DNA from: an uncultured bacterium
GTDB lineage: Bacteria > Hydrogenedentota > Hydrogenedentia > Hydrogenedentales > CAILVY01
Reading direction: 5' to 3'
Length of the DNA stretch: 64,000 nucleotides
NCBI GenBank assembly: GCA_937951485.1
Contig: CALEDJ010000023.1
Location: 6,194-70,193 of the forward strand
Both the position numbers and the translations under genes were made by a program. The first letter of the stretch is position 1. Each line of letters begins with the position of its first letter. Shown in pieces: positions 1 through 64,000 of the stretch. The notes beneath the pieces were generated by a model that worked only from the letters and a program-made list of their open reading frames with translations, searched no databases and was not told where the DNA came from.

Positions 1-2
1 CG

Positions 3-668
3 TTGCTGTTGCTCGCCGGCGCGCTTGCCGCAGTTCGGCGGCGCAAAGCGCGCGCGGCGGCTGCATTGCTGCTGACGGCGGCGCTTTTCCTCAGCCCCCA
101 GGCCGGGGCGAGCATCGCCTATCTCACCACGCCCGAGATGGTGGCGGGCGCGGATGAAATCCTCACCGGCGTCATTACGGCCACCCAGAGCCGCTGGGCC
201 TCCGGAGGCCGCATCTACACCGATGTCACGCTTGAAATCAAAGACACCGTCAAGGGCAGCCTCAACAAGACTTCCGCGGTGACATTTTCCGTGATTGGCG
301 GCCGTATCGGCGGCGTGGTCATGAAAACAAGCGAAATCCCCTCTTTTCAGAATGGAGAGGAGGTGCTGCTTTATATGCGCCGCGCGGCCGGCAACCAACT
401 GGTGATCTATGGCGGCGTTCGCGGCAAATTCCTCATCCAGCGCTCTGCGGTAACGGGCAAGGCATATGTGGTCGGTGCGGGACCGGAAACGGACCTGGCG
501 CTGGATGAGGACGCCAAGGCCATGACCGATGCGGCACCGGCTTCAAAAGATGCGCCCGACGACCAGACCGAAAAGGGCGGCAGTGAGGAAAACGGCGCGG
601 TTCCCCTCGATGAATACCTGGCCTATCTTAGAAGCATCGTGCGCGATCAGAAACAACAGGAACGCTGA
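3..668 (+). CDS. Secreted protein of unknown function, 5' end cut by the window
   Basis: The reading frame is open to the window edge, so the first visible codon (TTG) may be internal. A basic stretch (RRRK) followed by a hydrophobic helix and an AGAS site near residue 36 looks like a signal peptide, so the mature protein is probably exported. The following 120 residues are beta-rich (TDVTLEIKDTVKGSL, GGRIGGVVMK, NGEEVLLYMRR), a pattern seen in short secreted hypothetical proteins of myxobacteria and relatives, where it follows an ADEILTG-like start. The C-terminal 60 residues are acidic and low in complexity. No catalytic motif is visible and no function can be given. The stop codon lies 127 bp before the helicase gene. 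Confidence 0.6.
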   Translation: MLLLAGALAAVRRRKARAAAALLLTAALFLSPQAGASIAYLTTPEMVAGADEILTGVITATQSRWASGGRIYTDVTLEIKDTVKGSLNKTSAVTFSVIGGRIGGVVMKTSEIPSFQNGEEVLLYMRRAAGNQLVIYGGVRGKFLIQRSAVTGKAYVVGAGPETDLALDEDAKAMTDAAPASKDAPDDQTEKGGSEENGAVPLDEYLAYLRSIVRDQKQQER

Positions 669-795
669 TTGTCCGACTTGTCATTGCTGGAGATGGACAC
701 TACGGATATCCCGGGTTCTGAAACGCCGGGAGGGGGGAGATCGGTGCGCCACAGTACGCCGACGCTACGCGCAGGAAGGGGCTTCGCCCACTCAT

Positions 796-1986
796 ATGAC
801 CTTTGACGAGTTTGAATTGGACCCACGCTGCCTCAGCGTGCTTCATGCAAAAAACATCGCTACGCCGACTCCTGTGCAGGAGCGGGCGATTCCCATCGCT
901 CTGTCCGGGCGGGACCTGGTCGCCACCGCGCAGACCGGTACGGGCAAAACCCTCGGCTTCACCCTGCCGGCGCTCACCCGACTTGCCCAAAACAAGCCCC
1001 GGCGCAACCGTATGCTCGTTCTGGTGCCCACGCGTGAACTCTGCATCCAGGTCGAGTCCGTCATCGCGGAATTGGCCAAGGCGCTGGGCATGCGCAGCAC
1101 CCTGCTCTATGGCGGCGTCGGCATGCAGCCGCAGTTTGCGCGCCTCAAGCGCGGTTGTGACATCATCGTCGCCACACCCGGTCGCTTGCTGGACCATATG
1201 GGCCGGGGCACCGTGCATTTCCCCGACCTCGAAATCCTGGTGCTGGACGAAGCGGACCGCATGCTCGACATGGGCTTCTTGCCTGACGTGCGCCGCATCC
1301 TGGCCAGATTGCCCAAGAACCGACAGACCATGATGTTTTCCGCCACCTTCCCCGGTGAATTGCAGCAATTGGCCGCTGAGATGCTCCGGGAACCGGAACA
1401 CATCGCTGTGGGCATGGTGGCCAAGCCCGTGGATTCGGTACGGCAACTCCTGTATCCCGTTCGCCAGGAGGACAAATCCCGCCTGCTGGTGGAAATACTG
1501 CGTGAAGAGGGCATTGACAGCGGCCTGATTTTCCTGCGCACCAAGTCCCGTACCGACCGCCTGGGCCGTTTGTTGCACCGGGCCGGTTTTTCGGTGGCCG
1601 TAATTCATGGAGACCTCTCACAGAAACACCGCCAGCGCGCAATGGAAGAGTTCCGGTCCGGTAAGAAAGCCCTGCTCGTGGCCACCGACGTGGCTGCGCG
1701 CGGCCTGGATATCGAAGGCATCAGCCATGTCATCAATTATGACATCCCGCTCAATCCGGATGATTACATCCATCGTATCGGGCGCACCGCCCGCGCCCAG
1801 CGCGAGGGCGACGCCATTACCTTCGTCTGCCCGACGGAACATGCCGCCTTGGCGGCTATCGAAAAGGCCCTCGGCAGAAACCTGCCCCGCAAGGAACTTC
1901 CCGGTGCGCCGCCGGTCCTGTCCACGTGGCGCCCCGCCGGAGAACGCCGCCGACCTGTGCTGCGCCGGCTGCTCCGGCGGCGATAG
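796..1986 (+). CDS. DEAD-box ATP-dependent RNA helicase (RhlE-like)
   Basis: A 396-residue ATP-dependent RNA unwinding enzyme, probably cytoplasmic and acting in RNA turnover or ribosome assembly. All core motifs are present in order: Q motif (TPTPVQERAIP), Walker A (AQTGTGKT), PTREL, GG, TPGRLLDH, DEAD, SAT, then in the second RecA domain HGDLSQKHR, VATDVAARGLDIEG and HRIGRTAR. The C-terminal tail is short and arginine-rich (ERRRPVLRRLLRRR), as in RhlE types, and may bind RNA. The frame is open upstream to 529, but the ATG at 796 begins the typical MTFDEF start and follows an AGGAAGGGG stretch, so the shorter form is preferred. The RhlE/RhlB/SrmB subtype cannot be fixed by eye. Confidence 0.93.
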   Translation: MTFDEFELDPRCLSVLHAKNIATPTPVQERAIPIALSGRDLVATAQTGTGKTLGFTLPALTRLAQNKPRRNRMLVLVPTRELCIQVESVIAELAKALGMRSTLLYGGVGMQPQFARLKRGCDIIVATPGRLLDHMGRGTVHFPDLEILVLDEADRMLDMGFLPDVRRILARLPKNRQTMMFSATFPGELQQLAAEMLREPEHIAVGMVAKPVDSVRQLLYPVRQEDKSRLLVEILREEGIDSGLIFLRTKSRTDRLGRLLHRAGFSVAVIHGDLSQKHRQRAMEEFRSGKKALLVATDVAARGLDIEGISHVINYDIPLNPDDYIHRIGRTARAQREGDAITFVCPTEHAALAAIEKALGRNLPRKELPGAPPVLSTWRPAGERRRPVLRRLLRRR

Positions 1987-2183
1987 CAGGCGTCGCCTGC
2001 AATCGGCGGTGCGCCGTATTGCGTCTGCAGCGGCCCTGTGCGCTGCGCTTTTCTCAGCACATGAAAAACAACGCAGATGGAACACACCAGAAGCCGCTCT
2101 GGCATGCTCAAAGGCAATTTTTCAGGGCGTCCTTTTCGGAATTGCGAATAAAAACGCGGCAGATTATGTTACGAAAGAAGGGA

Positions 2184-2214
2184 TTGCGTTGTTTTTCCAT
2201 TCCTGCGTTATACT
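2184..2214 (+). promoter_or_regulatory. Candidate promoter of the acetolactate-synthase-like gene
   Basis: A TATACT -10-like hexamer at 2209-2214 matches the consensus at 5 of 6 positions and lies 51 bp before the ATG at 2265. A weak -35 (TTGCGT, 2184-2189) sits 19 bp upstream of it, longer than the usual 17. The call is tentative. Confidence 0.35.
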
Positions 2215-2264
2215 ACTGAGCAAGATGATCGCCCGGCGTAATCTGCGCGTTCGGGAAGCGCTGG

Positions 2265-4040
2265 ATGTCAGGAGTAGACAAAGTTATGAGCGTCATTTCT
2301 GAGGAACACGTGGAAAGAGCGGTCACGTTTGACTTGAAAGAACTGACCCCGTCCATGAACACGGCGGAACTTTTTGTGAAATGCCTGGAGGCTGAGGGTG
2401 TCGAATATATTTTCGGGTTGCCCGGTGAAGAAAACGCTCACCTGATGATGGCCCTGGAGAAATCTCCCATCAAGTTTATCCTCACCCGGCATGAGCAGGG
2501 GGCGGCCTTTATGGCTGAAATCTATGGAAAACTTACGGGAAAAGCGGGGGTCTGCCTCGGCACGCTTGGCCCCGGCGCAACCAACCTGGTGACGGGCGTC
2601 GCGGAGAGCAACATGGACCGCGCCCCCGTGGTATGCATCACAGGTCAGGCCGACAGCACGCGCCAGCACAAGGAAAGCCATCAGGCGATGGACGTGGTGG
2701 CCATGTTCCGGCCCATCACCAAGTGGGCGATGCCCGTAATCAACCCGGAAAACGTGCCGGAAGTGGTGCGTAAGGCGTTCCGCTTCGCCCAGCGGGAGAA
2801 ACCGGGCGCGTGCCACATTGAATTGGCGGACGACATTGCGGCCATGCCCGCCAAGGGCAAGCCTATCCCCGCGCCCTATGTGCGGCGACCTGTTCCCGAC
2901 GACAAGATTATGAACCAGGCCTGGGAGCAGATTCGCAATGCGAAGCGCCCGGTGATTCTGGCGGGCAACGGCGCCATCCGCACGCGCACGAGCCGGCAAC
3001 TGCGCCGCTTTGTCGCCGAGACCGGCATCGGCCTCGTTTGCACGTTTATGGGCAAGGGGTGCATTTCCCGGCACGTCAAGGAATATCTTTTCACCATCGG
3101 CGTGCATGCGAAAAACCTGGCCGGGTGCGCGGTCTGCTCAGCGGACTGCGTCATTACGCTGGGATATGACCTCGTGGAGTATCCGCCCCGCATGTGGAAT
3201 CCCAATGGCGACAAGAAAATCGTCCACATTGATTTCCTGCCCGCAGAAAGCGACTACTGCTATCAACCCACCGTGGAGGTCGTGGGCGATCTCGCACATG
3301 CGATCTGGGCGCTCAACGTGCGCGCCGCGGCCGACCCGGTCCATTTCGACATTGAAGATTACCGCGTCATCCGCGATCAGATGTTGCAGAGTTTCGAAGA
3401 ATATAAGGACGATGATTCGGTAGGCTTGATTAAACCGCAGAAAGTGCTTTGGGACCTGCGCCAGGCTATGAAAGAGGATGACATCCTGCTGAGCGATGTC
3501 GGGGCGCACAAGATGTGGGTGGCGCGCAATTATCACTGCAACGAGCCTAACACCTGCCTGATTCCGAATGGGTTCTGTTCGATGGGGTCCGCGCTTCCCG
3601 GGGCCATTGCCGCTAAAATGCTCTATCCGAACCGCCGCGTGGTCGCCCTCTGCGGCGACGGCGGATTCCTGATGAATGTCCAGGAATTGGAAACCGCCAA
3701 ACGGCTCGGCACGAATATCGTCTGTATGATCTGGCAGGACAACGATTATGGCTTGATTTCCTGGAAACAGCGCCAGCAGTTCGGTCACAGTACGGACCTC
3801 AGTTTCGGCAACCCGGACTTTGTCAAACTCGCGGAATCCTTCGGCTGTCATGGCATACGCGTGGAACGGTCGCGGGATTTGCGCGCGGCGCTGGACGAGG
3901 CGTTTGAAGTGGACCGTCCCTGTCTCCTGGCCATCCCCATTGACTATCGGGAGAACGAGAAACTGGGTGAGCAGTTCCGCAGAGGATTGTGCCCGCTGAA
4001 GGGAAAGACATGCCAGAAATCACTTACCCCTACTACCTAG
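2265..4040 (+). CDS. Thiamine-diphosphate enzyme, acetolactate synthase large-subunit-like
   Basis: A 591-residue ThDP-dependent enzyme of the acetolactate synthase/AlsS branch, expected to decarboxylate pyruvate and join the fragment to a second 2-oxo acid. The N-terminal pyrimidine-binding domain carries the catalytic glutamate context (RHEQGAAFMAE) and GTLGPGATNLVTG. The central domain includes the NGAIRTRTS region. The C-terminal pyrophosphate domain has CGDGGFLMN (GDG-X-N metal/ThDP motif). No small regulatory subunit gene follows, which fits a catabolic AlsS-like form or a different substrate. The 3' end overlaps the aldehyde dehydrogenase start by 31 bp, so the two are very likely co-transcribed and translationally coupled. 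Substrate assignment is inferred from family only. A second in-frame ATG exists at 2286. Confidence 0.85.
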   Translation: MSGVDKVMSVISEEHVERAVTFDLKELTPSMNTAELFVKCLEAEGVEYIFGLPGEENAHLMMALEKSPIKFILTRHEQGAAFMAEIYGKLTGKAGVCLGTLGPGATNLVTGVAESNMDRAPVVCITGQADSTRQHKESHQAMDVVAMFRPITKWAMPVINPENVPEVVRKAFRFAQREKPGACHIELADDIAAMPAKGKPIPAPYVRRPVPDDKIMNQAWEQIRNAKRPVILAGNGAIRTRTSRQLRRFVAETGIGLVCTFMGKGCISRHVKEYLFTIGVHAKNLAGCAVCSADCVITLGYDLVEYPPRMWNPNGDKKIVHIDFLPAESDYCYQPTVEVVGDLAHAIWALNVRAAADPVHFDIEDYRVIRDQMLQSFEEYKDDDSVGLIKPQKVLWDLRQAMKEDDILLSDVGAHKMWVARNYHCNEPNTCLIPNGFCSMGSALPGAIAAKMLYPNRRVVALCGDGGFLMNVQELETAKRLGTNIVCMIWQDNDYGLISWKQRQQFGHSTDLSFGNPDFVKLAESFGCHGIRVERSRDLRAALDEAFEVDRPCLLAIPIDYRENEKLGEQFRRGLCPLKGKTCQKSLTPTT

Positions 4041-5449
4041 CCAACCGGCCCGTACAACCGAACGCCGACCTGGAAGTCGCCGACAAGTACACCGGCCAAA
4101 CGGTTGCCCGCGTCGCCATGGCGGACGCCGCCGCCATTGACGAAGCCATCGGCATGGCGGTCGAGGCCGCGGCCCCGATGCGGGAAATGCCGGCCTTCGA
4201 GCGCCAGGCGGTGCTCGAACACTGCGTGGCCCGCTTCCGGCAGCGCTTCGATGAACTGGCGTTGAGCCTCTGCATCGAAGGCGGCAAGCCGATCAAAGAC
4301 AGCCGGGGCGAAGTAATGCGGCTTATTGACACATTCAAGATCGCTGCGGAAGAGTCAGTGAATCTCCGGGGCGAGGTGTTGCCGCTCGATCGCAGCGTCC
4401 GCGCCAAAGGGTATTGGGGCATGTGGAAGCGCGTGCCCATCGGCCCCTGTTCCTTCATTTCCCCCTTCAATTTCCCGCTCAACCTCGCCGCGCACAAAAT
4501 CGCGCCCGCCATCGCGGTCGGCTGTCCGTTCGTGCTTAAGCCCGCCAGTCTCACGCCCCTCGGCGCGCTCATAATCGGCGAAATCCTCGCGGAGACCAAC
4601 CTGCCCGAAGGGGCCTTTTCAATTCTTCCCTGCCGCCGCGACGGGGCCGACCTCTTCACCACGGATGAACGCCTCAAACTGCTCAGTTTCACCGGTTCCC
4701 CCGAAGTGGGCTGGGAACTCAAAGCCAAGGCCGGCAAGAAAAAGGTCGTGCTCGAACTCGGCGGCAACGCCGCCGTCATTGTGGACGAAGACGCGGACCT
4801 GGATGACGCCGCGCAGCGCATCCTCATCGGCGCGTTCTACCAGTCGGGGCAGAGTTGCATCAGCGTGCAGCGTATCCTCATCCACGAACGCATCTACGAG
4901 CCGCTCAAGGAAATGCTGGTGGCCGCGACCCGCGCGATCAAGGCGGGCGACCCGAAGGACGAAGACACCTTCATCGGCCCCGTCATCTCCGACAAGGAGG
5001 CCAACCGCATGGAATCGTGGATTCAATCCGCAGTGGCCAAAGGCGCGAAGATACTCTGCGGCGGCAAACGCGACGGCCGCATGCTCGACGCCACCCTCCT
5101 CGAAAACGTCCCCCGCGATGAACCCATGTACGCAGAGGAATTCTTCGGACCTGCGGCGCTCCTGGCGCCGTTCAAGCATTTCGACGATGCGCTCGCCGAG
5201 GTGAACGACAGCCGCTACGGCCTGCAGGCGGGCGTCTTCACCCGCGACATCTACAAGGCCCACAAGGCGTGGGACACGCTCGAAGTCGGCGGGGTGATCA
5301 TCGGCGACGCGCCGTCCTGGCGCGTGGACCACATGCCCTATGGCGGCGTGAAGGACAGCGGCATCGGACGCGAAGGTATCCGCTTCGCCATCGAGGACAT
5401 GACTGAAATCAGGCTCCTCGCTCTGAGGACGCCCCCGGCGCGCACCTGA
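4010..5449 (+). CDS. NAD(P)-dependent aldehyde dehydrogenase
   Basis: A 479-residue aldehyde dehydrogenase superfamily enzyme that oxidises an aldehyde to an acid through a cysteine thioester. Visible family signatures are the cofactor loop SPFNFPLNLAAHKIAPA, FTGSPEVGWELK, the general-base region VLELGGNA, and the catalytic cysteine in GQSC at residue 283; EEFFGPAALLAPF lies in the C-terminal part. The ATG at 4010 is preceded by GAAGGGAAAG and is preferred over the GTG at 3989. The gene starts inside the 3' end of the ThDP enzyme gene, pointing to one pathway, for example disposal of an aldehyde released from a ThDP intermediate. The real substrate cannot be read from the sequence. Confidence 0.9.
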   Translation: MPEITYPYYLANRPVQPNADLEVADKYTGQTVARVAMADAAAIDEAIGMAVEAAAPMREMPAFERQAVLEHCVARFRQRFDELALSLCIEGGKPIKDSRGEVMRLIDTFKIAAEESVNLRGEVLPLDRSVRAKGYWGMWKRVPIGPCSFISPFNFPLNLAAHKIAPAIAVGCPFVLKPASLTPLGALIIGEILAETNLPEGAFSILPCRRDGADLFTTDERLKLLSFTGSPEVGWELKAKAGKKKVVLELGGNAAVIVDEDADLDDAAQRILIGAFYQSGQSCISVQRILIHERIYEPLKEMLVAATRAIKAGDPKDEDTFIGPVISDKEANRMESWIQSAVAKGAKILCGGKRDGRMLDATLLENVPRDEPMYAEEFFGPAALLAPFKHFDDALAEVNDSRYGLQAGVFTRDIYKAHKAWDTLEVGGVIIGDAPSWRVDHMPYGGVKDSGIGREGIRFAIEDMTEIRLLALRTPPART

Positions 5450-5498
5450 AGCAGAGCGCGCCCGCCGCTGGTCTGATTTCGGGCGATTCTGAAGTATC

Positions 5499-5527
5499 TG
5501 TACACATGGCCCGCAAGCGGGTACAAT
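5499..5527 (+). promoter_or_regulatory. Probable sigma-70-type promoter
   Basis: A -35-like TGTACA (5499-5504, 4 of 6) and a -10 TACAAT (5522-5527, 5 of 6) are separated by exactly 17 bp. The -10 lies about 55 bp before the start codon of the double cNMP-fold gene. Confidence 0.55.
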
Positions 5528-5582
5528 AGTCTCGATGAGGTCAGAAAATATGGGGGCGGCCCGGCAATGGGGAGGAATTGAG

Positions 5583-6437
5583 ATGGAAGCGGCGGAACTG
5601 GTTGAACAGGCGCTGGGACTGTCAGCAATGGAAGGCACGACCGAAGCATCGCGGCGGCGCATCGCCGGGGTGTTCTGTGATGCGGGTGAAATCGTCCCGT
5701 TCTCGGACAACGAGCCGCTGATCAAGATGGGCGGGATCGGTGGCGATGCGGGCTATGTGCTGCTGCGGGGGCGGGCCGTGATCGAGCGCGAAGGAGAAGC
5801 GCCGATCATGGTGTCCGCGCCGGCGCTGCTCGGCGAGATGTCTCAATGGAACCCGCGCGCGGTGCGGGTGGCGTCGGTTACATGTCGCGGCGCGGGGGAG
5901 GCGCTGCGTTTCTCCTGGCGCGAAGCGCACGCCCGTGCGCAGGACCTGCTGGACCCGGCGGACCAGGCGCGGCTGATGGAGGCGGTCGAACGCATCGCCC
6001 TGCAGCGCTTTCAGCGCGAAGACCTCCTGGACCTGCCGCTGCTGCGCGGGCTTCCAGACGAATTGCGCCTGCGCATCTGCATCCTGCTACAGTGGGTGGC
6101 GCATCCCCTGGAATTGGCCGCAGGCGCGCCGCTGTTCGAGGCCGATGCGCTCTGCGACGATACGGGCTATCTGATTCTCCAGGGGGAAATCGCCGTCTCC
6201 CGTTCCGGCGAAGCGCCGCACGTCGTTGCTGCGCCCGACCTGATCGGCATTCATCCCCAATTCGACCCTGAACTGCGCTGGCGGGCCTCGGCCCACGCGC
6301 TCACCCCCGTCGAAGCCCTGCGCTTTGCCTGGCGCGTCTTCCTGAGCCTGCTCGACAAGCGCATGATCGCCGGGGAGCGGAAACGTTTTCAGGCCATCAT
6401 CCACGCCGCCGCCGATGATGAACAACTGGCAAAATGA
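5583..6437 (+). CDS. Protein with two tandem cyclic-nucleotide-binding-like domains
   Basis: A 284-residue protein built from two related beta-roll modules. Residues about 35-115 (DAGYVLLRGRAVIEREGEAP...LLGEMSQW...EALRFSWREA) and about 180-265 (DTGYLILQGEIAVSRSGEAP...LIGIHPQF...EALRFAWRVF) align to each other and to the CRP/cNMP fold. No helix-turn-helix, kinase, channel or other effector domain is attached. The phosphate-binding cassette is eroded: module 1 keeps GE, module 2 has GI, and neither has the RxA arginine. The start at 5583 is set by GGAGG at 5571-5575; an upstream ATG at 5535 lacks a comparable site. It may be a stand-alone sensor or scaffold; function unknown. Confidence 0.75.
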   Translation: MEAAELVEQALGLSAMEGTTEASRRRIAGVFCDAGEIVPFSDNEPLIKMGGIGGDAGYVLLRGRAVIEREGEAPIMVSAPALLGEMSQWNPRAVRVASVTCRGAGEALRFSWREAHARAQDLLDPADQARLMEAVERIALQRFQREDLLDLPLLRGLPDELRLRICILLQWVAHPLELAAGAPLFEADALCDDTGYLILQGEIAVSRSGEAPHVVAAPDLIGIHPQFDPELRWRASAHALTPVEALRFAWRVFLSLLDKRMIAGERKRFQAIIHAAADDEQLAK

Positions 6438-7019
6438 GATGGTTTTTTCAGATCGGGATGTGGGGCTGAGAAAAAGAAGGGGTGTTTTCTGAGGGATGGA
6501 AGCCGATGCGACCAACAGGACGAAAAGGATCAACAGGACAAAAAGGATCAACAGGGCTGTCAGGGACGATAGGACTGATAAGACTGATATGACTGACAGG
6601 ACCGATAGGACCGATCGTCAGGACGGGGCTTTGTCGGCGCCATAAGTCTCGCAGGTGTTCACGCTGTGGAATTTTCCCGCAGCATAAGCACAATTCTCAA
6701 GTCACCAGAGGTTCTTGCAAAAGATGCTGTTCTCCAGCGCAGCGCGGGCATCCAGCCCATGTTTCACAGGGGGGCCGATCCTGCCACGGGATCTGCTGCA
6801 GGATTCAAATCTTATGTTACTTTTTTCATATAAGTCATTCAAGTCATATAAGTTCTAGGTCCTACAGGTCCTATAAAACAACTGCAACGACAATTCCTGC
6901 TCTTTTCTCGCCCCCCGTTTGTAGTTTCCCCCCGCGTGTCTGCATACTCTTTGCCATGCACCGGCGACCAACGATGCCGTGAGCATGATTCCATTTTTTA
7001 ACAGGGCAGGACGCAATAC
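6438..7019. other. Gene-free spacer with short repeats
   Basis: A 582-bp gap with no convincing coding region on either strand. It contains the 9-bp tandem array described separately and, around 6828-6885, a looser run of TATAAGT and GTCCTA repeats (tcatataagtcattc, then aggtcctacaggtcctat). The final 100 bp must carry the promoter of the downstream corrinoid activase gene, but no clear -35/-10 pair was found. Confidence 0.5.
6515..6618. repeat. Degenerate 9-bp tandem repeat (GGAC-centred)
   Basis: Consecutive 9-mers such as TAGGACTGA, TAAGACTGA, TATGACTGA, CAGGACCGA and TAGGACCGA run through this stretch, preceded by a related GGACGAAAA/GGATCAACA part. The same GGAC-rich pattern recurs in other spacers of the window. 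Confidence 0.75.
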
Positions 7020-8870
7020 ATGTCGGACAGACAAATTCGGGTGATCTTTGAACCGCAGGGGCGCGCGGTGCAGGTGGAGAAGGGGATTCGGTTATTCGAG
7101 GCGGCTGCGCGGGCCGGGCTGACCGTGGACATGCCGTGCGGCGGGCTGGGCAACTGCGGCAAATGCCGTGCGCGGTTGGCGGGCGTTGTACCGGAACCGT
7201 CGGACGCCGAACGGCGCGTGTTCAGCGCTGAGGAATTGCAGGACGGCTGGCGGCTGTCATGTCAGACCAGCCTGCACGAAAAGGCCACGGTATATCTTCC
7301 CGAAACCTCGCTTTTCGGCGGGCGCGTGCAGATTCAGGTGGATGCGGATGTGGCCGGGGCGGGCGAACTCGCGCCGCTGGTGCGTAAAATGTATGTTGAA
7401 CTGCCGCCGCCCACCCTCCAGGATGAAGCGGCCGACATGGTGCGGCTGGAACGCGTCATCGGCCCCTTTGATGCGGGGTTGGACGTGTTACGCACGGCGC
7501 CGCGCCGCATGCGCGAGGCGGGTTTTCGCGGGACGATCGTGATGGCGGACCATCGGCTCGTTGACTTTGAACCGGGCGACACCACCGACGCCTGTTACGG
7601 CGCGGCATTCGACATCGGCACGACGACGCTGGTGGGCGCGCTGCTGCATCTCGGCAGCGGCGAGGAGCGCGCCATAAGTTCCAGCATCAATCCGCAGGTG
7701 GTGTACGGCGATGACGTGCTGTCCCGCATCACAATGACGATGCAGAAAGAAGGGGGCCTCGATTCCCTGCAATCGGTCGTGCGGACGACCGTCAACGACA
7801 TGTTGACCGAACTGTGCCGCGCCGCGGGCGTCTCTCTGGATGTCGTGTACGAGATCACCTTTTCCGGCAACACGACGATGGAGCACCTGCTGTGCGGCAT
7901 CAGTCCCGCGCAATTGGGGCAGGCCCCCTTTGCGCCGGTCTTCGGGCGCGCCATCACCTGGCCTGCGCGCACGCTGGGCATCAACATCCACCCGCGGGGA
8001 CTGGCCTACGTGTTTCCAGTCATCGGCGGCTTCGTCGGCGGCGACACCGTGGCGGGGATGCTGTCGACAGGCATTGCCGACGACCCCGCGCCGTCCATCA
8101 TGGTGGATATAGGCACCAATGGCGAGATCGTCATTGCGCGTGAGGGCAAGGTGTGGGCCGCGTCCACCGCGGCGGGGCCTGCCTTTGAAGGAGCGCGTAT
8201 CTCCTGCGGCATGCGCGCCACGCGCGGCGCCATTGAAAAGGTGACCATCACGGACGATGTGCATTGCGGTGTCATTGACGGCGGGCCGCCTCTTGGGCTG
8301 TGCGGCAGCGGGCTGATTGACCTCGTGGCGGAGTTGTTGCGGCACGGCGTCGTGGCGCCGGACGGCCGACTGCTGCCGCCTGACCGTTTGCCTCAGGATC
8401 TGCCGGAGGCGTTGCGGCGGCGTGTGACACTGAATGAGGAGGGCGAGGCGCGGTTTGTTCTGGCCGCCGATGAACGCCGGAGGAAACCCGCAGAAGTGGC
8501 GTTGACCCAGCGCGATGTGCGCGAGTTGCAACTGGCCGGCGGCGCCATCCGCGCCGGTATTGCCATTTTGCTGAAATACGCCGGGATTACCATGGATGAG
8601 GTCATGCAGGTGCTCATCGCGGGCGGTTTCGGCAGTTTTATCCGCCGCAGCAACGCCCAGCGTATCGGCCTCTTGCCGCCGGAACTGCCCCACCAGCGCA
8701 TCCGCTATGTCGGCAACGCGTCGCTGAGCGGCGCGCGCTGGGCCCTGCTGTCCACCGCGGCGCGCCGCCGGGCCGAAGAACTTGCCAGACAGACCCGGCA
8801 TGTGGAATTGTCCACCGACCCGGATTTCGCCTTGGAATTCGCCACCGCCATGCGGTTTCCGGAAACATAG
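7020..8870 (+). CDS. RACo-like corrinoid activation protein ([2Fe-2S] plus ASKHA domain, DUF4445 family)
   Basis: A 616-residue protein of the reductive activator of corrinoid proteins family, which uses ATP to re-reduce inactive Co(II) cobamides to Co(I) in corrinoid methyltransferase systems. The N-terminal plant-type ferredoxin domain (about 1-100) has the cluster pattern CGGLGNCGKC followed by a distant Cys (LSCQTS). After a linker, the ASKHA ATPase part has phosphate loops FDIGTTTLVGA and VDIGTNGEIV and the C-terminal IAGGFGSFI. Length matches the family. A [2Fe-2S] ferredoxin gene lies downstream on the opposite strand and may be its electron donor. No adjacent corrinoid protein is seen; the nearest methyltransferase-fold candidate is the UroD-like gene at 42.8-44.1 kb. 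The partner system is inferred. Confidence 0.88.
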   Translation: MSDRQIRVIFEPQGRAVQVEKGIRLFEAAARAGLTVDMPCGGLGNCGKCRARLAGVVPEPSDAERRVFSAEELQDGWRLSCQTSLHEKATVYLPETSLFGGRVQIQVDADVAGAGELAPLVRKMYVELPPPTLQDEAADMVRLERVIGPFDAGLDVLRTAPRRMREAGFRGTIVMADHRLVDFEPGDTTDACYGAAFDIGTTTLVGALLHLGSGEERAISSSINPQVVYGDDVLSRITMTMQKEGGLDSLQSVVRTTVNDMLTELCRAAGVSLDVVYEITFSGNTTMEHLLCGISPAQLGQAPFAPVFGRAITWPARTLGINIHPRGLAYVFPVIGGFVGGDTVAGMLSTGIADDPAPSIMVDIGTNGEIVIAREGKVWAASTAAGPAFEGARISCGMRATRGAIEKVTITDDVHCGVIDGGPPLGLCGSGLIDLVAELLRHGVVAPDGRLLPPDRLPQDLPEALRRRVTLNEEGEARFVLAADERRRKPAEVALTQRDVRELQLAGGAIRAGIAILLKYAGITMDEVMQVLIAGGFGSFIRRSNAQRIGLLPPELPHQRIRYVGNASLSGARWALLSTAARRRAEELARQTRHVELSTDPDFALEFATAMRFPET

Positions 8871-8924
8871 CCCATTGCCGCGCAAGCCGCCGCAAACGCC
8901 CCCTCGCGTCGTCTCCGCCGCTTC

Positions 8925-9000
8925 CGTCATCCTTGTTGTTTCTCGCTATCCTGATGACGCCGTTGCTGTCGTTGTTGTCCTTGCTGTCCTCCTTTACCCG
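8925..9000. repeat. GTCCTTG/GTTGTT-type degenerate short repeat
   Basis: A run of loosely repeated 9-12 bp units (tgctgtcgttgttgtccttgctgtcctcc) lies between the convergent corrinoid activase and ferredoxin genes. On the other strand it reads as GGACAGCAAGGAC, relating it to the 9-bp GGAC repeats elsewhere. Confidence 0.5.
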
Positions 9001-9018
9001 ATTTCCAGGCGCAATCCC

Positions 9019-9312
9019 TTACAGCCCGGCGGCGATATCTTCCAGTATCTTCTCCAGGTCTGCCGCCGCCACGCCGCTGTACCAGCGATTGTCCGGAAAG
9101 ACCATGACATTCGGTCCCGAAGCACAACGGTCCAGGCAACCGGACCTGCACACGCGCACCCTCCCGTGCAGCCCCCGATCGCGCACCATCTCCTTCAATT
9201 GTGCGTGCAAGGCCACGCCGTCCCGCCGCGCGCAGCAGGGACGGTCTTCCGTCTCGCGAAGGTTCGTGCAGACAAATACCATTTTCCTGAATGGCGTTTC
9301 TTTCGTTTCCAT
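9019..9312 (-). CDS. Thioredoxin-fold [2Fe-2S] ferredoxin
   Basis: A 97-residue protein of the Shethna-type/NuoE-like ferredoxin family, a small soluble electron carrier. The start KMVFVCTNLRE places the first cysteine after a beta strand; RPCCARR and the CRSGCLDRCASGPNVMVFPDN segment supply the others, including the family pattern C-x3-C followed by GPNVxVxP. The ending VAAADLEKILEDIAAGL is also typical. It is convergent with the corrinoid activase gene (148 bp apart), so functional coupling through electron supply is plausible but unproven. Confidence 0.88.
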   Translation of the reverse strand: METKETPFRKMVFVCTNLRETEDRPCCARRDGVALHAQLKEMVRDRGLHGRVRVCRSGCLDRCASGPNVMVFPDNRWYSGVAAADLEKILEDIAAGL

Positions 9313-9669
9313 ACATACCCCCTGTCGTGTTGGGAATCATGTCAGGTTCTTGGTGGCTTGAACAGGAAGGAACGTAAGCGACATAAAGGACATAAAAAAC
9401 ACAAGGGACAAACAACAATATCAACTTCCAGATTTGTTTCCCGGTTTCCGGTTGCCCACAGTCTATTGCGTTGTTTCTACAATCCCGGTGGTCTCTCTTG
9501 TTCACATTGTCCCTTTTGTCTTTTGCTGTCCCTTTTGTCTCTTACCTCCTTTTCGTCCTTTGGTCAAGCCGCACCACATTGTACCGCATGATGGAAATTG
9601 CGGAAAAGTGACCGTCTGAGTATACTGGCCTTTCTTCACCCAACAAGCAGCCTATGGGAGTACTCGATC
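9313..9669. other. Spacer with short degenerate repeats
   Basis: A 357-bp gap between the divergently transcribed ferredoxin and aldehyde dehydrogenase genes. It contains GGACATAAA-like repeats at about 9362-9416 and their complement at 9495-9562. No gene was recognised, and the promoters for both flanking genes should lie here but are not obvious. Confidence 0.45.
9495..9562. repeat. Degenerate TGTCCCTTT repeat
   Basis: Repeated 9-10 bp units, tgtccctttt, gtcttttgct, gtccctttt, gtctcttac and tcgtccttt, form a short pyrimidine-rich array. Reverse complemented it is AAAGGGACA-rich and belongs with the GGAC repeats of the other spacers. Confidence 0.6.
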
Positions 9670-11067
9670 ATGAGCGCTGGAGAACTGAAGGTGATCAACC
9701 CCTACACGGGCGATCCGTGCATTGTGTTGTCCATGCTGAACGCGGATGACGTGGACAGTGTGGTTGCGCAGGCGCGCGAGGCGTTCGCGCAATGGCGCTG
9801 GACATCCATCGCTGAACGCAAGGCGTTGTGTGAGCGCTTCATGACGGCTTTTGCGGCCATGGGCAACGAAGTGGCCCGGCAGATCACGATGCAGATGGGC
9901 AAGCCGCTGCGACAGGCGCAGAACGAAGTCAACGGCATGCTGGACCGCGCGCGCTACATGATTGACATTGCGGAGGAAACCCTGCGCGACGAGTATCTTC
10001 CGGAAAAGCCCTGTTTCACACGCTATATCCGGCATGAGCCGAAGGGCGTGGTGCTGGATATCGCGGCGTGGAATTACCCACTGCTGATCGCTGTCAATGT
10101 GATTGTGCCGGCGGTGCTCGCGGGGAATGCGGTTATCATCAAGCACTCCAGCAAGACGCCGCTGTGCGGACGCGCTTTCACCGAGGCGTTCGCCAAGGCC
10201 GGCGCGCCCAAAGGGCTGGTGCAGGACATCATCGCCGACCACGCCGTCACGGAATGCTTCATCCGTCATCCCGGCGTCAACCATGTGTCGTTCACGGGTT
10301 CCGTGCGCGGCGGGCGCGAAGTCTCCGTCGCGGCGGCGGGCCGCTTCATAGATGTTGGCTTGGAGTTGGGCGGCAAGGACCCCGCCTATGTCTGCGCGGA
10401 TGCGCCGTTCGATTTTTCGGTGGAAAACTGTGTGGACGGCGCATTCTACAATGCGGGCCAGTCCTGTTGCGCCATCGAGCGCATTTATGTCGAAGAACCG
10501 ATCTACGATCGTTTCGTGGAGGCGGCCGCCGCATTGATTCGCCAATATGTGATGGGGGACCCGATGGCGGACGACGTCACCCTGGGACCGATGGCATCAA
10601 AGGGCGCACCGGAGTTCCTCGCCGGTCAGGTTCAGGACGCCGTGGCGCGCGGCGGACGGCTGGTGGTGGACCCACGAGAGTTCGCACTGCCGAAACAGGG
10701 CTGGTTCGCCGCGCCGGCGCTGGTGGCGGATTGTCCGCAGGATTGCGCGCTGGTGCAGGAGGAAAGTTTCGGGCCGGTCATCGCCATCCTCCCCGTGTCC
10801 GGCGACGAAGAAGCCGTCCGCCTGATGAACGACAGCGCCTATGGGCTCACGGCGTCCATCTGGACCATGGATGTCGCGCGCGCCATCCGAATCGGCGAGC
10901 GGATAGAAACCGGCACCTTCTACATGAACAGGTGCGACTACCTGGACCCCGCCCTGCCGTGGACCGGCGTCAAGGACACCGGCAAAGGCGCCACCCTCTC
11001 GCGCTACGGATTGCTCAACCTCACCCAACTCAAGAGCATGCACCTGCGCACGGCGCTGCCGGACTGA
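9670..11067 (+). CDS. NAD(P)-dependent aldehyde dehydrogenase
   Basis: A 465-residue member of the aldehyde dehydrogenase superfamily, distinct in sequence from the one at 4.0-5.4 kb. Signatures are AAWNYPLLIAVNVIVPAVLAG (cofactor and substrate loop), FTGSVRGGREV, VGLELGGKDPAYV with the general-base glutamate, and GQSCC with the catalytic cysteine at residue 266, then EESFGPVIAILP. The shorter cofactor-binding region and the TLGPMAS context resemble succinate-semialdehyde-type enzymes, but the substrate is not determinable. The ATG at 9670 has GGGAG at 9657-9661 and is preferred over the upstream in-frame start at 9598. It is convergent with the next gene, with 9 bp between stops. Confidence 0.9.
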   Translation: MSAGELKVINPYTGDPCIVLSMLNADDVDSVVAQAREAFAQWRWTSIAERKALCERFMTAFAAMGNEVARQITMQMGKPLRQAQNEVNGMLDRARYMIDIAEETLRDEYLPEKPCFTRYIRHEPKGVVLDIAAWNYPLLIAVNVIVPAVLAGNAVIIKHSSKTPLCGRAFTEAFAKAGAPKGLVQDIIADHAVTECFIRHPGVNHVSFTGSVRGGREVSVAAAGRFIDVGLELGGKDPAYVCADAPFDFSVENCVDGAFYNAGQSCCAIERIYVEEPIYDRFVEAAAALIRQYVMGDPMADDVTLGPMASKGAPEFLAGQVQDAVARGGRLVVDPREFALPKQGWFAAPALVADCPQDCALVQEESFGPVIAILPVSGDEEAVRLMNDSAYGLTASIWTMDVARAIRIGERIETGTFYMNRCDYLDPALPWTGVKDTGKGATLSRYGLLNLTQLKSMHLRTALPD

Positions 11068-11076
11068 AGCCGCGCC

Positions 11077-11433
11077 TCACACCAGCCGGCGGCAGTGAAT
11101 TTGCGCCGAGCGTGCGATGGCCGATTCCCGCATCGGCGCTACCGCGCGGTAGTGGATGTCCTTCAGAAACTCGTAGTACTGGTCAATGCTCGGCCATTCG
11201 ATCACGCAGATATAATCCGGATCGAAATTGCCGCGCAATACCTCCACCGGAAACAACGCCTCCACCCGCCGCGCCCCGTACTTGCCCGCGATGGGGCTGG
11301 CCATCTCCAGGTATTGGCGGTAATGGTCGGCGCCGTTCGGCTGGCGAAACCATACCGCATCCAGCAAATAGGCCTTTTCCGCCGACTCCTTGTCCGGTGA
11401 TTCCAACGACTCTTGAGGCTGTGCGACCGCCAT
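11077..11433 (-). CDS. DUF1330-like dimeric alpha-beta barrel protein
   Basis: A 118-residue small protein. After a variable N-terminus of about 20 residues, the sequence YLLDAVWFRQPNGADHYRQYLEMASPIAGKYGARRV followed by YICVIEWPSIDQYYEFLKD and YRAVAPMRESA matches the ferredoxin-like fold of DUF1330 proteins. The biochemical function of that family is generally unknown. It is transcribed alone, convergent with the aldehyde dehydrogenase gene. Confidence 0.75.
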   Translation of the reverse strand: MAVAQPQESLESPDKESAEKAYLLDAVWFRQPNGADHYRQYLEMASPIAGKYGARRVEALFPVEVLRGNFDPDYICVIEWPSIDQYYEFLKDIHYRAVAPMRESAIARSAQIHCRRLV

Positions 11434-11899
11434 GATCCACCTCCGTCCGCTTTTTCATATTATTCATCATCAGCACCCTATTATAGCCCATTCAGCCAGA
11501 AAGTCGTGATCTTTTTCGTTCCCTTTCCGCTTGCTTCAGCCTGAAGGTCCCCCTTCTTTTGAATTTTGTGAAATAGAAACGCCGAATGCGGTGTTCATTA
11601 TAAACGGAGGCGATTGAAAGCAACGCGGGAGCGATTGCAACGACGCCATCCCACAATTGAATATCGTCATTGATTCAAGATAGCCGGGTAGCAAACCCCG
11701 GCGGACTTGAATCGGGATTCCGCACTCATAACTTGCACCCAGACAACAGCGGGGTCGTGGCTGGTTCCCCCTCTTATCCCTCCCTCTCCCCTTCCGTTGC
11801 CACGGCCCCGCTCCCTTCCATAAAGCATGGCGACGAAAATCCTTTTTCGATCAAACGTTTTTAGTCTTGCATGACATGACGGCGTGGAGACAACGAGCA
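11434..11899. other. Spacer with one long inverted repeat
   Basis: A 466-bp gap between divergent genes, with no ORF of convincing composition. It contains the 12-bp inverted repeat described separately and a stretch of loose GCGATTG repeats (GCGATTGAAAGCAACGCGGGAGCGATTGCAACG) near 11608-11642. No RNA gene could be recognised. Confidence 0.45.
11749..11811. repeat. 12-bp inverted repeat with a 39-bp loop
   Basis: GCGGGGTCGTGG at 11749-11760 pairs with CCACGGCCCCGC at 11800-11811 at 11 of 12 positions; the loop is pyrimidine-rich. It precedes the YyaL-like gene and could act in its leader, but no known riboswitch pattern was recognised. Confidence 0.4.
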
Positions 11900-14005
11900 A
11901 TGTCCGGACAGGCGCCAAGCCTCGCACCCCCCACAAACCGTCTGATTCATGCTTCCAGCCCCTACCTCAGGCAACACGCGCACAATCCGGTGGATTGGCA
12001 TCCCTGGGACGAGGAGGCGATTGCCCGCGCGCGGGCCGAAGACAAACCCATCTTCCTGTCCATCGGCTACGCAGCCTGCCACTGGTGTCATGTCATGGAA
12101 CGCGAGTCGTTCATGAACGAGCGTGTTGCGAGGCTTCTAAACGATCATTTCATTTCGATCAAGGTGGACCGGGAGGAACGCCCCGACCTCGACGCAATCT
12201 ACATGCGCGCGGTGATGGCAATGAACGGTTCCGGGGGCTGGCCGATGTCGGTGTTCCTGACGCCTGACTTGCGGCCCTTCTACGGCGGCACCTATTTCCC
12301 CCCGGAAGACCGTTACGGGTATCCCGGATTCCCATCCATTCTGCAGGCCATCGCCGCCGCATGGAAAACCCGACGCGAGGATCTGCTGCGCGGGGCCGAA
12401 GAACTCACGCGCCTGGTCGCGGCACAGCCCGCCCGGCGCGCCAATGCCTTACCCATTTTCGACCCGCATGTTATCCGTAGCGCGGCACGGCAACTTGCCC
12501 AAGAGTTTGACCATCGGCACGGCGGCTGGGGCGGCGCACCGAAATTTCCATCGAGCGGGGCGTTGCTGCTGTTGTTACGGGCGCACCGGCGCGAGGATTC
12601 CCAGGAAGCCCTGGAAATGGCGAAGACCACGCTCGACCGCATGGCCATGGGCGGTATCTTCGACCATCTTGGCGGCGGTTTTCACCGCTACGCCGTGGAT
12701 GAATCATGGCTGATCCCCCATTTCGAGAAGATGCTCTATGACAACGCGCAGTTGGCGCAGACCTATCTGGAAGCGTGGCAATGCACCGGGGACCCGGCAT
12801 ACCAAAGCGTGGCCCGGCAGACGCTGGACTACCTTCTGCGCGACATGCGGGATCCCTGCGGCGCGTTCCATGCCTCCGAAGATGCGGACAGCGGCGGCGT
12901 GGAGGGGCAATTCTATCTGTGGACACACAAGGAGATAATGTCAATCCTTGGCTTGCCGGACGGAGCGTTGTTCTGCGCCTGTTACAATGTCCGCGAAGAG
13001 GGCAATTTTCCATCGCATGACCACGCACATCAGGACCGAAATATTCTTCATCGCACACGCGGTCCGGCGGAAATCGCCAAGGATTTCGGCATCTCCGTGG
13101 ATGCCCTCGAAACGCGCATGGCGGGGATGCGTACGCGCATGCTGGCCGTTCGCAATCGTCGAGAACGCCCCGGCCGTGACGACAAGATTGTCGCCGCTTG
13201 GAACGCAATGGCAATATCCGCCCTGGCGCGGGCGGCCGGACCACTAAATGAGGCGCGGTATCTGGAAGCGGCGGAGACCGCCGGCAAGTACTTACGCGAC
13301 GTAATGATTCGGGACGACGTGCTGTTGCGCTCCCGCCGGGGCGATACCGGCGAGATTCCGGGCTTTCTCGAGGACTATGCGCTTGTCATCAACGCCTTCA
13401 CAGATCTCTACGAGGCGAATTTTGACCCTTCCTGGCTGGAAGCCGCCAACCGTCTCGCGGCGGCCATGGTCCGTCTGTTCTGGGATGAACAGGATGGCGG
13501 ATTCTTCCATGCCGCCGAAGCACATCATGGCCCGCTGATTGCGCGCTTGAAACCGATGCACGACGCCTCGGAACCGTCCGGCAATGCGGCCGCCGCGATG
13601 GCGCTTTTACGTTTGGCCCATATCACGGGCAGCGAGGATTACCGGCAGAAGGCCGAAATGGTCGTAGCCTTGAACGTCGGGCGGATGGCCCGCGCGCCCC
13701 ACGCGATGCCGCACATGATTCTCGCCGCTGACGCGCTGGCGCATACGCCCGTGGAAATCGTATTCACGGGTGACCCGAAGACCCCGGCATTCCAGGAATT
13801 GCGCCGAACCCTGCACGAATGTTACCTGCCCGAGGCTGTGGTCGCGCACCTCCCGGCTTGTCAAGCCCCCCATCCCCTCATCGCGCAATCCCCACTTGTA
13901 GCCGGCAAAAGCGCGGAAAACGGCCCCTCCGTTTTTATTTGCCGCGACCGGGCCTGCGGTCCGCCTGTCCACACGCCGGCCGCCTTTCTGGCCAGGATTC
14001 AGTAA
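11900..14005 (+). CDS. YyaL/SPATA20-type thioredoxin-fold protein
   Basis: A 701-residue protein of the family with an N-terminal thioredoxin-like domain and a C-terminal (alpha/alpha)6 barrel resembling N-acylglucosamine 2-epimerase. The hallmark opening [24 protein letters not shown], the CHWCH redox-like motif in [15 protein letters not shown], and [24 protein letters not shown] and FYGGTYFPP are all present. Further in, [28 protein letters not shown] and EGQFYLWT are conserved. The biochemical role of the family is not settled. The ATG at 11900 is preceded by GGAGAC; an ATG at 11876 is an alternative start. Confidence 0.9.
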
Positions 14006-14053
14006 GCGGTTCCGGGGCCATTGCCGCATTCCTGACCGCATCGTATGCCAAAT

Positions 14054-14083
14054 TTGACAAAAGGCGCGAAAAAGCAGTAGAGT
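14054..14083 (+). promoter_or_regulatory. Probable promoter of the rpmH operon
   Basis: A perfect TTGACA -35 at 14054-14059 is followed after 18 bp by TAGAGT (14078-14083, 4 of 6 to TATAAT). It lies 125 bp upstream of rpmH, in the only gap available for initiating the rpmH-rnpA-yidD-yidC block. Confidence 0.6.
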
Positions 14084-14207
14084 AAGACGCTTGACTCTGG
14101 AAGCCCGGTTCCGGGCCAGGAGCGCCGCAAGAAGCGTTTATCCCCAGTAACTCGGGAGGTTGCGGCGCGTTGGAATGTGCCAGGTTGTTGGAAATGAGGA
14201 GCATGCA

Positions 14208-14342
14208 GTGAAGAGGACATTTCAGCCTTCAAATCGCCGGCGGATACGGACGCATGGGTTCCGGGCGCGCATGTCCACACGGGGCGGCCAGGCGGTTTTG
14301 AGCAATCGGCGCCGCAAAGGGCGTAAGCGCCTGTCGGCGTAA
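14208..14342 (+). CDS. rpmH: 50S ribosomal protein L34
   Basis: A 44-residue, highly basic ribosomal large-subunit protein. The sequence begins [20 protein letters not shown], then [20 protein letters not shown], matching L34 throughout at the normal length. Translation most likely starts at the GTG at 14208, placed 6 nt after GAGGAG (14196-14201). It heads the conserved rpmH-rnpA-yidD-yidC-jag-mnmE order found near many bacterial replication origins. Confidence 0.97.
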
Positions 14343-14366
14343 CTTACTGGAGGTATTGAGCCTGTT

Positions 14367-14723
14367 GTGTCAGGCCGGAACACCTTTCCGCGCGCGGTTC
14401 GTCTTACGCGAAAATCCGAGTATGCGCACGTCTTTGAAGACGGCCAGAAGGTGGTGGGGCGCGCGTTTATTTGTTATCTGGCCTGGCGAGATGATCGGGG
14501 ATCGAGACTGGGCATTGCCGTATCGCGCAAAGTTGGCGGGGCGGTGGTGCGCAACGGCATCAAGCGCCGCATTCGCGAGTTTTTTCGCACGCAGCGTCAC
14601 CGTTTCGTGAGCGATGTGGATTTGGTGGTGGTGGCGCGGGCCGAGAGCGCGGGGCTTTCCTGCCGGGAAAGCGCCGAGGCGTTGGAACGGCTGCTCAGGC
14701 GAGGAGGCGTGCTGAATGACTGA
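14367..14723 (+). CDS. rnpA: Ribonuclease P protein component
   Basis: A 118-residue basic protein subunit of RNase P, which helps the RNA subunit process tRNA 5' leaders. The signature LGIAVSRKVGGAVVRNGIKRRIREFFR contains the conserved arginine-rich RNR-type helix; the N-terminus RLTRKSEYAHVFEDGQKVVG is typical of the family. The start is GTG at 14367, 13 nt after GGAGG, a longer spacing than usual. It lies 24 bp after rpmH and overlaps yidD by 8 bp. Confidence 0.95.
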   Translation: MSGRNTFPRAVRLTRKSEYAHVFEDGQKVVGRAFICYLAWRDDRGSRLGIAVSRKVGGAVVRNGIKRRIREFFRTQRHRFVSDVDLVVVARAESAGLSCRESAEALERLLRRGGVLND

Positions 14724-14967
14724 AAAGCGCCTGCCGGGTTGGATTGCTGCGGGGATGATAGCCTTCATCCGTCTGTATCAGCGCATCCTGTCGCCTGTGC
14801 TGGGCCGGCATTGCCGATTCCATCCCTCGTGTTCGCAATACGCGATTGACGCCATTCGAGTCCACGGTCCCATCCTGGGTGCTGGATATGCCGTATGGCG
14901 GATTTTGCGCTGCCAACCCTTGTGCGCGGGCGGGAATGACCCGGTACCCGCACCGAAGCGGCATTGA
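14716..14967 (+). CDS. yidD: Membrane protein insertion efficiency factor YidD
   Basis: An 83-residue protein with the family core AFIRLYQRILSPVLG followed by CRFHPSCSQYAIDAI and GAGYAVWRILRCQPLCAGGNDPVP. The conserved cysteines (CRFHPSC, CQPLC) are all present. It assists YidC/Sec-dependent membrane insertion and sits at the inner face of the membrane through an amphipathic helix. It overlaps rnpA by 8 bp and precedes yidC, the usual order. Confidence 0.96.
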   Translation: MTEKRLPGWIAAGMIAFIRLYQRILSPVLGRHCRFHPSCSQYAIDAIRVHGPILGAGYAVWRILRCQPLCAGGNDPVPAPKRH

Positions 14968-15024
14968 AAACACGGTTTCCGATTACGCCAGACAGGCTCA
15001 TCCGCAACCTGGGAGACACAGGGT

Positions 15025-17019
15025 TTGTTGGATGACGATCGAGACAGGAGCCTGCAACACAAGCAACTCATCAGCGTCGTGCTGGTGACGGTGCTCGTGG
15101 TGGCATGGTCGTTCTTTTTCCTGCCCGGACCCACCCCTCCGCCGAGCGCCCCCTCCGATCCTGTCGCCCGGGAAAGTCTGGCCACCGCCCCCGACGCATC
15201 GGATTCCGCCCCTCAGGAATCCAACACCCTGTCTTCGCCCGAACGATCTGCCCCCTCTAATCCCTCTGATCCGACCGATCAGGCCGAACCGACCGATCTC
15301 TCCGAGGCATCGGCCCCGATTGCTCCAGGCGACCAGACCGATCCAGCCGCTGATGACGCCGAAGACAACGAGGTGCGCCTGCGCGGCGCGCAGTTGGATC
15401 TCGTTTTCACGCGGATCGGCGCACGCCTGAAGCGCGCCAACGTCATTCTGGGCGACAACGGCGATGACTCTGTGCAGTTGGTGCCGAGATGGTCAAACAC
15501 GCCCGATGAGGAAGCGGTATATCCGCTGGGACTGCGTTTCCCCGACGATTTTCTCGGAGACGAACTGGACCGGCAACGCTGGGATGTGACGCTGGACGAG
15601 GGGGCGAGTGTGGCAGTCTTCTCCATCACCCTGCCGGGGACGGCGACGGTGAAGAAGGTGTTTCGGCTGCATTCCGACGCACCCATGCTCGACGTGGAAG
15701 TTGAATATGTCAATTTGGAGGCTGCGCCGCGAACGTTGGGGCGGGATATGGCGGAGCCGGCGTTCTCGTTGAACTGGGGGCCAAACGTCAGTTCTGAGGA
15801 TGCGAATAAGGGGATTCCGCAGGAAGTCATCTGGCGCAGGGATGCCCAAAACGAACACCATCCCACTTCCAAACTCAAGTTGCCCCCCGGGGGGGTGGGC
15901 TATTCTGAACGCAGAAGCGGGGTGGACTGGGCGGCGGTGAAGAGCGCGTATTTTGTGGTGGCGATCAAGCCGGAGTTCGAGGGCGCAATTGGCTGGGTCG
16001 CCGGGATGCCGTTACATTTCCGGCTGGGCGTGGGCGCGCCGCGCATGGAACTGGCCCCCGGTGAAGCACAGCAGCGGCTCTTCCGCGTGTACCTGGGACC
16101 CACGCAGAAGGCGTCGCTGCGCAAAGCCTGGGCCGACTTGGACAGCGTGATGCAGTTCTTCACGATGTTCGCCTTCATGGACACCTTCGCCAAACTCCTG
16201 CTGGGCATCCTGAACTGGTTCTACCACAACCTTATCCCGAACTACGGTCTGGCCATCATCTTCCTGACCGTGCTGGTGCGCGTCGTGGTCTTTCCGCTTA
16301 CCTTGTCGAGCATGAAGAACATGAAGCGCATGCAGAAACTTGCGCCGGAGATGGAGCGGATCAAGGCGGAAGTGGGGGACAACCAGCAGGAACTGCAAAA
16401 GCGGATGATGGAGATGTACCGTGAACGCGGCGTCAGCCCGCTTGGCGGATGTTTCCCGCTGCTCCTGCAGATGCCGGTTTTCTTTGCCCTCTACCGCATG
16501 CTCTGGAGCGCCTTCGAATTGCGGCGCGCCCCCTTCATACTGTGGATCAACGATTTGTCGGAGCCGGACAGGCTGTTGGAATTGCCCTTTACCATTCCCA
16601 TTCCTTTCACGGGGAGCGGGATTGACAGCCTCAACCTGCTGCCCATCCTCATGGGCGTGGCGATGGTTGCGAGCATGAAACTGACACCGACCTCCGGGCC
16701 GATCCAGAATCCGCAGCAGAAGATGATGATGACGCTTATGCCTGTCCTCTTCAGCGTCATCTGCTACAACATGGCGTCGGGACTGAACTTGTATATTCTG
16801 GTCAGCACCCTTTTGGGCATCGCCCAGAATTACGCGGTCCACCTCGCCGACATTGACGTGGAACTTAAGAAAAAGAAACCGATCACGCGTCCGAGGCATT
16901 TTTACAGCGCGGCGCAGGCGCGCAAGCGCGAGATTGCCAAAGAAATCCGCAAAGAGAAGAAACTCAAGCGCCTGTCGCCCGAAGCCCGGCAGAAACGTGA
17001 TCAAGACCGGAAACCCTAG
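15025..17019 (+). CDS. yidC: Membrane protein insertase YidC
   Basis: A 664-residue Oxa1/YidC-family insertase. Residues about 15-35 form the N-terminal membrane anchor (ISVVLVTVLVVAWSFFFLPG), followed by a Ser/Pro/Asp-rich low-complexity linker to about residue 115, a periplasmic beta-supersandwich domain, and the conserved membrane core from about 390: YGLAIIFLTVLVRVVVFPLT with its conserved arginine, the cytoplasmic KMQKLAPEMERIK-type helix, and GCFPLLLQMPVFFALYRML. The tail is strongly basic (KKKKPITRPR, KEIRKEKKLKR), as expected for ribosome contact. The start is TTG at 15025 (or 15028) after GGGAGA. The long linker makes it larger than the common 540-600 residues. Confidence 0.96.
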   Translation: MLDDDRDRSLQHKQLISVVLVTVLVVAWSFFFLPGPTPPPSAPSDPVARESLATAPDASDSAPQESNTLSSPERSAPSNPSDPTDQAEPTDLSEASAPIAPGDQTDPAADDAEDNEVRLRGAQLDLVFTRIGARLKRANVILGDNGDDSVQLVPRWSNTPDEEAVYPLGLRFPDDFLGDELDRQRWDVTLDEGASVAVFSITLPGTATVKKVFRLHSDAPMLDVEVEYVNLEAAPRTLGRDMAEPAFSLNWGPNVSSEDANKGIPQEVIWRRDAQNEHHPTSKLKLPPGGVGYSERRSGVDWAAVKSAYFVVAIKPEFEGAIGWVAGMPLHFRLGVGAPRMELAPGEAQQRLFRVYLGPTQKASLRKAWADLDSVMQFFTMFAFMDTFAKLLLGILNWFYHNLIPNYGLAIIFLTVLVRVVVFPLTLSSMKNMKRMQKLAPEMERIKAEVGDNQQELQKRMMEMYRERGVSPLGGCFPLLLQMPVFFALYRMLWSAFELRRAPFILWINDLSEPDRLLELPFTIPIPFTGSGIDSLNLLPILMGVAMVASMKLTPTSGPIQNPQQKMMMTLMPVLFSVICYNMASGLNLYILVSTLLGIAQNYAVHLADIDVELKKKKPITRPRHFYSAAQARKREIAKEIRKEKKLKRLSPEARQKRDQDRKP

Positions 17020-17069
17020 ACGACCGCGATGACGGCGTCCGGCGGAGCCGGAGGAGACGAAGAAGCGAT

Positions 17070-18335
17070 ATGAAATCTGTGGAAGCCAGCGCAAAAACGC
17101 GCCAAGAGGCAATACAAAGCGCCCTGGATCAACTGGGCGTGGAAATGTCCGATGTGGACAAGATTGAAATTCTGGATGAGGGCAGCCGGGGCTTTCTCGG
17201 CTTGGGCGCGCGGCCCGTCAAAGTCCGCATCACCGTGGAGGGCCTGCCCGACGACGCGCCCACGCGCCCCGCGAAAGGCGGCCAACGACCGCCCCGGCAG
17301 GAACGCCCCAGACGCGGCGACCGCCCAGACCGCAGCGAACAACGCGATCAGGGACGCCGCTCCGCCCCGCGTGGTGAACAGCGCCAGGAGCGGGAACAAC
17401 GCGTGGAACAACGTCGCGAGCAGCGCGGTGAACAACGCCAGGAAGGCGGAGGCGACCAGAACCGCGAAGCGCGCCGGGATCAAAAGGGAAATCAGCGCGG
17501 CGAAGGGCGTGCTCGTCAGGACAACCGCGACCGGAATGGCGGGCGTCGCGGTCGCGGCGGGCGCGACGCCAAACAGCGGCCCGCTCCATCCGCGCAGACG
17601 GACAAGACAGAGCGTCCGCCGGACAAAGAAAAGGAACCGTTGCCGGTGCAACCCGACGTGGAACTCGATTCGGAATTGTTGAACGGCGCGGAGTCGGAGG
17701 AAGTGCTTGAAAACGCGGCCCCGGTGGACCGGGCGCATGAGGAGGAATCCTTCGAACCCATTTCCGACGCCCAGGGCACTGAAGCGGCCGCACTGCTGCA
17801 CGAAGTGATCCAGAGGATGGGCATTGAGGCCGAGGTGCAGTTTGCGCGCGCAGAGGACGGCAGCGCACGTCTGAACGTGGTCTCACAAGACGGCGCGATC
17901 CTCATCGGCCGCAAGGGCCGCAACTTGAGTGCGCTGCAATATATCATCAACCGGATGATCTCACGGGGCGATATCGCGGAGAACACGGAACGCCTGGTGG
18001 TGGATGTCGAAGGGTACATTGAACGCCGCCGCGCCGCCCTGGAAGCAATGGCGCGCGGCCTCGCTGACAAGGCGAAAGCGCACCGGCGCAACATGCGGCT
18101 CAAGCCGATGAGTCCGCAGGAGCGCCGGATTATCCACCTGAGTCTCCGGGATGATCCCGACGTGCGCACCTTCAGCCTGGGCGAGTCGCTGTACCGCAGC
18201 GTTGTCATCAGCCCCGTGAACGCCCGCCCGGAACGGCCGCGACCGCAGCGCTTCGCAGGCGGCGGGCGCAGGCGCATCGCTGCGCGACCTCGGCGGCAGG
18301 AAACGGAGATGGAGCCGGGCCAGTTCGGAGATTAG
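17070..18335 (+). CDS. jag: Jag/KhpB-type RNA-binding protein (Jag_N, KH, R3H)
   Basis: A 421-residue RNA-binding protein. The Jag_N domain (1-55) is recognisable by EASAKTRQEAIQSALDQLG and GSRGFLGLGARPVKVRI. Residues about 58-180 form an extreme Arg/Gln/Glu/Gly-rich low-complexity linker, then an acidic segment to about 230. The KH domain (about 240-315) has the GRKGRN loop, and the R3H domain (about 325-395) ends in PMSPQERRIIHLSLRDDPDVRTFSLGE. KH and R3H both bind single-stranded nucleic acid. The linker, far longer than usual, is probably disordered and could also contact RNA. GGAGGAG lies 15 nt before the ATG. It sits between yidC and mnmE as in many bacteria. Confidence 0.95.
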   Translation: MKSVEASAKTRQEAIQSALDQLGVEMSDVDKIEILDEGSRGFLGLGARPVKVRITVEGLPDDAPTRPAKGGQRPPRQERPRRGDRPDRSEQRDQGRRSAPRGEQRQEREQRVEQRREQRGEQRQEGGGDQNREARRDQKGNQRGEGRARQDNRDRNGGRRGRGGRDAKQRPAPSAQTDKTERPPDKEKEPLPVQPDVELDSELLNGAESEEVLENAAPVDRAHEEESFEPISDAQGTEAAALLHEVIQRMGIEAEVQFARAEDGSARLNVVSQDGAILIGRKGRNLSALQYIINRMISRGDIAENTERLVVDVEGYIERRRAALEAMARGLADKAKAHRRNMRLKPMSPQERRIIHLSLRDDPDVRTFSLGESLYRSVVISPVNARPERPRPQRFAGGGRRRIAARPRRQETEMEPGQFGD

Positions 18336-18427
18336 CGCCGGCCGCACCGAGCGATACGGACCGACACCGACCAAAACGGACCAATAGTGGCGCCCTGTGG
18401 CGCACGCGGCCAGGAGATGCGGCGACC

Positions 18428-19810
18428 ATGGAATGGAACGCCGAAGACACGATTGCGGCCATCGCCACGCCACCCGGCGAGGGCGGCGTGGGTATCGTGC
18501 GCATGAGCGGACCCCGATCCCGCGCCATCGCGGCGGAAATATTCATCTCATCGCGCGGGCGCGACATCCGCTCCGCGCGCCAGCGGGTCTATCACGGGCA
18601 CATTGTGGATGCGGCGGGGCAGACGATTGATGAAGTCCTGTTGCATGTAATGCGCGCGCCGCACAGTTATACCCGCGAGGATGTCGTGGAGATCAACGCA
18701 CACGGCGGTCCTGCCCCACTCAATGCCATACTGCAGGAGGCGCTGCGTCATGGCGCGCGCCTCGCCAGGCCCGGCGAATTCACGCTTCGTGCCTTCCTGA
18801 ACGGACGCATAGACCTGGTCCAGGCCGAAGCCGTGATTGACCAGATTCGCGCGCGCACCCGTGCCGGTCTTCAGGCCGCCAACGCCGCCGCATCGGGTGC
18901 GCTCTCAAAGGCAATTTACGCAGTACGCGATGTTTTGCGCGAGGCCCTTGCCCACATCGAGGCGGCGGTGGATTTCCCGGAGGAAGACTTGCCGGACCTG
19001 GTCAATAAATCCCTCTTCGCGCGACTGCGCGGCGCGCATCGCCAAATCCGGGAATTGATGGACACCGCCGACGCCGGACGGATGGTGCGCGAAGGCGCGG
19101 TGGCCGTCATCGCGGGCCGCCCCAACGTCGGCAAATCCAGCCTCTTCAATGCGCTGCTCCGCGACGCCCGCGCCATCGTCTCCGCGCAGCCAGGCACCAC
19201 GCGCGACCGCCTTGAAGAATATATCACCATCGCGGGCGTGCCAGTCAGGCTGATAGATACCGCCGGCATCCGGGAATCAGGCGACGAAGTCGAGCGCATC
19301 GGCGTGGAAATCGCCCGGCAGGCGCTGGACAGCGCCAACCTGGCGCTGCTGGTGCTCGATGCGACCCAGCCGCCTGCCCCGGAGGAAGCGCAAATCGCCG
19401 GGGAACTGCGTGACCGTGAGATTCCCGTTTTACTGGTCATCAACAAGACGGATTGCGCAGCGGTCGCCCCGGAAAATCCCTGGCCCGAGACGCCTCTTGC
19501 TGCGGTCTGCGCCGTTTCCGCCACACACGGCACGGGCATCAGAGAACTGGAGGCGGCTATCGCGGAGATACTGCTCGGCGGCGCGGGCATTGACGCCGCC
19601 CAGCCCATGATCACCCGCCAGCACCAGAAGGACAGCCTCCGCCGCGCCGAAGAAAGCCTCCAGCGGCTGTTTGATGCCGACGGCGTATCCCCCGAATTTA
19701 TGGCCCTCGAACTGCGCGACGCCCTCGCGGCCCTCGGGGAAATCACCGGCGAAACCACCCCGGAAGATATCCTCGACGCCATCTTCGCCAATTTCTGTAT
19801 CGGGAAATGA
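18428..19810 (+). CDS. mnmE: tRNA uridine-5-carboxymethylaminomethyl modification GTPase MnmE
   Basis: A 460-residue tRNA-modifying GTPase that works with MnmG to modify wobble uridine 34. The N-terminal folate-binding domain begins DTIAAIATPPGEGGVGIVRMSGP; the helical domain has GEFTLRAFLNGRIDLVQAEAV; the inserted G domain has GRPNVGKSSLFN (G1), DTAGIRE (G3) and NKTD (G4). The C-terminus ends FCIGK, the catalytic C-x-G-K tail. Length is normal and the gene is complete. The MnmG partner is not in the window. Confidence 0.97.
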   Translation: MEWNAEDTIAAIATPPGEGGVGIVRMSGPRSRAIAAEIFISSRGRDIRSARQRVYHGHIVDAAGQTIDEVLLHVMRAPHSYTREDVVEINAHGGPAPLNAILQEALRHGARLARPGEFTLRAFLNGRIDLVQAEAVIDQIRARTRAGLQAANAAASGALSKAIYAVRDVLREALAHIEAAVDFPEEDLPDLVNKSLFARLRGAHRQIRELMDTADAGRMVREGAVAVIAGRPNVGKSSLFNALLRDARAIVSAQPGTTRDRLEEYITIAGVPVRLIDTAGIRESGDEVERIGVEIARQALDSANLALLVLDATQPPAPEEAQIAGELRDREIPVLLVINKTDCAAVAPENPWPETPLAAVCAVSATHGTGIRELEAAIAEILLGGAGIDAAQPMITRQHQKDSLRRAEESLQRLFDADGVSPEFMALELRDALAALGEITGETTPEDILDAIFANFCIGK

Positions 19811-19863
19811 GCAGAAGCGCAGCCGTGCCGCTGGCACAAAGGACAGCAAGGACGAGAACAAAT

Positions 19864-19890
19864 GTTCCGGAGTACAGGCTCCAGCCTGCC
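19864..19890 (-). repeat. 27-bp dispersed palindromic repeat
   Basis: On the minus strand this reads GGCAGGCTGGAGCCTGTACT and then CCGGAAC, with AGGCT-GG-AGCCT at its heart. Two further copies lie in tandem at 49954-50010. Confidence 0.7.
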
Positions 19891-20004
19891 GTCGTCTTTG
19901 TCGCCGCTACGTAGTCACAGCGAATCGTCTTCGCCGCCACGTGACGAGGATTCAGAGTTGACGGGTAAATTCAAATTGTGGCATTGCCGGGGGAATACGC
20001 TTCC

Positions 20005-20093
20005 TTTCTTCAGCGAATCGCCGCCGAAGGCGGTGCGGGACTCGCAATGACGGCCTCATGCGCAGTGATTGCTTCAGTCGGCTGAAATGTTAC
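20005..20093 (+). repeat. Dispersed element with GGCTGAAATGTTAC terminus (single end visible)
   Basis: The stretch runs from a small hairpin (ATCGCCGCCGAAGGCGGT) through GGGACTCGCAATGACGG and CGCAGTGATTGCTTCAGTC into GGCTGAAATGTTAC at 20080-20093. The same modules appear at 35.1-35.4, 40.6 and 46.0 kb. No opposite terminus is found nearby, so this looks like a half element. Confidence 0.65.
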
Positions 20094-20172
20094 ATTTCTT
20101 CAAGTGTGTGTCATGGAGAAACGCCAACGATTCGTGGGAAGAGGGGACTGAAATACAAGGAGGTCAACCCCG

Positions 20173-22764
20173 ATGAAAGCGTACTATGTCATCGTCGTGA
20201 TCACCGCGATATTCATGAACTGTTCATCATCGGCGACGATCCTGTCTCCGAACTTTCAAAGAGCGACCATCATTCCCAATCCCGCCTCGACTGATGTGGA
20301 GGCCCGGATTATCGGATTGCTGCGAGATCGCCTCATTGAAAACGGTGTGGCAACAACCGTCGGGGAGGCGCCGGATACGCGGGGGGGTTCCATTTTCATT
20401 GGCATGCCGGAGCGCCACCCTGCGCTGGCGGCCCTTTGCGAGATGCATCGCATCCCCCCGCCGGACGCGATTGACCCCGGCCCGGAAGGGTTCCGTTTGA
20501 AACTGACGGGAGACGAAGACGCACCGGCTTTGCTGGCGGTCTGCGCGGATGCGCGCGGCATGCTCTACGCCGTGGGCGAAATCCTGAGGCAAGGCGTCAC
20601 GCGCGGTGACGCCGTCGCGTTTCCATCCGGTCTCGACGTGCGCGGCGTGGCGCGCTTCCCCATGCGCGGCCTGATTGTTGACCAGGGCTTCACCATCACC
20701 GCGTTGACCGGCGCGCGGCAATGGACCGAGGACGAATGGCAACGGGCCGTGCTCGAATATGCGTTGGCCGGCGCCAATACATTTGAATTGGGGCATGTCG
20801 CGCCGGATGATCCCAGGTTCACCTTCATCAAGTCTTACGGGCTGGACACCATGATCGTGCCGGTCGCCAATATCGGTTCTGGTCCGCCGGAGTGGCAGGC
20901 GCTCGAAGCCATCGGCCGCACCGGCTATCTCTGTCCTTCCATCCCCGAAGCGCGCCAGGCCATCCTGGACCAATACAACAAACGATTTGCCGCCATGGCA
21001 CCCTTCGATTATGTGCACTGGAAGTCCGGCGACGGCGGCGGCTGCGAATGCGACAAATGCCTGCCCTATGGCGGGAAATTTATCCGCCTCTGCGAAGACC
21101 TGACCAAGATCCTTCACAAGTATCACCCCAACACCGTCGTATTTGTGGGCAATCAAAAACTGGACAATGCCGGGGATGCCGCCATCTTCGCGTACCTGCG
21201 GGAACAACCGCGCGCATGGGTGCGCGGCGTGGTCTATGGTCCCGGCTCGAACGCGATGGGCTGGATGCCGGGCAGAAGACAGGACCACCGGACCGACCTC
21301 TTCACGTATGCGCGTTTCGGTCAGATTGACGGTTACCTTCGCGAAATGCTGCACCAACTGCCGCCTGATCAATCCATTCTCTTCTTCACCGATCTCACCC
21401 ATTGGGTCTATTCCCAGTATGGACTGATGGACCACGAAATCATCGCCGACATCAATCATGCGACCCCGCCCGCCTGGGACCTGTGGCTTTATGAACGCAA
21501 ACCGGACAAGGCGATGCAGGCGGTGTATGACCGGCGCACGTTTCACGCGAGACCGCGCCATTATCACGAAATCTTCCAGCATGTCATGCGCTACGGCATC
21601 GGCGACGTGGCCTATTCGGAAGGCCATCACGATCATCTCAACCAATGGATGTGGCAGCGGCTGATGTGGGACCCATTCCGCAGCGTCGAGGATGTCGTTC
21701 ATGAGTATTGCCGCTACCACTTCGGCGTCGAGGCGGCAGACATCATGCGCGAGGCCATCTTCCACCACGAGGACAACCTGTCCGCGCCCATCGCGGACAA
21801 CCCCGGCATTGACCGCTTCAACGAATTGATTCTGGCCGCCCGCGAGCGTATCCCCGAACATTACATGCGCAAGGACTACCTCTGGCGGCAATACGCGCAA
21901 AAGGGCCTCGTTGACAAATGCATCCAACTCCGGCTGCGCCGGCAGCAGGCGCTGCAGCGCGATGTGATCGCCCTGCTTGGAGAAGCGCTGGACTCCGGCA
22001 ATCTCGCCCGTGCATTGGCCGAGGCGCTGAAACGATTTGAGGAACCCATCGAAACCCGGGAAATGGAGGAGATCAAAGCGGAAGCGGACCGGCTGGGCCG
22101 CGAAAGCGACGCCATCTATGGTGTGCGCAATGAGGGGTTGTTCAATCTTGAACAGGATTTTGCAGGCTTGGGCTGGCTTGAACGCGAAATCCAACGGGCC
22201 ATCGCGATGGACGATCCCGCCGCGCAACAACGCGCGGTTCACCGCATCGTTCATTACGAAGACCCCGGCGAAGGCGGTTTTTATGATGACGCCGGGAATC
22301 CGGATCGGTCACCCAACCTTTCCTACGGCCGGCCGTATGGCGACGGCATTTTCTCCGGCGCGAACCGCCCTTCACAGCGCACCATGGCCTTCACCACCCA
22401 CGAGGAGCGCGGCGTGACCTTCGATTACTTTGGCCTGGACCCCGAAGCGCAATACCGCGTCCGCATGACCCTCGTGCGGCCCGGATACCTGCCGCGTTTC
22501 GCCGTCCGCCAGCCGCAAACGCGCCAGTCCATTTATGCTGATGACCATCTTCTTGCCGGGGAACTGGAGTTGCCCGAATATGAGGCGGACTTCTTTGAGT
22601 TCGACATTCCGCGCGCCGCCACCGCCGACGGCGAACTGCGTCTGTGGTTCAAGAAACAGTCCGGCATCGGCGAAGGTCCGCGACCGGAGGTCGCGCTTTG
22701 GCGCAATACCGGCGGCTGGGGTACCCTGGTATCCGAAGTCTGGCTGATGAAAATGATTCCGTGA
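20173..22764 (+). CDS. Secreted glycoside-hydrolase-like protein (GH67/GH20-type N-terminal domain, DUF4838-like)
   Basis: An 863-residue exported protein. Residues 1-22 form a signal peptide ending near MNCSSS, possibly a weak lipobox. The N-terminal domain (about 25-150) resembles the helper domain preceding alpha-glucuronidase or hexosaminidase barrels (ARIIGLLRDRLIENG, GMLYAVGEILRQG). A barrel-like region follows (RFPMRGLIVDQGF). A distinctive HWKSGDGGGCECDKC segment lies near residue 290, where conserved cysteines probably bind metal or form disulfides. The C-terminal part is a helical region, then a beta-sandwich. AAGGAGGTC lies about 9 nt before the ATG. It probably acts on uronic-acid or amino-sugar glycans, but catalytic residues could not be assigned. 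Confidence 0.6.
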   Translation: MKAYYVIVVITAIFMNCSSSATILSPNFQRATIIPNPASTDVEARIIGLLRDRLIENGVATTVGEAPDTRGGSIFIGMPERHPALAALCEMHRIPPPDAIDPGPEGFRLKLTGDEDAPALLAVCADARGMLYAVGEILRQGVTRGDAVAFPSGLDVRGVARFPMRGLIVDQGFTITALTGARQWTEDEWQRAVLEYALAGANTFELGHVAPDDPRFTFIKSYGLDTMIVPVANIGSGPPEWQALEAIGRTGYLCPSIPEARQAILDQYNKRFAAMAPFDYVHWKSGDGGGCECDKCLPYGGKFIRLCEDLTKILHKYHPNTVVFVGNQKLDNAGDAAIFAYLREQPRAWVRGVVYGPGSNAMGWMPGRRQDHRTDLFTYARFGQIDGYLREMLHQLPPDQSILFFTDLTHWVYSQYGLMDHEIIADINHATPPAWDLWLYERKPDKAMQAVYDRRTFHARPRHYHEIFQHVMRYGIGDVAYSEGHHDHLNQWMWQRLMWDPFRSVEDVVHEYCRYHFGVEAADIMREAIFHHEDNLSAPIADNPGIDRFNELILAARERIPEHYMRKDYLWRQYAQKGLVDKCIQLRLRRQQALQRDVIALLGEALDSGNLARALAEALKRFEEPIETREMEEIKAEADRLGRESDAIYGVRNEGLFNLEQDFAGLGWLEREIQRAIAMDDPAAQQRAVHRIVHYEDPGEGGFYDDAGNPDRSPNLSYGRPYGDGIFSGANRPSQRTMAFTTHEERGVTFDYFGLDPEAQYRVRMTLVRPGYLPRFAVRQPQTRQSIYADDHLLAGELELPEYEADFFEFDIPRAATADGELRLWFKKQSGIGEGPRPEVALWRNTGGWGTLVSEVWLMKMIP

Positions 22765-22768
22765 GAAC

Positions 22769-22787
22769 TGGTTGCATAATGCAACCA
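22769..22787. promoter_or_regulatory. Near-perfect palindrome, probable toxin-antitoxin operator
   Basis: TGGTTGCAT and ATGCAACCA form 9-bp arms around a single A. The site lies 43 bp before the ribbon-helix-helix antitoxin gene and overlaps a candidate -35 (TTGCAT, 22772-22777) spaced 17 bp from TAAACT (22795-22800). Antitoxins of this fold bind such palindromes to repress their own operon. Confidence 0.65.
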
Positions 22788-22829
22788 ACTTTTGTAAACT
22801 TCAGAAAAGAAACAGCATGAAGTCTCGAC

Positions 22830-23072
22830 ATGGCCACGTTGCATGTAAGGAATATTCCTGACGATCTGCACGCGCGCCTGCACCGTCTTGCTGCCTCCGA
22901 TGGCCTGTCGTTGTCGGCGGCGGTGGTGTCGCTGTTGGAGCAGGCGGTGGCGGAACGCGAGCAACAGGTCAACCAACGCGCGCTGCTTTCCAGCCTGCGC
23001 CGACGCCGCTTTGCGCCGCCCCGGCGCGCCCCTGAGAGCGTGCGACTGCTGCGGGAATCCCGCAAGCGATGA
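22830..23072 (+). CDS. Ribbon-helix-helix antitoxin (FitA/VapB type)
   Basis: An 80-residue antitoxin. Residues 1-45 (ATLHVRNIPDDLHARLHRLAASDGLSLSAAVVSLLEQAV) form the ribbon-helix-helix DNA-binding fold of FitA-like proteins. The basic C-terminal tail (RRRRFAPPRRAPESVRLLRESRKR) is the probable toxin-neutralising arm. Its stop overlaps the toxin start by 4 bp (ATGA). A palindromic operator lies just upstream, supporting autoregulation with the toxin as corepressor. No strong Shine-Dalgarno precedes the ATG. Confidence 0.88.
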   Translation: MATLHVRNIPDDLHARLHRLAASDGLSLSAAVVSLLEQAVAEREQQVNQRALLSSLRRRRFAPPRRAPESVRLLRESRKR

Positions 23073-23512
23073 AACCGATTCACGCCTGTGTGGTGGATGC
23101 GAGCGTCGGTATCAAGTTGTTTGTCAACGAGCCTTTGTCCGACGTTGCGTTGTCATTCTTCGCTTCGGCGGCGGACGCACCGGCAGTCCGCCGCCATGTT
23201 CCCGACCTGTTCTTCGTGGAATGTGCCAATGTGCTGTGGAAATACGTATCGCGCTACGGACTGAAACCCCGGGCGGCAACACGCTATCTTGCCGATTTGC
23301 ACGCACTGCGCTTGGCGGTCATTCCCACGTCCGCGCTGACCCAGGCCGCCTTGAAGATTGCGATGGACCTTTCCATATCGGTTTACGATGCCTTTTATGT
23401 GGCCACCGCCCAATTTCTGAATGTTCCCCTCGTTACGGCAGACAAGCGCCTGGCGCGTCTCCTTGCCGATACGGAATTTCAGGTCATGTATTTGGGCGAT
23501 TTCAATATCTGA
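23069..23512 (+). CDS. vapC: PIN-domain ribonuclease toxin (VapC/FitB family)
   Basis: A 147-residue toxin endonuclease. The four PIN acidic residues are in place: D10 in VVDASVGIKL, E51 in FFVECANVLW, D107 in SVYDAFYVATA and D125 in VTADKRL. These coordinate Mg2+/Mn2+ for RNA cleavage, often of tRNA. The fold is complete and unmutated at the active site, so the module appears functional. It is co-translated with the upstream antitoxin. Confidence 0.92.
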   Translation: MKPIHACVVDASVGIKLFVNEPLSDVALSFFASAADAPAVRRHVPDLFFVECANVLWKYVSRYGLKPRAATRYLADLHALRLAVIPTSALTQAALKIAMDLSISVYDAFYVATAQFLNVPLVTADKRLARLLADTEFQVMYLGDFNI

Positions 23513-23623
23513 TTTTTCTTGCCGCTGTTTCTTTGCCGGCGAAACACCTGCGTCACTGTTTTCAAATCCCCTTCAAAGCATGTATGCTGTCGTGAAGATG
23601 CAACACAACAGGCGGAGGGACGC

Positions 23624-25000
23624 ATGAGAATCAATCAAAGTCTGCGCGTGAAGGACTTGGCCGACAAACTGGAGCGGTTCTTTGAACTGGCGGCCGCGAA
23701 GACGGTCCGGCTGCACAAGGAATGGGACCCGGCCCAGGGCGCGCCCGTCTTTACCCGGCGCGGCAGGTACACCGCGCGGGGCTGGACGGAATGGACGCAG
23801 GGATTTCTCTATGGCATCCCGCTGCTGATCTTCGACGCGACAGGCGAAAATCACTTCCTGCAGCTGGGCCGCGAAAACACGCTGGCGCGCATGGCCTCGC
23901 ACCTCACGCATATCGGTGTGCACGACCACGGCTTCAACAATATCTCGACCTATGGCAATCTCTGGCGCATGGCGCGCGAGGGCCGCATCGTGGAATCCGA
24001 AGACGCGATGGCCATGTACGAACTTGCGCTGAAGGTTTCCGGGGCGGTGCAGGCGGCCCGGTGGAGCCGCATCGCCGACGGCAGCGGCTTCATTCATTCC
24101 TTTAACGGGCCACACTCGCTGTTCAGCGACACCATCCGGTCGTGTCGCGTGCTGGTGCTTGCGGACCGACTCGGCCATGCGCTCATGGGCGAAAATGACG
24201 TGCGCATTTCGCTGCTGGACCGCGCCATGCAGCACATCCGCAACACATTGCGGTACAACGTCTATTACGGCGAGGGCCGCGACGCATACGATGTACCGGG
24301 CCGCGTGGCGCACGAGGGCATCTTCAACATGACCGATGGACGCTACCGCTGCCCCGGTACGCAACAGGGCTACTCGCCGTTCACCACGTGGACGCGAGGT
24401 CTGGCGTGGATTCTGTTGGGCTGCGCCGAACAACTGGAGTTTTTCAGCGCTGTCCCGGAGAACAATCGGGCACCCTTCGACCCGGACAAATCCTTTATCG
24501 GTATGATCCGGCGCGCCGCGACGGTGACGGCGGAGTTCTACATCCAGAACACCGCCGTTGACGGCATTCCGTTCTGGGACACCGGCGCGCCGGGTCTGGT
24601 CCACATGCCCGATTATCGCGACCGATCCTCGCAGCCGGACAATCCCCATGAGCCGGTGGACAGTTCAGCGGCGGCGATCGCTGCACAGGGCCTGCTGCGG
24701 CTGGGCCGGCATCTGGGCGCATCGGGTAAAGGCCGGAAATTCTGGCAGGCGGGGCTATGCGTCGCCAATACCCTGCTTCGTCCGCCTTATTTGTCGGAGG
24801 ACATCCGCCATCATGGCCTGATCCTGCATTCCGTCTATCACAGGCCCAATGGCTGGGACTACGTTCCCAGAGGCAAAAGGGTGCCCTTCGGTGAGTCCTC
24901 CATGTGGGGCGACTATCACATGGCGGAAACCGCGCTTTATCTATTGCGCTCGGTGCGCAGTGAAACGCTCCCCCGGTTCTTTGGCGCTGCCGGAATGTAA
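23624..25000 (+). CDS. GH88/GH105-like unsaturated glycuronyl hydrolase
   Basis: A 458-residue (alpha/alpha)6-barrel protein, likely removing the 4,5-unsaturated uronic acid left on oligosaccharides by polysaccharide lyases. Supporting stretches are GWTEWTQGFLYGIPLLIFDATGE, HDHGFNNISTYGNLWRMA, TDGRYRCPGTQQGYSPFTTWTRGLAWILLGCAEQ and PVDSSAAAIAAQGLLRLGRHLG. These match the family repeat of W-x-RGQAW- and DSSAAAIAA-like segments. No signal peptide is seen, so it is probably cytoplasmic. GGAGGG precedes the ATG at 23624. A heparinase-type lyase-like protein at 50.1-52.4 kb could supply substrates, though it is far away. Confidence 0.8.
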   Translation: MRINQSLRVKDLADKLERFFELAAAKTVRLHKEWDPAQGAPVFTRRGRYTARGWTEWTQGFLYGIPLLIFDATGENHFLQLGRENTLARMASHLTHIGVHDHGFNNISTYGNLWRMAREGRIVESEDAMAMYELALKVSGAVQAARWSRIADGSGFIHSFNGPHSLFSDTIRSCRVLVLADRLGHALMGENDVRISLLDRAMQHIRNTLRYNVYYGEGRDAYDVPGRVAHEGIFNMTDGRYRCPGTQQGYSPFTTWTRGLAWILLGCAEQLEFFSAVPENNRAPFDPDKSFIGMIRRAATVTAEFYIQNTAVDGIPFWDTGAPGLVHMPDYRDRSSQPDNPHEPVDSSAAAIAAQGLLRLGRHLGASGKGRKFWQAGLCVANTLLRPPYLSEDIRHHGLILHSVYHRPNGWDYVPRGKRVPFGESSMWGDYHMAETALYLLRSVRSETLPRFFGAAGM

Positions 25001-25116
25001 TGGCAAGGTTGAAGTCCGGCGCTGAATGGTTTCGGATGTTGCCGCATCCCGGCCATGCAGCGTGTTATGATGTCGTAGTGGCCAGGGAATCAGGAAAATG
25101 CGCGGGAGAGAGTGCG

Positions 25117-25821
25117 ATGGGCGGGGAAAAGGTTCGGATTGCGCCGGGCGCGCGGTGTATTGTCACGGTCAATACGCTGCGCTACACAGCGGAAGTGGTC
25201 GCTTCCGGGCATGATACGGTGGGAGTGATATGCCGGGGGTCGGAATTCGTCGCGGATGCGGGCGATGATGCGGATTTGGAGTTTCTGGACGCCCGACACC
25301 GCGTCGTTTACCATATGCAGGTCGTGGTGGCGCCCTCTAAGCCGGGCGAAGGGATGATTCTGCAGCGCGCCGCGAGTGCCGCTTACGCCCGGCGAAGGCG
25401 TGCGTGGCGCGTGCCTTTGGAATCACCCGTCGTCATTCACAGGGACGGCGCGTCGCAATCCCGTGAGGGCCGGGTAATCAACTTGAGCACGGAAGGCGCG
25501 CTGGTCGCAGTGGGTGCTCCTGTCGCCGTTGGCGAGATGCTTATCCTGTATCTGTCGCTTCCGGGTGAGCACGAACACGCCATTGCGGCGCGGGTGGTTC
25601 GTCACGAAGAAGGCGATCCGCCGTGTTACGGTGTGCGGTTTGCCACAGTCAGCCCGGAGGCGCGGCAAGCGCTCACGCGCTTCATGTGGGCGCGCCTGCG
25701 CGCCCTGTACCCCGGCGACATCGCGGCGTTGTGGCCCGGCAACAGAAGACGCAGGGTTTCGCAGGAGGTCTGGAACGAGTTGATGCGCCAGGCAGGATTG
25801 AATAAAGAGGAACCGCAATGA
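25117..25821 (+). CDS. PilZ-domain protein, probable c-di-GMP receptor
   Basis: A 234-residue protein. The N-terminal 90 residues form a small beta domain (GARCIVTVNTLRYTAEVVAS) similar in position to the YcgR/PilZN domain. The C-terminal PilZ domain starts at RRRAWRVPLESPVVIH, giving the RxxxR motif, followed by NLSTEGALV (N-x-S-x-x-G), so both c-di-GMP contacts are intact. The frame is open from an ATG at 25000 that overlaps the previous stop, giving 273 residues. The ATG at 25117 follows GGGAGAGAG and gives a cleaner N-terminus. The stop overlaps the next gene by 4 bp. Confidence 0.82.
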   Translation: MGGEKVRIAPGARCIVTVNTLRYTAEVVASGHDTVGVICRGSEFVADAGDDADLEFLDARHRVVYHMQVVVAPSKPGEGMILQRAASAAYARRRRAWRVPLESPVVIHRDGASQSREGRVINLSTEGALVAVGAPVAVGEMLILYLSLPGEHEHAIAARVVRHEEGDPPCYGVRFATVSPEARQALTRFMWARLRALYPGDIAALWPGNRRRRVSQEVWNELMRQAGLNKEEPQ

Positions 25822-26963
25822 AGATTCACAATATCGGCATCATTATGAACGGCGTCACCGGACGCATGGGCACAAACCAGCACTTGATCCGCTCCATTCT
25901 GGCGATTCGCGAACAGGGCGGCATCCGCGTGAGCGACAACGAAGCGATCATGCCACATCCGGTGCTCATGGGACGTAATGAGAACAAATTGCGCGCGCTC
26001 TCCGTCGCTCACGGCGATTTGCCATGGTCCACCGACTTGGATGCGCTGCTCGGCGATGCGCACTACCCCGTCTATTTCGACGCGCAGACCACCCTGCTCC
26101 GGTTCGACGCCGTCAAAAAGGCCATCGCCGCCGGAAAGCACATCTACGTCGAAAAGCCGGCCGCCGCAAGCGTCGAGGAAGCCATGACACTGGACCGACT
26201 GGCTCGGGAAGCGGGTGTGAAGCATGGCGTCGTCCAGGACAAATTGTGGCTCCCGGGATTCCTCAAACTGAGGTACCTCATTGACACGGGATTTTTCGGC
26301 GAAATCCTCGCCGTGCGCGGCGAATTCGGCTACTGGGTCTTCACCGGCGAAGACCAGCCCGCGCAGCGGCCTTCGTGGAATTACCGCAAGGCCGACGGCG
26401 GCGGCATCATCGTGGACATGCTGTGCCACTGGCGATATGTCGTGGACAACCTCTTCGGCAACGTCCGTGCCGTGTCCTGTCTCGGAACAACACATATCAC
26501 GAAACGCCGGGATGAAACGGGCCGCCCTTATGACGCCGACGCCGATGACGCGGCTTTTGCCACCTTCATCACGGATACCGGCGTGATTTGCCAGTTCAAT
26601 TCCTCCTGGGCGACGCGCGTGCGCCGTGATGACCTGCTCACCGTGCAGGTGGACGGAACGAAGGGTTCCGCCGTGGCCGGACTGCGCGAATGCCATATCC
26701 AGCCCGACGCCGCCACCCCGCGCCCGGTCTGGAACCCCGACATTCCCAGTCCCATTGACTACCGCGCCGGATGGACCCGCATGCCCGACAACCGCGCTTA
26801 TGACAACGCCTTCAAGGCGCAGTGGGAACTCTTCCTGCGGCACGTCGCGATCGACGCGCCATTCCGCTGGGACCTCCGCGAAGGCGCCAAAGGCGTCCAA
26901 CTCGCCGAACTGGGCCTCCAAAGTTGGCGCAATCGCGCGTGGGTGGATGTGCCGGAACTCTGA
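25818..26963 (+). CDS. Gfo/Idh/MocA-family oxidoreductase
   Basis: A 381-residue NAD(P)-dependent sugar or cyclitol dehydrogenase-like protein. The N-terminal Rossmann part is HNIGIIMNGVTGRMGTNQHL, an unusual G-x-x-G-x-x-G form reminiscent of dihydrodipicolinate-reductase-like starts, followed by the family EKPAAASVEEAM motif with its conserved lysine. The C-terminal half has GGGIIVDMLCHWRYVVDNLFG, typical of the substrate-binding domain. No Tat signal is present, so it is cytoplasmic, unlike the other three relatives in the window. The ATG overlaps the PilZ gene stop by 4 bp. The sugar substrate is unknown. Confidence 0.85.
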   Translation: MKIHNIGIIMNGVTGRMGTNQHLIRSILAIREQGGIRVSDNEAIMPHPVLMGRNENKLRALSVAHGDLPWSTDLDALLGDAHYPVYFDAQTTLLRFDAVKKAIAAGKHIYVEKPAAASVEEAMTLDRLAREAGVKHGVVQDKLWLPGFLKLRYLIDTGFFGEILAVRGEFGYWVFTGEDQPAQRPSWNYRKADGGGIIVDMLCHWRYVVDNLFGNVRAVSCLGTTHITKRRDETGRPYDADADDAAFATFITDTGVICQFNSSWATRVRRDDLLTVQVDGTKGSAVAGLRECHIQPDAATPRPVWNPDIPSPIDYRAGWTRMPDNRAYDNAFKAQWELFLRHVAIDAPFRWDLREGAKGVQLAELGLQSWRNRAWVDVPEL

Positions 26964-26982
26964 CCCGGCGCACATAACGTAT

Positions 26983-27002
26983 GTTGTTCATGTTTCAGCA
27001 TG
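26983..27002. repeat. Short dispersed hairpin (GTTGTTCATGTTTCAGCATG)
   Basis: CATG-TTTCAG-CATG-like hairpin in the gap before the EamA transporter. A close relative with compensating changes (GTTGTTCACGCTTCAGCGTG) lies at 52626-52645, so pairing is conserved between copies. Confidence 0.5.
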
Positions 27003-27063
27003 TGGTGAATGCAGAAGCCTGCGTCGGAATACATATTGAGGTTCTCATCACGAGATTTGCCGC

Positions 27064-28020
27064 ATGACAAGTAATCCGACAACCCATTCCGAAGCAGGTG
27101 TGTCGTTTTCGAGAATGGCCTTTGCGGCATTACTGTGCGGTGGTTGCCTGATCGGATTCTCCGCGATATTCGTTCGGATAAGTCCGGTGGGGCCTATCGC
27201 GACGGCGTTTTTCCGGATGTTCATCCCCGTGCCGCTGTTGTGGGGCTATCTACTGGTGAGCGAACACCGGACGGAACTGGGCCGGAGCACGTTTCGTTTT
27301 CGCGGTGCGGCCTTCTGGATCGCTTTGATGGCCCCGGGGCTGTTCTTTGCCTGCGACATTTCCTTCTGGCACCAATCCCTGATGTTCACCACCGTCTCCA
27401 ATGCCAATCTCCTGGGCAATCTTGCGCCGATCTTCGTGACGCTGGTGGCGTGGCGCATGTTCCAGGAGCGCATTTCGGTGCTGTTTGTATTCGGGATGCT
27501 TTGTGCGTTGACCGGCACAATGCTGCTCATGGGCGGCAGCCTGCGCCTTAGCCCGCAGCAGTTCATGGGGGACATGCTGGCTGTGGCGAGCGCCGTGCTT
27601 TACGCGGGCTACCAACTGTCCATCAATCGCCTGCGCCGCCATTTCTCCACAGTCATGTTGATGGGCTGGACATCGCTCGTCGCCGCGCCGCCCTTGTTGC
27701 TCCTGAGCCTCCTGTTTCGGGAACAAATCCTTTGGGGCGGCGATGACCTCTGGCGCGGACTGGCGGTGTTGCTGGGCGTTGGGCTGGGTTGTCAACTCGC
27801 CGGACAAGGACTTATCGTATATGCGATGAAAAAACTGCCCGCTTCGTTCGCATCGGTGACGCTGCTGGTGCAGCCGCTGGTAGCGGCGCTGACTGCCTGG
27901 CTGATGCTCGGCGAACGCCTTGGCCCCCTCGAAGTGGCCGGCGGCGTGGTCGTGCTGACCGGCATTCTGCTGGCCCAGCGCGGCAGTGTTTTGGCCAATG
28001 CGAAAATACAAAGGATATGA
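27064..28020 (+). CDS. EamA/DMT-superfamily transporter
   Basis: A 318-residue inner-membrane protein with about ten hydrophobic helices in two repeated halves. The first half has FAALLCGGCLIGFSAIFVRISPVGPIATAFFR and the second GDMLAVASAVLYAGYQLSINRLRR and FASVTLLVQPLVAALTAWLMLGERLG, the conserved closing helix of EamA domains. Such proteins export or import small metabolites; the substrate is unknown. It overlaps the downstream isomerase gene by 4 bp (ATGA), so the two form an operon. Confidence 0.9.
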   Translation: MTSNPTTHSEAGVSFSRMAFAALLCGGCLIGFSAIFVRISPVGPIATAFFRMFIPVPLLWGYLLVSEHRTELGRSTFRFRGAAFWIALMAPGLFFACDISFWHQSLMFTTVSNANLLGNLAPIFVTLVAWRMFQERISVLFVFGMLCALTGTMLLMGGSLRLSPQQFMGDMLAVASAVLYAGYQLSINRLRRHFSTVMLMGWTSLVAAPPLLLLSLLFREQILWGGDDLWRGLAVLLGVGLGCQLAGQGLIVYAMKKLPASFASVTLLVQPLVAALTAWLMLGERLGPLEVAGGVVVLTGILLAQRGSVLANAKIQRI

Positions 28021-28850
28021 AGGCTATGCCGGAGAAACTCAACGACTTTTCGCGCCTCTGCATCCACACCATGACGACAAAGCCGTGGTCGCTGCGGGAG
28101 GCGATTGACGGCTATGTGGCAGCGGGCGTGCCGGGCATTACCGTGTGGCGGCAGCACCTGGAGCCTTACGGCGCCAGAGAGGCCGGGCGCATGCTGCGCG
28201 ATTCCGGGCTGAAGGTCGTCAGTCTCTGCCGGGGCGGCTTCTTCCCCGCGACCGGCGCGGCCGCGCGCGAAAAGGCGCGCGACGACAACCGGCGCGCCAT
28301 TGATGAAGCGGCGGCCATCGGCGCGCCGCTGGTCGTGCTGGTCTGCGGGTCCTCCCCAAAGCAGCCGCTCGCGGTGTCCCGGCAACAGATACTCGACGGC
28401 ATTGCCGCGGTGCTGCCGCACGCCAAGGAGGCCGGCGTCCGGCTGTCCATCGAGCCGTTGCATCCGATGTACGCCGACACCCGGTCCGCCGTCAACACGC
28501 TGGAACAGGCCAACAACATGGTGACCGCGATTGGGTCGGATTTTCTCGGCGTCACCGTGGATGTGTATCACCTCTGGTGGGACCCCATGCTCGAAGCGGA
28601 GATCAAGCGCGCCGGAAGAACCATCCTGTCATTTCACGTCTGCGATTGGCGCGTACCCACCCGCGACCTGCTCAACGACCGCGGCATGATGGGCGAAGGC
28701 TGCATTGACATTCCCAAAATTCGCGGCTGGGTCGAACGCGAGGGCTTCAAAGGCCCCATCGAAGTGGAAATCTTCTCCGATGAGTTCTGGGCGCAGGAAC
28801 AAACCCGACTGGTCCGACGCATCAAGAACGCATATCTACAGCACGTCTAG
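28017..28850 (+). CDS. Sugar phosphate isomerase/epimerase-like TIM barrel
   Basis: A 277-residue xylose-isomerase-like/AP-endonuclease-2 TIM-barrel protein. Family features are GVPGITVWRQHLEPYG, GLKVVSLCRGGFFP, VRLSIEPLHP (metal-binding Glu), VTVDVYHLWWDP (Asp/His), SFHVCDWRVP and GEGCIDIPKIRGWVE, ending in GPIEVEIFSDEFW with the last metal ligand. All divalent-metal ligands of the barrel appear present. It likely interconverts a keto sugar or inositol derivative. Co-translated with the EamA transporter. Confidence 0.85.
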   Translation: MKAMPEKLNDFSRLCIHTMTTKPWSLREAIDGYVAAGVPGITVWRQHLEPYGAREAGRMLRDSGLKVVSLCRGGFFPATGAAAREKARDDNRRAIDEAAAIGAPLVVLVCGSSPKQPLAVSRQQILDGIAAVLPHAKEAGVRLSIEPLHPMYADTRSAVNTLEQANNMVTAIGSDFLGVTVDVYHLWWDPMLEAEIKRAGRTILSFHVCDWRVPTRDLLNDRGMMGEGCIDIPKIRGWVEREGFKGPIEVEIFSDEFWAQEQTRLVRRIKNAYLQHV

Positions 28851-28873
28851 AAAGTGTTACGGAACAAAGTAAG

Positions 28874-28906
28874 GGACGCGGCAAAGCAAGGCGCTTCGCC
28901 GCGTCC
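28874..28906. terminator. Stem-loop between convergent genes
   Basis: GGACGCGGC (28874-28882) pairs perfectly with GCCGCGTCC (28898-28906) around a 15-nt loop. It lies between the isomerase stop and the end of a small minus-strand gene, the expected place for a bidirectional terminator. There is no T-run on either side, so the call is cautious. Confidence 0.45.
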
Positions 28907-28921
28907 ATGGACAGTTGAAAA

Positions 28922-29056
28922 CTACAGATCGATGGGATCGATGGTGACGTCAATGCCCAGCGCCGCAAGAATGGACACCACGGCGCGAAGAATCGCGTTC
29001 ACGACCTCTTCAATCACACTCAGAAACCCGCGCATCATGAATCGTTCCTGGTTCAT
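28922..29056 (-). CDS. Small hydrophobic-helix protein, 44 residues, unknown
   Basis: A short frame starting at an ATG placed 7 nt after GGAGG on the minus strand, one of the best ribosome-binding sites in the window. The product begins MNQERFMMRGFLSVIEEVVN and continues AILRAVVSILAALGIDV, then ends TIDPIDL. The middle 25 residues form a strongly amphipathic or membrane-inserting helix with an acidic pair near its start. No homologue family is recognised. It could be a small membrane protein, a leader peptide or a toxin-like peptide. The frame extends upstream to 29164 without a better start. Confidence 0.5.
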   Translation of the reverse strand: MNQERFMMRGFLSVIEEVVNAILRAVVSILAALGIDVTIDPIDL

Positions 29057-29449
29057 ACTCTTTCCTCCATTTTTCGCGGCCTGCCGGCCGGTTCCCGTAA
29101 AAACTTTCCCGCAGCGTCCATTACGCTGTGGTGCATGCGGCAAAACTCGTAACACAATACACATAATTGACTATTGCAGCATAGTATTAAAAATTAAGCA
29201 AGTTCCAATATATAAAGTGAAGGAATCGGCATATTTTCACCACAACAGTCAACAGTTTTCCGTACCCTTGTTCCCGTTATCACGGGTTCCCGCTGCACTT
29301 GAAAAACACCGGAACACCCCTTGGCTTCCATTTACTTTCTACCGTCCAAACCGGAAAATGTTACACAGGTCGCTGTGCCCGCCAAGTCTCTTGGCATGCT
29401 TGGCACGGAACAGAAATGTTCAGGATAAAAAGCGCACAAGGAGGGCAAC
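29057..29449. other. AT-rich divergent spacer
   Basis: A 393-bp gap, distinctly AT-rich between about 29150 and 29290 compared with its neighbours, with runs such as AGTATTAAAAATTAAG and AATATATAAAG. It separates the small minus-strand gene from the GH110-like gene and probably holds both promoters; no clear -35/-10 pair with correct spacing was found. No RNA gene was recognised. Confidence 0.45.
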
Positions 29450-31243
29450 ATGAACATTTTGCTGAAGCAAGCATGCAAGTTCCTGGCGATCCTGTTCGTT
29501 GTGGCGGGATTGACCCTGTCAGGACAGGCGGAGACTGCAATGGAAACGCCAATGATGATTGATGTGACGACAACGGGCGCGGTACCCGATGACGGCCAGG
29601 ACGACACCTTGGCAGTGCTGGCCGCCTTCGAGAAATGCAAGGCGGAAAAGGCCCGGGGGGTTGTGTTTTCCAAGGGGCGCTACGATTTCCACGAAGGGGC
29701 GGACCCGCAGTCGCCGCGCATGAGCCTTCCCGTCAGCGACATGCACGGCATTGTCATTGACGGCCAGGGGTCGAAACTCATCTTCCACGGCATCACCGCG
29801 TGCTTCGGGTTCGGCAACTGTTCTGACCTGACGGTGCAGCATCTGACCATAGACTGGGAACGCCCGCCGTTTTCTGTCGGCGTTATCATCGCTGCGGAGG
29901 AGGAATACTTCGATGTGGAGGTTTTCCCGGAATATCCGGTCCAAGGCGGCGAAACGGTGCAGGCGTTACTGGATTATGAGCCGGACACACGGCTGCCCTG
30001 CCGCCACGGCGCCGACGTGTATTGCCTTGACGACCCAATGAAAACCGACTTGATCGCACGGCAGGTGCTGCGGGTGCGCCCGCCATTCAAGATTCACCCC
30101 CTGACCGTGGGAAAATGGGTTGTGCTCCGGCACCAGGTCTATGCCTACAACGCGTTCATGGTGCACCGCTGCCGGAATGTGACATTTCAGGACATCACCG
30201 TCCACACCTGTCCCGGCATGGTTTTCGTCGGGCTTGACAGCGAAAACATCACCCTGGACCGATGCACAGTACAGCCCACGCCCGGCACGCGCCGTCCTGT
30301 CTCCGCCACCGCCGATGGCAGCCATTTCGGCGGATGCACCGGCGACATCATCATCCGGAACTGTCTCTTCGACGGCCAGGGCGACGACGCCATCAACCTC
30401 AAAAGCGGCCTGTTTCTCAACATCGAGGAAATAGTGGATGATCGGACCGTTCTAGCGCGCCACAACCTCAACATGGCGTCCATGCCGGACCCCGGCGATA
30501 TCATGGAATTGACGCCACAGGAAACGCTGATCGTCTACGGCACCGTCAAGGTCGCCTCGGTCGCGATGGAACCCGACGGTCACACCCACCGCGTCGTCCT
30601 GGAAGACCCCATGCCCGACGCGGTCAAACGCGGCGACATGCTCGCGAACGCCTCCAAACTGCCCCGCGCCCGGATCACCAACTGCACCTTCCGGCGCAAC
30701 CGCGCCCGGGGTATGCTCATCCAGATCCGCGACGCCGTGGTTGAAGACTGCTCCTTCGAGGACATCACCTCGGCGGGCGTGCTGATTATCACGGAGGCGG
30801 TGCATTTTTATGAAAGTATTCCGGCCCGCAATGTCGTCATCCGCAACAACACCTTTGATCGCTGCAACTACGGCGCGGGCATGGCGCGCGGCGTCATCGC
30901 CATTGAAGGCATCACTCCCGGCTGGAAGGACGCGCCGCTGCCCGGCGTCTTCCGCAACCTCACCATCGAGAACAACACCATCAACCGGTCTGACAATTCC
31001 GGCATCTTCATGACCGGCGTTGACACCGCCGTCATTCGGGGCAACACCATCCGGGGTGTCTGTGACAAGCCCACCCAGGAACGCTGCACCGCCGTCATCC
31101 ACATCGAAAGCAGCCGCAACATCACCCTGGAAAACAACCGCGCCGAACAGTCTCTTCAAGGCGCCGAATGCCGGACTGTTCTTCGTCTCGCCGAAAACAA
31201 CGAACTCGACACGATCATCGTGAAAGGGAACACAGGCTTCTGA
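29450..31243 (+). CDS. Secreted right-handed beta-helix protein, GH110 (alpha-1,3-galactosidase)-like
   Basis: A 597-residue exported protein. The signal peptide (residues 1-28) ends SGQAETA. The opening VPDDGQDDTLAVLAAFEKCK and GVVFSKGRYDFHEG match the start of GH110 enzymes and related beta-helices. The core holds repeated beta-helix rungs (N-x-T-F-x-x-N/R patterns) and the segment ADGSHFGGCTGDIIIRN then CLFDGQGDDAINL, resembling the acidic active-site region of GH110. Length fits that family. If so, it hydrolyses terminal alpha-1,3-galactose from glycans outside the cytoplasm. A generic pectate-lyase-like beta-helix is the alternative. AAGGAGGG precedes the ATG. Confidence 0.65.
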   Translation: MNILLKQACKFLAILFVVAGLTLSGQAETAMETPMMIDVTTTGAVPDDGQDDTLAVLAAFEKCKAEKARGVVFSKGRYDFHEGADPQSPRMSLPVSDMHGIVIDGQGSKLIFHGITACFGFGNCSDLTVQHLTIDWERPPFSVGVIIAAEEEYFDVEVFPEYPVQGGETVQALLDYEPDTRLPCRHGADVYCLDDPMKTDLIARQVLRVRPPFKIHPLTVGKWVVLRHQVYAYNAFMVHRCRNVTFQDITVHTCPGMVFVGLDSENITLDRCTVQPTPGTRRPVSATADGSHFGGCTGDIIIRNCLFDGQGDDAINLKSGLFLNIEEIVDDRTVLARHNLNMASMPDPGDIMELTPQETLIVYGTVKVASVAMEPDGHTHRVVLEDPMPDAVKRGDMLANASKLPRARITNCTFRRNRARGMLIQIRDAVVEDCSFEDITSAGVLIITEAVHFYESIPARNVVIRNNTFDRCNYGAGMARGVIAIEGITPGWKDAPLPGVFRNLTIENNTINRSDNSGIFMTGVDTAVIRGNTIRGVCDKPTQERCTAVIHIESSRNITLENNRAEQSLQGAECRTVLRLAENNELDTIIVKGNTGF

Positions 31244-31312
31244 CGGCCGAATGCAACGCGTTGGCCGTGGATGATCGTGGATTTGTCATGGTCGGAAACG
31301 CTACGAAACGAA

Positions 31313-33118
31313 CTACTGAATTGCCAACTCGTCCTGTACCAGGGCGGGGTCTTCCGGATTGGGCAGATGGAAATAGATCATTTCCCCGTCGGGGTCGGCG
31401 AATTCCGTAAGCGTCAGGGTGTATTCCGGCTTGCCATGCGGATACCAACTGGTGGTTTTCCACGCATCCACGGTGCAGGTCATGTATCCGCCGCTTTCGG
31501 GTGTTGCCGGGAAAGGACCGGCCAACGTTTCCGGCTTGATCGTCACCAAGCGCAGGTCTGCCGCCGCGAGGGCGGGGTTGTGTGCGCGATTCAGCGTAAA
31601 GACCTGTGGTCCATAGACCACAGCGGCGCGGCCCGCCTGGACACCACGGCCTTTGACCAACCGCAACCGCATCGGCAACACGACAGTCAATTCATCGTCC
31701 GCCCGCCATTCCCGGCGGACTTCATGAAAAATGCCTGAGGTGATGGCGTCGGGAAGCGGTTCCCCATTAATTGTGATTCGCGCATTGTCGCACCACTTTG
31801 GAATGCGCAGGCGCAACGCAAAAGTCGCAGGCTTGTCCGGGGTTACACGAATCAGGATGTTTTCCCCTCGCGGATAGTCGGTTTCCTGCGCGATGCGCAG
31901 ATTTGTTCCATCGCGGAGGGTGACCGCGGCCTCTGATGCGGTGTAGAGATTCACGACAAGCCCGTCGTCCGCAGCATAATAGACCATGCCCGGCAGTCTG
32001 GACATGATGCGCCGGAAATTGCATGGGCAGCAGTAGGTGTCGTCTTTGAAATACTCGCGCTTGCCTTCGAACGGCGTGTAATAGCGGATGCGGCGTCCAT
32101 CGGGGGAATGCGCGGCGAAGAGCGCGTTGTGCACTGTGCGTTCCATCACATCGCCATAGAGCGGGTTGCCCTGGACACGCAGCAACTGGTCCCACAGGAA
32201 CAACAGATAGGCCGTGGCGCAGGTTTCGCCGAGATTCGCCGCGCCGTCCTGGGTATCGTGCCAGCACTCGTGCTGCCCGCACGCGCCGATGACCGTCAGG
32301 CCATCCCCTTTCAGCAGAAAATCCAGCGCCTGCCGGGTGTTCCCGAACAGTTTCGCGTCGCCCGTCATCCGCTGCAAATGCAATTGCGCGAGACACCGTG
32401 AGATATACGCATAGGCATGGCCTTCTATATCGCCCCAGCGCCCGCGCACGATGCGGCCTTCCCAATCCGCCAAGCCCCGGAAATGGACGCAGAAATCGCG
32501 GTATTTGTCATCGCGTGTGGCGTCGTAGAGCATCAGCAGGGCGGGTTCCAGTCCCGTTACCCCCATGTAGGTGGTGATGTCCCAGTGTCCGATGACGTCT
32601 GGTTCGGCGGTCCATCGGTCAATGATCAGATCGGCGGTTTTACGCGCGGCATCGAGGGAGGCCTGATGCCCGAATAGCCGATGATTCGCGATCAGCCCCT
32701 GCATGATGTAGGACATTTCATGGATGTCCCATAACGACCGGAATCGGTGTTCCGGTTTCATCATTCCGATGTACCCGTCCGCCTCCTGGACATTCAGCAA
32801 CCCCTGCACCACCCGGTCTTTCAGCGCGATCACATCCGCGTCGCCGGTGCAGGCCGCGAAATGAACGATGGCGTCCAGGGTCATCCCGACGCCGATGAAA
32901 CCGCCGTCGGCAGTCTTGCGCTGAAACGGACGCAGGAAATCTTTATCAATGTCCACCACCAGCAGATTGCCCGTGATTGTCGTGTCAATGTGGCGGCCGA
33001 TAATGCCGCCGACCTTCACCTGTCGCAGGTCAAGCGGACGAAACATTTCCGTCGTGCCCGGAGCGCAAAGACTCCACAGAATCATCCCGCCAATCATCAT
33101 CAATGTTCCATGTATCAT
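31313..33118 (-). CDS. GH127-like beta-L-arabinofuranosidase (DUF1680)
   Basis: A 601-residue (alpha/alpha)6-barrel protein. The N-terminus KVGGIIGRHIDTTITGNLL, the barrel repeats DVIALKDRVVQGLLNVQEADGYIG and WDIHEMSYIMQGLIANHRLFG, and above all TYCCPCNFRRIMSRLPGMVYY match the family. There the paired cysteines near residue 363 bind zinc with an upstream Cys, and one is the nucleophile. The C-terminal beta-sandwich includes FALRLRIPKWCDNARITINGEP. The initial hydrophobic stretch (GTLMMIGGMILWSLCAPG) may be a signal peptide. AGGAGA precedes the start. It would release L-arabinofuranose or a related sugar from plant-type or algal glycans. Confidence 0.87.
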   Translation of the reverse strand: MIHGTLMMIGGMILWSLCAPGTTEMFRPLDLRQVKVGGIIGRHIDTTITGNLLVVDIDKDFLRPFQRKTADGGFIGVGMTLDAIVHFAACTGDADVIALKDRVVQGLLNVQEADGYIGMMKPEHRFRSLWDIHEMSYIMQGLIANHRLFGHQASLDAARKTADLIIDRWTAEPDVIGHWDITTYMGVTGLEPALLMLYDATRDDKYRDFCVHFRGLADWEGRIVRGRWGDIEGHAYAYISRCLAQLHLQRMTGDAKLFGNTRQALDFLLKGDGLTVIGACGQHECWHDTQDGAANLGETCATAYLLFLWDQLLRVQGNPLYGDVMERTVHNALFAAHSPDGRRIRYYTPFEGKREYFKDDTYCCPCNFRRIMSRLPGMVYYAADDGLVVNLYTASEAAVTLRDGTNLRIAQETDYPRGENILIRVTPDKPATFALRLRIPKWCDNARITINGEPLPDAITSGIFHEVRREWRADDELTVVLPMRLRLVKGRGVQAGRAAVVYGPQVFTLNRAHNPALAAADLRLVTIKPETLAGPFPATPESGGYMTCTVDAWKTTSWYPHGKPEYTLTLTEFADPDGEMIYFHLPNPEDPALVQDELAIQ

Positions 33119-33362
33119 TGCCGATTCTCCTGCATGTTCTGATTTCTACGACGTATCCAGCGGTAATTATGCGCCCCGGCCGGGAAAACGGCAAGATTCC
33201 TGTTTGCATCAAGTTGGTTTTGGATCAATTGCTGGAGACAACTGGAATCCTTGTTGTCCCTTGTGTCCCTGCCGCCCTTGATTTTTTCCCTCACTACCAT
33301 TGAAAATGCCCGCCCGTTATAATGCCGATAAGACTACTGTCACCAAGACAGGAGCGCAGATC

Positions 33363-33926
33363 ATGAGCGATGCAATCACGCGGAGACGTTTTGTCCAAAC
33401 GGCGGTGACCGCGCTTGGCGGCAGATATGCCGTGGGTGATGACCGCACCATCCCCGACACCATGCAGGCGTGCTTTGAATTCGCGTCCGGCGGACTGATG
33501 AACTTAAGTCAGTTCGAGTCCAGCAACAATCCCATCCTCGCAAAACCGGGAGAAGTGGAACTGCGCGGCACGAACGGCACCATCTACGCGCGGGGTTCCG
33601 GCTACGAGGTGGTCCCGGAACGCGGCGGCCAGTTCCAGGACAGGGCGCCGCGCATGGAACCCATTCAGGAGAAGGCCAAAGGCGGCAATGAAAATCTGAT
33701 GACGTTACACATGCGTAATTGCCTTGATTGCATCAAGAGCCGCGAGAAACCGCATTGCGACGTGGAGGAAGGCCATCGCTCCACCATCTTCGCCCACCTC
33801 GCGAATATCGCCCTGGAAACGCGATCACGCATCGCATGGGATCCCGTGGCGGAACGCATCACCAGCAACGAAGCGGCAAACGATTTACTGCACCATGAGT
33901 ACCGACCGCCGTGGGCATTGGCATGA
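33363..33926 (+). pseudogene. Internally deleted Tat-type Gfo/Idh/MocA oxidoreductase
   Basis: A 187-residue frame that joins a Tat signal (TRRRFVQTAVTALGG) directly to the C-terminal half of an oxidoreductase (RYAVGDDRTIPDTMQACFEF onward, then NCLDCIKSREKPHCDVEEGH and HLANIALETRSRI). The whole NAD-binding Rossmann domain, including the GxGxxG and EKP motifs seen in the relatives at 52.8 and 59.5 kb, is absent. The frame is nevertheless intact, and a TATAAT hexamer lies 40 bp upstream. Relatives are about 450 residues, so roughly 250 residues have been lost. It is probably non-functional as a dehydrogenase, though an exported substrate-binding remnant cannot be excluded. Confidence 0.8.
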
Positions 33927-34017
33927 TTGTCATCTGCGGACGTCGTCCCGATCCGTGTCCTCCCGAAGTCGTTGTCGCTCGCATGATATACAATGACAGA
34001 AAAATAGAGAACAATAC

Positions 34018-34920
34018 ATGGCTTTGATGACCAAACGCAGAGAAATCCTGATCAGCCTTGTGTCCGTGAGTTTTGTCTTGTGGCTGACCCTGGGTTATGT
34101 CGCATCGTATTACATCACGCGGCCGACGCCGCGCGATTTTTCGGACCGGGATGAAATCGGCGGCCTTCCAGTTCAGAACCTCGTTCTGCGCGCCGAGGAC
34201 GGGGTGCGCACCTCGGCGTGGCATGCGGGGCGCGGCGGCGAACGCGCGGTGATTCTTTTGCACGGCATCACGAACGACCGCCGCCAGGGCTTGCGCCGTG
34301 CGGAACTCTACATGCGCCTGGGCTATGACGTGCTGCTCCCGGACTTTCGCGGCCAGGGACGAAGCGATCCGGCGCTGGTGACGATGGGCTGGAACGAACG
34401 CAAGGATGCCATCGCGGCATTGCGCTACCTGCGCGATTTGGGCTATCGCCGCATCGGTGTCCACGGCATTTCCCTGGGCGCGGCGGCGGTTGCCTACGCC
34501 TTGCAGGAAGCCCCCGGTTTCGATTTCATCGTTCTGGAATCCTGCTATGACACCCTGGAAAGCGCCCTGAACAACCGCCTGGATCGGTACCGCGTACCCA
34601 GGGTTGTCGCATGGCCCCTGCGCATTTTCTCACAATGGCGGATGGGCGTTTCCGCCCATCGCCTGCAGCCCGTGGAGTATATGCCTTTGTGCACCATGCC
34701 CGCCCTGATCATCGCAGGCGACAATGAACAGATTCTCAAGGTCGAGGAAACCATGCGGCTCTATGATCAGTGCAGCGCGCCATACAAAAAGGTGCATATT
34801 TTCAAAGGGGCGGGCCATGCCCGGTGCGACCGCGACGCGCCCGAGGACTTCAGGCGCGTGATCACGGAATTCCTGCGCTACGTGGAGGCCGCCTGGAACG
34901 ACGCCGCGATAGTCGCGTAG
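34018..34920 (+). CDS. Membrane-anchored alpha/beta hydrolase
   Basis: A 300-residue alpha/beta hydrolase with one N-terminal transmembrane helix (ILISLVSVSFVLWLTLGYVASYY). The fold motifs are HGITNDRRQG (oxyanion region), GISLGA with the nucleophile Ser, the acid in IAGDNEQI and the base in GAGHARCD. The DFRGQGRSDP loop and the Tyr/Trp-rich cap resemble the BAAT/YqkD-like and Abhydrolase_12-type groups. It is probably a serine esterase or peptidase facing the periplasm. It stands alone, followed by the repeat nest. Confidence 0.88.
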   Translation: MALMTKRREILISLVSVSFVLWLTLGYVASYYITRPTPRDFSDRDEIGGLPVQNLVLRAEDGVRTSAWHAGRGGERAVILLHGITNDRRQGLRRAELYMRLGYDVLLPDFRGQGRSDPALVTMGWNERKDAIAALRYLRDLGYRRIGVHGISLGAAAVAYALQEAPGFDFIVLESCYDTLESALNNRLDRYRVPRVVAWPLRIFSQWRMGVSAHRLQPVEYMPLCTMPALIIAGDNEQILKVEETMRLYDQCSAPYKKVHIFKGAGHARCDRDAPEDFRRVITEFLRYVEAAWNDAAIVA

Positions 34921-35060
34921 CGCGCCGGTTCATCTATTCGATTGTTGTGTTGCAGCGTAAGCGCAGCGAAGCGCCTCTTCTGCCATCATCCGCTCAAAAC
35001 ACGGACATGCCATTCAATGGATTTCGCCAGTGTTGTCCAAAACAGATTGTCAAGAAGATG

Positions 35061-35550
35061 GCAACATTTTAGCCGACTGAAGTAGTCACTGCGCATAGCC
35101 CCGTCATTGCGAGCGAAGCGCGGCAATCCGGATATAGTGTGCGCCTCAGATTGCGCAAACTGCTGGTCCCCATGCGCGCTATTCGGAATCAGTGGAAAAC
35201 CCTGCGATCCCTTTTGGAAAACCTGTGGGAGAAACCATGAAACCTCTGCTGAAATCGCCTGGAACTCTCTTGACTTTTGATACACGACCTTCGCTCAGCG
35301 GCGCTGCGCGCCGCTTCGCACGCTATGACGAAAAGAATGTGTCATGTGTGTTGATTCCAAAGGTTACGACAGTCGGCTGAAATGTTACCAAATCTCAAAT
35401 TTCAAATCTGAGTTACATTTTAGCGGAGTGGCGTGCAGCGGGGGATGTGTTGCCAATCCCCCCTTTGAAGGGGGTGGCGCGGAGCGCCGGGGGATGCAAA
35501 AGGCCGTATAGTGTGCCCCTGCGATCTATGCCATTCCACTAAAATGTTAC
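35061..35550. mobile_element. Nested insertion of two GTAACATTT-ended elements
   Basis: The first unit, 35061-35388, begins GCAACATTTTAGCCGACTG and ends CAGTCGGCTGAAATGTTAC, inverted copies with 2 differences in 19. The second, 35412-35550, begins GTTACATTTTAGCGGAGTGG and ends CCATTCCACTAAAATGTTAC, 3 differences in 20. The block is flanked by AGAAGATG at 35053-35060 and again at 35551-35558. The uninterrupted arrangement survives at 63.9 kb. No coding capacity. Confidence 0.72.
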
Positions 35551-35691
35551 AGAAGATGAAGGACCATGTCCAAAAGCCCTTGGAAACTCCTGTTGAATCA
35601 AGATAATGTAGCGGGCTTATCCTATATGCAAACCTCTGCGTGGGATTCCTGAGGCATCATTGACGCATGTACCAAGGTGTGCTGTTCTGTT

Positions 35692-35956
35692 CCCCCTCAC
35701 CCCACCCCTCTCCCGGAGGGAGAGGGAGCGACAGCGTTCGTCAGGTGGCGCGGTAAACGCCCTCTCCCGGAGGGAGAGGGAGCGACAGCGTCCGTCAGGT
35801 GGCGCGGTAAACGCCCTCTCCCGGAGGGAGAGGGAGCGACAGCGTCCGTCAGGTTGCGCGGTAAACGCCCTCTCCCGGAGGGAGAGGGAGCGACAGCGTC
35901 CGTCAGGTTGCGCGGTAAACGCCCTCTCCCGCTGGGAGAGGGATGGGGTGAGGGGG
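35692..35956. repeat. 54-bp hairpin tandem array between 23-bp inverted flanks
   Basis: Four complete 54-bp units start at 35706, 35760, 35814 and 35868, with a partial fifth at 35922. Each carries the palindrome CTCTCCCGGAGGGAGAG and a GCGACAGCGTYCGTCAGGT half. The units differ only at a few bases. The array is bounded by CCCCCTCACCCCACCCCTCT (from 35692) and its inverse ending at 35956, which match at 22 of 23 positions. There are no variable spacers, so it is not CRISPR. Confidence 0.9.
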
Positions 35957-36125
35957 AAGGCCAATACGATCGAAGGCTATTCACAACGCTAAGCATATTT
36001 TGGACAACACTGAGATTTCTCCCTGATTTCCTGCCGTGGCGCGTCTCGATATGAACTATCCCCGTGTGGCGCTGTATAGTCTTTGCCAGCGTCAGAGGAC
36101 AAGTGCGTATTCTGTGAGGTGAGCG

Positions 36126-36857
36126 ATGGACTCCGCGATGCCACAACCGAAAGGTCGCACGCTTTTCGAGATAGAAAACCTGCGCAAGGATTATCCGATG
36201 GGCGAAGTGACGGTGCACGCACTGCGCGGGGTCTCGCTGCAAATTTATTCGGGCGAATTCCTGGTGATTCTGGGGCCGAGCGGTTCGGGCAAGAGCACGC
36301 TGCTGAACATCATCGGCGGGCTGGATGCGCCCAGCGGAGGACGGGTGCGCTTCAAGGGACAAAACCTGACGACATACAACGACGCGCAGCGCACGCAATA
36401 CCGCCGCCGCAACATCGGTTTCGTCTTCCAGTTCTACAACCTGATGCCCAACCTGACGGCGGAGGAAAACGTGGAACTCGCCACGGAGATCGCGCCTGAC
36501 CCCATGCCTGCGCGCGAGGCGCTGGGGTTGGTCGGCCTGCAAGAACGCCGCACGCATTTCCCTTCGCAATTGTCGGGCGGCGAACAGCAGCGCGTGGCGA
36601 TTGCGCGGGCCGTGGCGAAGCGCCCGGAAGTGCTGCTGTGCGACGAACCGACCGGCGCGCTTGACATTTCGACGGGCAAACTTGTGTTGCGCGTTCTTGC
36701 GGACATCAACAAACGCCTCGGCGCAACGCTCATCATCATCACCCACAACGCGGTCATCGGCGAAATGGCGGACCGCGTGGTGCGCATGGCGGACGGCACA
36801 GCGCGGGACATCATCGTCCATGCCACCCGCAGGTCCGTGGAGGAACTCCAGTGGTGA
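36126..36857 (+). CDS. ABC transporter ATP-binding protein (MacB/LolD type)
   Basis: A 243-residue nucleotide-binding protein. Walker A is GPSGSGKST, the signature is LSGGEQQRVAIARAVA and Walker B is VLLCDEPTGALD, with the H-loop in IIITHN. The spacing and the EPTGALD form place it in the MacB/LolD/FtsE group that powers FtsX-like permeases rather than a typical importer. GAGGTG precedes the ATG. The 3' end overlaps the permease start by 7 bp, so ATPase, permease and adaptor form one operon. Confidence 0.95.
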   Translation: MDSAMPQPKGRTLFEIENLRKDYPMGEVTVHALRGVSLQIYSGEFLVILGPSGSGKSTLLNIIGGLDAPSGGRVRFKGQNLTTYNDAQRTQYRRRNIGFVFQFYNLMPNLTAEENVELATEIAPDPMPAREALGLVGLQERRTHFPSQLSGGEQQRVAIARAVAKRPEVLLCDEPTGALDISTGKLVLRVLADINKRLGATLIIITHNAVIGEMADRVVRMADGTARDIIVHATRRSVEELQW

Positions 36858-39229
36858 TCGGCGTGCTGCATCGCAAACTCCTGCGCACCATTTTCCGTTC
36901 CTGGGGGCAGTCCCTGGCGGTGATCGCGGTGGTCGTGTGCGGTTCCGCGTGCTATATCACGATTTACTCCGCATATCTCAACCTGCGCCTCACGCGCGAC
37001 ACGTATTATGCGCAATGCCACTTTGCCGATTTCGAGATCATGCTGGAACGCGCACCCGCCGCCGCCGTATTCAAAATCGCGGAAATCCCCGGTGTGCGCC
37101 ATGCGCGCGCCCGTATCGTGCGCGACGTCAATGTGGATATTGAAGGTGTGGACGAACCGCGCATCGGGCGCATCGTCTCCATGCCCAATCCAAGGGCGCC
37201 CGTTTTGCATGATATCGTGGTGACCGAGGGGCGGTATTTCGAGCCGGGCGCCCAAAGCGAGGTGATCGTAAACGATCGCTTCGCCGAGGCCAACGGTCTC
37301 CAACTCGGCGACCGTATTCATGTGTCCATGGAAGACAAAAAATATCCATTGCGCATTGTGGGGCTGGGACTGTCCGCGGAATACGTGTATATGATCCGCA
37401 ACGTGCAGGAACTCGTGCCCAGCCCGGAGCGCTTCGGCATTCTGTGGGTTCCGACGGATTTCGCGGAAACCGCGCTCGACATGCGCGCGGCCTGCAACAA
37501 TATCCTGGGGGATGTGGACCGCCCGGAGGAACTCGACCTGATTCTCGATCAGGCCGAGAAACTCCTCAAGCCCTTCGGCGTTTTCGCCAAAGTAAAACGA
37601 GAGGACCAGATATCCAACCGTTTTCTTTCGGATGAGATACACGGACTGGGCGTTTCCGCGCGCATCATCCCGACATTGTTCCTTGGCGTGGCGGCGCTGA
37701 TTTTGCTGGTGCTGCTCAACCGCATGGTGCGCATGGAGCGCACGCAAATCGGCCTGCTCAAGGCCTATGGCTACTCCGACTGGACGGTCGCGTTTCACTA
37801 TGTGGAATACGCGCTGATTCTCGCGGTCGCGGGGTGCCTGGGCGGCTTTGCGCTGGGGGCGCGTCTGTCGGTGGGCATTCTTCGGCTGTATGTGGATTTT
37901 TACCAGTTTCCACTGCTGGAGTTTCGTGTTTATCCCGACGTCCTCACGTGGGCGATGGGCCTGTCCATCGGTTTTGCCGTCGCGGGCGCGACCTTTGCGG
38001 CGGTGCGCGCGGCCCGCATTCACCCTGCGGAGTCCATGCGTCCGGAAGCGCCGCGTTTCGCGCACCGCATCTGGCTGGAACGCTTCCCGCGACTATGGCG
38101 CGCCGTCGGTTTCACCTGGAAAATGATCCTCAGAAACATCGGGCGCAACGCATTCCGTGCCTCGCTCAACATTTTCGGCGTGGCCGTATCCACCGGTCTC
38201 CTTATCATGGGATTCTTTACCATGGACGCCATGTATTACGGCATGGAGTATCAGTTCAACGAAGTGCAGCGGGAGGATGTCAAGATCAGTTTTCAGGGCG
38301 AGCGCGGCAGGGACGCGTTGTATGACATGCAGCGCTTCCGCCATGTGCGCTACGCCGAACCCCTTCTGGAATACCCCTTTGAAGTGCGCGCCGGCTGGCG
38401 GAAAAAAGACATCATTGTCATCGGTCTGCCGCAGGAGGCACAACTCCTGAAACTGATGACCTTCAGAAGGGGGGAAATCTCGATCCCGGAGCGCGGCGTC
38501 ATTCTCGGCGATTACCTGGCGGGGGAACTGGGCGTCGTTCCCGGCGATCGCATCCTCATGAAACCCCTCATGGGGCGCGTCACGCGCGAAAGGGAGGTGG
38601 TGGTCCACGGCATTACGGAGCAGTTTCTCGGCACAACCGCCTACATGGACCTGCACGCGCTCAGCCGCATCCTCGATGAACCCTTCGCCATGAACGCCGC
38701 GCTCCTGCGCATCGAGAAAGGCGCCGAACAGGCCGTGAACCGTGCTTTCAAGGACATCGCAGGCATCGCTTCGGTGGGATTCCGCGAGAAGGCGTATCAA
38801 TCACTGCTGGACACCCTGGCCGAAAGCATGCGCATCATGAACGTGACGCTCCTCGCCTTCGCGGGGGTGATCGCCTTCTCGATCATCTACAATGTCACGT
38901 CGGTGTCGCTGGCGGAACGTCAACGGGAACTCGCCTCGCTGCGCGTGCTCGGTTTCACGGCGGGGGAAACGGGATCGATCCTCTATTACGAAAATTTTTT
39001 GTTGGGCGTCATCGGGATGGCCTTTGGCATTCCCGTGGGGATGTTCCTCTCCCGCTTGCTGGTTCGCGCCTATGAAAGCGATTTGTACCGCCTTCCGTTT
39101 CACATTGATCAAACAACCTATGTAATTTCCATCGCCTTGACGACAGGCTTCGTGGCGCTGGCCAACTGGGCGGTACGGCGCAAGATACATGGCCTTGATC
39201 TTGTGGAAGTGCTCAAAGAACGTGAATAA
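36851..39229 (+). CDS. FtsX-like ABC permease with two MacB-type domains
   Basis: A 792-residue inner-membrane protein. An N-terminal helix (SWGQSLAVIAVVVCGSACYI) is followed by a periplasmic MacB_PCD-like domain, then an FtsX three-helix unit around residues 270-400 (IIPTLFLGVAALILLVLLNRMVRMERTQIGLLKAYGY). A second helix, a second periplasmic domain and a second FtsX unit follow at the C-terminus (FAGVIAFSIIYNVTSVSLAERQRELASLRVLGF). Both RxRxExxxLxxxGY/F coupling motifs are present. The doubled architecture suggests that one chain forms most of the permease. The start is GTG at 36851, overlapping the ATPase gene. Confidence 0.92.
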   Translation: MVIGVLHRKLLRTIFRSWGQSLAVIAVVVCGSACYITIYSAYLNLRLTRDTYYAQCHFADFEIMLERAPAAAVFKIAEIPGVRHARARIVRDVNVDIEGVDEPRIGRIVSMPNPRAPVLHDIVVTEGRYFEPGAQSEVIVNDRFAEANGLQLGDRIHVSMEDKKYPLRIVGLGLSAEYVYMIRNVQELVPSPERFGILWVPTDFAETALDMRAACNNILGDVDRPEELDLILDQAEKLLKPFGVFAKVKREDQISNRFLSDEIHGLGVSARIIPTLFLGVAALILLVLLNRMVRMERTQIGLLKAYGYSDWTVAFHYVEYALILAVAGCLGGFALGARLSVGILRLYVDFYQFPLLEFRVYPDVLTWAMGLSIGFAVAGATFAAVRAARIHPAESMRPEAPRFAHRIWLERFPRLWRAVGFTWKMILRNIGRNAFRASLNIFGVAVSTGLLIMGFFTMDAMYYGMEYQFNEVQREDVKISFQGERGRDALYDMQRFRHVRYAEPLLEYPFEVRAGWRKKDIIVIGLPQEAQLLKLMTFRRGEISIPERGVILGDYLAGELGVVPGDRILMKPLMGRVTREREVVVHGITEQFLGTTAYMDLHALSRILDEPFAMNAALLRIEKGAEQAVNRAFKDIAGIASVGFREKAYQSLLDTLAESMRIMNVTLLAFAGVIAFSIIYNVTSVSLAERQRELASLRVLGFTAGETGSILYYENFLLGVIGMAFGIPVGMFLSRLLVRAYESDLYRLPFHIDQTTYVISIALTTGFVALANWAVRRKIHGLDLVEVLKERE

Positions 39230-39255
39230 TGCCGAGGCAAAAGCCAGGAGGCGCT

Positions 39256-40575
39256 ATGAAACGAATTGTCTGGGTGCTGATCGGCGCAATCATGCTTGCT
39301 GCCGCCGCGTACACGCTGCGTCCCCGGCCATTGCCCGTGGCGATGGGCGCCCCGGTGCGCACGACAGTGCGCGAGTACATCGCCGAGGAGGCGAAAACCC
39401 GCCTCGATGCGGAATATCTGATTGATATGCCCATTGCGGGCACGCTGGAGCGCATCGAATGGAAGGCGGGCGACATGCTGGAAGCGGGCGACGTGATCGC
39501 CCGCATCGAGCCGTTTGAACTCGAACGTCAAATCCGTGGCATGGAGTTTCTGATCGAGCAGGCCCGCGCGCAGGTGGAGGGGGTGGATGTCGGCAAGCCC
39601 AAGCCTGAAGACCTTGCGGCGGCGGCCCTGCGCGTGAAAGAGGCCGCCGACGCGCTGCGCATCGCGGAAAAGGACAAGACGATCGCGGAAATTGATTTTG
39701 CCGACGCGGAGCGCGCCCTGCAACGCGCGCGGACCCTGCGCGCCGAGGGCGTGGTCAGCCAGGCGGAATTCGACGAAGCGGAACGCCGCTACAAAGGGTT
39801 GGAACAAAACATCGCGCGGGTGCGGCTGGCGGCGGAGGCGGCGGCGAAAAATCTTGAAATCGCAACGCTGAACGAGCAGCGCCTGCGCGATTCTGTGGAC
39901 GACAACGAATTCCTGCGCACGGTGCATGAGGCGGATATCGCCCGGCTCGAAGCGCAACTGGAAATATTACGCCGCGATCTGGAACGCTGCGTCATCCGCG
40001 CCCCGGTTTCCGGGCCTATCCTGGAAAAATATGTCGAAGACCGGCGTGTGTTGCTCCCCGGCACCCCGATTGTGAAAATGGGCGACATGGCCACCCTGGA
40101 AATAGAATCTGATGTACTTTCCGAGGAGGTGGTCAAGGTAAAACCCGGGAATCCGGTGGAGATTTCCGGCAGGGCGCTCGGCGAAGCGACGCATACCGGC
40201 ACGGTGAAACGCATTTATCCCTCGGCCTTCATGAAGATTTCCGCCCTCGGCATCGAACAGCAGCGTGTAAAGGTAATCATCGCCTTTGACGAACCCGTCC
40301 CCGCCCTGCGTCCCGGTACCCGCCTCGATGTGAAAATCGTCACCGCAGAAAATCAGGATGTGCTCGCTGTGCCCGAACGAGCCACCTTCCGCCGTGAGGG
40401 GCAATGGCATGTGTTCACCGTCGAGAATGGACGCGCCCGAATCACCCCGGTGACCATCGGATTGAAAAACGACGACTGGGCGGAAATCGTGTCGGGCATC
40501 GCTCCGGACGCGATCGTAGTCACAGAACCGCGCAACGACCTGGAAGACAACGCGCGGGTCACGCCGAAACGTTGA
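39256..40575 (+). CDS. Periplasmic adaptor (membrane-fusion, HlyD/MacA-like) protein
   Basis: A 439-residue adaptor protein. One N-terminal membrane helix (IVWVLIGAIMLAAAAYTL) anchors it. The lipoyl half-motifs are GTLERIEWKAGDMLEAGDVIARIEP and CVIRAPVSGPILEKYVEDRRVL, separated by a long coiled-coil hairpin of about 140 residues rich in Ala, Glu and Arg. A beta-barrel domain (EISGRALGEATHTGTVKRIYP) and a membrane-proximal domain follow. It would link the upstream ABC permease to an outer-membrane exit. No TolC-like gene is next to it. The ATG at 39256 with AGGAG 5 nt upstream is preferred over the ATG at 39229. Confidence 0.93.
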   Translation: MKRIVWVLIGAIMLAAAAYTLRPRPLPVAMGAPVRTTVREYIAEEAKTRLDAEYLIDMPIAGTLERIEWKAGDMLEAGDVIARIEPFELERQIRGMEFLIEQARAQVEGVDVGKPKPEDLAAAALRVKEAADALRIAEKDKTIAEIDFADAERALQRARTLRAEGVVSQAEFDEAERRYKGLEQNIARVRLAAEAAAKNLEIATLNEQRLRDSVDDNEFLRTVHEADIARLEAQLEILRRDLERCVIRAPVSGPILEKYVEDRRVLLPGTPIVKMGDMATLEIESDVLSEEVVKVKPGNPVEISGRALGEATHTGTVKRIYPSAFMKISALGIEQQRVKVIIAFDEPVPALRPGTRLDVKIVTAENQDVLAVPERATFRREGQWHVFTVENGRARITPVTIGLKNDDWAEIVSGIAPDAIVVTEPRNDLEDNARVTPKR

Positions 40576-40596
40576 CGACACATATTACGTTTTCTT

Positions 40597-40697
40597 CGTC
40601 ATTGCGGGGCTCCCACCTTCTTCCCCGCTGAATTAGGTGGGGGACTCGCGATGGCAGGGTTATGCATAATGGTTGCCTCAGTCGGCCGAAATGTCAC
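40597..40697. repeat. Dispersed element copy ending CAGTCGGCCGAAATGTCAC
   Basis: Begins near CGTCATTGCGGGGCTCCCACC and passes through GGGGGACTCGCGATGGCAGGG to the terminus at 40679-40697. It belongs to the same family as 20.0, 35.1 and 46.0 kb. A matching left terminus is not seen. It sits between the convergent adaptor and metalloprotease genes. Confidence 0.6.
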
Positions 40698-40707
40698 AAA
40701 AATGGTA

Positions 40708-42021
40708 TCACTTGAGCAGACCGACGCAGAATCCGTCCTCGGTCGGAGGGTCTTCCCCGGGGCAGGCATGGTAGCCGCCGGAATTGAAGAACTGGATCAG
40801 GCGCAGCAATTCTGAAAGGCTGATCACCCAATTCTGGGGGTTGTAATCACTGGCATGGGGCGCGCAGGAGTGATTCGCCCCGGTGCCTGGAATGTACCCG
40901 TCTTCTGTGTCGCCCGGGTTTTCCGCGCAGTGATACGCAGCGGAGTTGAAGAACTGAATGACGCGCAGCAACTCGGACAGGCTGATCTGGTTGTCCTGAT
41001 CCTGATCGGCGCTGTGGTAACTGCCGGCAAGGCCGACAAAGCCGATGTCAATCAGGCCGCCGATGTCCACAGGCGCCCATTGACGCCGCATTACGCCCAT
41101 CGCAATGGCGTGTTCCATCACCGCCCCGCCCACGATGTGCCCCGTGTTCCAATGGCTGAGGCTGCTGCCCTGCGCCCAGGTCGCGGGCGCATAGACGCCG
41201 GGGGCAACCCCCTGGCCATAGTGCGCGAACGCCGCCGGCCCCGACCACGCCAGGTCGTTGCTGGTAAGGTCGGCCAGATTCCCCACGAAACTGGGCGGAC
41301 TGCCGCCGAACAGCGACACCATACCGGTGCGCCGCGCGACGAACTGGTCCAACACGGAATAGACGTTCGGGGCGATCTGGCTGCCGCCGGTGCTGTTGCT
41401 CAACGAGACAAAACCCAGTCCATGGGTGATTTCGTGGAGCATGACCGTCATGAAGTCCACCTGGCCCCCGCCGGGCGCGCCGGTGCCGAGGTTCCACGGA
41501 CGGCCGAAATCCACCACCACGAAAATCTCTTCGTAGGTGGGGCCGAAAGGCTTTGAACCATGTGTCAGGCGGTACAGGCTCGCGCCCGGCTGAAACCCTG
41601 GTGCGCCGGAGTAGTAAGTGCCTGCATAGGCCAGATACCCCGCGCCGTCCGTTTCCGATTCCATCAACAGCACGTCCAGCGTACCGGGCGTGTTCAGGGT
41701 GTCGCCGATGTACTGCAGCACCTCTTTCAACCGGTTCTGGGCGTCAGGCCCGCCCGGCGCGTCATTCGCGAATCCGACATGCGTATGGTTGCGAATATCC
41801 ATGTAATACAGATTGAAGGTCAGGCCGTTCCGCGTCAGCGTGTCGTCCGGCGGTTCCGCCGGCAGGGTTTTTTCCACTCCCAACGCCACCGGAACCGCGC
41901 CGGTGGCCGGACTGAACCGATAAACAGTCTCGGCCGCCGCTGAAAAGGCCGAATCCATTGCCAGCACCGCGATCAATATCGCTTGAATCATGATGCTTTT
42001 TCCGCTCACGGACTTTGGCAT
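40708..42021 (-). CDS. Secreted leishmanolysin-like metalloprotease with duplicated dockerin-like C-terminus
   Basis: A 437-residue exported protein. After a signal peptide (to about residue 30), a metzincin-type zinc site HEITHGLGF begins at H196, with E197 as catalytic base and H200 as second ligand. The usual third His at +10 is a Ser. Instead H290 in SLSHWN is well placed to be the distant ligand, as in leishmanolysin (M8), and M302 (GGAVMEHA) may form the Met-turn. Residues 337-365 and 389-420 are two copies of an EF-hand/dockerin-like module (ISLSELLRVIQFFNS, then Tyr-His-Ala-Cys or Tyr-His-Cys). It probably has a Ca2+-linked anchoring or sorting role. AAGGAAA precedes the ATG. Confidence 0.72.
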   Translation of the reverse strand: MPKSVSGKSIMIQAILIAVLAMDSAFSAAAETVYRFSPATGAVPVALGVEKTLPAEPPDDTLTRNGLTFNLYYMDIRNHTHVGFANDAPGGPDAQNRLKEVLQYIGDTLNTPGTLDVLLMESETDGAGYLAYAGTYYSGAPGFQPGASLYRLTHGSKPFGPTYEEIFVVVDFGRPWNLGTGAPGGGQVDFMTVMLHEITHGLGFVSLSNSTGGSQIAPNVYSVLDQFVARRTGMVSLFGGSPPSFVGNLADLTSNDLAWSGPAAFAHYGQGVAPGVYAPATWAQGSSLSHWNTGHIVGGAVMEHAIAMGVMRRQWAPVDIGGLIDIGFVGLAGSYHSADQDQDNQISLSELLRVIQFFNSAAYHCAENPGDTEDGYIPGTGANHSCAPHASDYNPQNWVISLSELLRLIQFFNSGGYHACPGEDPPTEDGFCVGLLK

Positions 42022-42311
42022 ACACTGTTTTCCTTTACTTATGCGTGCGCATTTACGGCCCAACGGAATCTCCTGCCGCCACGCATACAAGTGGTTTCAA
42101 ACACGATCACCCGACGCGAGAATGAATGCCCATTTTAATGAAAGAATCATCACTGCCCTTGACAACATTATTGTAACACGCTTTATGCCTTGGTATTCCC
42201 GGAACCCTCTTCTTTTATCCCGGCAGCGGATTGGACCCCTGAAAAAAGCGCTGTCTTGTGTGTGCCTTTTGCCGGTTGCATCCGCCACGGGGCGGCGCTA
42301 TACTGCCGCCG

Positions 42312-42833
42312 ATGAGCGGGATATCTGAATACATAGTTGCGAATCCTCGCGAGGAATCGCGTGCAAGCGCGGCCCTGGAGATTCTGGGAGTGGCGGGGCT
42401 GCTTGCCTTGGGCGCGTTGCTGCGCGTGCCGTTGCCGTTCTCGCCTGTACCGGTGACGATGCAGACATTCTGCGTGCTGATCGCCCCGTTTCTGACAAGG
42501 CCGGGCCGCGCCGCCGCAGGCATCGGCCTGTATGTTACCCTGGGGCTGGCGGGCGCGCCGCTGTTCGCCGTAACAGGCGGGGCGACGCTGGGGTATCTGG
42601 CGGGATTTGTTGCCGCGCCGTGGATCGTAATGGCGTTTCGCCGCATGGCGTGGGGGATGCTTGCGGCCATGGGCGTCATCTATGCGCTGGGGGCGGTCTG
42701 GCTCAGCGCCTGGCTGGGCGCGTCCCTCCTGCATGCGATCGTGGTGGGCGTGCTCCCGTTCCTGCCGGGCGACCTGCTGAAACTCATCGCCGCGCACCAA
42801 TGCGTCGCCCGTTTCTGCAGGTCCGATTTCTGA
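42312..42833 (+). CDS. bioY: Biotin transporter BioY (ECF S-component)
   Basis: A 173-residue inner-membrane substrate-binding protein with about six helices. The hallmark RVPLPFSPVPVTMQTFCVLIAPFL and the glycine-rich RAAAGIGLYVTLGLAGAPLF-like stretch are both clear, as is the closing FLPGDLLKLIAA. It takes up biotin alone or with an energising EcfA/T module, which is not encoded nearby. No biotin synthesis genes lie in the window. The ATG at 42312 is chosen because it starts the normal BioY length; no strong Shine-Dalgarno is visible. Confidence 0.92.
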   Translation: MSGISEYIVANPREESRASAALEILGVAGLLALGALLRVPLPFSPVPVTMQTFCVLIAPFLTRPGRAAAGIGLYVTLGLAGAPLFAVTGGATLGYLAGFVAAPWIVMAFRRMAWGMLAAMGVIYALGAVWLSAWLGASLLHAIVVGVLPFLPGDLLKLIAAHQCVARFCRSDF

Positions 42834-42840
42834 ACCTCGG

Positions 42841-44079
42841 TCACCCGCAGGCGACCTGCATAGCAATTTCGCCCCATCGTGCAAGGCGTTCGGGCTGATA
42901 GCGCACCGTGCTGATATCTTTCAGGATGAACTCCAGCGGGCAACTGTATTGTTCGCAAATCCTCCTGGTCTCCAGCAAATCCTTGCGCACCAGGTCGGCG
43001 TCAAACGCATCGTAGGCCAGGAATGCCGGATTCGGCTTGCGTGAAAACACAAAATCGCGCCCGATTTCCGCCGCGCCGCGCTCCTGGTTCGCCCACGGGC
43101 TCATGGACACTTTCCGCACGTTGGGGATCATGCGCACCTCGTTCATCTTGCCGTCCAGCGGGTCGCAGCAACCATAATAGACCAACCCGAAGCGCGCGCA
43201 GATGCGTCCGGCGTAATCCACCTCGAATTCCTTGAACATCTGCGGGGAGACCGTGGAAAACATCTGTGCCAGTCCGAACATCCAGAGGTCTTTTGTGCGC
43301 GGGTGTTCGGGATTGTAGCCCGGAGCGGGCAATTCATCGGTGTATGCGCCGGTGCAATGAATCAGGCTTTGAGGCTGGCACAGCAACCCCTGTTCTTCCA
43401 ACTGTTCCAGCATCTTCAGATAGCCGTCGGTCATACGTCCGACCAGCCGATGCATGTAGTCCGGTTTCTCGATGAGCGCGAAGAGCGCGTTTTCCACGCC
43501 CATCCATGTGCTGATGGGGTCCCACAGAGAGAGATAGGGGTCGTACCCCCATGGTCGCACTTCGAGCAGATCGTCAAAGAGTTCATGGGCGACCGCGATG
43601 CGTCGCGCCGTTTCGGCAGGGTCATGGGTGATGCGCGGCGTCTGAATTTTCTCCAGATCGTCCTCCGTCTGGAATTGGTTGAAATACTTGTGGCCGACAA
43701 CCGTGTTTGTCGGGTCGGTCGCGACCGTGGCCTCCTCGACGCACACACCGAAACCTGTATTGTGTATGGCCTTGGGAACCCGCACGAAAGGTTCCACCAC
43801 CATGTCTACGGGGAAATGCTTCCATTGATACAACGTGCGGCGGAAGAACGCTTCGTAGTCGCGGCAATTGGGGTTCGTACAGCGCAGGGCAAGTTCATCG
43901 CTGTCCATTTCGTTCCAGCAGACCTGATCGATCATCACCATCGGGCGTTCCGGTTGAAGCGCGTTCAACTTGCGCCACAGCGCACGTTTTTCTTCCTGCA
44001 CCGGCAGCGCGGCGATTTCCGCCACCTGCGCCGCCAGATCCCGCACGATGTTTCTGTCGTTCTTATGCAATGCACTCAT
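42841..44079 (-). CDS. UroD-fold protein (uroporphyrinogen decarboxylase/corrinoid methyltransferase-like)
   Basis: A 412-residue TIM-barrel protein of the superfamily that includes uroporphyrinogen decarboxylase and corrinoid methyltransferases. Segments such as WDPISTWMGVENALFALIEKPDYMHRLV, FKEFEVDYAGRICARFGLVYYGCCDPLDGK and NVRKVSMSPWANQERGA are typical of the non-heme UroD-like group found in many uncultured bacteria. A Cys-Cys pair at YYGCCDP is a plausible metal site. With the RACo-like activase at 7 kb it could be part of a demethylation pathway, but no corrinoid-binding protein is present, so that link is speculative. AGGAT precedes the ATG at 44079. Confidence 0.78.
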   Translation of the reverse strand: MSALHKNDRNIVRDLAAQVAEIAALPVQEEKRALWRKLNALQPERPMVMIDQVCWNEMDSDELALRCTNPNCRDYEAFFRRTLYQWKHFPVDMVVEPFVRVPKAIHNTGFGVCVEEATVATDPTNTVVGHKYFNQFQTEDDLEKIQTPRITHDPAETARRIAVAHELFDDLLEVRPWGYDPYLSLWDPISTWMGVENALFALIEKPDYMHRLVGRMTDGYLKMLEQLEEQGLLCQPQSLIHCTGAYTDELPAPGYNPEHPRTKDLWMFGLAQMFSTVSPQMFKEFEVDYAGRICARFGLVYYGCCDPLDGKMNEVRMIPNVRKVSMSPWANQERGAAEIGRDFVFSRKPNPAFLAYDAFDADLVRKDLLETRRICEQYSCPLEFILKDISTVRYQPERLARWGEIAMQVACG

Positions 44080-44137
44080 ATTAAAATCCTGATCTACTTG
44101 TTGATGACAGATCATGGTTACCGCCTGCGTTTCTGGA

Positions 44138-44155
44138 TTCCCGCCTGCGCGGGAA
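44138..44155. repeat. REP-like hairpin TTCCCGC-CTGC-GCGGGAA
   Basis: Perfect 7-bp arms and a 4-nt loop within TTTCTGGATTCCCGCCTGC, a sequence known as a common intergenic repeat in many bacteria. It lies between the sulfatase stop and the UroD-like gene start. Confidence 0.7.
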
Positions 44156-44200
44156 AGACGGACAACGCTACGAACATGATTCATTTGCGCTTCCACAAGT

Positions 44201-45943
44201 TCACGATCGTATCACCGTAACAAAGCGCGCGCCAGCCGCTTCGCCATTCTGTTCCAGCCGGCATTCGAGGCGGGTGTCGCCGGGTTCCGGGCGCAGGCCC
44301 GTAATCCGGGCGGACGATGCGCCAGGGGCGACCGCGGCATGACCCTCCGTGCCGCCGAATTTGAGATAGACCACGCCCTCCGTCCTGGCCGGCGCGAACG
44401 TGATGACGGCGTCGTAGTTTCCGGCGCGCTCCACATGCACCTCCCAGTAGCCGGGCGTGTCGGCCATCCAGTTTTCCGCGCCGCGCCAGTCCTGCCGCGT
44501 AAGCGTGATCGGGTTCTCGTGATCGCTGCCAAGATGAATCCGCACAGGCGCATACCCGCGCGTCGCGCTGACATCGGCGAACCAGGCCTCATACGCGGCC
44601 CGCAACTCTCGCACTGTTTCGGGGTGTTCTGCGGCCACGTCCTTTGTCTCCCCGGGATCGGCAGTCAAGTCATAGAGTTCCTCGCCATTCACCAGTTTCC
44701 AGCGCTGCGTGCGGACGGCGCTGTTCCTGAAGGCTTCTGGGGTGTCGCCGCGATGCCATTGGAAAAACAGCGTTCTGTCAGGCCACTGTCTGGCGGCTTC
44801 GCCGTCGCGCAGCAACGGCGCCAGGCTGACGCCGTCGAATGCGGGGGGCTTCTCCTCCGTCGCACCGCACAGTTCCAGCAGCGTGGGGGCGATATCAATG
44901 TGCGCAGCGATGCGGTCCACATCGCGCCCGCCATCAAGCGCCGCGGGCCAGCGCGCGAAGAAGGGCACGCGGATGCCGCCTTCGTAAACGGTGGTCTTCC
45001 AGCCGCGCATGCCCGCGTTGAAACGGTCTCCGACGCCCAAATCCTGCGCGCCGTTGTCGGTCATGAAGATGACTGCGGTGTGTCGGGTGAGGTCCATTTC
45101 GTCCAGCGCGTCCAGGATGCGCCCGACATTCTGGTCCACGTTGGCGATCATGCCATAGACCTGCGCCGTCTTTTCGTCCAGCCCGGCGGCGCGATACGGC
45201 GCGGCGTACTCCTCCGCAACCTGCAGCGGCGTATGCGGCGCGTTATATGACACATACGTGAAAAAGGGCGCGTCCCGGTGCGCCGCGATGAAATGCAACG
45301 CCGCATCGGTGAAGATGTCCGTGCAGTACCCGCAACCTTTCACCGCTTTCCCGTTGTGCTGGAGCACAGGATCAAAATAGGTGTTTTCGCGTTCAAAAAA
45401 TTCCGGGTCCGACGGCTGTGCGATGCCGCCGCCGTAATGCACGAGCGATTCCTCGAACCCCCGGTCCATGGGGCGCAGCGGATAGTTGTCGCCGAGATGC
45501 CATTTGCCGAAGATGCCGGTCCGGTAGCCCGCCGCCCGCAGCATCTCCGCCAAAGTCCTCTCGCGGGGATGCATCATGGACCGGCCCGCGTAAGTGTCCA
45601 CCACCCCCGTCCGGTAGTTGTACCTGCCGGTCATCAGGCTGGCGCGCGTCGGCGAACACACCGGGCTGACGTGGAATTGCGTGAAGCGGACGCTCTCCCG
45701 GTGCAGGCGGTCCTGATGCGGCGTCTTCAGCACCGGGTTGCCATGACATCCCAAGTCGCCATAGCCCTGATCATCCGTGATGATCAGCACGACGTTCGGC
45801 CGCCTCCGCGCCGCGTCCCCGCGCGCCGAACGCAGGGAAACAGCGCCGAGCGCCGATCCGGCGGCCACCCCGAGGGACGCCCTGCCAAGAAAATGCCGCC
45901 GATTCATTCCTTTCACGGCATGATTTCCACTACTGGTGGCCAT
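44201..45943 (-). CDS. Tat-exported sulfatase (formylglycine-dependent)
   Basis: A 580-residue sulfatase. The N-terminus has a Tat signal (NRRHFLGRASLGVAAGSALG). The metal site opens with NVVLIITDDQGYGDLGC, and C96 in CSPTR is the Cys-type sulfatase motif converted to formylglycine. GKWHLG supplies further active-site residues and MTDNGAQDLG the late Asp-Asn pair. A C-terminal beta domain of about 130 residues extends the usual A-type arylsulfatase. It likely removes sulfate from glycans in the periplasm. No maturation enzyme is encoded in the window. An internal ATG at 45907 is an alternative start. Confidence 0.93.
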   Translation of the reverse strand: MATSSGNHAVKGMNRRHFLGRASLGVAAGSALGAVSLRSARGDAARRRPNVVLIITDDQGYGDLGCHGNPVLKTPHQDRLHRESVRFTQFHVSPVCSPTRASLMTGRYNYRTGVVDTYAGRSMMHPRERTLAEMLRAAGYRTGIFGKWHLGDNYPLRPMDRGFEESLVHYGGGIAQPSDPEFFERENTYFDPVLQHNGKAVKGCGYCTDIFTDAALHFIAAHRDAPFFTYVSYNAPHTPLQVAEEYAAPYRAAGLDEKTAQVYGMIANVDQNVGRILDALDEMDLTRHTAVIFMTDNGAQDLGVGDRFNAGMRGWKTTVYEGGIRVPFFARWPAALDGGRDVDRIAAHIDIAPTLLELCGATEEKPPAFDGVSLAPLLRDGEAARQWPDRTLFFQWHRGDTPEAFRNSAVRTQRWKLVNGEELYDLTADPGETKDVAAEHPETVRELRAAYEAWFADVSATRGYAPVRIHLGSDHENPITLTRQDWRGAENWMADTPGYWEVHVERAGNYDAVITFAPARTEGVVYLKFGGTEGHAAVAPGASSARITGLRPEPGDTRLECRLEQNGEAAGARFVTVIRS

Positions 45944-45982
45944 ATAAGTTTTTCACCAGGTCCAATCGTTGTTTCCATTTCC

Positions 45983-46144
45983 GTAACATTTCAGCCGCAT
46001 GGCGACAGAGGCAGCCGATATCGCACCTCCTCCATACCCGTCACTGCGAGTCCCACACCGCCTTCGCTCAGCGGCGCGGCGCGCCGCACCGCCGGCAATG
46101 ACGGGATTACGCGCAGTGATTCCTTCAGTGGGCTAAAATGTTAC
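45983..46144. mobile_element. Complete 162-bp element with GTAACATTTCAGCC inverted ends
   Basis: GTAACATTTCAGCC (45983-45996) is matched by GGCTAAAATGTTAC (46131-46144), inverse at 13 of 14 positions. Inside lie CGTCACTGCGAGTCCCACAC, a GC-rich hairpin (CAGCGGCGCGGCGCGCCGC), CAATGACGGG and CGCAGTGATTCCTTCAGT, the modules seen in the partial copies. The right end runs 12 bp into the sulfotransferase frame. Confidence 0.78.
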
Positions 46145-47581
46145 GTATCCCAGTATTTGAATCTCATCGGCCAGTTGTTCTTCCACCATGGCGATGAGCG
46201 GACCATATCGCTCCATGTTCTCGCGCCATCCCTGCACCAGCGCGCGCGGCCTCCCCGTATCCGAATACAGCGACACCTTGATCTGCAGGAACTTCTCCGC
46301 GAGTTCACAATCCAGATTCAGGAAATCGAATATTTTCCCAAACGCGCTTTGGGGGTCCAGGACAAGGTCCTCATAACGCATCGGCAATATCTCATAGCGA
46401 TCCGGTACTGGTTCCACATACCAGGTGCGCACGTGCTCTTTGAATGCCTCCGCCACAGTCATGCCCTTTTTGTAGCAGGCCCGCCGATACTCGCGGTCAA
46501 TGGTGCTGGCGTAGAAGAAGTCCACCTCGTTCAGAAACTCCTCCTGTCGGATGTCCGTTTTTCGATTTACTTCGGCATATTCCAGGAATGAAATCATCAC
46601 ATCCCGGGGATCCCGCTGCAAACGAATGACCTTTTGCGGCAAGTCAAGCCCCGGCAGAAACCGTCGCCATTCGTCTTCAAGGTATGGGGGGGAGGGGCTG
46701 TGCGATTTGACGGTCAACGTGTACTGCGGTCCCTCCGTAAACTGTCCATAGATGCTTTGGCACCTCAGACCGCTGGAACCCTGAAGCACGGATTGCAGGA
46801 AATTGCTTCCCGCGCGCGGGTATGACAACACGACGGCGGGCAACGGATAGGGCAATTTTGCAGCAGTTTCGCGCGCGCGCGCCACCTGCAGTTTGGAGCG
46901 GATCGGCTGCACCTGCACCGTTTTCACGATTGAGCGATCATCCACCAGAATTCTTTCAAGCAGGGCATCGTCCTGAACAATGTGGTCCAGGGTGCGCTTG
47001 TCATTCAGAATGCGGCGCAAATACGCGATGTTCGACTCATCCCATATGCCGGACTGCGCCAGTTTTTCCGCTACTGCGCGCCGCACCGGAGCCTGTGTGA
47101 CAATCCATGCTGAAAGCGATTCCGATTTCAGCGCCTCTTGAATCAAGCGTTTTGACAGCGCTTCATCGCCCGCCAGGAAGGGCAACGTTTGGGGATTTCG
47201 TATAATGGTTTTCAGTGCGCCTGCAAAGGGTTCCTGCCACAGGGGGCCGGACGACAGTTTTTCAAGCACCTCCCGCTGCACGCGTTTGTCATCAATCACG
47301 CGCATTGTCTGGATCGCTTCCTCCCGATACTGTCCCCGGGACAAAATGTGACATATCATTTTGCGCGCGTCGTCGTCTTCCAGCAGATTCCCCACCAGAT
47401 GCTCATCCGCGATAGCGTGGATTACGTCCGGGCATGCAACAATCGGCTTCAAGACATCCGCTTTTGCCGCCAGTTTCTCTTGGATTTCAATTGTATTGCC
47501 CAGCGCTTCGAGTAACGGCTCACTTTTCTTGACGCGACTGATCAGCCATTTCTGGAATCGCCGCCTGATGTCTAATCCCAT
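46133..47581 (-). CDS. Sulfotransferase-domain protein with N-terminal helical repeats
   Basis: A 482-residue protein. Residues 1-235 are all-helical, with a loose repeat such as ILSRGQYREEAIQTMRVIDDKR, RRILNDKRTLDHIV and LLERILVDDRSIVK; no family is recognised. From about 250, a PAPS-dependent sulfotransferase domain has VVLSYPRAGSNFLQS (5'-phosphosulfate loop) and RLQRDPRDVMISFL (3'-phosphate site), ending with YEILPMRYEDLVLDP. It follows the Wzm/Wzt-like genes in one minus-strand operon (48 bp after the ATPase gene), so it probably sulfates the exported glycan. The last codons and stop come from an adjoining repeat element. Confidence 0.85.
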   Translation of the reverse strand: MGLDIRRRFQKWLISRVKKSEPLLEALGNTIEIQEKLAAKADVLKPIVACPDVIHAIADEHLVGNLLEDDDARKMICHILSRGQYREEAIQTMRVIDDKRVQREVLEKLSSGPLWQEPFAGALKTIIRNPQTLPFLAGDEALSKRLIQEALKSESLSAWIVTQAPVRRAVAEKLAQSGIWDESNIAYLRRILNDKRTLDHIVQDDALLERILVDDRSIVKTVQVQPIRSKLQVARARETAAKLPYPLPAVVLSYPRAGSNFLQSVLQGSSGLRCQSIYGQFTEGPQYTLTVKSHSPSPPYLEDEWRRFLPGLDLPQKVIRLQRDPRDVMISFLEYAEVNRKTDIRQEEFLNEVDFFYASTIDREYRRACYKKGMTVAEAFKEHVRTWYVEPVPDRYEILPMRYEDLVLDPQSAFGKIFDFLNLDCELAEKFLQIKVSLYSDTGRPRALVQGWRENMERYGPLIAMVEEQLADEIQILGYVTF

Positions 47582-47629
47582 GATGTTGTGTCCCTGATGC
47601 GTTGTTGGATGAAGTTGTTTTCGCTTGTT

Positions 47630-48955
47630 TCAGAGGGGAGTACTGTCAACGTTTTCCCCATCCACAGAAAACGAATATGAATGCTGGATGTGTTTGATGC
47701 CCACGCAACGGCGCCCGCCGCTCTCTACGAAAAACTCTTTCACAATGTTTCGCCAGAGATAATGCTGCCCATCGGCTATCGGCATCACGATCACATAATG
47801 CCCGGGGCAGAAGTCGAAATCCGGAATGCGTACTTCGTAGGTAACATGACCGCTATGGATGTTGGCGAAACGGTCATCTTCCGCCGTGGCAATGGAGGCA
47901 ATAAGCAGACCGTCTTTCCGGAAAAAATTGATCGTCGAAAACAAATGCTGGACATGACGTCGCAATCTGAAGGAAACACGGATAACAACTTCACCGTGGA
48001 TTCTGATCACGTCCGTTTTTCGTCCGTCCACCAATAGTTCACAGTGGATGTCTTCCACGCAGTCACTCTCAGGATGTATCGGGCCATAAAGGGTATTTTC
48101 GGATTTCTCCGTCGTTTCAATCTTCAAGGATTGCTTCTGTTGGTTTTCTGTCGCGCTGGCGCTTTTCGGCGGTTTTTGGCGCGAGAGTTTCTCCTTTTCC
48201 TGTGTCTCCAGAAAACTATTATACGCCTCGACAGCGTCCCGGGACGGGCCGATGGCCATGATGCGGCCTTTATGCAACCAGATCGCCTCCTTGCAGAGTT
48301 TGATGACTGCGCTTTGGGAATGGGAAACGAAAACAACAGTGACGTTCTGTGATTTCAATTCTTCCAAGCGGGCAAAGCATTTGTTCTGGAAGGCGTAATC
48401 GCCGACAGCGAGAATCTCGTCAATCAGTAGAATTTCGGGTTTCAGATGCGCGGCGACGGCGAAGCCAAGCCTTGCTTTCATGCCGCTGCTGTAGGTTTCG
48501 ATGGGGCTGGTGATGAATTCCTCAAGTTCGGAGAAGTCAACAATTTCATCCACGATCGCCTTGGTCTCTTTTCGGTTGAAGCCGTGGAGGGCGGCGGCGT
48601 TATAGATGTTGTCGAGGCCGGAGAGGGCGGGATTGAAACCCGCGCCGAGATTGATGAGGGCCTGGACGCGGCCGTCCATGACAATGCGGCCGGCGTCGGG
48701 CTTGACGATGCCGTTCATCATTTTGAGCAGCGTGCTCTTGCCGGAACCGTTGCGCCCGATGAGCGCAAGGGTGTCGCCCTGTTCGAGTTCAAACGAGACG
48801 TCGTTGACGGCAAAGAACTCATCTTTGCGCAGTTCGAGGGAGGGCTTCCTGCCGAGGATGTGGTCGAAGAGGTCGCGCATGCCGTAGCCGAGGTGGGCGT
48901 TGGCGTTGCGGGAGTATTTCTTGAAGACATTCTGCACCTGGACAATCGGGGCCAT
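47630..48955 (-). CDS. Polysaccharide ABC exporter, ATP-binding subunit (Wzt-like)
   Basis: A 441-residue protein. The ATPase half has Walker A GRNGSGKST, the modified signature YSSGMKARLGFA typical of polysaccharide exporters, and Walker B EILLIDEILAVGD. After a charged linker (about 250-300), the C-terminal beta-sandwich (VIRIHGEVVIRVSFRLRRHV, TINFFRKDGLLIAS) resembles Wzt-C, which selects the finished glycan. The ATG at 48955 lies 1 bp after the permease stop. The long upstream open frame to 49099 is permease sequence in another frame. Confidence 0.93.
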   Translation of the reverse strand: MAPIVQVQNVFKKYSRNANAHLGYGMRDLFDHILGRKPSLELRKDEFFAVNDVSFELEQGDTLALIGRNGSGKSTLLKMMNGIVKPDAGRIVMDGRVQALINLGAGFNPALSGLDNIYNAAALHGFNRKETKAIVDEIVDFSELEEFITSPIETYSSGMKARLGFAVAAHLKPEILLIDEILAVGDYAFQNKCFARLEELKSQNVTVVFVSHSQSAVIKLCKEAIWLHKGRIMAIGPSRDAVEAYNSFLETQEKEKLSRQKPPKSASATENQQKQSLKIETTEKSENTLYGPIHPESDCVEDIHCELLVDGRKTDVIRIHGEVVIRVSFRLRRHVQHLFSTINFFRKDGLLIASIATAEDDRFANIHSGHVTYEVRIPDFDFCPGHYVIVMPIADGQHYLWRNIVKEFFVESGGRRCVGIKHIQHSYSFSVDGENVDSTPL

Positions 48956-48956
48956 G

Positions 48957-49820
48957 CTACGCTTTCTCCGAGAGCACGGTGAGGGATATATGAAATATGA
49001 ACCATGAGAAAAGGAATAACAATCCGAAAAGGATGCCGCGTGCAAGGAATTCGGCGGGGTAGTGCATGGCATTTTCCGTGGCGAGGGTGCGCAGGTCAAG
49101 GAAGATGGGGGCGATGGGGCTGGTGGTGTGGAGCCACGCCCAGGCGCCGGTGAGCGGCAAGGGCCACAGCACGGGCGACAGGTAGCGGTAGGGGCCGAGG
49201 CCGATACGGATCGCGGTGGCCACGTCGGAGTAGATGGCGTTGAGCGGGGCGAAAAAGAGGCCGATGGCCGCTCCCACGAGAATGACGGACGGGAACAGCA
49301 GCAGGAACTTGATGAACCCGACAGGGGAGAAGGCGCTCAGGCCCTCAGCCAGGGCGCTGCGGCACAGAAGCAGCGAAAAGAACAGCATCGCCAGGAGGCG
49401 GAAAAAGCAGTTGAAGGCGATGCGGAAAATCACCGAGAGGATGAGCGCTTCCGGCGGCAGTTTCAGGTGCGAGAGCAACGGCTTGGATGTTCTCACCAGG
49501 GTCACCATGCGCATGACGGACTCCACGAAGGTGGCGTACATGAGCAGGCCGTAGATAATGAAAATAGAATAGGGCATGCCGGTTTCGCCGGGGGTGATGA
49601 CACGGGATCGCTTGAGCGCATAGAAAATGAAGCCGAGCACAAGCGGGTCAATGAGTTCCCAGACCATGCCGAATTGGGATTTGGCATAGTCCGATTTGAT
49701 GTCCCTGACCACGAGCCGCAACGCCATGTAACGCGACTGAATCATACCGCGCACCATGGCCCGGATCACGTTCTTCGGGCTATAGGTCTCCGATTGTGGA
49801 GTATATACCACCCTTGGCAT
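48957..49820 (-). CDS. Polysaccharide ABC-2 permease (Wzm-like)
   Basis: A 287-residue inner-membrane permease of the ABC-2/TagG type with about six helices. The cytoplasmic N-terminal part (RLVVRDIKSDYAKSQFGMVWELIDPLVLGFIFYAL) is the family signature; further helices include LLAMLFFSLLLCRSALAEG and FGLLFLFSWFIFHISLTVLS. It would pass a lipid-linked polysaccharide across the membrane, driven by the Wzt-like subunit encoded next. The ATG at 49820 is chosen because it gives the normal length. Confidence 0.92.
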   Translation of the reverse strand: MPRVVYTPQSETYSPKNVIRAMVRGMIQSRYMALRLVVRDIKSDYAKSQFGMVWELIDPLVLGFIFYALKRSRVITPGETGMPYSIFIIYGLLMYATFVESVMRMVTLVRTSKPLLSHLKLPPEALILSVIFRIAFNCFFRLLAMLFFSLLLCRSALAEGLSAFSPVGFIKFLLLFPSVILVGAAIGLFFAPLNAIYSDVATAIRIGLGPYRYLSPVLWPLPLTGAWAWLHTTSPIAPIFLDLRTLATENAMHYPAEFLARGILFGLLFLFSWFIFHISLTVLSEKA

Positions 49821-50133
49821 TACAGGTTGTCTATCCTCTTCCCGGGATTCTTGCCGCTTGGGATATGCCGGGCAATATGCCGTAGTCCCTGCTGAGTGAG
49901 AATAAGAGGACGCGCCGCCAAATGCAAGCGGAATGGCGACAGGTGTCCCGCCCGCCAGGCTGAAGCCTGTACTCCAGAACTTTGCCAGGCGGAAGCCAGT
50001 ACTCCGGAACGGCGGGCCTGTCGTGATCGCTCTCCGGTCTTTCAATTTGCGGCATGGCCGGATACAATGGGAAAAAGCACGGGCTGAAGGGCGCGGATAG
50101 GCGTTGCAATCACGGGAAAAAGGAGCATCGGTC
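49821..50133. other. Divergent spacer with two tandem 27-bp repeats
   Basis: A 313-bp gap between the exporter operon and the heparinase-like gene. It contains the repeat pair listed separately. The ribosome site AAGGAGC of the heparinase-like gene lies at its end. No further gene was recognised. Confidence 0.5.
49954..50010 (+). repeat. Two tandem copies of the 27-bp palindromic repeat
   Basis: GCCAGGCTGAAGCCTGTACT followed by CCAGAAC (49954-49980), then GCCAGGCGGAAGCCAGTACT followed by CCGGAAC (49984-50010). The first keeps the AGGCT/AGCCT pairing; the second has lost part of it. A third copy lies inverted at 19864-19890. Confidence 0.75.
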
Positions 50134-52437
50134 ATGCGGAATGCCGGAATTCTATTGCTTGGCGCGTTGTGTTGCGGTATATGCTTCCAAGTGGCGGGCG
50201 CGATTACCCTGGATGAATCGTCTGCGGAAGCGGAGGCATGGGGCTTTCGTCCCGACGCCGCGCGTCCGCCGGAATTGAATCCGCCGTCGTTCACCTGGCG
50301 GCCCGTGAAAGACGCGGCGGGCTATCGCCTGCAGGTCGCGGCGGATGCCGCGTTTCAGAAAATCGTTCACGAGGCTTCCAGCCCATGGTCGGCGCACTGT
50401 CCGGCGGAACCCCTGCCGCCGGGCGCATACCATTGGCGCTATGCCGCCGTGGACGTTTCCGGCGAACAAAGCGCCTGGAGCGGGATCCGGGCTTTCTCGA
50501 TGTCAGCGGACCTGCCTGTGTATCCCAAGCCCACGCGGGCGGCGCTGGCAGCACACATCCCGCGGGGGCATCCGCGCTTGTTCCTGCATCCGGACGAAGT
50601 CGCCCGATTCCAGGAATTCATCGCCGGGCCGCTGGCGGAGAACTGGGCGGCGCTGCGCCGGGAAGCCGACAAGCACCTGGAAAGTCCGCCGGACACTTCG
50701 GAGCCGCCGTTGTACCCGGAAGGGACGGTGCGCAAGGGCGAGGAATGGCGGAAAATCTGGTGGGGCAACCGGATGCGTTCAGTGGCCGTGGGCGAAGCGG
50801 CGGCGACCCTCGCGTTGGTCTATCGCCTGAGCGGTGATCGCGTCTATGGCGAGGCCGCGCGCGACCTGGTCATGGCCGCGATGGAATGGGACCCCGCCGG
50901 GTCCACCAACTACCGTTACAACGACGAGGCGGCCATGCCGCTCCTGTATCTCCCCGCGCGCGCCTACACATGGGCGCAGGACTGCTTCACGCCGGAACAG
51001 CGCGCGCGCGTGTACGAGCGGATGGCCGCGCGCGGCGCAGACTGTTACAACTACCTTTTGGCCGCGCGACACCTCTGGCGGCCCTATGACAGCCACTCCA
51101 ACCGCGCATGGCACAAACTCGGCGAATTGTCGCTGGCCTTTTACGGCGAGATACCCCAAGCGGAGGAATGGCTCGATTTCGCGCTTACCGTCTTCTTCAC
51201 CTGCTATCCGGTGTGGGGCGGCAACGACGGCGGCTGGCATGAAGGCGTCTCCTACTGGAACAGTTACATGGTCCGATTTCTGCACTGGGCCGCCGCGTCG
51301 CAGCCGATTCTCGGCATTGACCCCTTCGAAAAACCGTTCTTCCGCGAAACCGGCTACTACGGCATGTACACCCTGCCGCCCGGCGCGAAAGCCGGCGCCT
51401 TCGGCGACCTCGCCGCCCAGGCCGACTCGAACCGCATCGCCCCGCTCATGCGCCAACTCGCCGCGGGCGCGCGCAACCCCCACTGGCAATGGTACGCCGA
51501 CGCGCACGACGCATCCATCGGCGGCTACCACGGCCTGATCTGCGCTGTGCGCCTGCATGGCGTCGCCTCGGAAGTCCCTGTGGCGCTGCCGTCATCCCGG
51601 GCGTTTCCGGACGTCGGCCTTGCCGTCATGAACACCAATCTCCTCGACGGCGCGGACAACATCCAGGTGCATTTCAAGAGCAGCCCCTACGGCCGCCAGA
51701 GTCACGGCTACAATTCCAACAACAGTTTTCTCCTTAACATCAATGGCCAATGCGCCCTGATTGCATCGGGACGCCGCGACATCCACGGCAGCCCGCACCA
51801 TGTGAAATGGATGTGGGAGAGCAAATCGGACAACTCCATCCTCGTGGACGGCAAGGGCCAGATCGTGCATTCCGCCAAGGCCACGGGGCGCATCACGCAC
51901 TTCCAGACCACCCCCGAACTGGATTGCGTCGTCGGCGAGGCCGGCGAATCCTATACGAACCTGCACCGGTGGACCCGCCGCATTCTCTTCTTCAAGCCCT
52001 ACGGCATGATCATCCACGACGTGCTCGAAGCCCCGGCGCCGGCGACCTATCAATGGCTGCTTCACGCCCCCGCCCCGGCATTCACGATCGGCGAGAATGC
52101 GGCGTCCTGGGCGGGCGAACCGGGCCGCGTGGATGTGCAATTCCTGCACCCCGCGGGACTGCGCCTCTCGCAATCCGGCGAATTCGACACGCCCCCCCAC
52201 GATTGGGCCTCATTCACCCTCGATGAATGGCACCTCCGCGCCGAAACCCGGGAAAAGGCCGAAAAACAACAGTTTGTGACGTGGATTCGCATCAACGACG
52301 CGCCGGTCGCCGCCACATTGCACTCAGAAGACGCAACGCACATCGTCCGCCTGCAACTGCCCGACCGCGAAACAACAATCACCCTGCACCCCGACCAGTT
52401 CCGGGTGGAAGGTTTTGATGCTGTGATGGGCGATTGA
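50134..52437 (+). CDS. Secreted heparinase II/III-like (DUF4962-type) protein
   Basis: A 767-residue exported protein. A signal peptide (1-23, ending VAGAIT) precedes a fibronectin-like beta domain (about 40-140, FTWRPVKDAAGYRLQVAADAAF). An (alpha/alpha)-barrel follows (HPRLFLHPDEVARFQEF through AYTWAQDCFTPEQRARVYERM), with SHSNRAWHKLGELSLAF and WGGNDGGWHEGVSYWNSYM providing candidate His/Tyr catalytic residues. A C-terminal beta-sandwich with the heparinase II/III pattern (FKSSPYGRQSHGYNSNNSFLLNINGQ) completes the protein. Polysaccharide lyase activity on uronate-containing glycans is likely but the substrate is unknown. AAGGAG precedes the ATG. Confidence 0.78.
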   Translation: MRNAGILLLGALCCGICFQVAGAITLDESSAEAEAWGFRPDAARPPELNPPSFTWRPVKDAAGYRLQVAADAAFQKIVHEASSPWSAHCPAEPLPPGAYHWRYAAVDVSGEQSAWSGIRAFSMSADLPVYPKPTRAALAAHIPRGHPRLFLHPDEVARFQEFIAGPLAENWAALRREADKHLESPPDTSEPPLYPEGTVRKGEEWRKIWWGNRMRSVAVGEAAATLALVYRLSGDRVYGEAARDLVMAAMEWDPAGSTNYRYNDEAAMPLLYLPARAYTWAQDCFTPEQRARVYERMAARGADCYNYLLAARHLWRPYDSHSNRAWHKLGELSLAFYGEIPQAEEWLDFALTVFFTCYPVWGGNDGGWHEGVSYWNSYMVRFLHWAAASQPILGIDPFEKPFFRETGYYGMYTLPPGAKAGAFGDLAAQADSNRIAPLMRQLAAGARNPHWQWYADAHDASIGGYHGLICAVRLHGVASEVPVALPSSRAFPDVGLAVMNTNLLDGADNIQVHFKSSPYGRQSHGYNSNNSFLLNINGQCALIASGRRDIHGSPHHVKWMWESKSDNSILVDGKGQIVHSAKATGRITHFQTTPELDCVVGEAGESYTNLHRWTRRILFFKPYGMIIHDVLEAPAPATYQWLLHAPAPAFTIGENAASWAGEPGRVDVQFLHPAGLRLSQSGEFDTPPHDWASFTLDEWHLRAETREKAEKQQFVTWIRINDAPVAATLHSEDATHIVRLQLPDRETTITLHPDQFRVEGFDAVMGD

Positions 52438-52795
52438 GCCAGTGACGGATTCTCCTCGTTACAACGATCCCGCGGTGGAACGCATTACCACGACGCTTCC
52501 GCGTCGCGGGGACATGGCGGCGCGTTTCAGGGGAATACATCGTTCCCCGGCATAGAGCGTCTCAGGCATGCATTGCGCCGCAGGCGCGGAGCGACGAGGG
52601 GACAAGGTTCCCGATTCTAAAGTCTGTTGTTCACGCTTCAGCGTGCCAAGTTCTTCGTGCGCTGTGGTTCCGGGCTGAAGACCAGAAAGCCACCGCAGCG
52701 GTTTCCGAAAACTCCACCCGGCCGCCCATCCTCGTAACCTTCTGATATACTTCTCCCCCTTTATGTCGCAAGAAGGCCAAGAAGGCCGGTGACAT
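52438..52795. other. Spacer without recognised gene
   Basis: A 358-bp gap between the convergent heparinase-like and oxidoreductase genes. It holds the hairpin GTTGTTCACGCTTCAGCGTG (52626-52645), related to the one at 26983, but nothing coding was found on either strand. Confidence 0.5.
52626..52645. repeat. Short dispersed hairpin, second copy
   Basis: CACGCT-TC-AGCGTG forms a perfect 6-bp stem. The copy at 26983-27002 has CATG in place of CACG on one side and CATG in place of CGTG on the other, so the stem is maintained by paired changes. Confidence 0.5.
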
Positions 52796-54160
52796 CTACC
52801 AGATTTTCCATGCTTCGCGATAAGGCCGGGTGGTCATGTGCGCGGCTTCTTCGTCGTTGAGGATTTGTTCGCTCTTGGGGTCCCAGTGGATGACCCGGCG
52901 GGTCTGCGCGGCGATGTTTACCATATGCGCGATGGTGTCGCATCGGATGGCCATCTCGACGGGGCATACGGGTTCATTTCTGGATTTGACGCAATCAATA
53001 AAATTGCGGACATGTCCCCTGGATTCATAGACGCGTTCGTCGTCGGGTTTCAGGTTCAATTTCCACAGGTCCTGATTGCCGGCATAGAACGTGCCCATGT
53101 TGAAATCGCCGATCCAGCCTTCGTCGCCGTGGAACACGACGCCGTCGCTGTCCACCCATTTTTGCGGATAGTAGGCCGTCACGACAGGCTTTGCGGTCAT
53201 CATGTCCATCATGTGCAGAGTCACGCCATTCTCGTATTCGCATATGACGTCCCACCGTTCCAGCGTGCGGAATATCCCTTCGGTCGGCACTTTTCCGGCG
53301 CCTTCGTAGCGTATCGGGCTGGTGTGGTCGCTTTTGTTGCCCCATTGCGCGATGCCCAGGGGGTGAATGGCGCATCCCGCCACGAAGCCCAGCGAGGTCT
53401 CGGGGCAATGGTAGCCGCCCCAGGGCGTGCACCGGTCCACGGTATAAGGAACCATCGGGGAAGGCCCCTGCCACATGTCGAAATCGAGGTCCTCCGGCAC
53501 GGGAACTTCTTCCGTCGAGCCATAGGGGGCGACGTGATATTGCTTCGTATCGTTCAAGACATTGCGGGACCAGACATCAATCCGTTGAAGGTTGCCGATA
53601 TATCCGTTGCGCACCAGTTCCACCATTCTCGGGAATGACGACTCGGATCGGTACTGGGTGCCGAACTGGAAGATCCGCTTGTTCTCATTTACCGCCGTTC
53701 TCAATATCTTGGCCTGTTCCAAGTCCAAAGTCAGCGGCTTCTGGCAGTAAATATCCTTACCGTTGCGCGCGGCGGCGATGGCCATGGGCGTGTGCCAGTT
53801 GTCGTGCGCGCCGATGAAAACGGCATCCACGTCCGGGTGCGCCAGGATTTCCCGAAAATCGTCATAGACTTTGGTGACATCGTTCGCGCCGTAATGCGCG
53901 TTGAGTTCCTCCGCCATCGCGATGCGCCGCGACGTATATGCGTCGCACACGGCCACAATCCGCACGTCATTCCATTGTTTGAGCCAGTTCTTGTGGTAGT
54001 GGCCGATATTGCCGCAGCCGATAAGCCCCACATGCACGCGGTTGCTCGGCGCATTCGCGCCGAAGGCGCTTCCCGGAATAATCGCCGGCATGCCGAAGGC
54101 CGCCGACACCGCGAATCCACGCTTGATGAAACTGCGCCTGCTGATGCCGTTCTTTCGCAT
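52796..54160 (-). CDS. Tat-exported Gfo/Idh/MocA oxidoreductase
   Basis: A 454-residue oxidoreductase. The Tat signal is SRRSFIKRGFAVSAAFG. The NAD-binding domain has VGLIGCGNIGHYH, and the family motif CQKPLTLDLEQA carries the conserved lysine. The substrate domain includes WQGPSPMVPYTVDRC, AGCAIHPLGIAQWG and NFIDCVKSRNEPVCPVEMA. This is the Tat-exported type common in Planctomycetota and relatives, often acting on sugar or glycoside keto forms outside the cytoplasm. AAAGGATGG precedes the ATG at 54160. Confidence 0.9.
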   Translation of the reverse strand: MRKNGISRRSFIKRGFAVSAAFGMPAIIPGSAFGANAPSNRVHVGLIGCGNIGHYHKNWLKQWNDVRIVAVCDAYTSRRIAMAEELNAHYGANDVTKVYDDFREILAHPDVDAVFIGAHDNWHTPMAIAAARNGKDIYCQKPLTLDLEQAKILRTAVNENKRIFQFGTQYRSESSFPRMVELVRNGYIGNLQRIDVWSRNVLNDTKQYHVAPYGSTEEVPVPEDLDFDMWQGPSPMVPYTVDRCTPWGGYHCPETSLGFVAGCAIHPLGIAQWGNKSDHTSPIRYEGAGKVPTEGIFRTLERWDVICEYENGVTLHMMDMMTAKPVVTAYYPQKWVDSDGVVFHGDEGWIGDFNMGTFYAGNQDLWKLNLKPDDERVYESRGHVRNFIDCVKSRNEPVCPVEMAIRCDTIAHMVNIAAQTRRVIHWDPKSEQILNDEEAAHMTTRPYREAWKIW

Positions 54161-54367
54161 TGGTCCATCCTTTTCTTTGTCGCCGCATGGCCGGAGGCGC
54201 CGCTGATGTGCCGTTACGCCCTCCAACGCCAACACAGAGAATACCGAAGTATCGGAAGCACATCAAACCTGCGCCCGGCCATCTTATGGGGCTTTATGCC
54301 GGTGTGTTCGCGCCTGTGCAATAATCATGACGTCAGAGCATAATAAACATGCACTGGAGAGTTTCTG

Positions 54368-54574
54368 ATGAAGTTTACTGTCACGCTTGACCGTAATGAA
54401 GACGGCGAATGGGTTGTCGAGTGCCCATCCATACCTGGTTGCATCAGCCAGGGGAAAACGCAGGAATAAGCGATTGACAGTATCCGCAAGGCGATTCCCG
54501 TCTGTCTTCAAGTTCGCGCCGAACAGGGGCTTCCATTGACTGTTGAAACCCGCAAGGTTGAGGTCGCTGTCTGA
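54368..54574 (+). pseudogene. hicB antitoxin remnant with in-frame stop
   Basis: The frame reads MKFTVTLDRNEDGEWVVECP then SIPGCISQGKTQE, stops at TAA (54467-54469), and continues in the same frame AIDSIRKAIPVCLQVRAEQG and LPLTVETRKVEVAV to TGA. Both halves match the HicB antitoxin pattern, so a single base change (probably GAA to TAA) has split it. Total length (68 codons) is normal for the family. No frameshift is needed. Confidence 0.85.
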
Positions 54575-54804
54575 TGCCACCGCTGCCAGTGCTCACGTAT
54601 AGAGAGGTGGTTGCAGCATTTTGACGTATGGGATGACACGTTGCACGTCAAGAAGCCGGTCATATTGTCATGACAAAAGAAGGGCATATTGCGAGGCTGT
54701 CAATTCCTGCGCATAAGGAGATTGCCAGGGGAACATTGCGGGGACTAATCCGCGCGGTGAATGCGATCGTTGCCGGGTTTTGCGAGATTTGTGAAACGCT
54801 GTAG
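54574..54804 (+). pseudogene. hicA toxin remnant with two in-frame stops
   Basis: Starting at the ATG overlapping the hicB stop (TGATG), the frame reads MPPLPVLTYREVVAAF, TGA (54622), RMG, TGA (54634), then HVARQEAGHIVMTKEGHIAR and LSIPAHKEIARGTLRGLIRA. This is a HicA mRNA interferase, with the catalytic-type His in the GHIVMTKEG region, broken twice without changing frame. The second stop replaces an expected Trp. It is a dead toxin. Confidence 0.85.
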
Positions 54805-55022
54805 GGCGTTTCAGATCGGTCCAGTCAGGGTGAACGCTGAGCAACTGAACTGCCAAGAAAAGGAATATGACTTAAGAGCCGGGCAAAAGGCAGTTGCAGT
54901 CTACTCATTGCGGGCGGCAAGGGGGCAAGCCTCGGCGCGATGCTCGAGGCCGACTTGCCCGTGCCTGCGGGATTTGCCAAACTACTGACTGCCGACGGCA
55001 AGACACGTCGCGGGGAGGAGAC

Positions 55023-56192
55023 ATGAGACTGATTCATACGGCCGACATTCACCTGGACGCCTCGTTCGCGGGGACGGGAATGCCGGCGTCTTTTGGCAAT
55101 CGGCGGCGGCAAAGTCTGCGCGATGTGCTGATGGCGATCTTGCAGCGGGCTGCGGAATGGCCGGCGGATGCGGTGCTGATCGCGGGCGACCTCTTCGACC
55201 ATGAAAGGGTCACCCCGGATACGGCGGCGTTATTGCGCAGCGCGTTTGAGCGCATCCGACCTGTGCCGGTCTTCATCGCGCCCGGCAACCACGATCCCTG
55301 TGTGCCGGGTTCGCCCTACGTGACGGATCGTTGGCCGGACAATGTCATCATCTTCGACCGTCCGGAGTGGCGGGCGCACGCCCTGCCGGACGCGCCATTG
55401 ACGGTGCACGGCTTTGGTTTTGACGGGTTTGATATCTCCGCCAATCCCTTTGGCGCGCTGCATCCACCGTCTGACGGGCGCGCGCATGTGGCCGTGGCGC
55501 ACGGTTCGGAGCGGGGCCGCCAGCCGTCGGGCAAGACGGCCTATGCGCCGTTCCATGCGGCGGATGCCGCAGACCCGAATCTGCACTATCTCGCGCTGGG
55601 GCACTTCCACCGGCTGACCCCGATCACCGGGCCATTCGCCACCACCATCTATTATTCCGGTGCGCCGGAAGGCCACGGTTTTGACGAAACCGGCATACTG
55701 CATTATCTGGAGGTGGAGATTGACCCGCCGCAGGACGGCCCGCCCATGGTGCGGGTCACGCCGGTGTGCGCCGCGCGCGCCGTGTACGAAGTGCACGAAA
55801 TCGAATGTGATGAGCGAAGCCACAGCCAGCAGGTCATTGACGCCATCCGCAACCTGCCCGCGCCGGAGGCCCGCGAACGCATCGCGCGGATTGTGCTGAA
55901 AGGCTCATGCCCGCCGGCCCTGCAAAGTGCGCTGCCTGCGGTCTATGACGCGGTGACAGAGCAGTTCGCTTTTCTGGACCTGCTGGACGAAACGCATCCT
56001 GTCGAGGACTATGATGCCTTGGCCGCTTCCGGCACGACGCTGGGCATCTTCATCCAGCGAATCAGTCAGGAGATCGCCGATGCGCCGGACGCGCGCACGC
56101 GCGCGATGCTGGAGCGGGCGCGGCTGGCGGGACTGAGCGCCTATCGCGGGCGGGAGATGCCGATTCGCGGCCTGGAAAGGGGGAACATGTGA
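55023..56192 (+). CDS. SbcD/YhaO-like metallophosphoesterase nuclease
   Basis: A 389-residue calcineurin-like phosphoesterase. Metal ligands are visible as HTADIHLD (D8, H10), AGDLFDH (D56), PGNHD (N89, H90), VAVAHG and LGHFHRL. The last third is a helical cap (EARERIARIVLKG, PVEDYDALAASGTTLGIFIQRIS). It is expected to be the nuclease subunit of an SbcCD/Mre11-Rad50-like complex with the ATPase encoded next, whose gene begins within its final codons (GTGA overlap). GGGGAGGAG sits 3 nt before the ATG at 55023; upstream frame to 54894 lacks conservation. Confidence 0.92.
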   Translation: MRLIHTADIHLDASFAGTGMPASFGNRRRQSLRDVLMAILQRAAEWPADAVLIAGDLFDHERVTPDTAALLRSAFERIRPVPVFIAPGNHDPCVPGSPYVTDRWPDNVIIFDRPEWRAHALPDAPLTVHGFGFDGFDISANPFGALHPPSDGRAHVAVAHGSERGRQPSGKTAYAPFHAADAADPNLHYLALGHFHRLTPITGPFATTIYYSGAPEGHGFDETGILHYLEVEIDPPQDGPPMVRVTPVCAARAVYEVHEIECDERSHSQQVIDAIRNLPAPEARERIARIVLKGSCPPALQSALPAVYDAVTEQFAFLDLLDETHPVEDYDALAASGTTLGIFIQRISQEIADAPDARTRAMLERARLAGLSAYRGREMPIRGLERGNM

Positions 56193-59100
56193 GGATTCAG
56201 TCGGCGCACATTGCAGGCTATGGCCGCCTGAGCAATAGAACCCTTAAGTTCAACCCTGGACTCCAGGTGATTGTCGGTCCAAACGAGCAGGGGAAATCCA
56301 CGATCCGCGCTTTCATCGGAGATATGCTCTACGGCCAGAAACGTCTCACTACGATGCGCGCCTACGAGGAATCGCAGCAGTTGCGCGCGCCGTGGGATGA
56401 CAACGTAGAGTATGGCGGTGTGTTGACCTATGAATTGGACGACGGGCGGGTGATCGAGGTGAACCGCGTGTTTGACAGGAGTCGCGAAGCGATTCATCTC
56501 TTCGATCGTACCCATGCGCGGGAGATTACGGGCGATTTCGAGCGTCTGCGCAACCAGGAAGTGGATTTTGCGACGGTGCACCTTGGCGTGACCAGGGAGG
56601 TTTTCCTGAACGTCGCCACGATCAGCCACCTCAGCCTGGAAGGGCTGGGCGATAAGGACGCCCTGAAACGTATCCGCGAAAAAATCCTGTCGCTGGCGGA
56701 TTCCGGTGAGGAAACATCTTCTGCGGAGGCCGCCATGAAACGGCTCCAGGCACGCATCGCGGAAATCGGCCAGCCCGCCGCTCGCACCAGGCCCCTGCCC
56801 GCCGCGCGGCAGCGTCGCATGCAATTGGAGACGGAATACGCCCAGGCGCTGGCGCTGCGCGAGGAACTGGCCGGTGTGACCGAACAGCGCCGCGCGCTCG
56901 CAGAGGAAATCGGCGAATTGCACGCGCGCCGCGTACAATTGGAAGAGGAGCAGCGCATCATCGAGGCGCACGATCGCGCCCGCCGGCTTCATGAGGCGGA
57001 AACCCTGATCGCCCGCATAGATACGGTTACGCAGCACTGCCTGGCGTTGGACGATGCGAAAGATTTTCCACTTGACCGCACCTTGGAGGCACAGCGGGCG
57101 GAACACCGTGCCATAAACGCCCGCGAGCAGTTGGCGCGCACCTGCGAAGAACAACGGCTGTTGGCGCAACAGATCGAAGAAGAACGCCGCAAGACGGGTG
57201 AGGTTCCCGACACCGCGTTCCAGGACCCGCCGGAAGCGCTCGAAGAGCGCCTGGAAACGTGCGCAGCCGCGCTCAACCGCGCCGACATGCAAATCGCCGC
57301 CGCGCAGGAAGCGCTGGAAGAAGCAAAAGCGCGTCTTGAGGAAACACAGGGTGTTCTGGCCGGACTGCCGGATTTCAGCCGCATCGCCCAAGACCCCGTC
57401 GAGTGGCTCACCCAACTCGTCAGTTCCTTTCGCATGATGCTCAAGTCGCGCGATGAGGAATGCGAAGCACGTGATCGCATCCGCGAGGACGTCGCCCGCC
57501 GGCGTGCGGCGATTGCCGCCGACCAGGAATTGTTCCGTGACTGGCCGAGGCTCCCCGAGCAGACCCGCGAGTACGAACTGGGAAAACGCCTGCATGAAGA
57601 ACAGATCGAACAACGCAGCAACCGCCTGACCACCTTGGAGGGCGTTTGCGAGGAAACCGCCGACAAACAACCCGGATTCCTCTGGATGTCTGTGCTGTGT
57701 GCGTTGGGGTTGGCCGGCGTTGCCGCAGGTTTCCTCTTCACCGGAAAAATGGCCCTGCTGATCCCCGGCGGCATGCTTCTGCTGGCCATCGGCTGCTTTC
57801 TCGCCATGCTGCTCCACGGGCGCATGCGCCTCCGGCAACTTGGGCGGGAGATCGCCGAAATTCGCGCCGAACTGGAAGCCATCACGAAGCAGGAAGAGGG
57901 TTCTCACGCCATCGAGGAACTGATGCGACGGGCCGGTTGCGACACCGTGCGCGAACTGGAGGCGCGCTTTGATCAGTTCCGCACTGCAAGCGCGGAACTG
58001 GCCCGGCGTCTCGAAGTTTTAGAAGAAAAGGAATCCGCCGCTGCGGAAACGGAGGCGCTCGCCCCCAGAATGCTGGAACGGTTGCGCGAGACCTTCGAGC
58101 GCGTCGGCGAGACCCTGCGTGACGAAGAAGACGTGCAACGTGGGCTTAGCGGCGCCATCGCGCGCTATCAGGAATACCGAGATTTGAAACGGCGTATCAG
58201 CGAATTGCGCGCGCAGATTGACCGACATGCCGCCGAACTCAAGCGGCTTGCCGAAGCGCGGCAGACCGCCGAGGCGGAATGGCGCGCCGTCGAAGAAGAG
58301 GTCCGAGCCTATCTCCGTGAAAACGCCTTCGACGAAGAAGCGGACTATGAAAGCGCCGCCGCTGCGTTGCGCGCCTGCCGCACCCGCGCCGCCAATCTGC
58401 GCGAAGCGCGCGGGCGCATCGAAGTGCTCGAGGAAAAGGCGCGCGACCTGGAACGCCGCCGCGTTGCCGAGGAACGCGACGCGGCAACCGCAGCCGGCGA
58501 ACTGGAAACCCTGCTGGCGGAGGGCGGCGTGGATTCCGTCGAGGCGTGGAACGAAACCGCCCGCCGCGCCAAGGAATATCGAGAAGTCTGGAACAAGCGC
58601 AGTGCACTGGAAGAACAACTCCGTGTAGTGTTGAACAATCAGGACATTGATGCATTGCGCGAAGCCGTCCAGGCCGATGGCGAACTGCCCGAAGCGCCCC
58701 GGCGCAGCCGCGATCAGATTAAGGCGGAGATGACCGCCGTCGCCCAGGCCATTGACGCAAAAATGAAGGAAGAACATGCCCTGCATATCCGCATGACCGA
58801 ACGGTCCGCCGGTTTGCGGTCTCTCAATGAAATCGAAGAAGAACGGGCTGAACTGGACCGGCGCATCCAGGACCTTGAACTTGAGTACGAGGCCGCCGTA
58901 CATGCGCTGGCGCTGATCGAAAACGTCGCCGGCGACAAGTATGTGCGCATTGCCCCCGTGCTGGCCGCCCGCGCAAGCGCCTTCCTCGAACGCATCACCG
59001 GCGGCGCCTACCGCGAATTGATGGTCAGTCGCGATCTCACCCTCAGCGTGCGCATCCCCCAGATCAACCGCATCAATGAAAACCCGGAGCGCGTGTTGAG

Positions 59101-59347
59101 CAAAGGCACCGTGGACCAGGTGTATCTTGCCATTCGACTCGCATTCGTGCAGTGCATCAGTGAAACCGGCGAAACCCTGCCCATGATCCTCGACGACCCC
59201 TTCGCCAACTACGATGACGCGCGCCTCGCGCGCGCCCTCGAACTCCTCGCCGAAATCGCGGCAACCCACCAGGTGCTTCTCTTCACCTGCCGCGACGATG
59301 TCGCCCGCGCAGCCGCCGCCGTCCATGCCCCCATAATCAACCTGTGA
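56189..59347 (+). CDS. YhaN/SbcC-like Rad50-type AAA ATPase with central membrane segment
   Basis: A 1052-residue SMC/Rad50-like ATPase. Walker A is GPNEQGKST (about 30-38), typical of YhaN rather than SbcC. Two long coiled-coil arms flank a central pair of hydrophobic helices at about 494-543 (FLWMSVLCALGLAGVAAGFLFTGK, LLIPGGMLLLAIGCFLAMLLHG), so the complex is probably membrane-attached. The C-terminus has the signature LSKGTVDQVYLAIRLAF, Walker B LPMILDDPFANYDD and a D-loop. It acts with the upstream nuclease in double-strand-end processing or another membrane-linked DNA function. The start is GTG. Confidence 0.92.
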   Translation: MRIQSAHIAGYGRLSNRTLKFNPGLQVIVGPNEQGKSTIRAFIGDMLYGQKRLTTMRAYEESQQLRAPWDDNVEYGGVLTYELDDGRVIEVNRVFDRSREAIHLFDRTHAREITGDFERLRNQEVDFATVHLGVTREVFLNVATISHLSLEGLGDKDALKRIREKILSLADSGEETSSAEAAMKRLQARIAEIGQPAARTRPLPAARQRRMQLETEYAQALALREELAGVTEQRRALAEEIGELHARRVQLEEEQRIIEAHDRARRLHEAETLIARIDTVTQHCLALDDAKDFPLDRTLEAQRAEHRAINAREQLARTCEEQRLLAQQIEEERRKTGEVPDTAFQDPPEALEERLETCAAALNRADMQIAAAQEALEEAKARLEETQGVLAGLPDFSRIAQDPVEWLTQLVSSFRMMLKSRDEECEARDRIREDVARRRAAIAADQELFRDWPRLPEQTREYELGKRLHEEQIEQRSNRLTTLEGVCEETADKQPGFLWMSVLCALGLAGVAAGFLFTGKMALLIPGGMLLLAIGCFLAMLLHGRMRLRQLGREIAEIRAELEAITKQEEGSHAIEELMRRAGCDTVRELEARFDQFRTASAELARRLEVLEEKESAAAETEALAPRMLERLRETFERVGETLRDEEDVQRGLSGAIARYQEYRDLKRRISELRAQIDRHAAELKRLAEARQTAEAEWRAVEEEVRAYLRENAFDEEADYESAAAALRACRTRAANLREARGRIEVLEEKARDLERRRVAEERDAATAAGELETLLAEGGVDSVEAWNETARRAKEYREVWNKRSALEEQLRVVLNNQDIDALREAVQADGELPEAPRRSRDQIKAEMTAVAQAIDAKMKEEHALHIRMTERSAGLRSLNEIEEERAELDRRIQDLELEYEAAVHALALIENVAGDKYVRIAPVLAARASAFLERITGGAYRELMVSRDLTLSVRIPQINRINENPERVLSKGTVDQVYLAIRLAFVQCISETGETLPMILDDPFANYDDARLARALELLAEIAATHQVLLFTCRDDVARAAAAVHAPIINL

Positions 59348-59358
59348 TTACGGAATTG

Positions 59359-59460
59359 GTGACATTTCGGCCGTATGACGGGATAGACGGACCTGATGCC
59401 GCATCGCCTCTCCCGCCCCTCATTGCGAGTCCCGCACTCCCATCGGCGGCGATTGGCCGG
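59359..59460. repeat. Dispersed element, left end only
   Basis: GTGACATTTCGGCC (59359-59372) starts the copy, followed by GTATGACGGG, CATTGCGAGTCCCGCACTCC and a CATCGGCGGCGATTGGCCGG tail. It has the modules of the family at 46.0 kb but no right terminus before the next gene. Confidence 0.6.
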
Positions 59461-59465
59461 AGATG

Positions 59466-60836
59466 TCAGATCGGCAATTCCCAGCCCGGACGATAGGTTT
59501 TGCTGACGAAGGCGTTGGCGGCTTCGTTGTCGGTGGCGCGCATGGCCTTGACATCCCAGGTAATGCTTTCGCCGAGGCGTGATGCGATGCTGCCCACGAG
59601 GACCATCTCCGTAAAGGGTCCGGCATAGTCGAAATTCGAGCAGGCCGGTTCGCCGCCCTTGCAGGCGTCGAGCCAGTTGCGGTAATGGTTCGCGCCGTCC
59701 ACGCGCGGCAGGATGGGGTCGGGCATCTTATAGTCCGCCATGCGCGATGCGGGCAGAAGCCGCGTCTTGCCGCCGTACTCGCCCGACGTGATGATACCCT
59801 CGTCGCCGATGAAGAGCGACCCGTTCTTGCCGTCGCCGAGTTCCTCGTCTTCCGGCACGCCTTCGGGGCGCTTGGGCATGAGGCCGTTGTCATACCAATA
59901 CACGTCCACGGGCGGCATGTCGCCGCGCGCGGGGAAACTGTACTTGAGGATAACGGCAATGGGGCAACTCTGCGGGCTTTTGCCCTCGAGATGCTCCACG
60001 GACACCTTGAAGCTGTCCGCCTCGCCCAGTTTCAGCGCCCAGAATGCGGGGTCCATGATGTGGCAGGCCATATCGCCCAATGCGCCCGTGCCGAAATCCC
60101 ACCAGCCGCGCCAGCGCCTCGGCGCATAGCCTTTGTTGTAGGGCCGCATGGGCGCCGCGCCGATCCACAGGTCCCAATCCAGGCTTTCCGGCACCGGCTC
60201 CTCCGGCAGCGCGTCCATGACGCCCTGCGCCCAACGCCCGCCGGGCCGGTCCGTCCACACATGCGCTTCACGCACCGCGCCGATCGCGCCGGTCCAGATC
60301 ATCTCGCAGACCTCGCGCACGCCGCGCCCGGAATGGCCCTGGTTGCCCATCTGCGTCGCCACACCCATCTCGCGGGCGGTCCGCGCCAACAGCCGCGCTT
60401 CGGCCACGGTGTGCGTCATCGGCTTCTGCACATAGACATGCTTGCCCATTTTCATCGCCATGTATGCGGCGGGCGCGTGCATGTGGTCGGGGGTGGAAAT
60501 GGTGCAGGCGTCAATGTCCTTGTCCATTTCCTCCAGCATTTTCCGGTAATCGTTGTATTGTTTCGCGTCCGGACAGCGGTACACCGCCTCGCCCGCCTGC
60601 TCGAAATCCACATCGCACAGCGCCACGACATTTTCCCGGCGGAACGAAAGAATGTCATCGCGGCCCTTGCCGCCCACGCCGATGCCGGCGACATTCATGG
60701 TTTCATTCGGCGACAGTTTCCTCGGAACCACCCGCGCCGTGTTCGGCTGCTGCGCCCATGCGCCCATGGCCAGCGCGCTGGTCGTCGTCGCCGCAAGGAA
60801 GGCCCGCCGCGTAATTTCATGCTTATCCCCTGTCAT
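59466..60836 (-). CDS. Tat-exported Gfo/Idh/MocA oxidoreductase
   Basis: A 456-residue oxidoreductase. The Tat signal is TRRAFLAATTTSALAMG. The NAD-binding domain has VAGIGVGGKGRDDI, and VQKPMTHTVAEAR contains the conserved lysine after TPDHMHAP. The C-terminal half contains WDLWIGAAPMRPYNKGYAPRRWRGWWDFGTGALGDMACHIMDP, a hallmark of the large Tat-exported group abundant in Planctomycetota and related phyla. The enzyme probably oxidises or rearranges a sugar derivative in the periplasm. GGGAGACAGG lies upstream of the ATG at 60836. Confidence 0.92.
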   Translation of the reverse strand: MTGDKHEITRRAFLAATTTSALAMGAWAQQPNTARVVPRKLSPNETMNVAGIGVGGKGRDDILSFRRENVVALCDVDFEQAGEAVYRCPDAKQYNDYRKMLEEMDKDIDACTISTPDHMHAPAAYMAMKMGKHVYVQKPMTHTVAEARLLARTAREMGVATQMGNQGHSGRGVREVCEMIWTGAIGAVREAHVWTDRPGGRWAQGVMDALPEEPVPESLDWDLWIGAAPMRPYNKGYAPRRWRGWWDFGTGALGDMACHIMDPAFWALKLGEADSFKVSVEHLEGKSPQSCPIAVILKYSFPARGDMPPVDVYWYDNGLMPKRPEGVPEDEELGDGKNGSLFIGDEGIITSGEYGGKTRLLPASRMADYKMPDPILPRVDGANHYRNWLDACKGGEPACSNFDYAGPFTEMVLVGSIASRLGESITWDVKAMRATDNEAANAFVSKTYRPGWELPI

Positions 60837-60963
60837 CTTTCCTGTCTCCCTGTAATCTTGTGTCAATCAGACCTGTACAATACGATCTGGACTGCAAATT
60901 CGTCAAGAAACCCCCGGCAGATGCAGGGGGGTAGGGCGGCCCAATGCGGCGGTGGCACAGCCA

Positions 60964-61590
60964 TCAGGGGCGCATCTCCGGCGTGCGCCGCGATTTCGCG
61001 GCAGGCAATCCGATGGCCCACAGAAACAATACGATGCCAAGTATGCTGAACGCGACCCACGATACGAGATGCCAGCCGGCGGAATAGCGTTCCTCGTAAC
61101 CCGGCAACCATATCGTAAACCATTCCCTGGTCCACCATTCCGGGAAAAAGTCTCTGCTGACATACCAGGGATAGAATAGAATCATCCTTTTGTGCGAAAT
61201 GAGATCAATAAAAACGTGTGTCAATGCGCCTATCCACACCGACCAGACCAGCAGCCCCCAGCGCCGCGCCCGCGAACATCCCGAAGGAGACGAGCAGGAG
61301 GATACAATGCCGTTCCCGATCCAGCGCCACCGGGAGGTTGTCGCAAGTTTTCCTCCCAACATCAGCAACAGCCCCGTCAGCGCCAGGCCGCAGGGGATAC
61401 ACAACACAAACGACCCCAATAATGTGTGCCCGTACCATTGGCCGAGACTGCCCTTCAACGGCGCTAGCGAAGCGTCCACCACGTCCGGCGCCGCCGCGCC
61501 CACATAGAGGGCCAGGACGTTGAAATGGTCCGGGAAACGCCGCCAAAGCGGCACAACCAATCCCTGATGCGATGGAAACGAAAGCGGCAT
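60964..61590 (-). CDS. DUF4184-family membrane protein
   Basis: A 208-residue multi-helix membrane protein. The start MPLSFPSHQGLVVPLWRRFP and the following LALYVGAAAPDVVD, GQWYGHTLLGSF and SVWIGALTHVFIDLISHKR are the conserved segments of DUF4184, which resembles inner-membrane metal-dependent hydrolase-like proteins (conserved His and Asp in GHTLLGS and THVFIDLISH). Function unknown. GAGGAG lies about 7 nt upstream of the ATG at 61590. Confidence 0.85.
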   Translation of the reverse strand: MPLSFPSHQGLVVPLWRRFPDHFNVLALYVGAAAPDVVDASLAPLKGSLGQWYGHTLLGSFVLCIPCGLALTGLLLMLGGKLATTSRWRWIGNGIVSSCSSPSGCSRARRWGLLVWSVWIGALTHVFIDLISHKRMILFYPWYVSRDFFPEWWTREWFTIWLPGYEERYSAGWHLVSWVAFSILGIVLFLWAIGLPAAKSRRTPEMRP

Positions 61591-61679
61591 TACGGCACTC
61601 CTCATATCAGCCGGAGTAAATTAATGACAGTGCATTCAAATACGTATTACGGATGCTGCTTCTTTCACGGTTGCCGACA

Positions 61680-62858
61680 TTATTCCGACGACGCTTTGGA
61701 GCGTAATACTTCCCGGATGGCGTCGAGCCGGGCCGTTCCCTCGCTCAGGGTTGGGCAGAGCCAGCCCCCTTCGTCAAATTCGTTCCAGGCATAAATCAGC
61801 ACCGCCTGCGCTTTTGCGGCATCGGGATTATCCCTGCACCATGCCATGGCCCGTTCCAGATGTGCGGCCAATTCTTTCGGAGTCGGCGCAGCATAGTACT
61901 GTTCGATATCGCCGCCTTCCACCCAGGGCACGGGCGTCTCTACCCGGGGCCGCATGTCCCAGCCCGCGCTGACCAGAGGAACCACCTCGCTGCCGGTCGC
62001 CTTGAATGCGTCCCACCAGCGCTCCGTGTGGGCCGCGAGGTCTGAATAGGGCGCCGCCTGGCCGCCGCCGTTTGACGCATAAGCGCCAATCGCATCAAGG
62101 CCCAGTTTTTCCACTTGGTTCTTCAGCACATCAGGCGACCACCCCTGCGCGACGATGTAGGGGTTGCCGACGCCGGCCTCCCGGGCGGCGGCGCGAAACT
62201 GATCAAACGCGGCGCGCGCCTCTTCCCAGGTCTCAAAGCGGCCGGAGCCGACCAGCCCCTCGACGCTGTAAAGGAACACCAATGGCCGCCCTCCCAACAC
62301 GGTCTGGTAGGTTGGCTCCTTGAAGTATGCGACATATCTGCGGATTTTTTCGGGCCACGCGCCCGGACCGCCCCCGCTTTCCCATCCCCCTTGCAGGTTG
62401 AGGCAGAAATTGATGTCCGATTTGCGCGCACTCGACAAGTAGAATTTGAGTCCGAGACTTAACGCGTCGTCTTCGGGATAAACGACAAAGGCCCAGTAGT
62501 CCAGTCCCGCATCGTGAGCATAGGCGATTTCCTGGTCCATGATCTCCTGCGTGTTGCCGCGCGCTTCGACCGCGTTTTCTCCAAGCACCTTGCCGTAGAA
62601 AGGCAACCGATGGTGCCAATGCGCGGCCGCGAGTGTCGTTTCGACAATCAGCCCCACCTCCGAGGCCGGCCCGTGCCAGGCGTCCCACCGGATGGCCCCC
62701 ACAATGGGCCGGTTTCCGGCTGCCTCGGCGGGGACCGCCATAGGAATCATCAATAAAAGAATCGGCAAAGGTGCAATCATGACCAATCTCTTTACAACCG
62801 CCATGACACAACGCACGTCCGCTGCCGCAGTGACTGACAGCGCGGGCCTGGCGCTCAC
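61680..62858 (-). CDS. Secreted GH99/WbsX-like protein
   Basis: A 392-residue protein with a signal peptide (VKRLVMIAPLPILLLMIPMAVPAEAAG). The mature part opens VGAIRWDAWHG, has HWHHRLPFYGKVLGENAVEARG then TQEIMDQEIAYAHDAGLDYWAFVVYPEDDA, and ends AQAVLIYAWNEFDEGGWLCPTL. This is the fold and C-terminal tag of GH99-like and WbsX-type proteins, which act on mannose-type or related glycans. Catalytic assignment is uncertain. A GTG at 62858 overlaps the upstream aminotransferase stop by 4 bp, suggesting coupling; the ATG at 62804 is an alternative that removes 18 residues. Confidence 0.65.
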   Translation of the reverse strand: MSARPALSVTAAADVRCVMAVVKRLVMIAPLPILLLMIPMAVPAEAAGNRPIVGAIRWDAWHGPASEVGLIVETTLAAAHWHHRLPFYGKVLGENAVEARGNTQEIMDQEIAYAHDAGLDYWAFVVYPEDDALSLGLKFYLSSARKSDINFCLNLQGGWESGGGPGAWPEKIRRYVAYFKEPTYQTVLGGRPLVFLYSVEGLVGSGRFETWEEARAAFDQFRAAAREAGVGNPYIVAQGWSPDVLKNQVEKLGLDAIGAYASNGGGQAAPYSDLAAHTERWWDAFKATGSEVVPLVSAGWDMRPRVETPVPWVEGGDIEQYYAAPTPKELAAHLERAMAWCRDNPDAAKAQAVLIYAWNEFDEGGWLCPTLSEGTARLDAIREVLRSKASSE

Positions 62859-63847
62859 AACGCGTTCCCCGCCAGTTCATAGCGCACGGGCGTGCCGTGC
62901 CAGCCGGCCCACCTTTTTTCCCAGTAGAGATTGTGAAGTTGAATGGAAATCTCGCCTGCGCCCCCGTGCGCGCCCACGGGGTGGCCGTCCACGCTGCGAA
63001 CAGGCATGATGCTTCCGGCGGTGGTTGTCATGAACACTTCCCGGGCATTTTGCAGTTCGTCGGCGTGAACCCGGCGGCAGGCCGTGGGAATGCCGAGTTC
63101 CCCACACAGTTCCAGCACGCTCTGGCGCGTGAGTCCTTCCAGGCAGCCGGAATCGGGCGTCACCACCGTGCCGTCCACAATCGCGAATATATTCGCTCCC
63201 GTGGCTTCCGTGAGGTAGCCCTCTTCATCAGGGAGCACGGCCCATTCCGCGCCGCGGTCTCCCGCCTCGAAGAGCGCCATCTGCATGTCGAGCCAATGGA
63301 AGTTCTTTGCTTTCGGGTCCACGGCGCGCGGCGGAATGCGGATGCGTTCACGGCTGATGATGAGATCGATCCCCCGTGCGCGCTGGTCGTCATCGAACAC
63401 GAACACGAATTGCGTGGCGAAGGCGTAGAATCGGTTGTCGAACTTCGTCGCATTCACCATTTCATTGCGGCCCATCGGCGGAATGCCGCGTGTGACCGTC
63501 CACCACACGTAGGCGTCCCGCAGGCCCGCGCGCGCCACCAGTTCGTGGAGTATCGCCGCCTCCCGTTCGCGGTCAAAGGGGTTCCGCACGCGAATCGCCT
63601 CGCAGGCCCGCGCAAAACGCGCCTGATGTTCCTCCAGCCGGAAGAACATGCCACGGCTGACGCTCACCACGTCGTACACAGCGTCCGAATGCATGAAGCC
63701 CACATCAATGACTGGAACGGACGCTTCGAGTAACGGACAGAAATGGTCCACGATAAAGGCGGTCCCAAAGGCATATTCCGGATCATGCGGCAGTTGCGCA
63801 TGATCGGGATGCGTGAACATTCTCTCCTGGGCGCGGATAAGTTTCAT
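62855..63847 (-). CDS. Class IV pyridoxal-phosphate aminotransferase (BCAT/DAAT-like)
   Basis: A 330-residue PLP enzyme. Family motifs are VIDVGFMHSDAVYDVVSV near the N-terminus, the catalytic lysine in DPKAKNFHWLDMQMAL, the cofactor site EATGANIFAIVDG, and GLTRQSVLELCGELGI with TTTAGSIMPV. The fold is shared by branched-chain and D-amino-acid aminotransferases and aminodeoxychorismate lyase; the sequence does not decide between them. It shares a 4-bp overlap with the downstream WbsX-like gene. Confidence 0.88.
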   Translation of the reverse strand: MKLIRAQERMFTHPDHAQLPHDPEYAFGTAFIVDHFCPLLEASVPVIDVGFMHSDAVYDVVSVSRGMFFRLEEHQARFARACEAIRVRNPFDREREAAILHELVARAGLRDAYVWWTVTRGIPPMGRNEMVNATKFDNRFYAFATQFVFVFDDDQRARGIDLIISRERIRIPPRAVDPKAKNFHWLDMQMALFEAGDRGAEWAVLPDEEGYLTEATGANIFAIVDGTVVTPDSGCLEGLTRQSVLELCGELGIPTACRRVHADELQNAREVFMTTTAGSIMPVRSVDGHPVGAHGGAGEISIQLHNLYWEKRWAGWHGTPVRYELAGNAL

Positions 63848-63884
63848 TGTGTTTCCTGCTCCATTTTCAAAGGACCCCGCTCCT

Positions 63885-64000
63885 CAGTGTTGTCCAAAAC
63901 AGATTGTTAAGGGAATGAAGGGCTATGCCCGGAACCCCTTGAGAATCCTGTGGAATCAAGATGATGTGGCGGGCTTATCCTATGCGTAAACCGCTCCGTG
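63885..64000. mobile_element. Second copy of the 17-bp-TIR element, cut by the window end
   Basis: CAGTGTTGTCCAAAACA (63885-63901) is identical to the left end at 35028. It continues GATTGTTAAGGGAATGAAGG and, further on, GAATCAAGATGATGTGGCGG then GCTTATCCTAT, aligning with the flanks of the 490-bp insertion at 35 kb but without any insertion. The right end lies beyond the window. Confidence 0.75.

What the first reader, a model, noticed from the sequence alone, without database searches (positions are those of the whole stretch)
35053..35558. A 490-bp insertion inside that element, flanked by AGAAGATG direct repeats, with its empty site preserved at 63.9 kb
AGAAGATG lies on both sides of the inserted block, and the 63.9-kb copy runs straight through the equivalent point (GTTAAGGGAATGAAGG). 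This gives an internal before/after comparison and suggests an 8-bp target duplication.
Basis: seen in the sequence. Interest (0 to 1): 0.75.

Follow-up and report, generated by a model that had tools for sequence, protein, structure and literature searches.

The report
Transposon remnant nested inside another remnant
A 490-base non-coding mobile element has jumped into a second, unrelated mobile element and duplicated 8 bases of it; both belong to known kinds of bacterial mini-transposon, but the same spot has been hit in at least four copies of the host element, in the same direction each time.

Summary
A 490-bp block (35061-35550) sits between two copies of AGAAGATG, inside an interspersed element (35028-36012) whose 63.9-kb copy lacks it. 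The 8-bp duplication is the rule for the inner family: 21 of 37 paired-end calls have flanks matching at 7-8 of 8 bases, 0.29 expected. The outer family makes 9-bp duplications. Both are MITEs (short elements with inverted-repeat ends and no transposase). The inner ends match an IS66-family element of the single-ORF (ISBst12-like) type in a same-order genome. The outer ends resemble IS4-family (DUF4372) elements that make 9-bp duplications. No IS66 transposase is detectable in this genome. A single-clade origin of the four is rejected (AU p = 5e-5), suggesting repeated targeting, although gene conversion is not excluded. Nested and composite MITEs are known; the hotspot is the one mildly surprising part.

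The parts
35019..35027 (.). left 9-bp target duplication of the outer element (GGATTTCGC, degraded: 7 of 9 match)
35028..36012 (+). outer MITE, 985 bp including the insert; ends CAGTGTTGTCCAAAA / TTTTGGACAACACTG (15 bp, 100% complementary)
   Evidence: (I13)
35053..35060 (.). left 8-bp target duplication AGAAGATG of the inner block
35061..35550 (+). inner composite block, 490 bp: A + spacer + B
35061..35388 (+). inner-family MITE A (ends GCAACATTTTAGCCGACTG / CAGTCGGCTGAAATGTTAC); relatives elsewhere about 203 bp
   Evidence: (I2)
35154..35288 (.). block of about 135 bp inside A with no relative in the fetched own-genome loci
35389..35411 (.). 23-bp AT-rich spacer between A and B (CAAATCTCAAATTTCAAATCTGA)
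35412..35550 (+). inner-family MITE B (ends GTTACATTTTAGCGGAGTG / CATTCCACTAAAATGTTAC) with an internal CCCCCTTTGAAGGGGG-type palindrome
   Evidence: (I6)
35551..35558 (.). right 8-bp target duplication AGAAGATG
35690..35958 (.). 54-bp-period array of CCCTCTCCCGGAGGGAGAGGG palindromes in the right part of the outer element
   Evidence: D1, I1
36013..36021 (.). right 9-bp target duplication of the outer element (AGATTTCTC)
63885..64000 (+). second outer-family copy without the block, cut off by the contig end; the unoccupied site AGGGAATG is at 63910-63917

Best explanation
A non-autonomous composite element of the IS66 end type (two MITEs, A and B, with a 23-bp spacer) transposed as one unit into an older non-autonomous element of the IS4 end type, making an 8-bp duplication AGAAGATG. 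Neither element encodes a protein; each would have been moved in trans by a transposase of its own family. The insertion point, 33 bp from the outer element's left end, is a recurrent target: the four outer copies that hold an inner element all hold it at this base and in this orientation, most likely from two or more separate insertions. Shown: the block, its duplication, the family-wide 8-bp and 9-bp rules, the two-part structure, the four same-site carriers, and matching ends on IS66 elements in same-order genomes. Inferred: mobilisation in trans, movement of the composite as a unit, and independent insertion rather than gene conversion.
For: 8-bp rule: 21 of 37 paired-end calls with at most 1 mismatch, 0.29 expected; 9-bp rule of the outer family: 13 of 30, 0.00 expected. 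In the block the 8-bp flanks match only for A-left with B-right (0 mismatches); A alone has 5 and B alone 6. A second composite in G016 (L107 1033-1757, 725 bp) shows the same pattern with 6 of 8 flank bases matching. IS66 link: L071 (G016) is 1525 bp with a single 490-aa ORF matching PF03050 and zf-IS66 and ends GTAACACTTTAGCCGTCTGAAG / GTAACACTTTAGCGGACTGAAG; MITEs in the same genome have near-identical ends and perfect or near-perfect 8-bp duplications (L114, L106); L234 is an IS66 of 1508 bp with GTAACTGTCTAGC ends and a perfect 8-bp duplication. IS4 link: L208, L209 and L210 carry DUF4372 and ends CACTGCTGTCCCAACG or CAGTGCTGTCCGG with perfect 9-bp duplications; L158 has DDE_Tnp_1 plus DUF4372 between ends CAGTGTTGTCCAAAACAGATAT / CGCTGCTGTCCAAAATAGGCGA. 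Same-site carriers: C23, C53, C5 and C62, found by junction patterns. Tree: a clade of the four outer carriers is rejected, p-AU 5.2e-5. Duplicated alleles differ between carriers but match within each: AGAAGATG x2, AGAAAATG x2, AGAAAACT/AGAAAATT.
Against: This genome has no detectable IS66 transposase (PF03050) and no PF01609 match; one short DUF4372 match (C58) has no matching ends, so present-day mobility is not supported. The IS66 relative with the closest ends (L071) has no intact 8-bp duplication. The intact IS4 relatives share only part of the outer end (CASTGCTGTCC). The tree of B elements does not reject one origin (p = 0.12), and two of the pairwise outer-carrier tests do not reject either (C23 with C53 p = 0.11; C53 with C5 p = 0.16). 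The fourth carrier (C62) has lost its left junction. A simple 8-base target model does not make this site the best one in the outer element (median rank 56 of 866 words).
Confidence: 0.82

Rival explanations
1. One ancestral insertion of a B element into an outer copy, then spread into other outer subfamilies by gene conversion or recombination between dispersed copies; the A part of the window copy was added or lost later through the directly repeated left ends.
For: All four carriers have the insert at the same base and in the same orientation. B elements of C53 and C5 are 93% identical over the 120 compared columns, and the B tree does not reject one origin (p = 0.12). The 8-mer is not an outstanding match to the family's other targets. 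A-left and B-left are direct repeats (D4), so deletion or exchange between them is plausible.
Against: Outer sequence right of the site matches different subfamilies and a single clade is rejected (p = 5.2e-5). The two duplication copies match within each carrier but differ between carriers, which under one origin needs parallel changes in both copies. B copies at unrelated sites (L020, L040) are about as similar to the carriers' B elements as these are to one another.
Confidence: 0.28
2. The inner element is ancestral to the outer family and most copies have lost it by precise deletion between the 8-bp repeats.
For: Carriers lie in several outer subfamilies; precise deletion would restore the empty site.
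Against: About 30 copies would need precise loss while four keep it. The identical duplications in C23 and C53 would have to be as old as the 10-20% divergence of the outer copies and to have changed in parallel.
Confidence: 0.06
3. Assembly artefact: a mis-joined repeat rather than a real nested insertion.
For: The genome is a 77-contig draft; several contig ends fall in outer copies, and the 63.9-kb copy is itself cut at a contig end.
Against: The 35-kb copy is well inside the contig with unique flanks on both sides, its junctions are flush with both ends and the duplication, and the same junction occurs in three other contigs with different sequence.
Confidence: 0.02

Closest known systems
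IS66 family, ISBst12 group (e.g. ISDge4 of Deinococcus geothermalis, PMC12898284)
   Same: GT(A/G)AC...(T/C)AGC ends (ISDge4: GTGACTACTCAGCA / GTAACTGCTCAGCA) and 8-bp duplications; a same-order relative with near-identical ends to this MITE family has a single transposase ORF
   Different: the window block has no transposase, is a fusion of two MITEs, and its genome has no detectable IS66 transposase
IS4 family, transposases with DUF4372 plus DDE_Tnp_1
   Same: CASTGYTGTCC ends and 9-bp duplications, as in L208-L210; L158 matches the outer end over CAGTGTTGTCCAAAACAGAT
   Different: outer copies are non-coding (mostly 0.3-0.6 kb) and carry palindrome arrays
TIME-COMP elements, composites made of two Tn3-derived MITEs (PMC4133298)
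   Same: two MITEs of one family bound a segment that transposes as one unit with one target duplication
   Different: Tn3 family with 5-bp duplications and kilobase-sized cores carrying genes; here IS66-type ends, 8 bp, and a 23-bp spacer
BrickBuilt MITE of Porphyromonas gingivalis with a nested 236-type MITE (PMC4596501)
   Same: one MITE nested in another, with tandem repeats inside the outer one and empty-site comparisons
   Different: IS5-type ends, variable short duplications, one nested case rather than repeated use of one site
IS elements that always hit the same position of REP palindromes (PMC1525189)
   Same: repeated use of one position inside a dispersed repeat
   Different: there IS3, IS110, IS4, IS256 and IS5 family elements target palindromes; here IS66-type MITEs hit a non-palindromic AT-rich 8-mer near a MITE end, in only a minority of copies

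Membership tests
MITE (inner family) | short, non-coding, inverted-repeat ends, many dispersed copies, target duplication of fixed length | tested here: met
   83-525 bp copies, about 70 ends within 1 mismatch of the consensus in the genome, 8-bp rule
MITE (outer family) | short, non-coding, inverted-repeat ends, many dispersed copies, target duplication of fixed length | tested here: met
   216-985 bp copies, 81 ends within 1 mismatch, 9-bp rule
IS66-derived (inner) | 8-bp duplication and GTAA-type ends | tested here: met
   canonical IS66 of the same order also show GTAA ends and 8 bp (L069, L231, L234)
IS66-derived (inner) | ends shared with an element that encodes an IS66 transposase | tested here: met
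   L071 in G016, PF03050 4e-38, ends matching the consensus over about 20 bp; a different family of the same order, not the window's genome
IS66-derived (inner) | IS66 transposase in the same genome able to act in trans | tested here: not met
   no PF03050 match in G000; the draft is 94% complete, so absence is not proven
IS4 (DUF4372)-derived (outer) | 9-bp duplication and ends shared with transposase-encoding elements | tested here: met
   L208-L210 with perfect 9-bp duplications and partly matching ends; L158 with closely matching ends and DDE_Tnp_1
IS4 (DUF4372)-derived (outer) | complete transposase in the same genome | tested here: not met
   one short DUF4372 match without matching ends, no PF01609 match
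composite (compound) transposon | two elements of one family bounding a segment, one duplication at the outermost ends only | tested here: met
   A-left/B-right flanks 0 mismatches; A alone 5, B alone 6
composite (compound) transposon | observed transposition as a unit | not testable with these tools
   needs a transposition assay or strain comparison

The most novel reading that the evidence does not exclude
IS66-type MITEs recognise one specific site and orientation near the left end of an unrelated IS4-type MITE and use it as a recurrent landing pad, so one MITE family serves as a safe harbour for another.
Probability: 0.35. Interest if true: 0.5.

Novelty: new member of a known kind. Interest (0 to 1): 0.34.

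Why it matters
It gives clean within-genome before/after evidence for two non-autonomous transposon families with different duplication lengths, extends composite-MITE formation to IS66-type ends, and offers four same-site insertions in one genome with which target choice by IS66 elements, poorly characterised so far, could be tested. It has no bearing on any gene product: the block lies between a predicted hydrolase gene and an ABC-transporter gene.

Tried and rejected
(1) Single element: rejected, because the internal ends at 35388 and 35412 and the flank comparison show two elements. (2) Outer element always containing the block: rejected. (3) IS66 or IS4 (PF01609) transposase in the genome itself: none found. 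(4) First attempt to find the outer family's autonomous partner at outer-end matches in same-order genomes: no transposase there; found instead through the named-genome scan (L158) and then DUF4372. (5) An ISAs1 origin of the outer family, guessed from the CAG ends, was dropped once the DUF4372 elements with 9-bp duplications were found. (6) A simple 8-base target model as the explanation of the hotspot: only weak support, site median rank 56 of 866 words. (7) Rfam: no RNA family in the window.

Full report
WHAT IS THERE. The stated sequence is exact. AGAAGATG occurs at 35053-35060 and 35551-35558, with 490 bp between the copies. The surrounding element runs from 35028 to 36012, with ends CAGTGTTGTCCAAAA / TTTTGGACAACACTG, and a second copy starts at 63885 without the block. 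The window is contig C23, 6194-70193, of a 4.55-Mb, 77-contig draft genome; the window end is the contig end, so the 63.9-kb copy is truncated. Contig C67 ends in a complete empty copy with the same left flank (L058).

TWO FAMILIES WITH TWO DUPLICATION RULES. I fetched about 80 stretches of the same genome around copies of either end. For the inner family, 37 paired-end calls gave 8-bp flanks with at most one mismatch in 21 cases against 0.29 expected from swapped flanks; 9-12 bp never did. For the outer family, 30 paired-end calls gave 9-bp flanks with at most one mismatch in 13 cases against 0.00 expected. The window's own outer copy has a degraded 9-bp pair, GGATTTCGC / AGATTTCTC. Within one mismatch of the consensus ends there are 70 inner and 81 outer ends in the genome.

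THE BLOCK IS A COMPOSITE. It has four inner-family ends: A at 35061-35388, a 23-bp spacer, B at 35412-35550. A is related to elements of about 203 bp elsewhere in the genome and holds an extra block of about 135 bp with no relative in the fetched loci; B is related to a separate subfamily. Flanks match at 8 of 8 only for A-left with B-right; taken alone A has 5 mismatches and B has 6. The simplest reading is that A and B came to lie side by side elsewhere and then moved together, as in the TIME-COMP elements (PMC4133298). A second such pair is in same-order genome G016 (L107 1033-1757, 6 of 8 flank bases).

WHICH TRANSPOSASES. In G016, which carries the same inner ends, a 1525-bp element (L071) encodes a single 490-aa protein matching PF03050 (4e-38) and zf-IS66 between ends GTAACACTTTAGCCGTCTGAAG and GTAACACTTTAGCGGACTGAAG; MITEs of that genome have nearly the same ends and 8-bp duplications. 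L234 (G038) is an IS66 element of 1508 bp, ends GTAACTGTCTAGC, perfect 8-bp duplication. The published ISDge4, of the single-ORF ISBst12 group of IS66, has GTGACTACTCAGCA / GTAACTGCTCAGCA ends and an 8-bp repeat (PMC12898284). For the outer family, DUF4372 elements in three same-order genomes (L208-L210, about 1.32 kb) have ends CACTRCTGTCCCAACG or CAGTGCTGTCCGG with perfect 9-bp duplications, and a Gallionellaceae contig has DDE_Tnp_1 plus DUF4372 between ends CAGTGTTGTCCAAAACAGATAT and CGCTGCTGTCCAAAATAGGCGA (L158). The window genome itself shows no PF03050 and no PF01609 match, and one short DUF4372 match, so both MITE families look orphaned in the assembled part.

THE SAME SITE IN FOUR COPIES. 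Junction searches over the whole genome find the inner end 33 bp inside the outer left end in exactly three places (C23, C53, C5), and the right junction in four (adding C62). All are in the same orientation. C53 holds a 223-bp B element with AGAAAATG x2, C5 a 145-bp B element with AGAAAACT/AGAAAATT, and C62 an 85-bp element whose left outer part is deleted flush to the inner end. No other position of the outer element was seen occupied by an inner element. On a tree of the outer sequence right of the site, holding the four together is rejected (p-AU 5.2e-5); C23 with C5 and C23 with C62 are also rejected as pairs, while C23 with C53 and C53 with C5 are not. The tree of B elements is too weak to decide (p 0.12). 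Duplicated alleles agree within, and differ between, carriers. I therefore favour two or more separate insertions into a preferred site, with gene conversion as the main rival. Oriented by internal sequence, the family's duplications favour A at positions 3-5 (A at position 3 in 20 of 26, exploratory), but a matrix from the non-carrier sites ranks this site only moderately (11th to 56th of 630-960 words in copies with the AGAA allele), so sequence preference alone does not explain the hotspot.

NOVELTY. Nested MITEs (PMC4596501), MITE-bounded composites (PMC4133298) and IS elements that repeatedly hit one position in a dispersed repeat (PMC1525189) are all known. I found no open-licence paper joining MITEs with IS66 in bacteria, which is weak evidence because only part of the literature is held. 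I file this as a new member of known kinds; the same-site, same-orientation occupancy is the part that would interest a specialist.

Noticed in passing
L027 568-671, L038 695-794, L043 672-771, L047 449-548 (own genome): A third MITE-like family, GAGGCATTTGCGAAAT...ATTTCGCAAATGCCTC, about 100-111 bp, sits inside the A-type inner elements of about 308 bp, with 5-bp repeats ATAAC or GTCAT in two of them.
   Followed up: partly
L019 326-541 (own genome): A self-nest of that third family: a 216-bp element containing a 111-bp copy at 388-498.
   Followed up: no
window 35690-35958: A 54-bp-period array of CCCTCTCCCGGAGGGAGAGGG palindromes inside the outer MITE; similar arrays of different length account for much of the size variation among outer copies.
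   Followed up: partly
window 35154-35288: A block of about 135 bp inside MITE A with no relative in the fetched own-genome loci and no obvious ends or duplication.
   Followed up: partly
L046 (C62), about 480-600: An inner element whose left side lies directly against unrelated sequence while its right side still abuts the outer element at the hotspot: looks like a deletion running flush from the inner element's end.
   Followed up: partly
L074 (G016:C25): MITEs and an IS66 remnant stacked side by side, sharing the repeat (C/T)ATGGTCG, as if each had inserted next to the last.
   Followed up: no
L135 4974-5293 (Ignavibacteria UBA2330): A 320-bp outer-like MITE with CAGTGCTGTCCAAAACAT ends and a perfect 9-bp duplication AGAGAAGTC, far from the window's order.
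   Followed up: partly
window 63885-64000 and contig C67 29594-29734: Contigs C23 and C67 share the same flank and outer-element end, so they probably adjoin; the assembly breaks inside this repeat family at many contig ends.
   Followed up: partly
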